Virus record (IMG/VR): IMGVR_UViG_3300026521_000195
Span: 1 to 25,147 of that record
DNA length: 25,147 nt
Direction: 5' to 3' (one strand)
Source of the DNA: a virus
The notes below the pieces were generated by a model. It was not told where the DNA came from and ran no database searches. It was given only the letters and a program-made list of their open reading frames with translations. Both the position numbers and the translations under genes were made by a program. Of the stretch, positions 1 through 25,147 are shown piece by piece (within the stretch, counting starts at the first letter, position 1; every line of letters begins with the position of its first letter).

Positions 1-248
1 AAGTGAAGAGATATGCTTACGTCTGCACCCCATTCGTCTATTCGCTTGTGCAACTCTTTCATTCGTGCAGTATATCCACTTAATTCGTCGCTACGCTCAA
101 AGATTTCAACTTCAAAATCTGAGCCAACAGATGCCAATTTGACCTCTTTTGAAAGTGCTTTATAGAACACATATTCACTCATTCCATTTGCACCGTACGC
201 CCCCTGACTGCCTTTTCTGTGACCAACAACTAATGCTATTTTTTTCAT
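1..248 (-). CDS. N-acetylmuramoyl-L-alanine amidase endolysin (Amidase_3), 3' part outside window
   Basis: This is a partial gene: the ATG is at 248 and 82 codons are visible before the left edge. The N-terminus MKKIALVVGH gives the first zinc-ligand His (H10). E25 in the GMSEY motif and H82 in the SISLH motif follow at the spacing expected of the His-Glu-His zinc site of Amidase_3 enzymes, which cut the amide bond between muramic acid and the stem peptide. The start overlaps the TGA of the o-spanin gene (ATGA junction), so the two are probably translationally coupled. Its place after two spanin genes makes it the phage endolysin. No signal peptide is visible, so release to the periplasm would need a holin. 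The rest of the catalytic domain and any cell-wall-binding domain lie outside the window. Confidence 0.85.
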   Translation of the reverse strand, partial: MKKIALVVGHRKGSQGAYGANGMSEYVFYKALSKEVKLASVGSDFEVEIFERSDELSGYTARMKELHKRIDEWGADVSISLH

Positions 249-514
249 CTACCGTATACCTCATTTAATTTTTTATTGATAAGACAATACTTTAAGCAAA
301 TAGCCCTTAGTTTGTCATTGTTTTTAACAAGCTCAGTAAGCACATCATTTTCTATGATACTTAAATTTTCATCAATACTTTTCACTTTAAACTCCCTACT
401 TTTAGGGGTTTTGTATGTAGGTAGCTTTGGTAAGCTTATTTTTATAGGTGTGCATTGCACATTTTTTGAGCAGTTATTAAGTATGAAGAGTGAAAGAAGT
501 GCTATTTTTAGCAT
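245..514 (-). CDS. Outer-membrane spanin (Rz1-like lipoprotein)
   Basis: This is an 89-residue protein. A short hydrophobic N-terminus (residues 4-13) leads to Cys15 in FILNNC, a possible lipobox, though Asn at -1 is unusual. A proline-rich stretch follows (PIKISLPKLPTYKTPKS, residues about 23-39), as is common in Rz1-type o-spanins. The gene starts inside the 3' end of the i-spanin gene in another frame (38-base overlap), the classical Rz/Rz1 arrangement, and its stop overlaps the amidase start. A GAGGG motif lies nine bases before the ATG. The likely role is bridging the periplasm with the i-spanin to fuse or disrupt the outer membrane at the end of lysis. The call rests on architecture and position, since spanins diverge strongly in sequence. 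Confidence 0.7.
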   Translation of the reverse strand: MLKIALLSLFILNNCSKNVQCTPIKISLPKLPTYKTPKSREFKVKSIDENLSIIENDVLTELVKNNDKLRAICLKYCLINKKLNEVYGR

Positions 515-707
515 TGTCTATACCCTCGATAAAGCTACTTATACTTTTTGAGTCTGAGTCAATAAGGCACTCATTTAGCCTATTTGAAACAGATTTCAAC
601 TCATTTTCTAAGCTTTCTATTTTATTATCACGCTTATCAATAATCTCATATTTTATGTATCCAACAAAACTTAGAATTAGAGATAATGCAATTATGTACT
701 TATACAT
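477..707 (-). CDS. Inner-membrane spanin (Rz-like)
   Basis: This 76-residue protein has an N-terminal membrane anchor (residues about 4-19) followed by a charged helical region with heptad-like hydrophobics (about 25-48), ending in a Ser/Asn-rich tail. This is the type II architecture of an i-spanin with a periplasmic coiled coil. A GGAGA ribosome site stands just before the ATG at 707. The gene overlaps the upstream membrane protein by 8 bases and the o-spanin downstream by 38 bases. One Cys (residue 47, in NECL) could form an intermolecular disulfide; lambda Rz1 and some Rz dimers do this, but it is inference here. Function is assigned from architecture and the neighbouring o-spanin and amidase. 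Confidence 0.68.
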   Translation of the reverse strand: MYKYIIALSLILSFVGYIKYEIIDKRDNKIESLENELKSVSNRLNECLIDSDSKSISSFIEGIDNAKNSTSFTLHT

Positions 708-1056
708 TTTTCTCCAATCTCTCTATGCAGTTTGATAATTTTGACGTAACATCAGACAACTCTTCTAAGCACTTATTCTCCTTATGCCCCATCATTTTTA
801 ACTCATTTAAGCATTCATTCTCACGCGTCTCAAGATTGTGAATTCTATCGTGTGCTTCATCAATCCTCTTCTCGTTGTCGAAATGGTTATCCATTAACGT
901 TTTTGTTAAGTCCTTTTGGCTCTTATATGCAACATAGACTGCAAATAGGAACATGATAGTAACAACAAGTATAGAGAACAGCACAACACCACCCTCCCCT
1001 AATTTGCTTGTTTCTGTCAATAGACTACCTGTCTCTTTTATCATATCTGCTGTCAT
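700..1056 (-). CDS. Single-span membrane protein with Cys-laddered coiled coil; lysis-cassette protein of unknown role
   Basis: This 118-residue protein has one transmembrane segment at about 23-44, then Lys/Asp-rich helix predicted as coiled coil to the C-terminus. Cys82, Cys96 and Cys110 sit exactly 14 residues apart in the related contexts ECLNEL, KCLEEL and NCIERL, so they occupy the same heptad position. The gene is first in the lysis cassette, between the propeller gene (ATGA overlap at 1053) and the i-spanin (8-base overlap). It could be a one-span holin or holin accessory, an antiholin, or a second spanin-like subunit. Positive residues just after the membrane segment (Lys45, Lys48) suggest a cytoplasmic C-terminus, but charge bias is weak. 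I do not recognise a named family. Confidence 0.6.
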   Translation of the reverse strand: MTADMIKETGSLLTETSKLGEGGVVLFSILVVTIMFLFAVYVAYKSQKDLTKTLMDNHFDNEKRIDEAHDRIHNLETRENECLNELKMMGHKENKCLEELSDVTSKLSNCIERLEKNV

Positions 1057-2276
1057 AGAATATCTCTATATACAATTCTTAAATTTTCAGGTTCTTTTCC
1101 GATTTTTGAGTTTGTTGTGTTATCGTCGTTCAACCCCTGTGAGCTGTAAATAATTTCAATATTTTCAGGAACTTCATATCTGGGGTGAATATAGTCGCTT
1201 CTAAAAACTTCGCAGATATTACAATTTGATGCGTCGGATACAAACAACTTCCCCTCGCTTGTTAGCAAGAGTCCACGTGGGGAGTTCATCGCGTTCCCCT
1301 CGTGTTCTGCTAAAGATGAATTTTCGTAATGGAAATGCCCTACACTAAACTCAATAAGTCCAGTTACAATATTGAATCCAATGACCTTCTCCATATTCGC
1401 AGATAACACATAAAGTGTGTCACCGTAAATTAGAAAATCAGTTAAATCAAGGTCGCTAACGCCTGAACTCGCTGGTTTTCTAATTGTTTTAACGTACGCT
1501 AAGCCGTCGTCAACATCGTATGTGAATACGTCTATATCGTCAGATTTTCCGACGTAAACAGTATCTCCATCTATATAAAGCGAACGTGGATAATGAGTTT
1601 CTAAGTTCGAACCAAGTCCAGTCCCACTGTCCTGAAGTAGAGTCTTAATCCAATTACCATCTTTGTCAAACTCCTCTAGTGTTCCATAATATCTATCTGC
1701 ATCTCCAGCACCGTCGCTTGTTAAAACAAGTAAATTCCCACTTGTTGCTGTTTTAATCTTGTACGGCTTTCCTATTTTCCCATCGGAGCATTTACCCCTA
1801 CTATTGTAAGTTCCGAACTCCCACTCAACTTCTTTTGTGTCCTTATTTATAGAGATTAATCTATTATAGTATGTCCCACAAAAAATATTTGTATCGTCAA
1901 AATCTGCACTAATAGGGCTTCTATTATCTGCATTCTCATTCGTCTTATACGACTTCCTTAGCGAAGCGTCCATCTCGAAGTAGTAAATGTATGACTTTCC
2001 ATAATCGACACTAACGATACACTCCTCGTCCTCGTAAATCCCCCACGGCTGATAACACACGTCTGGGTTAAGGTATCTATTTAATCTCAATCCATTATCT
2101 ACAACATAGCTTCCAAAAATTGGATTAAGTTCAATAAAATTCTTAACGTCTTTTTTTAGCTCGTTTAAGCACATATTTGTCATTGCACTCGGTACGATAA
2201 CTCTACTATCTACGGTAGATGGGTCTACTACTTTAAGCTTTCCATCTAAAATCTCTTGTAGAAACTCACTTATCAT
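1053..2276 (-). CDS. NHL/six-bladed beta-propeller-like protein, possible virion accessory or receptor-binding protein
   Basis: This 407-residue protein has an N-terminal domain (about 1-70), then roughly six repeats of short beta strands at about 77-105, 121-150, 168-210, 229-262, 277-310 and 332-360. The last carries the NHL-style pattern SPRGLLLTSEGKLFVSDA (332-349). Two short C-terminal repeats share PEN(I/L)-x-I-(I/V)-Y (370-377 and 396-403). There is no signal peptide, so it is likely virion-borne or cytoplasmic. A GGAGA site eight bases before the ATG supports the start, and the gene overlaps the phospholipase-like gene by 11 bases. Position between the fibre genes and lysis genes suggests a late structural or adsorption role. 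The propeller fold is inferred from the repeat pattern; no enzyme motif was seen. Confidence 0.6.
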   Translation of the reverse strand: MISEFLQEILDGKLKVVDPSTVDSRVIVPSAMTNMCLNELKKDVKNFIELNPIFGSYVVDNGLRLNRYLNPDVCYQPWGIYEDEECIVSVDYGKSYIYYFEMDASLRKSYKTNENADNRSPISADFDDTNIFCGTYYNRLISINKDTKEVEWEFGTYNSRGKCSDGKIGKPYKIKTATSGNLLVLTSDGAGDADRYYGTLEEFDKDGNWIKTLLQDSGTGLGSNLETHYPRSLYIDGDTVYVGKSDDIDVFTYDVDDGLAYVKTIRKPASSGVSDLDLTDFLIYGDTLYVLSANMEKVIGFNIVTGLIEFSVGHFHYENSSLAEHEGNAMNSPRGLLLTSEGKLFVSDASNCNICEVFRSDYIHPRYEVPENIEIIYSSQGLNDDNTTNSKIGKEPENLRIVYRDIL

Positions 2277-2532
2277 TTTTCTTTCTCCATTTGTATTTTC
2301 TGTATGCGAAATATGGGTATCTCATAAAGCTACCGACTCCAGCACACATAGCGATTATAATGCTAAAATATGGCTTTACCCCAATTTTAGTTAAGCATTT
2401 ATAGAAATTAATATGAGGCAGTATTGGGTTATATGTACCAGCTTGTCCAACTTCATTATCGTGTTTTTTGCAACACTTTCCTATATATATACCCATAAAA
2501 TTTTCTGGGAACATTGAGCAGTAGTCTTTCAT
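2266..2532 (-). CDS. Small phospholipase A2-like membrane protein (CCxxHD motif)
   Basis: This 88-residue protein carries GKCCKKHDNEVG at residues 19-30. It matches the CCxxHD signature of secreted phospholipase A2 folds, in which His and Asp (H24, D25) act in catalysis and calcium binding, with further Cys at 5, 46 and 63. A hydrophobic segment at about 54-72 is followed by a strongly basic tail. Small proteins of this layout, with CC-HD then a C-terminal membrane segment, are known from tail or lysis regions of phages. Substrate and activity are unproven. The start overlaps the upstream stop (ATGA). Possible roles are membrane damage during DNA entry or help with lysis. The canonical calcium loop is not clear, so the activity may be lost. 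Confidence 0.55.
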   Translation of the reverse strand: MKDYCSMFPENFMGIYIGKCCKKHDNEVGQAGTYNPILPHINFYKCLTKIGVKPYFSIIIAMCAGVGSFMRYPYFAYRKYKWRKKNDK

Positions 2533-2972
2533 CTATTTAATACTTCCACAACTTCTTCGTGACTCTCTGCATTTGTAATGTCAATCACTTTCTGTGTACC
2601 AATTTCAATGTTCTCAGAAACGCTTGTAATGGACGCAACAAGCATATTGCTATCAGCATACCCATTCTCGGCAAGTGTTGTCATTTTATCAAAGGCACTT
2701 TTTTCAAGTTCTGTTAAAACGCTATCATCAAATCCAATAGCATTCACAATCTTAGTTAGTAGCACAATAGCTTTTGCATTTGAAGCACTCATATTGTTAG
2801 TCAAGTTCCCAGTAGACTTTTTAACATTCTTACCGATTTTCCAATTCACAGTGTCGATAGCAACTTGTTTAAAGGCGTCTAAATCTTCTGGAACATTCCA
2901 CTCACCATCTTTAACCATCGGCATATTACTATGGACGAGGTTTCCTATTTTTATCTCTTTAATTGTCATCAT
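2529..2972 (-). CDS. Hypothetical protein of the tail-fibre region
   Basis: This 147-residue protein is mostly helical and acidic, with no Cys, no signal peptide and no membrane segment. I recognise no family. Two ATG codons follow each other at 2972 and 2969. The AAGGAGAA ribosome site gives better spacing for the second, so the product may be one residue shorter. It sits seven bases after the beta-helix-like fibre gene and overlaps the phospholipase-like gene by four bases, so it is expressed with the late operon. A fibre chaperone or a minor virion protein would fit the position, but nothing in the sequence shows it. Confidence 0.55.
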   Translation of the reverse strand: MMTIKEIKIGNLVHSNMPMVKDGEWNVPEDLDAFKQVAIDTVNWKIGKNVKKSTGNLTNNMSASNAKAIVLLTKIVNAIGFDDSVLTELEKSAFDKMTTLAENGYADSNMLVASITSVSENIEIGTQKVIDITNAESHEEVVEVLNR

Positions 2973-2978
2973 TTCTCC

Positions 2979-3869
2979 TTAATCGCTTAGGTCTGAATAG
3001 GATAATACATTAATTGGGATACCACTGTCTGCATCCCTTACTACACCTGCCACAATGTCTTTTAGCACTTTGTCCGCTCCATCTGTCCCCTCTATTGTAA
3101 GAGAACTTTGACCGATATCCATCGTACCACCATTCAGGCGAAGGATATCACTTAAATCTCCAATAATTTTTGATGCTTTAAACATTAATATTTGCTTACC
3201 ATACGCGTACGCTTCTATCAAATTCCCTTTATTTCCAAGATTGATTGTGCTTTCGTAGAATGATAAATTCATAGATGAATACTCGTTAAAAATATTATTC
3301 CACTCTGTCGTACAGTCTCCGTCATAATCTTGTACTTCAATATCCACTTTATAAAAGTTAATCCAACAATTAAACCCTGTAAATTTACTCATTGATGCAT
3401 CATCATCTTTCTCTACCCACGAAAATTTAATCTTAGGTATGTCATCTGAGTCATCACCATAGCTACCAAATTGAATAGAGTTGTTACTTAGTCTCTTACC
3501 AACAACCCCCCTATATTCCACTGTTGGTGTAAAATTTTGACCTCTTTTTAAATATATATGTACGGACATTCCTGGGTCAATTATACTAATAGCTTTTTCT
3601 ATTGTTTTGAATGGTGAAGAGCTTGAACCAGTGTTTTCATCGTCTCCATCTACATTATCAATATAATATGCTTCCGTCATATGTCCAGAAATGACTCCCC
3701 TAAGATTATCCATAATCTTACGAATAGACCACATAGTATACGTCTCTTCTGTCCCATCATTGTCTGTAATATAATTAATTTCTACGTCTACATTAGACTC
3801 AAACGAGAACTCCCGAAGCACTCTTAAAATCCTCTGTCCGTTTAATAACAATCTGTCTTTGCTTGTCAC
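2979..3869 (-). CDS. Tail fibre/spike-like protein with predicted right-handed beta-helix
   Basis: This 296-residue protein starts at GTG 3869, which overlaps the TGA of the upstream gene; AGGGGT stands six bases before it. Residues 68-95 (YYIDNVDGDDENTG then SPFKTIEKAIS) match the start of pectate-lyase-like beta-helix modules in phage spikes: a DG-rich turn, the PFKTI motif, then a helix. Alternating hydrophobic strands follow to about 270. No catalytic residues for a known polysaccharide lyase or hydrolase can be named from the sequence. The gene follows the fibre-like gene at 4327 and lies downstream of the baseplate genes, the usual place for receptor-binding proteins. At 296 residues it is short for a full tailspike, so it may be a tip or decoration module. 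Confidence 0.6.
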   Translation of the reverse strand: MTSKDRLLLNGQRILRVLREFSFESNVDVEINYITDNDGTEETYTMWSIRKIMDNLRGVISGHMTEAYYIDNVDGDDENTGSSSSPFKTIEKAISIIDPGMSVHIYLKRGQNFTPTVEYRGVVGKRLSNNSIQFGSYGDDSDDIPKIKFSWVEKDDDASMSKFTGFNCWINFYKVDIEVQDYDGDCTTEWNNIFNEYSSMNLSFYESTINLGNKGNLIEAYAYGKQILMFKASKIIGDLSDILRLNGGTMDIGQSSLTIEGTDGADKVLKDIVAGVVRDADSGIPINVLSYSDLSD

Positions 3870-4327
3870 GATTCAACCCCTAGTTTTAGTTTTTCTATAT
3901 CTTGTCTATTTTCTAAAATTGCATTCGCTAAAGATGCACTAGACTCCTCGTTAATATCGACCCAAAAATCATCACTTTGAGTTGGGTCGTTACCTATATT
4001 TTCATCTCCGACTTCCCCAGAAAGTGACGAGTAGATAACATTATCGATTTTGCAAAAATCTCCGATAATATACTTCTGCTCATTGTCCCATTCTGCTATC
4101 CCAGCAGTGTATAAGTATCCAATTAGTTTAGAAATCGTAAACCCGAGTGCGTTAAAATCTTGCCTTGTTGGATTATCATCTTCACCAACAATTTCCCAAC
4201 CAATCTTGAAATCATCGTTAAAGTTATCGTCTATTTCATCGCTTTTCTCATCGCTTCCAAAAATCATTCTATTGTCATCGGTTGCGTTCTCTGCAAAAGC
4301 AACAAAATTACCCTTAAATCTACTCAA
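3866..4327 (-). CDS. Tail fibre-like protein with carbohydrate-binding-like module
   Basis: This is a 153-residue protein. Residues 44-75 (GWEIVGEDDNPTRQDFNALG and on) resemble the N-terminal baseplate-attachment part of many phage fibre proteins. Residues 78-125, with W80, the Y86-IIGD segment, Y99 and F121-W122, resemble a small CBM5/12-type carbohydrate-binding fold. The C-terminus (130-153) is helical. The start is TTG at 4327 with a strong AAGGGAGGG ribosome site; the first ATG is 20 codons later and would remove part of the N-terminus. It lies just downstream of the DUF2612 gene, where the first fibre gene is expected. It probably links baseplate to fibre or binds host surface sugars. 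Confidence 0.62.
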   Translation of the reverse strand: MSRFKGNFVAFAENATDDNRMIFGSDEKSDEIDDNFNDDFKIGWEIVGEDDNPTRQDFNALGFTISKLIGYLYTAGIAEWDNEQKYIIGDFCKIDNVIYSSLSGEVGDENIGNDPTQSDDFWVDINEESSASLANAILENRQDIEKLKLGVES

Positions 4328-4337
4328 AGACCCTCCC

Positions 4338-4919
4338 TTATTTTATTTTGTACGCAAAATAGCTATCTATCTTATCTTTGGACTTGTCTCCGAACCCAGT
4401 ATTATGCTCACTAAATCCGAATGTTTTTCTATCTTTATAGATAATAATAGCTCTATATTCAACACCCATCGGGCGTGGAAATAGGTTTGCTTCTTTTGCA
4501 TATTGTATCATAAAGTTATCAAATCTATCATCTACATATAGTGTTAGTTTCATATACGAACTATCTGTAATATATCCAAAACCAGAAAAAATAAAGTCTA
4601 TCGAGTCCTGTATAGATAGACGTTGTTCCTCGTCTATCATCGTGCTTTTTGTATAGTTTTTTACTATCTTGCACTTTAGGAAGAATCTGTATGTGTCATC
4701 ATTAATATTATTGTCTCTATTGAATCCTACGATTTTCCCAATAATATCTAACTGTTTCCCAACTGCAAAATCAACATCAAATGCTTTTTCAAAACTCTTT
4801 GCAAATTCATATACTTCCTCAAACTTAGATAAAATAGCACTAATGTGTGCAGTTGCTTTTTCTTTATCTGCATACTGTGCAATAAGTAGCTTCTTATATG
4901 CTTCCACAAAATCACTCAC
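4338..4919 (-). CDS. DUF2612 baseplate/tail protein (tail protein I-like)
   Basis: This 193-residue protein has GKQLDIIGKIVGFNRD at residues 54-69, then DDTYRFFLKCKI (74-85) and a following helical stretch. This pattern marks DUF2612 proteins, which occupy the Mu gp48 or P2 gpI position and close the baseplate wedge where fibres attach. The start is GTG at 4919, overlapping the stop of baseplate J (GTGA). No ATG in frame gives a better start before residue 100. Order J, then this protein, then fibre is the usual one. Confidence 0.82.
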   Translation of the reverse strand: MSDFVEAYKKLLIAQYADKEKATAHISAILSKFEEVYEFAKSFEKAFDVDFAVGKQLDIIGKIVGFNRDNNINDDTYRFFLKCKIVKNYTKSTMIDEEQRLSIQDSIDFIFSGFGYITDSSYMKLTLYVDDRFDNFMIQYAKEANLFPRPMGVEYRAIIIYKDRKTFGFSEHNTGFGDKSKDKIDSYFAYKIK

Positions 4920-6082
4920 TCTTCAGTTACCTCTATGTTTTCGTAAATAATTTCAAATTTTTCATCAAAATTAGCAATAAGTATATCGTCGACGTATGTG
5001 CTGTCATCTTTGCTTATTTGTAAATCAGATGCGATAAACGTGCTTCCTGCACTGTAAATAGTTCCATAAAGTTCAGTAGCTGTAATGTTTTGTGATATTA
5101 AAAAGTTAAGCTTTGATAGCTCATTTTTTATACTATCTACATCGATAATATCGGAAGATGAACGTTTTCTTACTGTAACTTTTATGTAAATCTCTGTTTT
5201 TGTAGGTCTATCGAAATTTACTACGTGATGAAAAGTTCTAATATCTCCGTTTCTTGTTTCGAACTCCTCTTCGTATACCTCTTTTATATCTCCTTTTAGT
5301 CCACACCCAATAGTCTTATCTACTGCTATCGTTTTCGCAATATCTTTAAGCTCTCCACCATCTACAATTATCCAAATTGAGTGAGGGGGTATATCTTTTT
5401 CATCGTCCAACTCATCTGTGTTGTTTTCGTAAATTATTGCATCACTTACCCCATTCAAGTCAAGCAATTTCCCTAAAATTGAACTAATTAAACTTTTTGC
5501 ATTGTATCCAACAAGCTTATTTCTTCTTCGTCTTAGCTCTTCATCTGTTTCCTCTTCTCTTCCAGCAACTGCACTTTGCATATTGTCCAAAGACACAACT
5601 TCTGTAACAACCGTAACTTGCTCATTGATTGTATGCTCTTGTGCTGTAATTGCACCCCATTCTTTCGCAATAAAAGTTAAAGTTGTAGTCCCCTCTTCGA
5701 GTGTTACACTTTCAGATAATCTCCACTCTTGAGAATTTTCATCTTTAATCGTGTATGTAGATGGTAGTTCAATATTTTTTGACACAGTAACATCAACATC
5801 AATTTTACTTTTAGTTGCTGGTAGCCGTGTTGTTGCAATAAGCTTAAGTATTTTATCAAGTTCGTGTCCCTCAGCCAAATCAGGGTCGAGTGAATTATAT
5901 ATTCGTGAGATAAATGTTTGTAAGTCATAAATTACATTTGTTAAAATTCCGATTTGTTGACCATCTTGAGTATCCTGTTCGAGTGCAATATCTTCACCAT
6001 AAATCTCTTTAAATTTTGTCACAAAGTCGTTAAAAATCTCATCAAAATCATCAAGCAAAATACCATTTTCATTTATTATCAT
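4916..6082 (-). CDS. Baseplate J-like wedge protein
   Basis: This 388-residue protein is of the P2 gpJ / Mu gp47 type. It opens with the typical MIINENGILLDDFDEI helix and contains an acidic region EIYGEDIALEQDTQDG (28-43), which is common in this family. The motif REEETDEELRRRR (about 174-186) corresponds to the conserved 'xEsDexlrxR' stretch of baseplate J proteins. It is part of the wedge that forms the hexagonal baseplate. GAGGAAACAGT before the ATG and an ATGA overlap with the upstream wedge gene support the start. Confidence 0.9.
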   Translation of the reverse strand: MIINENGILLDDFDEIFNDFVTKFKEIYGEDIALEQDTQDGQQIGILTNVIYDLQTFISRIYNSLDPDLAEGHELDKILKLIATTRLPATKSKIDVDVTVSKNIELPSTYTIKDENSQEWRLSESVTLEEGTTTLTFIAKEWGAITAQEHTINEQVTVVTEVVSLDNMQSAVAGREEETDEELRRRRNKLVGYNAKSLISSILGKLLDLNGVSDAIIYENNTDELDDEKDIPPHSIWIIVDGGELKDIAKTIAVDKTIGCGLKGDIKEVYEEEFETRNGDIRTFHHVVNFDRPTKTEIYIKVTVRKRSSSDIIDVDSIKNELSKLNFLISQNITATELYGTIYSAGSTFIASDLQISKDDSTYVDDILIANFDEKFEIIYENIEVTEE

Positions 6083-6423
6083 ACTGTTTCCTCTATATTA
6101 TTATTTTGTGAGTATATCGTATCGAGATTGATTGATATTACAGCTTCTCTATTTTCATTTGATGATATTTCAACGCTATTTACTCTCAATACCCCCTCTG
6201 TTTTTTTGCAAATATTGAGTATGTCTCTTTTTATTTTTTCTTCATTATTTTTGCTTCCGAGATATAAAAACCAATCTATACCGGCATCAAAATCTAAAAA
6301 CCAATCTCCTTTAAAGCTCTTAATTCTTGTCGAAACACGCTGTAAAATTGCATCATCTCCACTTATTGTGGTGGAGCTTCCACCAAATGTCCAATCACAT
6401 TTTTTTAGTCTTCTTACTTTCAT
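6079..6423 (-). CDS. Baseplate wedge protein, gp25/gpW-like (Mu gp46-like)
   Basis: This 114-residue protein contains GDDAILQRVSTRIKSFKGDW (residues 22-41) followed by FLDFDAGIDWF. Both are typical of the small lysozyme-like-fold gp25/gp46 wedge subunits, which contact the sheath and start its assembly. Its length fits the family. It overlaps the spike gene by one base (TAATG) and baseplate J by four, in the conserved spike, gp25, J order. Confidence 0.82.
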   Translation of the reverse strand: MKVRRLKKCDWTFGGSSTTISGDDAILQRVSTRIKSFKGDWFLDFDAGIDWFLYLGSKNNEEKIKRDILNICKKTEGVLRVNSVEISSNENREAVISINLDTIYSQNNNIEETV

Positions 6424-7037
6424 TATTTAATCTTTGTAACCAGTCCATTAACGACTGTTATTTTTTTACCATCATCGCTATTAAATGTTCCAGATGCCCC
6501 ACTTTCCCCTCCGACGCTATATGTTCCAGAGTCAGTATTTCCAGTTGTTCTATGGCTTCCGTTATTCTGCATAAAACCGTTGTGCTCCCAGTTTCCATTA
6601 GCTTTTACGTCGTTGTCTATTGTTGTCACGGACGGTATTTCAAGCTCATCACTTTTTCGTTTTACTCCAACTATTGCTACACTATCCGAATAGTCGTGCT
6701 TTCTATCTTCTAAGGGGGGTAGGAAATCTGAGCCAACATACCAGTTATCCAAGCATCTTTCATTCACGAAAAGTTGACAATAATCCCCAACTTGTATGGG
6801 GAAACGAATACTGCTACTACCTCCACAAATGTGAATTACTGGCACTTCAATAAAGATTGGCAACTCTATACTTTCCCCTTTTATAACTCTATTTACGACT
6901 GGTTTACAGTCTATTGTAGATTTATTAACTTTAACTACTTTTGCAATAAGTAGGGTGTGTGTATTAGATATCGACTCATCTATCGCACTAAGTATAACAT
7001 TCTCTAGAGAGGGTGTATCGTTATTGTTGTGTATCAT
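6423..7037 (-). CDS. Gp138/gpV-like membrane-puncturing spike protein
   Basis: This is a 204-residue protein. Residues about 28-125 form a probable OB fold with the family pattern FPIQVGDYCQLF (79-90), then DNWY and RKHDYSDSVAIVGV. The C-terminal part is Gly/Asn/Ser/Thr-rich with short repeats (NGNWEHNGFMQNNGSH, then GTYSVGGESGASG), as expected for a trimeric beta-helical needle. No HxH iron-binding tip is visible, so an extra tip protein may exist or be absent. The role is the central spike that pierces the outer membrane on contraction. It is ATGA-coupled to the hub gene, with GAGGT upstream of the start. Confidence 0.8.
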   Translation of the reverse strand: MIHNNNDTPSLENVILSAIDESISNTHTLLIAKVVKVNKSTIDCKPVVNRVIKGESIELPIFIEVPVIHICGGSSSIRFPIQVGDYCQLFVNERCLDNWYVGSDFLPPLEDRKHDYSDSVAIVGVKRKSDELEIPSVTTIDNDVKANGNWEHNGFMQNNGSHRTTGNTDSGTYSVGGESGASGTFNSDDGKKITVVNGLVTKIK

Positions 7038-7864
7038 TTAACAACCTCATATTTTTCCGATAGTGAACAAGATACTTCTTGTTTCCAATCTGCACCGTCC
7101 GTATCTCCACTATATTTTATCGTATTTACTTTATATACTCCATTTAGCTCTTTAGATATAGTACTTTGTATCTCACACAGACCACTGATTTTCAAAGATG
7201 GGTTCATCATTGTCTGGAAAGTTACCTCACTCTCTTTTTTCGACGGTGTCTTTAAGAGTCCAGTTTCTGGAGAAACAATTACAGATAAATCGTCTGTAAT
7301 CTCATTATCTTTCAATATGTGTAGCTTCTCATTGTCGATAAAAACCGTTTCATCTTCCTTTAGCATATCTTCTATAATTTTAAAGGACGAACCAACAAGC
7401 ACCTTCGGTCTATGTAGCTTCACTCTTTTTGTTACCTTACCTTTTTTTATGTTTGGCATATCTTCTAGTATGTACTCAATGTCGTTAGATTTTACTGTTT
7501 TTGACGTATAGCTTGTTAAAAAATCGTGACCACCGTCGTGACAAACTAAAGTTGTTATTATGTCTGCACCACGTCTTTCTGAATAACTTTCTGTAATAGT
7601 TCCTTGAAATATCGTTTCTATCTTCTCGTACCCAGCTTGAAGCAAAAAAGGCATCATTGTTTTTTGGTCTGTTTTATCCTTAACTAAATGCCTACGATTT
7701 GTTTCGTTTAGATTATAAATCGATACTCTGCAACTATTAAGTCCACCCTTCACAGACTTTGTGGCTTCAAATTGTATCCTAATGTTCGGAGATATTTTTA
7801 TAACTTCTCCATTTTTTGTAGTAACGATTATTTCGTAATCACGTCCAAATCTATGGTACATCAT
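7034..7864 (-). CDS. Baseplate hub protein (gpD/gp27-like)
   Basis: About 276 residues from the paired ATG codons at 7864/7861, which follow an AGGGG ribosome site. The open frame reaches further upstream (to 7936), but the extra part overlaps the plug gene and lacks a good ribosome site. The N-terminus MMYHRFGRDYEIIV, then IRIQFEATKSVKGGLNSCRV and SIYNLNE, is the pattern of phage hub proteins with the gp27/gpD tube-like domains. A long C-terminal part (GVYKVNTIKYSGDTDGADW) has the strand-rich end common to these proteins. The hub forms a trimer between tail tube and spike. Gene order plug, hub, spike agrees. Confidence 0.8.
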   Translation of the reverse strand: MMYHRFGRDYEIIVTTKNGEVIKISPNIRIQFEATKSVKGGLNSCRVSIYNLNETNRRHLVKDKTDQKTMMPFLLQAGYEKIETIFQGTITESYSERRGADIITTLVCHDGGHDFLTSYTSKTVKSNDIEYILEDMPNIKKGKVTKRVKLHRPKVLVGSSFKIIEDMLKEDETVFIDNEKLHILKDNEITDDLSVIVSPETGLLKTPSKKESEVTFQTMMNPSLKISGLCEIQSTISKELNGVYKVNTIKYSGDTDGADWKQEVSCSLSEKYEVVK

Positions 7865-8174
7865 TTCCCCTAATTTCAATAAGTTCATCTCTCTCAAGTA
7901 GGTATAGTTCAAAATTCCCACTCTCGAAACTGTCAATTAAGAATGGGTCAAGCCCTTTAATCTTCGATAATACTGTAAAGTCAAACGGTAAATTAAATCC
8001 AGTAAGCATAAGCACGCCACACGATACTCTAAGTCCATTTTTCACTTTATCTCTATATCTTGCATTCATAATCCAACAATCGTCTCTAAACATCATCTTC
8101 AAAAATATGTAATCATTTTCAAAAGGGATACTAAGTTCTTGCGTAGGTGTAGAGTCTATGTCTATTTTTCTCAT
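7851..8174 (-). CDS. Baseplate plug protein (cyanophage Pam3 gp18-like)
   Basis: This 107-residue protein begins MRKIDIDSTPTQELSIPF; the strand-turn-strand pattern with NARYRDKVKNGLRVSCGVLM (about 38-57) and a Pro/Phe-rich middle matches the small plug proteins found between Dit-like and hub genes in contractile phages of this module type. Such proteins are thought to close the tail channel near the hub. TGGAG six bases before the ATG supports the start. It overlaps the hub gene by 14 bases. The assignment comes from recalled family features and gene order. Confidence 0.68.
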   Translation of the reverse strand: MRKIDIDSTPTQELSIPFENDYIFLKMMFRDDCWIMNARYRDKVKNGLRVSCGVLMLTGFNLPFDFTVLSKIKGLDPFLIDSFESGNFELYLLERDELIEIRGNDVP

Positions 8175-8176
8175 AT

Positions 8177-8932
8177 TTACTCCAGTAGTGTATATAGGAA
8201 ACTTTTTTCAGTCTCATCTGTTTTACTTTTTACTGTTTCGGAACTGTCCTTGTTTGTGCCGTTCACAACTCCTTTGTTGCTACTTTTTTTTACTTTATTC
8301 TCAACGCTTTTTGTTGGCTTTTTAAAATACTTATTCTTATCCACAAGTAGTGTATCTGCAAATCTTACCTCTTTTGCAGTTAGTTTATATTTAAGTGCCT
8401 CGTCTGTTTCATTGTTTCGCGTTATCGAAATTGATGTAATTCTCATATTCTCATACGTTTTTAACGGCGTTTCAATACTTATTAGCGTCTTTGTGTTATG
8501 CAAATTCTCTATAAAATTGAAAAAATCATTTTGTGGTGTGGAACTCTTGCTGTTTAGCAAATTAAAAATATCTCCACTTTGAACTGTATCTACAACAGAG
8601 GACAATCTACTGCTATATTTCTTCGCTTTTTGAAGCATTGTATCTGTTTTTTGAGTAGAGTATAGAATGTTTTTAATGTCATTTGCTTTGTCTATAAAAT
8701 CATCAACTTTTTGAGCGATAGACTCTTTTTTTATGTGTATATTTGACACTTCTCCATCAATAGATATTTGATTTGGTCTGTTGATGATGTGGTCATTTAC
8801 AGTCCCACCATCTTCGATAAAGCTATCCGGTACATCACTTGTAAAAGTTGTATTTTCGGAAATTCTAACATCAAGCGAATATCCACCAATACCAATCGTA
8901 TTTAAATCTCCGAAAATTCCTTGAATATCCAT
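8177..8932 (-). CDS. Dit-like tail/baseplate protein
   Basis: This 251-residue protein carries the N-terminal pattern VPDSFIEDGGTVNDHIINRP followed by ISIDGEVSN (about 34-64). This is the hallmark of Dit-like N-terminal domains (beta sandwich, 'DHV..rP..I.i.G.vS'). The middle is helical (about 70-125), then a strand-rich part TLISIETPLKTYENMRITSISI (split in the sequence around 147-168) follows. The last 50 residues are Ser/Lys/Thr-rich and probably disordered. It lies between the tape measure and the plug gene, where it would join tube and hub. The start overlaps the tape-measure stop (TAATG) and follows GGTGG. Confidence 0.75.
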   Translation of the reverse strand: MDIQGIFGDLNTIGIGGYSLDVRISENTTFTSDVPDSFIEDGGTVNDHIINRPNQISIDGEVSNIHIKKESIAQKVDDFIDKANDIKNILYSTQKTDTMLQKAKKYSSRLSSVVDTVQSGDIFNLLNSKSSTPQNDFFNFIENLHNTKTLISIETPLKTYENMRITSISITRNNETDEALKYKLTAKEVRFADTLLVDKNKYFKKPTKSVENKVKKSSNKGVVNGTNKDSSETVKSKTDETEKSFLYTLLE

Positions 8933-10956
8933 TACATACCACCATTTTTAGAGAAATTTACACTTGCATTGCTTAACATTTTATCAAGTTCGGACGCTAC
9001 GCTTTGTCCAGCAACGACTGGGTCACTGCTTTTCACGTCCACTTTAATCGAATTTGTAACGTGTGTCGTGTTTGTTGTCACATTTGGCTTTTCTACTATT
9101 CGAGTAGGAGAAATTGGTGCATTACGGTATAGTTTTTCAATACTTGTGTTTAGCTTTCGTGCATCAACTCCATTTTGAGAGATATTTGTATTGTTGTGTA
9201 TCGTTGTTGAACCAACAACTCCATTATTCACACTGTTTTGCTGTGGTTCTTTTTTTGATGAGAACACTCCACTTAGAGAGGGCATCTCAAAACCATCAAA
9301 GAGTGAGCCAAAATTTGGCATCTTGAAAGACGTAATTTTATCAAAAATACTAAAAATGGGGTCAAAATAATGAACAATCTTATCAACGAGGGTTCTTACA
9401 TACGTTGCAGAATTGTCAAAAAAAGTATTGATTAATGTTGAAATCCCACTGTAATATATCCCTATTTGTTCTCCAGCTTTTTTCAAATCAGAGAAGTTGA
9501 ATTTGTAATTATTTATCTCATTTACAACATCAAAAAAAGGCTTAAACTCTTTAACAACTTTTGATGACCACCCCGAAACATCAAGCCAAATCTTATTGAG
9601 TGCCTTTACAATGTCTATATCGAACCACGCCTTTGACCACTCTGCAATTTTACTTTTCCCCCCATTTAGTGCAACACTTAAGTCATCAAAAATTGCGATA
9701 ACTCCAACTATTCCAGCAATAATGAGCGATACTGGATTGAGTAGCATTGTTTTATTTAATCGTGCGAATGCAACTGCTGTAATCCCAAGTGCTGTGTTAA
9801 TTCCAATAGTGTTATCGATTAATAAGTATAGACCTTTTCCGAACTTCACAACTGCACTAAGTCCAGTACTTATTGCACCGATAAATTTGGATAACCCATT
9901 TTTTACAACATCGCTATTTTTTATAAGCAACTCACTAAAACTGTCCGATAGCCCCTTAAGCTGGGGTACAAATCCAAGTGCAACGCTCCTTGTTATCCCA
10001 CCAATAGAATACTTTAGTGTTGTTAAACTGTCATTAAAAGAAGCAATCTCGTTAGCGTCTTTTGTACTTGCAACACCCATTGCACGTGCTTTTTTTCGCA
10101 GTTCATCTATCCCTTCAGCCCCAAGCTGAAGGGTCTGCAACATAGACTCATCAAGCCCTAATTTTTCCAAATATGCTTTCTGCTCCTGAGATGATAAATT
10201 AAGCTCTTTAAATCTTGAACTTAGTTCCATCATTATACTATCAGCACTCTTCATCTCTCCATTATTGTCTTTTAACGCTATACCAAGTCTCTGAAACGCT
10301 TTTGTTGTTTCATTGTTCTCTACTACTGCTTCACCCATTTTTTTGGATAAATTCGAGAGTGAGCGTTGCATCTCTTCTGCTCCAGAACCGTTCACGCTCG
10401 CAACGTATCCGAGTTCTTGAATAGCTTCTACGGCAACACCAGTTTCACGTGCTAATTGAATTTGAGCATCTGTCCCAGCAATAGAGGCAACCACAAACCC
10501 CCCAAGTGCCACACTTGCTAACGACACTGCACCGATAACGCCTCTGATATTATCGGACAATCTTGTAAATTTTGAACCAGACTCTTCGACTCCACTACTA
10601 TTTACTTTTAGGTTAATATCTCTGTCAATATCAATAAAATTATCAAGCTCATCTATCTCTTTTCTTGAGTCGTCAATATCACTTTTGAACCTATCAAGTG
10701 TTTTAAATTTTATTGATGATGTAAGTGATGATAATCTCTTAGAGAGAGAAATAGAGGACTGTGCTAATCTATTTTCAGATTTAGCTCCATCATCTATCTC
10801 TCTATTTAAGTGACTAATTGCACTACTTGTTTTCTGTATAGTCTTAGTTGTTGTCGAACCTGAAACTGTAGCAATATCTAAGCCTTTATTTAGTCTTAAG
10901 AGTGGGTCAAGACTCCCATTAAAGCTAAATTTTGTTGATAATTCTGCTATTTGCAT
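8932..10956 (-). CDS. Tail tape measure protein
   Basis: This 674-residue protein is long, helical and Ser/Lys-rich, with coiled-coil stretches (about 45-115 and 195-300). Hydrophobic segments lie at about 138-160 (GVIGAVSLASVALGGF) and 405-423 (LLNPVSLIIAGIVGVIAIF), as usual in tape measure proteins that enter the host membrane. A His/Asn/Thr-rich C-terminal linker (590-650) precedes a short helix. It sets tail length and travels with DNA. The ATG directly follows the stop of the -1 frame of the tail chaperone gene (TAAATG), with GAAGAGG upstream. At 674 residues the tail would be fairly short, roughly 100 nm by the usual 0.15 nm per residue rule. Confidence 0.9.
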   Translation of the reverse strand: MQIAELSTKFSFNGSLDPLLRLNKGLDIATVSGSTTTKTIQKTSSAISHLNREIDDGAKSENRLAQSSISLSKRLSSLTSSIKFKTLDRFKSDIDDSRKEIDELDNFIDIDRDINLKVNSSGVEESGSKFTRLSDNIRGVIGAVSLASVALGGFVVASIAGTDAQIQLARETGVAVEAIQELGYVASVNGSGAEEMQRSLSNLSKKMGEAVVENNETTKAFQRLGIALKDNNGEMKSADSIMMELSSRFKELNLSSQEQKAYLEKLGLDESMLQTLQLGAEGIDELRKKARAMGVASTKDANEIASFNDSLTTLKYSIGGITRSVALGFVPQLKGLSDSFSELLIKNSDVVKNGLSKFIGAISTGLSAVVKFGKGLYLLIDNTIGINTALGITAVAFARLNKTMLLNPVSLIIAGIVGVIAIFDDLSVALNGGKSKIAEWSKAWFDIDIVKALNKIWLDVSGWSSKVVKEFKPFFDVVNEINNYKFNFSDLKKAGEQIGIYYSGISTLINTFFDNSATYVRTLVDKIVHYFDPIFSIFDKITSFKMPNFGSLFDGFEMPSLSGVFSSKKEPQQNSVNNGVVGSTTIHNNTNISQNGVDARKLNTSIEKLYRNAPISPTRIVEKPNVTTNTTHVTNSIKVDVKSSDPVVAGQSVASELDKMLSNASVNFSKNGGM

Positions 10957-11193
10957 TTATGCCTCTTCCATTGCTAAAGTTTCAATATCTCCGATAATTC
11001 CCTCAAATTCAAGGATATTCATTATATCCATCGTATCAAGTTCTCTTATCTCTTTTAGTGTTCCATACCCTTTTTTGACTAAGCTAAAAAAGAGTATTTC
11101 TGTATCTGTTAAGTTTGTAAAGTCCACATACTTATTAAAATAGTTTATAGACTCTACATATCGTTTTAAGGAGTAACGCTTCCTTTCTTGTAA
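10957..11193 (-). CDS. -1 frame extension of the tail assembly chaperone (frameshift product, gpGT-like)
   Basis: This open frame has no good start of its own and begins at the slippery site 11193-11199. It reads LQERKRYSLKRYVESINYFN and continues for 78 codons to TAA at 10957-10959, directly before the tape measure ATG. It fills the only 200-base stretch between the chaperone gene and the tape measure. A ribosome slipping back one base at CCCTTTT would make a 186-residue fusion (108 residues of the upstream frame plus 78). This matches the lambda gpG/gpGT arrangement, in which the fusion recruits tube subunits to the tape measure. The frame was traced codon by codon and contains no internal stop. 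Confidence 0.8.
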   Translation of the reverse strand, partial: LQERKRYSLKRYVESINYFNKYVDFTNLTDTEILFFSLVKKGYGTLKEIRELDTMDIMNILEFEGIIGDIETLAMEEA

Positions 11194-11516
11194 AAAGGGT
11201 AAACGATAACCCCCATTGTTAGGGCAATATATTCAAGGTAATCCTCTGGATACTGCTCAAAATGCGTAGGAAGTTTTGAGATTTGAGAGTCATCAAATGT
11301 CACTCTATCATCAATCTTCTTCGCTAACTGCTTATACTTTTCATCATTTAGAAACGAGAAGTTTTTAACAAGTAGCATCGGTTCAATCACAGAGTAGAGT
11401 GCAACACACTCAACTCTAAATTGATGAGAGAGTTTTTGGAGATGATACTCTCTTCCGTTAATCTCAATAACTCCACTTTCGTTGAATTTTTCTAACTTTT
11501 TAATACCATCTTCCAC
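11166..11516 (-). CDS. Tail assembly chaperone (short form, gpG-like)
   Basis: This 116-residue protein sits directly upstream of the tape measure gene, the conserved place of tail assembly chaperones. The start is GTG at 11516 with AGGAG six bases before it. The product is helical with an acidic middle (DDRVTFDDSQ, 69-78). Its last codons hold C-CCT-TTT, a canonical X-XXY-YYZ slippery heptamer: residues Pro107-Phe108, eight codons before the stop. The short form would be the major product and the frameshifted form the minor one. The family is assigned from position and frameshift layout more than from sequence. Confidence 0.8.
   Translation of the reverse strand: MEDGIKKLEKFNESGVIEINGREYHLQKLSHQFRVECVALYSVIEPMLLVKNFSFLNDEKYKQLAKKIDDRVTFDDSQISKLPTHFEQYPEDYLEYIALTMGVIVYPFYKKGSVTP
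11193..11199 (-). promoter_or_regulatory. Programmed -1 ribosomal frameshift site (CCCTTTT)
   Basis: On the minus strand, codons TAC-CCT-TTT-TAC place the heptamer C-CCT-TTT in the correct phase for simultaneous slippage of two tRNAs to CCC and TTT. After the slip, the -1 frame stays open to 10957. A pyrimidine-only heptamer is a weaker slip site than A-rich ones, which suits the low efficiency usual for tail chaperones. No clear downstream pseudoknot was worked out. Confidence 0.75.
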
Positions 11517-11525
11517 TTAATACTC

Positions 11526-11954
11526 CTAAAGCTTTCTTGTTGCAAAACATTCGATTGTGTATTCGACTTGTGAGTTGCCATCTTGATTGTTTTTCGTGTG
11601 AGTCGGTGAGTCTGTAAAGCTTCCAGCTTCAAGTGCGAAACTCTCAACCATCTCCTCACCATCTTTTACAAAAATCTCTTTGATTGAGCCATCGAAAACA
11701 ACTGGTGCTTTTTGATTGAACTGCTCATTTAACCACACGTCGCTATCTGAGTTTCGCATAACTCTAAACTTAAGCGTGTAGACTTCTCTATCTGCTCTTT
11801 GTTGGATATTTACTGCTCTGTTTGCCCCATACGTTCTTGATGTTTTGGGGTTGGTTGGTGCTAATTCAAGCACATCACCAGCAATTAAATCTCTAACAAC
11901 CTCACCATTTAAGATGAGGGTTGTTGAGTCGGATTTTAAACTAACTACTGCCAT
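11526..11954 (-). CDS. Tail tube protein
   Basis: This 142-residue, strand-rich protein starts MAVVSLKSDSTTLILNGEVV and contains DLIAGDVLELAPTNPKTSRT (22-41), followed by a basic, strand-forming segment YTLKFRVMRNSDSDVWLNEQ (58-77). This pattern and the ending VEYTIECFATRKL (130-142) match DUF3277-like tube proteins, which pair with DUF3383 sheath proteins. It forms the inner tube of the contractile tail. AGGAG before the ATG supports the start. It is placed between sheath and tail chaperone, as expected. Confidence 0.85.
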   Translation of the reverse strand: MAVVSLKSDSTTLILNGEVVRDLIAGDVLELAPTNPKTSRTYGANRAVNIQQRADREVYTLKFRVMRNSDSDVWLNEQFNQKAPVVFDGSIKEIFVKDGEEMVESFALEAGSFTDSPTHTKNNQDGNSQVEYTIECFATRKL

Positions 11955-11963
11955 TTACTGCTC

Positions 11964-13460
11964 CTATAAGTTATATTGAATTGTTGTATCAATAGAGTGA
12001 ATTGCCCCAGCATTTTTGAATGCAACTTGAATAGCTGGGGACTTTCTGGCATCTCTATCATCTTGGCTTTGCTCACTAAGGGGGTTTGCATAAACATAAA
12101 AACCGTCTTCTTTAATTGCACGCTTGAATACTTCAGAATTTCCGAATGTATCTGGGCTTGTCCAAGTACCAGCACCGACAACTTTTGCACGTCTAAACAT
12201 AGACAATGTTTTTTCAATTGTATCAACGATTTTTTGAACGTCCTCATCGATTTGAGCCAATTTTGTTGATGTTGTTCCGAGTAAGTTGAATAGGTCAATC
12301 TGGACAAAGTTCTTAATCGCGATAAAGTTATATACATTATCTGCAAAACCGTTTGCACCACTCACATAAAGCTTTGGAATATCACCAAATGTTGTGTAAA
12401 TATCAAGACCAACTTTTTGAGCCTTGTTGATCTCATCTTGCGTATAGTCTTCTGCGATAATACCACTCAACTCTTTCAAGTTCAATGTAATTGATGTATT
12501 TTGAGCAGTAAAGTTTACGGTGTGCATACGTGCCATCATCGCAACTGCTGTTTTCCTATTCCCATCTTTACGATAAATCATTCGATAGTTTTCACCACCT
12601 GCTAATTTGATTTTCCACACAACATTATCAATGCTTTTTTCAAGATTTGAAGCACTGTCAAACACATCATAAATAATGACTTCGTTCGCTTTTGCCCACA
12701 TTGCCATACTTTCACTCTCATCATCTGTTGGGTTATCGATAAAGACTGCCCCACGAATTGACTCTAATTTGGAAATCTCTCCTAGAGCGTCCTCTTTACT
12801 TTCAGCTTCTAAAGTTTTTTCATCTTCACCATCTATTGCGACTGCCCCAGTACCACTTGCTAAAAGTAGTGTTTCCCCAATAAAAGTTCCATCTCCACCA
12901 TCTGCAAAAAGTGTCACTTTGCTGTCTGCACCAGTCGTATCGCTTGTTACGATAATTCGCTGGTCATCTTCTGTAACTGTTGCCCCATCGATATTATCAT
13001 TTAAAATCTGAATAACATCATCTAAAGAGTCAATCGTCCTAAAGTCCAAATCCCTTACATTTTGCGTAGTTCCATCAACATCAATATCAAAACTTCCATC
13101 TTCAACTTTTTGCAATGTGTCGATAGCGTTTTTTTCGCTAAGTTGCGAACCTTTGATTTTTCCGTGCGTTGCAGGTACAGTTTCGTCCGACGCTCTCCAG
13201 TATCCAGCTACCAAATACCCACCACTATTTGTTGGATTTTTTGTCTGTGCAAAAAGAATTTTTGCATATTCGTACATCGCAGAACTTGTTCCAAAGTCCT
13301 CCTGTACACTCCCTAAGTCTGTATACGCTACTGTACGATTTGCACTACTCAGCTTCCCGAGTTGTGACGTGATAATCGAAACAATGTTCATATTTGTACG
13401 TGAAACACTTTTCCCCTGTGGTAAAAATGAAACGTTAACAACATTTTTAATATCTGCCAT
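11964..13460 (-). CDS. Contractile tail sheath protein (DUF3383 family)
   Basis: This 498-residue protein starts MADIKNVVNVSFLPQGKSVS, with the family pattern 'NIVSIIT' and VAYTDLGSVQEDFGTSSAMY (44-63). Next comes YAKILFAQTKNPTNSGGYLV, then GYWR, matching DUF3383 sheath-like proteins of myoviruses. Length is normal for the family. It polymerises around the tube and contracts on infection, so the phage is a myovirus. AAGGGAGAATAA before the ATG is a strong ribosome site. A 138-codon open frame in another minus-strand frame (11945-12361) is a shadow. Confidence 0.92.
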   Translation of the reverse strand: MADIKNVVNVSFLPQGKSVSRTNMNIVSIITSQLGKLSSANRTVAYTDLGSVQEDFGTSSAMYEYAKILFAQTKNPTNSGGYLVAGYWRASDETVPATHGKIKGSQLSEKNAIDTLQKVEDGSFDIDVDGTTQNVRDLDFRTIDSLDDVIQILNDNIDGATVTEDDQRIIVTSDTTGADSKVTLFADGGDGTFIGETLLLASGTGAVAIDGEDEKTLEAESKEDALGEISKLESIRGAVFIDNPTDDESESMAMWAKANEVIIYDVFDSASNLEKSIDNVVWKIKLAGGENYRMIYRKDGNRKTAVAMMARMHTVNFTAQNTSITLNLKELSGIIAEDYTQDEINKAQKVGLDIYTTFGDIPKLYVSGANGFADNVYNFIAIKNFVQIDLFNLLGTTSTKLAQIDEDVQKIVDTIEKTLSMFRRAKVVGAGTWTSPDTFGNSEVFKRAIKEDGFYVYANPLSEQSQDDRDARKSPAIQVAFKNAGAIHSIDTTIQYNL

Positions 13461-13937
13461 TTATTCTCCCTTGTAATTTAGAGGTATTTCCTCTATTCGT
13501 TTAGTGTCTATTTCTAAAGAACTGCTGTATTGTATCATAACTTCTATTTCATAGGTGGAAATGAAGTAATCACCTATTTGATTTTTTAAAGAATTTACTC
13601 CACCTCCCCTTAAGAAAGTTATCTCATATTTTTTCTGAGCATCTCTTGCCATCTGTGAATTTTGGATATTGATAAATCTATAAGCGTTAGACTCTGCATT
13701 TTCCCCAAAAAAAGTAACCGTTGCCCTCTTTTTGAAATATGTTACAAACTTCTCTTTTTCACTTTCGCTATCATATTCCCTACTACTCCCAATTTGCAAA
13801 TCAATGCCACTTGAGGTTAGAGAAATATAATCTTCTCTATCAGATACCTTATTGATATTCGAATATCCAATGACGACTCTATCCGGATAAGAGTCCATAA
13901 TGTCACTAATGTAATCGCATATCTTTTCATCTATCAT
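13461..13937 (-). CDS. Neck/tail terminator protein (LIC_12616-like)
   Basis: This is a 158-residue protein. An N-terminal helix (MIDEKICDYISDIMDSYPDR) is followed by the strands DYISLTSSGIDLQIG, KRATVTFFGENAESNAYRF and the ending STYEIEVMIQYSSSLEID. This is the alpha-beta layout of phage neck-terminator proteins with a LIC_12616-type domain, which cap the tail tube and join it to the head. It is ATGA-coupled to the upstream neck gene, and the sheath gene begins immediately after its stop. The order neck terminator, sheath, tube is typical. Confidence 0.7.
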   Translation of the reverse strand: MIDEKICDYISDIMDSYPDRVVIGYSNINKVSDREDYISLTSSGIDLQIGSSREYDSESEKEKFVTYFKKRATVTFFGENAESNAYRFINIQNSQMARDAQKKYEITFLRGGGVNSLKNQIGDYFISTYEIEVMIQYSSSLEIDTKRIEEIPLNYKGE

Positions 13938-14254
13938 CTAACTTCCTCGCCAATGCACTCAACATATCCATAATCTAGAAAGTTTCCAACATTTACAATC
14001 TTGTATCTTACTCCATTATGCTCAAATTCATCATTTAGCTTTATTATCTCATTAGTGTGTATCGTTGAATATGTTTTTGAGGTATCAAGATTATTTTTTA
14101 TTGAAAAGTTAAAGTTTTGCTGTTGCACTGTTGCACGTATAGTTTTCTCCTCAAAAAATGACTCTTTTTTATGGTTATGTATTTCCTCATATACGATAAA
14201 AAACTGAATATCTTGAGAAAAATTCAAAACTATTTTTGATAAATTTGGAAACAT
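13934..14254 (-). CDS. Probable head-tail joining protein
   Basis: This 106-residue, mainly strand-forming protein has IRATVQQQNFNFSI (39-52) and ends HNGVRYKIVNVGNFLDYGYV. This resembles small beta-barrel head-completion or stopper proteins (SPP1 gp16 / HK97 gp7-like fold), in which a short conserved 'G.rY.I..v' precedes the final strands. It is coupled by a one-base overlap (TAATG) to the HK97-gp10-like gene and by ATGA to the terminator gene. The family call is from layout and position; sequence similarity is not decisive. Confidence 0.55.
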   Translation of the reverse strand: MFPNLSKIVLNFSQDIQFFIVYEEIHNHKKESFFEEKTIRATVQQQNFNFSIKNNLDTSKTYSTIHTNEIIKLNDEFEHNGVRYKIVNVGNFLDYGYVECIGEEVR

Positions 14255-14685
14255 TATTTAACCTCTATCCAATGCGTGATTGACTGCAAAAGCTTTGAGT
14301 CATTCACCAATATCTTGGATGATTTTTTAGCTCTTTTTGTCCTCTCATCTATATCTTTCCACTTTCCATATCCACCACTTAAAAAAGCCCCTTTAGAAAT
14401 GTTTTGGGCTGTAATCCCTACTTTTGTTAGCATATTATCGGAACTTCCACCATCTAAAACACTTTTAAAGCCACTTTCTAACGCTTTTTTTATCTCATCT
14501 TCTCTATCGTAAATTGGGTCTTTCAGAAAGCTTCTTCTCGGAACTCTAATCCCAAGCTCATGTGTAGCCCCAACTTCTGCGATACTTTGTCCATTTGGAT
14601 AAGCACCAACGTCAGTTGGGACACCAATTTTTATAGACGTTTTTTTAAGCTTTGTTAGCTCTTTTATAATCTTATCAACACTCAT
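14254..14685 (-). CDS. HK97 gp10-like / virion morphogenesis neck protein
   Basis: This 143-residue protein contains the strong pattern IAEVGATHELGIRVPRRSFL (residues 35-54). It belongs to phage virion morphogenesis and HK97-gp10-like proteins, whose 'A..HEfG....PaRpFl' motif is shared by tail-completion proteins. The C-terminus LVNDSKLLQSITHWIEVK matches the family's end ('D.tg.L..Si....'). It acts at the neck in joining tail to head. The start is ATGA-coupled to the DUF4054 gene. Confidence 0.78.
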   Translation of the reverse strand: MSVDKIIKELTKLKKTSIKIGVPTDVGAYPNGQSIAEVGATHELGIRVPRRSFLKDPIYDREDEIKKALESGFKSVLDGGSSDNMLTKVGITAQNISKGAFLSGGYGKWKDIDERTKRAKKSSKILVNDSKLLQSITHWIEVK

Positions 14686-15035
14686 ACGAAAATTGCACCA
14701 ATCCCATTATTTTTAATTAGCATAAGATACACTTGCCCATACGGCGTAGTCGAAAAAAAAGCGTCCATTGCTGTAATGTTCTGTTGTTGCACATAAGATA
14801 CAGACACACTTCCGACACTTTCAGACGATACAGGTTTAGCCGTATCGCCGTTTTTTGTGTTATCAGAATTTGAGATTAGGTGTGCCATTAAATGCAAAAT
14901 AATCTCATCATCGCACGAATTTTTCCCATACCCTGCACCATAGTAGCACGTGTACGTTTTTTCAAAAAGACTAAAATATTTAGATATAGCTTCTTTCGAA
15001 ATATCAGGAAATCGTGCGATTAAATCATTAAGCAT
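14682..15035 (-). CDS. DUF4054 head-tail adaptor
   Basis: About 117 residues from ATG 15035; an in-frame ATG at 15053 would add six residues but lies inside the previous gene without a ribosome site. LNDLIARFPDISKEAIS at the N-terminus, LHLMAHLIS (central helix), SVGSVSVSYVQQQ and TPYGQVYLMLIK near the end match DUF4054, the head-tail connector found after DUF2184 capsid genes. It probably forms the first ring below the portal. The start overlaps the upstream stop by eight bases. Confidence 0.78.
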   Translation of the reverse strand: MLNDLIARFPDISKEAISKYFSLFEKTYTCYYGAGYGKNSCDDEIILHLMAHLISNSDNTKNGDTAKPVSSESVGSVSVSYVQQQNITAMDAFFSTTPYGQVYLMLIKNNGIGAIFV

Positions 15036-15315
15036 CTTTAGCAATAACCCCATTTTTAATAGCGTTCAAAATTCGCTTGTCTTCAGACTCTTCTTTTGTG
15101 AGTTCAAATCTAAAACCATTAACAAGATGACCATTAAAGTAAAATGCACCCTTGATTAATTTTTTAAATCTTACTGTTTTTTCAGGTTGAACTTCATCTG
15201 TTTTTTTGATTTTTTCAACCTCGTCAAGGAGTTCCTCTTTCGATAAGGAACTAAACCCCTTAATCCCAAGTTCTTTAGCTTTTACCTTTAACTCTTTGAT
15301 TCCAATATCTCCCAT
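15028..15315 (-). CDS. Small protein with Rho-N/SAP-like helix-extended-helix domain
   Basis: This is a 95-residue protein. Residues 6-33 (IKELKVKAKELGIKGFSSLS then KEELLDEV) match the helix-extended loop-helix of SAP, HeH or Rho N-terminal domains: L-K-x-K-A-K-E-L-G-I-K-G, then 'sKeELi'. The second half (FKKLIKGAFYFNGHLVNGFR) is strand-rich and resembles the short domain of phage head proteins located between capsid and connector genes. No good ribosome site precedes the ATG, which lies just after the capsid-gene hairpin, so translation may depend on coupling or be low. The function is unknown; DNA or protein contact in the head is possible. Confidence 0.6.
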   Translation of the reverse strand: MGDIGIKELKVKAKELGIKGFSSLSKEELLDEVEKIKKTDEVQPEKTVRFKKLIKGAFYFNGHLVNGFRFELTKEESEDKRILNAIKNGVIAKDA

Positions 15316-15317
15316 AG

Positions 15318-15348
15318 AAAAACTAACGAGGCTTAAAGCCCAGTTAGT
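15318..15348 (-). terminator. Terminator-like hairpin at the end of the major capsid gene
   Basis: On the minus strand ACTAAC-tg-GGCTT-t-AAGCC-tc-GTTAGT is followed by TTTT. It makes two stems of six and five base pairs separated by a symmetrical two-base internal loop. The capsid stop codon TAA lies at the tip. This looks like an intrinsic terminator of partial efficiency or a 3' stabiliser, which would raise capsid mRNA over the genes that follow. The T-run is short, so read-through is expected. Confidence 0.6.
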
Positions 15349-16280
15349 ACCCTCCCTGAAGATTTTTCAAGAATGTCAAGCCCAGCAATTCTAAACTTGG
15401 AGTCCACTCTATACTCAAAAGAGGCTTGTTTTACAATTTGACCGATTGTCAGCTTTTGTGGAATTCTCATCACCATAGCGTCTTCGCTTGTTGAGTATGC
15501 AACAACCTTAGAAGTTCCATCAACGTCTTTCGCTCTAAATGTAGTAACGAATTTAACAAAAGGGAAGTTATCTTTCAAAGCTTTTAGAACAGTTGCACTT
15601 CCAGCTTCTGATTTATAAATTGTCCCCTGAAGCTTATTCATCACATAAATTGGCATTACGACGGTATCAGCACTGTATTCAGGGGTGTTATTAACGTCAT
15701 TTAACTGCTCTGTAATAAGAGTTGCAATCTCTTCATACATATCTTCTCCACTCAAATTATCGATTGAGTCCGAAGCACTTGTAGTTGTAAAAAGTGAAGT
15801 ATTCAAAAGCCCTTCTTGCCCATTATGCCCTAAGTAGCCAATCTCATCAATTTTCTGAGAGTATGCTTTTTTGTGTGTCATAATGTAGCGTTGTGGTAGG
15901 TTGATGTTACCCATCTGTGCTTCTTTAATCTCATCATCTGTCCAGATTGAGTGAGCTTGTTTTGGGAACACGCTAATGAATGTGTCTTCTACACTAAGGG
16001 AAATTCTCCCTTTTCCACTTCCGATATCGGAACTGTCTGCAAAATCCCCATAGTCTTCAATTCTTAGGGATTGAATTTTTCTTGCATACCCCCCAGTATT
16101 GTCTGCTTTTACTCCACTGTTTAAAAATGAGAGTTCAGCATACTTTTTTTCAAGAATTTTTGGGTTAATAGCAGTTAAGTTTCTTGCCAACACTGCACCC
16201 ATCGCACTATCTTTAAACGCTTTTCCACTATCGGTAAAACGCTTAAAGCTTTCAATATTATAAATTTGTCCTAAAGTCAT
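15333..16280 (-). CDS. Major capsid protein (DUF2184)
   Basis: This 315-residue protein has the length and strand pattern of DUF2184 capsid proteins. It contains IYNIESFKRFTDSGKAFKDS near the N-terminus and the segment DDEIKEAQMGNINLPQRYIM (about 115-134). The later KIDEIGYLGHNGQEGLLNTS (143-162) is the typical 'k.De..l.G....gl.Gll' motif. It is preceded by cement protein and protease-scaffold genes and followed by DUF4054, the normal order. A GGGGGAT ribosome site stands before the ATG. An HK97-type fold is expected from the family. Confidence 0.88.
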   Translation of the reverse strand: MTLGQIYNIESFKRFTDSGKAFKDSAMGAVLARNLTAINPKILEKKYAELSFLNSGVKADNTGGYARKIQSLRIEDYGDFADSSDIGSGKGRISLSVEDTFISVFPKQAHSIWTDDEIKEAQMGNINLPQRYIMTHKKAYSQKIDEIGYLGHNGQEGLLNTSLFTTTSASDSIDNLSGEDMYEEIATLITEQLNDVNNTPEYSADTVVMPIYVMNKLQGTIYKSEAGSATVLKALKDNFPFVKFVTTFRAKDVDGTSKVVAYSTSEDAMVMRIPQKLTIGQIVKQASFEYRVDSKFRIAGLDILEKSSGRVLTGL

Positions 16281-16289
16281 ATATCCCCC

Positions 16290-16790
16290 TTATCTTTGTC
16301 TTACAGTCCAAACTGTATCAGAAATTTGCTTATAGAAGTATCCATCAACTGGAATGTTCGCAACAATACCATCTCCACCGTCACTGTCTGCACTGTGTGG
16401 GGTTGCTTTACCATTATCTTCTACGTTATTTTTGTCATTATTGTAGACGTATACCTTGTCAAACTTTGAAATTTCAACATCTGAAACAACGGTAACAGTA
16501 CAAAGTCCACTCTCTACTGCATCTGCTAAAATTGAGTTTTCAGCTGTATACTTTCCATCATCTTCAATCGCTCCAGTTGTTGAGGCTAATACAATCCCAG
16601 CACAAACTACATCCTCACTATCCTCACTACCATCAATATTTTGGATTTTATCATCTTTGAACTTCGCAAAAAGTCCACCAATTAATCCATCTTCAAAATC
16701 GGTATATGTAGACACTACTCCAGTATCTCCAACAATAAGACCAGCTCCAGCTTTTCCAAGTTCATCAGTTCTTGTACTTCCAAATGCCAT
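16290..16790 (-). CDS. Capsid cement/decoration protein (structural cement Gp24-like)
   Basis: This 166-residue, acidic, Gly/Asp/Val-rich, strand-forming protein has the motifs EISKFDKVYVYNNDKNNVED (about 106-125) and GIVANIPVDGYFYKQIS near the C-terminus. These resemble cement proteins encoded between protease and capsid genes in phages with DUF2184 capsids. It likely binds the outer capsid and stabilises it. The ATG overlaps the stop of the scaffold gene (TAATG), and the ribosome site GAGGAGG lies inside the scaffold's last codons. The gene ends ten bases before the capsid start. Confidence 0.75.
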   Translation of the reverse strand: MAFGSTRTDELGKAGAGLIVGDTGVVSTYTDFEDGLIGGLFAKFKDDKIQNIDGSEDSEDVVCAGIVLASTTGAIEDDGKYTAENSILADAVESGLCTVTVVSDVEISKFDKVYVYNNDKNNVEDNGKATPHSADSDGGDGIVANIPVDGYFYKQISDTVWTVRQR

Positions 16791-17266
16791 TAGATTTCCT
16801 CCTCTGCGATTTTATCCCAGCCACTCAAGTTTGCATCTCCAAACTCTTTGTACTGCTCAGTTTTTTTAAGCATTTTAAACGCTGTCTGAATTTCGTTATC
16901 TTTAAACTCATCTCCGTGCATCGTTGCAACTGCATCTCTCATAATCTTTACCGTGTCAGCATCTGAAAAATTATATTTAGAGTCTAGAAAGTTTTTAGCT
17001 TTTTCAATCACTTCAGCTCTTGCGTTTGCCTCAGCTTTTACGATTGTTTTAAACTCATCACTATCTTTAAAATCAGATAAAGCCTCAGATTTTGCACTCT
17101 GAACTGCTAATTTGAACTCTGCAGTATCTTTCATCTCTTTTTTAGGCTCTTCTTTTTTAGGCTCTTCTTTTACAGCCTCCTCATCTTTTTTTGGTTGATG
17201 CTTAGCCAAAAAGTCACTCTGTTGAATTGGTGTTAGCTTGTCCCACGCTTTTAAAAGTTCTTCCAT
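16790..17266 (-). CDS. Nested in-frame scaffold protein (internal start of the protease-scaffold gene)
   Basis: ATG 17266 (Met160 of the long protein) is preceded by AAGGA at the ideal distance of six bases, although this point lies inside a coding region. It also marks the exact border between the DUF2213 domain and the helical scaffold part. A product of 158 residues (MEELLKAWDKLTPIQQ at the start) would be scaffold without protease. This is the arrangement of lambda C/Nu3 and of many herpes-type protease-scaffold genes, where the short form is made in excess. It is an inference from the ribosome site and domain border. Confidence 0.65.
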   Translation of the reverse strand: MEELLKAWDKLTPIQQSDFLAKHQPKKDEEAVKEEPKKEEPKKEMKDTAEFKLAVQSAKSEALSDFKDSDEFKTIVKAEANARAEVIEKAKNFLDSKYNFSDADTVKIMRDAVATMHGDEFKDNEIQTAFKMLKKTEQYKEFGDANLSGWDKIAEEEI

Positions 17267-17743
17267 ACCTATTCCTTCGTCTTTAAATTTGCATTTATCA
17301 CCACACCGACCAGCTTCAACGACTGCTAAGTGATGTGGGACAATGTCAACTTGTTCAAAGTCGTAAATATCGTGCTTTTTTAATTCTGCAAAATATCCAA
17401 GACTCAACTCATCGTATTCTATCACTTTATCATTAAAAGTTATAGTATTCTCAATAGATACAGTTGTATCTGTATTCTCATCTTTATCATCAATAAGTTT
17501 GCTATTAGAAACTTTTCCGATTATGAGTGAGTTATCTATATTGTCTTTTAGTTCAATGTGTCCATTAGTTACAGGGATATCATTTAATCTATTGCTTACC
17601 TCCTCAATAGTTTTTCTGCTTCTGTAAATCTTGAATATTTTATTTTTTGGCTCAAGCCCAATCTCAACCCCTAAATATTCTTGATAACCGTCCCTTACAG
17701 AAACAGCCTTTCTGTTTTTCATTTTGTCTTTAAAAAATACCAT
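16790..17743 (-). CDS. DUF2213 prohead protease fused to scaffold
   Basis: This is a 317-residue protein in two parts. Residues 1-150 are the DUF2213 protease domain: IPVTNGH (56-62) and ELSLGYFAEL (112-121) correspond to the His and Ser motifs of herpesvirus/HK97-type prohead proteases, with IVPHHLAVVEAGRCG (134-148) as the third conserved block. Residues 160-317 are helical and very charged, with a Lys/Glu/Pro repeat (KKEEPKKE, about 190-210) and Ala-rich helices, as in scaffolds. A good internal start exists at Met160. The protease would cut scaffold and head proteins during maturation. GGGGGTTGA before the ATG supports the start. Confidence 0.82.
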   Translation of the reverse strand: MVFFKDKMKNRKAVSVRDGYQEYLGVEIGLEPKNKIFKIYRSRKTIEEVSNRLNDIPVTNGHIELKDNIDNSLIIGKVSNSKLIDDKDENTDTTVSIENTITFNDKVIEYDELSLGYFAELKKHDIYDFEQVDIVPHHLAVVEAGRCGDKCKFKDEGIGMEELLKAWDKLTPIQQSDFLAKHQPKKDEEAVKEEPKKEEPKKEMKDTAEFKLAVQSAKSEALSDFKDSDEFKTIVKAEANARAEVIEKAKNFLDSKYNFSDADTVKIMRDAVATMHGDEFKDNEIQTAFKMLKKTEQYKEFGDANLSGWDKIAEEEI

Positions 17744-17770
17744 TCAACCCCCATAATTTTTATAAGTATA

Positions 17771-18559
17771 TCAAAATTCTATAATATACTCAGCATAACA
17801 ACGGCAATTAACCTCTTCCATAGGCTTTAGACTTTTTCCATCGCACGACGAATATAGACCATTTTCTATTTCAAACTCTTTCCCACTTCTTATAGCGTGA
17901 CACTTCCTACTTCTCTCATCTCCGACGCTTCTCCAAATCGCTTTTTTGACTCCAGCACTCTTCGCCCTCTTCTCAGAGAGTTGTTGGTTGAATGCTTTTA
18001 GTTCGTTTCTCGATACAAGCTTAGCCTTATTCAAGTTTGAAACTCTTGTATTGTCAACGTGGTCATACAGTTCACCAAGTGTTTTTCCAGCCCCCATTAG
18101 TCTTAGCGTATTTTTATGTAAGTCGTCCATCATCGCATCGCGTAGCTTTTTAATCTGCACTCCACTCTCAACGCTTTTCGCGTTTATGAATTGGTTATAA
18201 TTCTCTTTTTTTAGAATTTCACTCATCTTCACTCCAACTGCTTCGTCTATGCTTTCACTAACCTCTTTATTGTTTACGCTATCTGTCCTCTTGTAAAGCT
18301 TTTTAATATACGCCTCTAAACGCTTATTTGTAAACTGCTTTTTAATACTCCTTTTAAAGTCATTAATGAGTTTTTCTGCGATAACTGCATAGTTCCCAAT
18401 TTGTGCATCTTCAAATTTACTAACTGTATTTTTATTCATAGCCTTAAGCACTTTATTATTAAACCTATTTGATATTGACTCAACCATAAAAGAGTTAAAG
18501 TTATCCAGTTCTTTCTCAATGTTTAAAGGTGGGTTTGGTTGCCTAAATGTCTTTTTCAT
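17771..18559 (-). CDS. Head morphogenesis protein, Mu gpF / SPP1 gp7-like
   Basis: This 262-residue protein starts at ATG 18559 (AGAAG upstream, 17-base overlap with portal); an upstream TTG at 18604 is possible but has no ribosome site. The C-terminal part holds the family signature: LVSRNELKAFNQQLSEKRAK, then KAIWRSVGDERSRKCHAIRS and MEEVNCRCYAEYIIEF at the end. The R-x2-E-x3-A helix, 'W....DerTC..H' and the final 'NCRC' match Mu gpF-like minor head proteins. These associate with the portal and often enter the head. The upstream half is helical. Position directly after the portal gene is standard. Confidence 0.85.
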   Translation of the reverse strand: MKKTFRQPNPPLNIEKELDNFNSFMVESISNRFNNKVLKAMNKNTVSKFEDAQIGNYAVIAEKLINDFKRSIKKQFTNKRLEAYIKKLYKRTDSVNNKEVSESIDEAVGVKMSEILKKENYNQFINAKSVESGVQIKKLRDAMMDDLHKNTLRLMGAGKTLGELYDHVDNTRVSNLNKAKLVSRNELKAFNQQLSEKRAKSAGVKKAIWRSVGDERSRKCHAIRSGKEFEIENGLYSSCDGKSLKPMEEVNCRCYAEYIIEF

Positions 18560-19724
18560 CTTCTGGGAACTCACCTGTAAAGTCGTTTTTTGGCTCAACT
18601 TCAAGCCCTCTATCTTTTATATACTTGTCTATATCATATCCTAAGTTATATAGCTTCATCGCATTATCAATCACGCTTGTCTCATACGCTACTTTTTCAG
18701 ACGCTTTAACATTTTGATTGTCTTTAAACTTTATCTCTCCAAGCCCTAGAATTTCAAACAATTCAACAATTTTATCAATCACATAATCCTCTTGGATATT
18801 CTCAATCATCTCATTAAAAGTCGTCTTTTCTTGCTCCCCAGATGAGTTCATTCCCTTTACATTCTCTCCAACAAGCATCGGCAATGGGATACCACTCACC
18901 ATAGCGACGCGTCTTAACGAAATGTCATCAGCATCTTTCAGGTTAGTTAGAGATTGCGAAACGGTAACAACCTCATCGTCTTTATCGATAATCCCAGCAC
19001 CGTAAATACTTCTCCTGTCTTCTGCGATAGAGTAGAATTTGACAATATCAGCCTCTTTTTTAGATGCCAACGCTTGTTTAAATCCAGAAACTTTATAAAA
19101 AAATGAGGAGTTTTTCTCGACTATTGAAGATGATGAACGCTCAACAACTCCATCGTTAATGAGTTGATTATAAATGAGTTCAAACTCACTAATCCCCCCA
19201 TAATTATAGAGTGGAATATCGTTGTGACTTGGCTTAACATAAGTAAAATCAACAACTCGTGAATAGTGGAACTCAAAACCATTAACGTTATATGAAACAG
19301 GTTCGTAATATCTTGAGCTTGATAAGTCCAAATTGTATGACGTTATAGAAACCATATCCCCACTAAAAACATCGAATTTTGGGTTCTTTACTCCTTTTTT
19401 AATGGGAGTCGATAAATCTCCTCCATCATTTATCACGATAATCCCTCTTCCGAAAACAAAAGCCCACTTTAATGCTTCCTGTACTTTAGACTGCAATTTC
19501 TTAGAGTAAAACTCTCTATCTTCCTCGTTCTCAAAAAAAAGTGATGATGTCTTAGTTGCGTATGAGCTTTTTAATCTAACAATCTTGTTCCCAAGTCCAG
19601 TCTTATAAATCTCGTTTAACTCAGAAAAATCAACCCTTGTGCCAACAATCGTATTTCTATTTTGGGGTGTCCTTGTGTTCGCGATAGAGTTATATAAATC
19701 AACTATCCCATCTATAAAATTCAT
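18543..19724 (-). CDS. Portal protein (DUF1073-like)
   Basis: This 393-residue protein starts at ATG 19724, preceded by AAGGGT; an upstream TTG at 19745 lacks a ribosome site. It contains WAFVFGRGIIVINDGG (in the first third, about residues 86-101) and VDFTYVKPSHNDIPLYNYGG. It also holds RVAMVSGIPLPMLVGENVKG, followed by Met-Asn-Ser-Ser-Gly-Glu, which is the conserved 'f..asgiP...L.G....G.nasGe' block of DUF1073 portals. Length is a little short for the family. It forms the dodecameric DNA channel at one vertex and docks the terminase. It follows terL by 34 bases and overlaps the gpF-like gene. Confidence 0.85.
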   Translation of the reverse strand: MNFIDGIVDLYNSIANTRTPQNRNTIVGTRVDFSELNEIYKTGLGNKIVRLKSSYATKTSSLFFENEEDREFYSKKLQSKVQEALKWAFVFGRGIIVINDGGDLSTPIKKGVKNPKFDVFSGDMVSITSYNLDLSSSRYYEPVSYNVNGFEFHYSRVVDFTYVKPSHNDIPLYNYGGISEFELIYNQLINDGVVERSSSSIVEKNSSFFYKVSGFKQALASKKEADIVKFYSIAEDRRSIYGAGIIDKDDEVVTVSQSLTNLKDADDISLRRVAMVSGIPLPMLVGENVKGMNSSGEQEKTTFNEMIENIQEDYVIDKIVELFEILGLGEIKFKDNQNVKASEKVAYETSVIDNAMKLYNLGYDIDKYIKDRGLEVEPKNDFTGEFPEDEKDI

Positions 19725-19758
19725 TTTTACCCTTATTTTTCTCAAATTGTATCACAAA

Positions 19759-21186
19759 TCACAAAAGGTCTCCATAGTCAAAACTTTTATTTTTGTACGC
19801 TATCTCAAATCCATCAATCACCGTGTCAATCATATCGTCGTGTACTCCACTTGGGAATGAGGTATACTCAGTTATAAAATCATCAATGTGTTCAATGTCA
19901 TCAACGATATATAAGCCGTGTATCTCTAAATAAGGGGAAATCTCTTCAGCACGAAAAACTTTATCTTTATTTCTCTCAACTTCATAAACCATAAATCCAT
20001 CGCTTTTCATTCTTTGAAAAAGGTCTATCCCACTTGCTTTCTGCTCTATGTACATTCCAGAAAAAGGATATTCATCATTCCTCTTATAGAAAGATTTTGC
20101 AGTCAATTCCCTCTCTCTGCTTTTCGGTTTACCTCTAAACATATCAAGCATATATAACTTATTCTCAAAAAATCCGAATGATGTATACACTGTATAGTCA
20201 TTCTGTTCCTTGTCTTTAAGTGCAGTATCCACAGTTATAAAACGCTTTTCAAATCTGATTTTGTTCACTACGCTACGCCCAACATATTTTAGCCAATCCA
20301 CTTTCAATAAATTACCACTTTTTATTATTGGATTTTGCTGGTAAAGTGCCTCAAAGTTTTCAGGACTCATTGTGTTTTTACGCTCCATTAGAAATTCTAA
20401 TGACTTATGTTCAGGGAGTAGTACCTCACCTTTTTTTCGATATTTTTCATCGTGTTCAGCAATTGCCTTATAGGTCACAACGTCGAACCCCCCTTTTTTT
20501 AGCATTCGTCCAGCTGGGTCATCAATATGCCAACGTGTCAAAATCATCAAAAAACCTGCTTTTTCATCAAAACGCGTGAAGAAGTCATCTGTAAACCAGT
20601 CCCACGTTTTTTCTCTGAAAGTCATACTGTTAGCAGTTTCACGCCCCTTCAATGGGTCATCGATAACTCCCAAATCTAATGTTTCTCCAGTAATACTTCC
20701 TTGAACTGTTGTGTTTCTAAAATATCCTCCAGTTTCTATATATTCAATAAGCTCTTTATTTTTTTGATACCCCTGAGACGTAACAACGCGTTTATCATTC
20801 ACTTTCAGGTTTGGGAAAATGTCTTTATATACTTTTCTTTCAAAAGTCCTTTGTAGTGCTAAGTTAGCACGAACTCCAAGACGTTCGGAAAATGATGCGT
20901 AAATTGTCCTAATTTCTGGGTGCTTGCCACTTAACCAAGCGATAAAATCTATAATTGCAGTTGATTTACCGTGTTGAGGGGGTGCCTGTATGATTAGCTT
21001 TGGTCGCTTACCATTCACTAATTCATTATAGAAATTTTGTAGTTTTCGAGAGAGGTCCGAGAGAAACCAATTCACTTTTAGATTTGAATTTATGAGTTTC
21101 CTATATGCCAAAAAGTCATCTCTTGCTAATGCTACTTTATAGCTATATAGTGCTTCTATTTGTTCTGCAGTTAATTTAGGAGGCAT
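19759..21186 (-). CDS. Terminase large subunit (ATPase-nuclease)
   Basis: This is a 475-residue protein. The N-terminal ATPase has Walker A APPQHGKST (68-76), Walker B LGVIDDP (172-178) and a coupling motif MILTRWH (214-220). The C-terminal RNase H-like nuclease has the metal-binding acids Asp320 (FITVDTALKD), Glu381 (MYIEQKASG) and Asp450/451 (SGVHDDMID). The protein is complete and matches in length. It cuts the concatemer and pumps DNA through the portal into the prohead. The gene overlaps terS by 16 bases. The packaging mode (headful or cos) cannot be read from the sequence. Confidence 0.93.
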   Translation of the reverse strand: MPPKLTAEQIEALYSYKVALARDDFLAYRKLINSNLKVNWFLSDLSRKLQNFYNELVNGKRPKLIIQAPPQHGKSTAIIDFIAWLSGKHPEIRTIYASFSERLGVRANLALQRTFERKVYKDIFPNLKVNDKRVVTSQGYQKNKELIEYIETGGYFRNTTVQGSITGETLDLGVIDDPLKGRETANSMTFREKTWDWFTDDFFTRFDEKAGFLMILTRWHIDDPAGRMLKKGGFDVVTYKAIAEHDEKYRKKGEVLLPEHKSLEFLMERKNTMSPENFEALYQQNPIIKSGNLLKVDWLKYVGRSVVNKIRFEKRFITVDTALKDKEQNDYTVYTSFGFFENKLYMLDMFRGKPKSRERELTAKSFYKRNDEYPFSGMYIEQKASGIDLFQRMKSDGFMVYEVERNKDKVFRAEEISPYLEIHGLYIVDDIEHIDDFITEYTSFPSGVHDDMIDTVIDGFEIAYKNKSFDYGDLL

Positions 21187-21713
21187 TCTAAGGGAACTCC
21201 TAAGCTTAACGCTTTCTCTTTTGCTTCTTCTGCTGTCAAAATCGAATTTTGATTAACTTGTGTTGTTTGGTTAACGTTTACTTCTGTTTTTTGAGTAGAT
21301 GGGTTAGCTACTGCTTCAATGTCTTTGATTGCACTTACTCCAGCCTTTATGTTTTGTGGATTATCGTATATCCCATCTTTAATACCATCTCCTATAAGTT
21401 TTTGAAATGACTTTAAAAGCCCTCTATTGGACCCAATAAGCTCATTATCTAATGCTACTGTATTAATCCTCTCCTCAAGCATTTCCTCAATAAATTTGTT
21501 TTGTGAGTATTTATGTGTAACTTCTCTCAATTTCGCACTAATCCCCTCTATATCATCATCTACGCTACATAAAACACACCACTTCTCTAAGTTTATTTTA
21601 TTTGTTAGTATGTTTTTTGGAACCCTGAACTTCTTTACAATCTCATCTTTAGTGAAGCCTTTTTCATAAGCCTCGCGAATTGATTCCCAATTGTACTTTT
21701 GAGGTCTTGCCAT
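21171..21713 (-). CDS. Terminase small subunit
   Basis: This is a 180-residue protein. The N-terminal helix-turn-helix is at about 9-35: WESIREAYEKGFTKDEIVKK then FRVPKNILTNKI, the pattern of small terminase DNA-binding domains. The middle is helical (oligomerisation) and the C-terminus is Asn/Gln/Val-rich (EVNVNQTTQVNQNS) and then helical, probably for contact with the large subunit. It would recognise the packaging site, which often lies within or near its own gene. The gene overlaps terL by 16 bases and the small membrane gene by one base (TAATG). Confidence 0.78.
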   Translation of the reverse strand: MARPQKYNWESIREAYEKGFTKDEIVKKFRVPKNILTNKINLEKWCVLCSVDDDIEGISAKLREVTHKYSQNKFIEEMLEERINTVALDNELIGSNRGLLKSFQKLIGDGIKDGIYDNPQNIKAGVSAIKDIEAVANPSTQKTEVNVNQTTQVNQNSILTAEEAKEKALSLGVPLECLLN

Positions 21714-21928
21714 TACTTAATTGGTCCACACAGCATCTCAAGCTCAACAATCTCACTCTCAATCTTCTTTACTTTACTATCATTTCTTGATGTAGCAAAT
21801 ACCCAACCAATGACCCACAGACCACCAGTAAGTAACGATAAGATTAAGTGCATTGTATGAGAAGTTTTTATGCTATTCTTCTCAATAGTCTTTTTGACTA
21901 TCTCTCTTTTAATATCTATTTCTTCCAT
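21713..21928 (-). CDS. Small membrane protein, weakly similar to superinfection-immunity (Imm-type) proteins
   Basis: This 71-residue protein has a charged N-terminus (EIDIKREIVKKTIEKNSIK), a single hydrophobic segment at 26-46 (MHLILSLLTGGLWVIGWVFA), then a basic and helical tail. The H-LIL-LLTGGLW-x2-W pattern recalls small membrane proteins grouped with T4 Imm-type superinfection immunity proteins; this is a recalled similarity and is weak. AAAGGG stands before the ATG. It lies directly upstream of terS (one-base overlap) and 30 bases after the previous gene, so it may be the first gene of the late operon. Confidence 0.5.
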   Translation of the reverse strand: MEEIDIKREIVKKTIEKNSIKTSHTMHLILSLLTGGLWVIGWVFATSRNDSKVKKIESEIVELEMLCGPIK

Positions 21929-21950
21929 CTTCTACCCTTTAACGAATGGT

Positions 21951-21972
21951 GGTGGAGCTTAAAGCTTCCACC
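21951..21972 (-). other. Hairpin at the 3' end of the 108-residue gene
   Basis: On the plus strand GGTGGAGCTT-a-AAGCTTCCACC forms a ten-pair stem with one bulged base. On the minus strand the stop codon TAA of the upstream gene lies in the tip (AAGCTTTAAGCT). No T-run follows, so it is not a standard intrinsic terminator. It marks the boundary between the accessory region and the late genes and may act as an mRNA 3'-end stabiliser or processing site. Confidence 0.5.
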
Positions 21973-22285
21973 CCTCTCTTCTTACTTTATCAACATACAC
22001 GTCCGAGAAGTCAATATTTAGCTCTTCAACTCTTTTTAGTATCTTTTCACATCGATACACTGCATTCCCAGATGTCAATTCGTATGTCATATACTTATTG
22101 TCAATAATACCACAAAATTCATACTCATTAGTTTTTACAACTGTTATTCTCTCGTTGTGGATATGAACAAGTGGTTTTTCTAGAGTAAAAAACTCACCTT
22201 TTGCTTTCTCAATACTGATATTGAACCCAGCTTTGAAAAACTCTCTTGTTTCAACAATATCTTCAAGCATAACTCTTTTTTTCAT
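21959..22285 (-). CDS. Hypothetical protein with own strong promoter
   Basis: This 108-residue protein is strand-and-helix mixed, with two Cys and no signal or membrane segment. I recognise no family. AAAAGGAATAAAG before the ATG is a good ribosome site. A strong sigma70-like promoter lies immediately upstream (22312-22340), so the gene is expressed from its own start point, and the same promoter type drives the 61-residue gene upstream. This suggests an early or regulated accessory gene. The C-terminus is basic (VDKVRREGWKL). Its stop lies in a hairpin. Confidence 0.6.
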   Translation of the reverse strand: MKKRVMLEDIVETREFFKAGFNISIEKAKGEFFTLEKPLVHIHNERITVVKTNEYEFCGIIDNKYMTYELTSGNAVYRCEKILKRVEELNIDFSDVYVDKVRREGWKL

Positions 22286-22311
22286 CTTTATTCCTTTTGT
22301 TTAGATGATGT

Positions 22312-22340
22312 ATTATATACTAATTATTGCAGTTTTTCAA
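22312..22340 (-). promoter_or_regulatory. Sigma70-like promoter P2 (TTGAAA-N17-TATAAT)
   Basis: The -35 element TTGAAA (22340-22335) and -10 element TATAAT (22317-22312) are separated by 17 bases on the minus strand. The predicted start is near 22305, 20 bases before the ATG at 22285. The -35 box overlaps the TGA of the 61-residue gene. The spacer is nearly identical to that of P1, which is not needed for polymerase and so suggests a shared regulator site. Confidence 0.82.
22312..22340. repeat. 29-base promoter-spacer direct repeat, copy 1 (copy 2 at 22549-22577)
   Basis: The two copies ATTATATACTAA-y-TATTGCAGTTT-k-TCAA agree at 27 of 29 bases, including the promoter spacer. They stand 237 bases apart and flank the 61-residue gene. 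This points to duplication of a promoter-operator unit, or to selection for the same regulator at two genes. Confidence 0.8.
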
Positions 22341-22522
22341 GGGTTTAGGTGTGTTTTACCTATCTTTTTGTGCATTTTTTTATAATACTCAATCAATGCC
22401 CTATACCTTTGAGGATAGTTCTTCCTCATATTTGGTATGGAACGAATATGATATTTATAGTATTCACTCAATTTCTTATCTGAAACATCATAGGTTATTT
22501 TTTTACGTTTTTTTACTTCCAT
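22337..22522 (-). CDS. Small basic hypothetical protein
   Basis: This 61-residue protein is very rich in Lys, Arg and Tyr (MEVKKRKKITYDVSDKKLSE, and then RSIPNMRKNYPQRYRALIEY). It has no Cys and no membrane segment. The charge suggests binding to nucleic acid or to an acidic partner, but no known fold is visible. AAAAAAAGGAATTAAA before the ATG is a strong ribosome site, and a consensus promoter lies directly upstream. Its stop overlaps promoter P2 of the next gene. It could be an early host-takeover or regulator protein; this is inference. Confidence 0.6.
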   Translation of the reverse strand: MEVKKRKKITYDVSDKKLSEYYKYHIRSIPNMRKNYPQRYRALIEYYKKMHKKIGKTHLNP

Positions 22523-22548
22523 TTTAATTCCTTTTTTTGTTATGTCGC

Positions 22549-22577
22549 ATTATATACTAACTATTGCAGTTTGTCAA
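22549..22577 (-). promoter_or_regulatory. Perfect consensus sigma70-like promoter P1 (TTGACA-N17-TATAAT)
   Basis: On the minus strand TTGACA (22577-22572) and TATAAT (22554-22549) are separated by exactly 17 bases, a full match to the E. coli-type consensus. The predicted start near 22542 gives a short leader before ATG 22522. A promoter of this strength in a phage accessory region suggests early or repressor-controlled expression. The operator-like inverted repeat 22559-22582 covers its -35 box. Confidence 0.88.
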
Positions 22578-22582
22578 TAGTT
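22559..22582. promoter_or_regulatory. Putative operator: inverted repeat over the P1 -35 box
   Basis: AACTATTG-N8-CAATAGTT is a perfect eight-base inverted repeat with centres 16 bases apart, about one and a half helical turns, fitting a dimeric repressor. It covers the -35 box of P1. In P2 the left half is kept with one change (AATTATTG) while the right half is degraded (CAAGGGTT, 5 of 8), so P2 would bind more weakly. No repressor gene is visible in the window. Confidence 0.5.
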
Positions 22583-22584
22583 TA

Positions 22585-22962
22585 TCAAACATTTTCCAAT
22601 AAAAATTCAATCGCCTCATCTGACCCCTGGCAAACTCTAGCTTTTGCATACTCGTATCCATTCACACGCTCTATAAACTCAATTTGTTCAATAGACGTTG
22701 TTGGCTTTGCATTACTAAGCTTTCCACTCTTCAACCTCTTCCTTGCACGCTTCATCTCAATAAATAGAATTTTATCATCAAGAAAAACGACTAAATCGCT
22801 CACTCCTTTTGTCTTTCCGACTGCTTTAGCTTTCTTCTCGGCTATAATCGCGTATTTCTTGTTTTGCTTATATGTGTTATTTTCGTTTGTTGGTGCAAAA
22901 TGAAAAATCTTTTTTGCACGCAACCAGTTTACAACCTTTCTTTGCTCTTCATATTCAGTCAT
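22585..22962 (-). CDS. VRR-NUC domain nuclease (PD-(D/E)xK superfamily)
   Basis: About 125 residues from ATG 22962, which has AGGA nine bases upstream; a TTG at 22968 is too close to that site. It opens MTEYEEQRKVVNWLRAKKI with the early conserved Glu, contains NENNT (27-31) in the expected substrate-side strand, and carries the core GVSDLVVF (54-61) and FIEMKRA (67-73), giving Asp57, Glu69 and Lys71 of the PD-(D/E)xK site. VRR-NUC proteins are structure-specific nucleases (FAN1 relatives), and phages carry stand-alone small forms, probably acting as Holliday-junction or flap nucleases in replication and recombination. Length is normal for the phage form. It lies 17 bases after the antirepressor gene. 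Confidence 0.87.
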   Translation of the reverse strand: MTEYEEQRKVVNWLRAKKIFHFAPTNENNTYKQNKKYAIIAEKKAKAVGKTKGVSDLVVFLDDKILFIEMKRARKRLKSGKLSNAKPTTSIEQIEFIERVNGYEYAKARVCQGSDEAIEFLLENV

Positions 22963-22979
22963 TAACAAAAATCCTTTTT

Positions 22980-23600
22980 TTAAACCATATCTGCAAAAGT
23001 TAGCGATTTTATGAAATTTCTCCCATCATCGAATTTCAACGCTGGCAATTCATTGTATCGTGCTAAATGAAATTCTTTTTTAAATAAAGCCCATACTTTT
23101 CTGTGTAGTTTTGTAGCTAACAACTTGTCATCTTTTGCAATCTCATACACTTTTGTATTTTTAGCGTCCATTAATGCACGCTCTTGCCAATTTTCAAGTC
23201 GTTTTGTTTCCTCAAGCTTTTTCACCCTCTCTTCAACTACACTATGCCCTTTTGCAATAATAGAAATTTGCTCAGAAATTGAAAGTGGTCTAAGCGACTG
23301 CTTTTCAATCTTGATGAAATAATCTCTAATATCCTTACCAATTTTTGTTCTTTGTAGCATAGCTAAGTGCTTTGCAGTATCCAAAGTTAAAATATACTCA
23401 ATTCTTGTTGCGTTGTTCGCTTCCATTTTTTTGTGGAGACGAATATAGTCCTCATTTTCAGAAAATAGTGATAATTCCTTCTTAATCCACGTGCTAAAAT
23501 CGCTCTTCAGATTAAGATTTTTATGAAGCTCTCTAGCGTTTACGCTATTAACCTCATCTTTTCCTATAACTTCTTTATTGATACTTATGATGCTATCCAT
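22980..23600 (-). CDS. Phage antirepressor, AntA/AntB N-terminal and ORF6C C-terminal domains
   Basis: This is a 206-residue protein. Residues about 18-84 are the AntA domain: VNARELHKNLNLKSDFSTWI, then EDYIRLH and the hallmark YILTLDTAKHLAML (69-82). Residues about 110-203 are the ORF6C domain: a helical part followed by LATKLHRKVWALFKKEFHLA, YNELPAL and GRNFIKSL. Such proteins antagonise a phage repressor or regulate lysogeny and induction. AAGGGATTAT before the ATG supports the start, and the gene overlaps the 188-residue gene by eight bases. Its presence suggests a temperate or formerly temperate phage, though no repressor or integrase is in the window. Confidence 0.9.
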   Translation of the reverse strand: MDSIISINKEVIGKDEVNSVNARELHKNLNLKSDFSTWIKKELSLFSENEDYIRLHKKMEANNATRIEYILTLDTAKHLAMLQRTKIGKDIRDYFIKIEKQSLRPLSISEQISIIAKGHSVVEERVKKLEETKRLENWQERALMDAKNTKVYEIAKDDKLLATKLHRKVWALFKKEFHLARYNELPALKFDDGRNFIKSLTFADMV

Positions 23601-24159
23601 ATAATCCCTTTTGTTTTCCGAAAATAGTGAACCCTACAAATCCAGTCGAACATAAATTTCTATACTCTTCTATGTTTTCTACTAATTCTTTTGAGTTTTT
23701 TATTTTATTTAGTGTTCCATATAGATACTTTGTTGTAAACTTTGCCCACTTATATCCTCCATCAATCGATAAAAATATTGACCAATTATCGTTGTACATT
23801 TCCACCTTATTGTTCTTGATTATTTTAAATAAATCATCTTCTGTATACTTCAATCGACTAAAAGGTCTACAATACTCTTCTATTTTTTTAGGTAGTGTCA
23901 CTACGAGTATATTTTCAAAATTTTCAAAATTCCAACCTGTATCTACCCTTTCTATTGCTATCGACCCACCAATAGCAAATATTGACTTTTTAGATATACA
24001 TATAGTGCTATAAGAGTGATTTATAAATATTTCAACCGTATCATCATCCTTATGTCTTGCAAATAGGCTATTGTCTCCGTGGTGAATATAGTCTTTTAAT
24101 GATACGTCGCTAGTGCTATCATATTGATTTATTTTGTTTATTGCTTCTATGAAATCCAT
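23593..24159 (-). CDS. Hypothetical protein upstream of the antirepressor
   Basis: 188 residues from ATG 24159, with AGAAAG upstream. A longer frame from TTG 24207 is possible, but that TTG forms part of a promoter -35 box and has no ribosome site. The protein is acidic at the N-terminus (YDSTSDVSLKDYIHHGDN), then strand-rich (DTVEIFINHSYSTICISKKS), then helical, with a C-terminal glycine/aromatic tail (CSTGFVGFTIFGKQKGLYG). No family is recognised. It is coupled to the antirepressor by an eight-base overlap, so the two may work together, for example as a regulator or partner. It stands just after the structured non-coding stretch. Confidence 0.55.
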   Translation of the reverse strand: MDFIEAINKINQYDSTSDVSLKDYIHHGDNSLFARHKDDDTVEIFINHSYSTICISKKSIFAIGGSIAIERVDTGWNFENFENILVVTLPKKIEEYCRPFSRLKYTEDDLFKIIKNNKVEMYNDNWSIFLSIDGGYKWAKFTTKYLYGTLNKIKNSKELVENIEEYRNLCSTGFVGFTIFGKQKGLYG

Positions 24160-24177
24160 CTTTGAACTTTCTGACAA

Positions 24178-24207
24178 ATTATTTAAGGAGAGTATGTGAA
24201 GTGTCAA
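24178..24207 (-). promoter_or_regulatory. Putative promoter of the 188-residue gene/antirepressor unit
   Basis: On the minus strand TTGACA (24207-24202) is followed after 18 bases by AATAAT (24183-24178), five of six in the -10 box. The start would be close to 24171, about 12 bases before ATG 24159. The alternative TTAAAT at 15 bases is less likely. The -35 consensus is perfect, but the spacing is one base over the optimum. Confidence 0.5.
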
Positions 24208-24221
24208 GCTTTACTACTCTT

Positions 24222-24314
24222 TAAGCCCTTATCAAGCAAGAGAGGGTAGCAGGTGCTTGACTTACCTTTGCTCTCTCTTGATAAAAGCTTAGCGTTAAGA
24301 GTTATTAACGCTAA
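24222..24314 (-). ncRNA. Structured non-coding stretch: long hairpin plus adjacent ten-pair stem
   Basis: On the minus strand UAAGCUUUUAUCAAG (24291-24277) pairs with CUUGAUAAGGGCUUA (24236-24222): 15 pairs, of which two are U-G. Inside, AGAGAG (24276-24271) pairs with CUCUCU (24244-24239), and GGUA pairs with UACC nearer the tip. Directly before it, TTAGCGTTAA-gagtta-type stem arms (24314-24305 and 24298-24289) form a perfect ten-pair stem. The two U-G pairs are A-C mismatches on the plus strand, so the folded RNA should come from the minus strand, like all genes here. It may be read through from the tRNA promoter. It has no T-run and no similarity I recognise. Function unknown. Confidence 0.5.
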
Positions 24315-24351
24315 TATCCTATTTGTGAAAAGTGTGCATCATTATATTTTA

Positions 24352-24375
24352 CTAAGCTAAGATTGATTTTTTCAT
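24352..24375 (-). CDS. Seven-residue mini-ORF (possible leader peptide)
   Basis: Between the tRNA and the structured stretch, AAAGGAAATAAA stands before ATG 24375, which opens MKKSILA and stops at TAG. The ribosome site is as good as those of the real genes. It could be a leader peptide whose translation changes folding of the hairpins just downstream, a peptide, or chance in AT-rich DNA. The remaining bases from 24315 to 24351 hold no other open frame of note. Confidence 0.25.
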   Translation of the reverse strand: MKKSILA

Positions 24376-24395
24376 TTTATTTCCTTTATTTTTTT

Positions 24396-24470
24396 TGGTT
24401 GGCAAAACGGGATTCGAACCCACAACAAACCCCTTATGAGGGGGCTACTCTACCATTGAGTTACTTGCCA
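24396..24470 (-). tRNA. tRNA with CAU anticodon (Met elongator or Ile2), CCA encoded
   Basis: The 75-base sequence folds as a full cloverleaf: acceptor TGGCAAG/TTTGCCA (one G-U pair at the base), D stem ACTC/GAGT with GG in the loop, anticodon stem GCCCC/GGGGT with loop CTCATAA, a five-base variable loop, and T arm GTGGG-TTCGAAT-CCCGT. Discriminator A and CCA follow. The anticodon CAT (24438-24436) means methionine, or isoleucine if its first base is modified to lysidine. The initiator feature of three G-C pairs in the anticodon stem with a C1-A72 mismatch is absent. It lies among phage genes on the same strand, so it is probably phage-carried. Confidence 0.92.
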
Positions 24471-24481
24471 TTCGTGATATT

Positions 24482-24510
24482 ATTTTATCATTTTTTAACT
24501 ACAATGTCAA
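24482..24510 (-). promoter_or_regulatory. tRNA promoter (TTGACA-N17-TAAAAT)
   Basis: On the minus strand TTGACA (24510-24505) and TAAAAT (24487-24482) are separated by exactly 17 bases. Eleven bases separate the -10 box from the first tRNA base, so the transcript would start about four bases upstream of the tRNA. The -35 box lies in the last codons of the HNH-like gene. It shows that the tRNA is expressed independently of the genes upstream. Confidence 0.78.
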
Positions 24511-24813
24511 GAAGTTTTTGTAATTTTTGTGACCAATTTTTATAGCCAAACTGTTGAGTTTTCCGTGCTTATCGTTGTGACACTTTTCGTGACACTCCCT
24601 ACACACTCCAACTTGACATCTATCGTCTTTATCTGCACCCCTACACCCAAAAATTGGGTGATGAGCGTCTTGAATTTGTTTTGTTTTGCATAATTGACAC
24701 ACGTTATTTGATGTATCTGAGATAAATCTCCTAAACTCATTCATCTCTTTTTTTGATAGACGTTTTTCGCTTAGTCGTCTATCTTTTTTAAGTTGTGCAT
24801 CTTTGCTAAACAT
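24499..24813 (-). CDS. HNH-like zinc protein (DUF968/Ref-like endonuclease or recombination factor)
   Basis: This 104-residue protein has paired zinc-binding motifs CQLC (39-42) and CREC (71-74). A central AHHPIFGCRGADKDDRC (50-66) and the ending HEKCHNDKHGK (75-85) complete an HNH-type layout: His51/52 in the first strand, His79 and His83 in the helix. Small proteins with CxxC, AHH and CxxCHxxxH are annotated in phages as DUF968, Ref or NinG-like recombination proteins. The start is ATG 24813; a TTG just upstream lacks a ribosome site. The ATG overlaps the TGA of the DUF3310-like gene (TGATG). Confidence 0.7.
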   Translation of the reverse strand: MFSKDAQLKKDRRLSEKRLSKKEMNEFRRFISDTSNNVCQLCKTKQIQDAHHPIFGCRGADKDDRCQVGVCRECHEKCHNDKHGKLNSLAIKIGHKNYKNFLTL

Positions 24814-25147
24814 CAAAGAGAATACTCTAAATCAGGATAATACTCGTCCAGTGCCTGTCTAACACTCAATTTTGAATGAGAGTGAAGCACGGTATAAAGT
24901 AGGTCTTTATATGCTTTCCACGTTTCAATCTTCTTTAAATCAGATTTTTTAACTTCTTCTCTAGAGATTAAAACACCTTTTTCGTTTTTAAACTCTTTTT
25001 TACCTAATCTTGACTTATATTTAAAAATCTCAAATTCGCACACGTCCACCATTGAGCCGACTGAAATAGTTGACTCGAAATGGTAAATTGTTGCTTTCAT
25101 ATCTGTATCGTAATGCTTACTTTCGTTATTTAAAAGTGGGTGCTTCA
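24813..25147 (-). CDS. DUF3310-like protein (SaV-like), 5' end outside window
   Basis: The frame is open to the right edge: in front of Met 25100 it reads KHPLLNNESKHYDTD in frame, without a stop and without a convincing ribosome site at 25100. The H-Y pair, the middle GSMVDVCEFEIFKYKSR and the later SDLKKIETWKAY agree with DUF3310, whose pattern is 'HY......F..GN.ikY..R......DLkKa..Yl'. About 110 residues are visible. DUF3310 proteins are phage nucleotide-kinase-like factors of uncertain role, often near replication genes. So the true start is likely beyond 25147, and the 95-residue form from 25100 would be truncated. Confidence 0.6.
   Translation of the reverse strand, partial: KHPLLNNESKHYDTDMKATIYHFESTISVGSMVDVCEFEIFKYKSRLGKKEFKNEKGVLISREEVKKSDLKKIETWKAYKDLLYTVLHSHSKLSVRQALDEYYPDLEYSL

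Follow-up and report, generated by a model that had tools for sequence, protein, structure and literature searches.

What is the structured, non-coding stretch that lies between a tRNA gene and an antirepressor operon in this phage, and from which strand would it act? The window (the whole stretch of DNA analysed, 25,147 bases) is the record of an uncultivated tailed phage. On its minus strand an HNH-like gene is followed by the tRNA gene, the non-coding stretch, a 188-residue gene (ORF188), the gene for an AntA/ORF6C antirepressor and a nuclease-like gene, beyond which lie the small and large terminase, portal and tail genes. The large terminase has 50% likeness to that of an Erwinia phage. 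The structured element of the stretch is termed E1 here and its coordinates are collected with those of its neighbours in Table 1.

Table 1. Features of the antirepressor operon and its leader (positions in the window)
Feature	Positions	Strand	Remarks
Promoter match TTGACA-17-TAAAAT	24482..24510	-	upstream of the tRNA; consensus match only
tRNA, CAT anticodon	24396..24470	-	retained with the hairpin in both relatives
Mini-ORF MKKSILA*	24352..24375	-	same sequence in 3 of 3 phages
Ten-pair stem followed by GCUUUU	24289..24314 (24314-24305 with 24298-24289)	-	weakly terminator-like
E1	24222..24291	-	15-pair arm, six-pair inner stem, 26-nt loop; arm as in E2
Antisense segments in the E1 loop	24246..24261	-	GUCAAGC (24255-24261), UGCUAC (24246-24251)
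Complementary target in the leader	24203..24217	-	GUAGUA (24212-24217), GCUUGAC (24203-24209)
Promoter-like TTGACA-18-AATAAT	24178..24207	-	consensus match only; -35 within the antisense target
ORF188	23593..24159	-	first gene past the target; 3' end shares 8 nt with the antirepressor gene
AntA/ORF6C-type antirepressor	22980..23600	-	PF08346 (8.9e-22), PF10552 (7.9e-10)

A sequence-only reading of this DNA had described the tRNA, a promoter match ahead of it and the mini-ORF MKKSILA*, and all three were found as described. The promoter match agrees with the consensus at 11 of 12 positions, carries a TG before its -10 and is the likely start of a transcript. The tRNA is most like Campylobacter phage tRNA-Met genes (79%), a weak hint of the host. 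The mini-ORF is possibly a translated leader peptide; its peptide is unchanged in all three phages examined, and the region of its ribosome site is altered in one of them (G001, below). The same reading had placed a promoter before ORF188. A consensus match is indeed present there, but it does not rise above background, with 16 promoter-like matches in the 3.1-kb region against 13 +/- 4 expected. Elsewhere, a promoter repeat with a conserved spacer, TTGACAAACTGCAATAGTTAGTATATAATGCGAC, precedes several early genes (window 22549-22577 and 22312-22340, both minus strand; plus strand at about 15621-15660 of locus L126), and the spacer common to these repeats suggests an operator or activator site.

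Two related IMG/VR records carry the whole block, G002 (3300037333_000060) at 99% and G001 (3300026521_000232) at 98%. The flanks of the block are mosaic: G001 is without ORF188, so that the antirepressor gene directly follows the element, and in G002 the HNH gene is replaced by a different gene. The tRNA and hairpin thus remain together in both relatives while genes on either side have been swapped or lost. For ORF188 there is no family match, and outside the window it was found in one relative only. The gene looks like cargo that was gained or lost recently. In G001 the early region occurs twice in the 41-kb contig (L125 1-8254 and L126/L127, at about 31.9-41.3 kb), the two versions being about 95% alike; either the unit is circularly permuted and about 32.6 kb long, or assembly has joined two population variants.

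The three stems proposed from sequence (the 15-pair arm, the inner six-pair stem and the ten-pair stem) are all present. In the minus-strand RNA the arm of E1 is formed by UAAGCUUUUAUCAAG (24291-24277) with CUUGAUAAGGGCUUA (24236-24222) and includes two U-G pairs; the inner stem joins AGAGAG (24276-24271) to CUCUCU (24244-24239) with a 2-nt bulge, and closes an apical loop of 26 nt (24270-24245). The ten-pair stem and the long arm have three bases in common (24289-24291) and cannot both be complete. The minus-strand fold has an energy of -35.9 kcal/mol (z -2.8), matched by 1 of 200 dinucleotide shuffles, and the plus-strand fold one of -40.5 kcal/mol (z -3.5), matched by no dinucleotide shuffle. 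The E1 region has the lowest energy among 1252 windows of 120 nt covering both strands of the 25-kb record, and by z one E1 window ranks fourth among them. The structure of E1 exceeds chance, and energy alone leaves its strand undecided; the earlier preference for the minus strand on grounds of better folding therefore falls, the plus strand folding slightly better, while the preference itself is upheld by a second element described below.

Neither stem has the form of an intrinsic terminator, a G+C-rich stem with a U tract immediately after it. The long arm is followed by AAGAGUAG, and the ten-pair stem has three G-C pairs and only UUUU after GC.

Two segments of the E1 loop are complementary to the leader RNA 5-19 nt past the hairpin: GUCAAGC (24261-24255) pairs with GCUUGAC (24209-24203) and UGCUAC (24251-24246) with GUAGUA (24217-24212), the pairing being collinear. 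The duplex between loop and downstream sequence reaches -23.3 kcal/mol, compared with -11.7 +/- 2.8 for shuffled sequences, none of which equalled it in 1000 trials; the G001 version was reached by 1 of 1000 shuffles. The only change that G001 has inside the hairpin, G24250 to A, turns a loop-target G-U pair into A-U. P1 c4 and P4 CI likewise show downstream complementarity in the same test. Duplexes with sequence upstream of the hairpin were no better than shuffles at the 5% level (0.06-0.39). Cofolding of the closed hairpin with the target gave no net gain, in a program that cannot score loop pairing with the arm kept. The -35 of the promoter-like match lies inside the target and offers an alternative reason for that sequence. 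Leader ORFs starting within the targets were considered and set aside, as neither their ribosome sites nor their reading frame is conserved between variants.

The relatives hold a second element, E2, of the same design. It lies in G001 between the replication initiator gene and a divergent 151-aa gene, and was found in two variants in G001 and one in G002; the window does not reach this far. The E2 RNA has the same strand as the replication-initiator operon that it precedes and so takes the position of a leader. The two elements have in common the arm AGCUUUU(U)AUC…GAU(A)AAGGGCUU, U·G pairs included (E1, AGCUUUUAUCAAG…CUUGAUAAGGGCU; E2, AGCUUUUUAUCCAGCACC…GGUGUUGGAUAAAGGGCU), while their upper stems differ in sequence but are paired in both, and their loops also differ. 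Across the E1/E2 arm all 65 of 65 cells are paired, with one C-G/A-U double change and one G-C/G-U change, compared with 32-64% paired in a control with slid partners; the covariation score was matched by 42 of 500 shuffles in an alignment of three close phage records only. A lack of compensatory changes in related phages had been named in advance as grounds for giving up a structured RNA, and the changes found, few as they are, are all compatible with pairing, which speaks weakly for the structure. E2 also repeats the complementarity in another sequence: its segment AGCACCACUGGACGC pairs with GCGUUUGGUGGUGCU, about 10-24 nt past the hairpin, over 15 contiguous pairs, and a scripted test on a trimmed loop returned 14 contiguous pairs (p <= 0.001). 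Because U-G pairs are kept in the arm of both elements, and occur again in the loop-target helix of E2, the minus-strand RNA is favoured.

These same U-G pairs bear on whether the symmetry merely resembles RNA structure and belongs to a DNA site, such as a replication origin, a protein-binding inverted repeat or a recombination site. Inverted repeats between phage genes are often DNA sites, E2 adjoins a replication initiator gene and the plus strand of E1 folds at least equally well, but the conserved U-G pairs would be mismatches in a duplex symmetry and each element is on the strand of the operon that it precedes. Moreover, the arm words occur elsewhere only scattered in coding DNA, and it is hard to see what complementarity between loop and target would mean for a protein-binding repeat. 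We consider a DNA site improbable. Still less probable is a passive structure that stabilizes, processes or terminates the 3' end of the tRNA transcript, with the downstream complementarity arising by chance: E1 does directly follow the tRNA and the ten-pair stem, with its GCUUUU, has a terminator-like score, but E2 has the same arm with no tRNA before it, and in E1 and E2 alike fewer than 1 in 500 shuffles reach the complementarity. Of the natures put forward from sequence, a small RNA or attenuator is supported and a tRNA-processing element or DNA origin is not. What is left is a regulatory leader or antisense RNA, since the loop is complementary to downstream sequence and, in the relatives, an element of the same design precedes the replication operon.

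Within that choice the serious main rival, rather unlikely in our estimate, is a switch acting only in cis, in which the hairpin and the loop-target helix would be alternative or pseudoknotted folds of one mRNA with no small RNA acting in trans. Such a switch would set access to the first ribosome site or to Rho or RNase, perhaps through translation of the mini-ORF that lies upstream of E1. It stays serious because the calculated energies make E2 of G001 bistable (-37.2 kcal/mol for the arm fold, -37.5 kcal/mol for the loop-target fold), whereas E1 strongly prefers its arm, that fold having a probability of 0.96 and the alternative being 3.5-5 kcal/mol worse. IsrK also shows that loci of this type act in cis too (PMC4825925). 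Apart from the dominance of the E1 arm, no intrinsic terminator follows the alternative folds, and the close fit to the layout of c4 and CI favours a trans component.

That fit is clearest for the C4 RNA of P1 and P7, which represses ant mRNA by pairing near its ribosome site (PMC12197685) and is cut out of a longer transcript by RNase P (PMC5320573). In the annotated order of P1, c4 is followed by a2 at +4, b2 at +33, icd at +51 and ant1, which overlaps icd by 4 nt, so that the a2 and b2 targets span +4 to +40. In the window, E1 is followed by its target at +5 to +19 and by ORF188 at 62 nt past the hairpin, with an overlap of 8 nt into the antirepressor gene. C4 and the predicted E1 RNA both lie in the leader of an antirepressor operon and have a long closing stem, with loop segments complementary to two short downstream sites ahead of a first ORF that overlaps the antirepressor start. 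C4 is described as a three-stem RNA (PMC5320573), with a core of P1, P2 and P3 and the loops a' and b'; E1 and E2, by comparison, have one long arm and a large loop, with weak inner pairing in the predicted fold, so that E1 presents a single large apical loop where C4 has two inner stem-loops. Loop segments complementary to downstream a2/b2-like sites before the first ORF are present, as two segments in E1 and one long helix in E2, which are analogous to those of C4 and not homologous in sequence, and E1 lies in the same operon as, and ahead of, an antirepressor gene (AntA/ORF6C protein). Upstream a1/b1 targets were not detected, nor was any match to RF03163, and there is no counterpart of the GGW motif at the base of P1, where RNase P cuts the 5' end of C4: the base of the arm is CUAAGC in E1 and AAGAGC in E2, neither with GG. 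E1 is also preceded by a tRNA and mini-ORF, and the relatives have the second element before a replication operon, unlike P1 and P7.

Rfam agrees with these differences. The C4 model (RF01695) gave no match to E1 up to E = 10 and none to E2, and the isrK model (RF01394) matched neither. The P4 CI RNA scores 74.9 bits for C4 with that library, which also recognizes the P4 leader as isrK and c4-a1b1, so that the missing matches in E1 and E2 are informative. To judge by its layout E1 would work like C4, yet by these features it does not qualify for the Rfam C4 family.

Three other phage RNAs provide comparisons. The sar RNA of P22 is an antisense transcript of the ant region and pairs with ant mRNA. 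It is a small RNA that controls an antirepressor (PMC12197685 for the role of sar), as E1 would be, but E1 reads in the same direction as its target. The P4 CI RNA acts on the flanking complementary sites seqA and seqC (PMC4825925); it too is an operon-leader hairpin complementary to downstream sequence and, like E2, precedes replication functions, but P4 has an upstream target (seqA/isrK-like) that was not found here and its CI RNA matches RF01695, which E1 and E2 do not. IsrK of the Salmonella prophage Gifsy-1 has alternative folds and controls an antirepressor via a coupled small ORF, and loci of its type act both in cis and in trans (PMC4825925). The isrK-orf45-anrP locus resembles E1 in having a leader RNA complementary to downstream sequence, alternative folds, a coupled small ORF and an antirepressor, but IsrK activates in trans and does not repress, and it differs in structure and sequence.

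How widely such elements occur was addressed by several searches. An Rfam search at curated and permissive thresholds matched the tRNA alone and gave no family for the hairpin, in line with the sequence-only reading, and no report of an element with the E1/E2 arm was found in the open-access literature. The exact loop pattern, run against 2.9 million viral contigs, returned one relative only. Among matches to a degenerate arm pattern, one in locus L134 was judged a chance match in coding sequence and the others were known copies of E2. A looser arm pattern gave 83 stretches, many of them one repeated G+C-rich sequence, and the same continuous arm was present in none of the 25 best-folding stretches inspected of these 83. 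A covariance model (R1) run over 35 sources and 397 genomes from the class to which an epsilonproteobacterial MAG belongs returned weak matches only; the best among the loci (L004, 23.1 bits) falls within an ORF, and the genome matches, judged by their sequences, do not have the arm-loop-target layout. Beyond the three related records, no further copy of E1 or E2 was found in the viral contigs or the 397 genomes. Other candidates were rejected on inspection: a tRNA at locus L009 proposed as a positional homologue has unrelated surroundings, the core sites expected of an integron attC are absent, and the words TTATCAAG and CTTGATAA, considered as operators, are scattered in coding DNA.

In a blind scan the rule, a long hairpin with a loop complementary to sequence downstream, was applied to both strands of 1.87 Mb of phage DNA with P4 placed in it as a positive control. 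When the resulting 229 long open-loop hairpins were ordered by how well the loop pairs with downstream sequence, the first nine rows held the P4 CI RNA, E1 and E2 in several copies, one unrelated hairpin from locus L013 and one from L046. The L013 hairpin (573-623), whose loop is complementary to its flank over 14 bases, had the best score of the scan (z -9); it has an HNH gene on one side and a 170-aa gene on the other, both on the opposite strand.

With modest confidence, we read E1 as a C4/CI-like antisense leader RNA that would control the antirepressor operon. This is the best reading because the gene order parallels c4-icd-ant of P1 and the action of c4, CI and IsrK is known. We infer that a transcript from the tRNA promoter would extend past the tRNA and mini-ORF and take in the hairpin, whose long arm would present the 26-nt loop for pairing with the leader. 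The pairing would occur in trans, through a hairpin released from the transcript by processing or termination, or possibly in cis, and would keep ORF188 and the antirepressor gene that overlaps it from being expressed, through hindered ribosome entry or early termination, so that the antirepressor would stay off until the balance shifts. E2, with the same arm and another loop and target, may have the same role for the replication-initiator operon in the relatives. A role of E1 in lysogeny is a guess, and lysogeny itself is unproven because a scan of early genes recognized no integrase or CI-like repressor.

Immunity through RNAs such as c4 and CI has mainly been described in P1, P7, P4 and related gammaproteobacterial elements, with some in other Proteobacteria. 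Reports of C4 itself come from several proteobacterial orders and phages (PMC2864571, PMC5320573). It is possible, though on balance doubtful, that E1 and E2 represent a separate phage RNA family, with an invariant arm and exchangeable antisense loops placed before both the antirepressor and replication operons, in which RNA and not a protein repressor would set a developmental decision. A C4-like layout without the C4 signature, present twice in one phage with a common arm and two different loops, suggests that the layout arose repeatedly or has diverged past the reach of sequence models, and that searching by rule, for a long hairpin with a loop complementary just downstream, can find more such elements. 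For an uncultivated phage, the locus offers a testable link between a non-coding element and control of an antirepressor.
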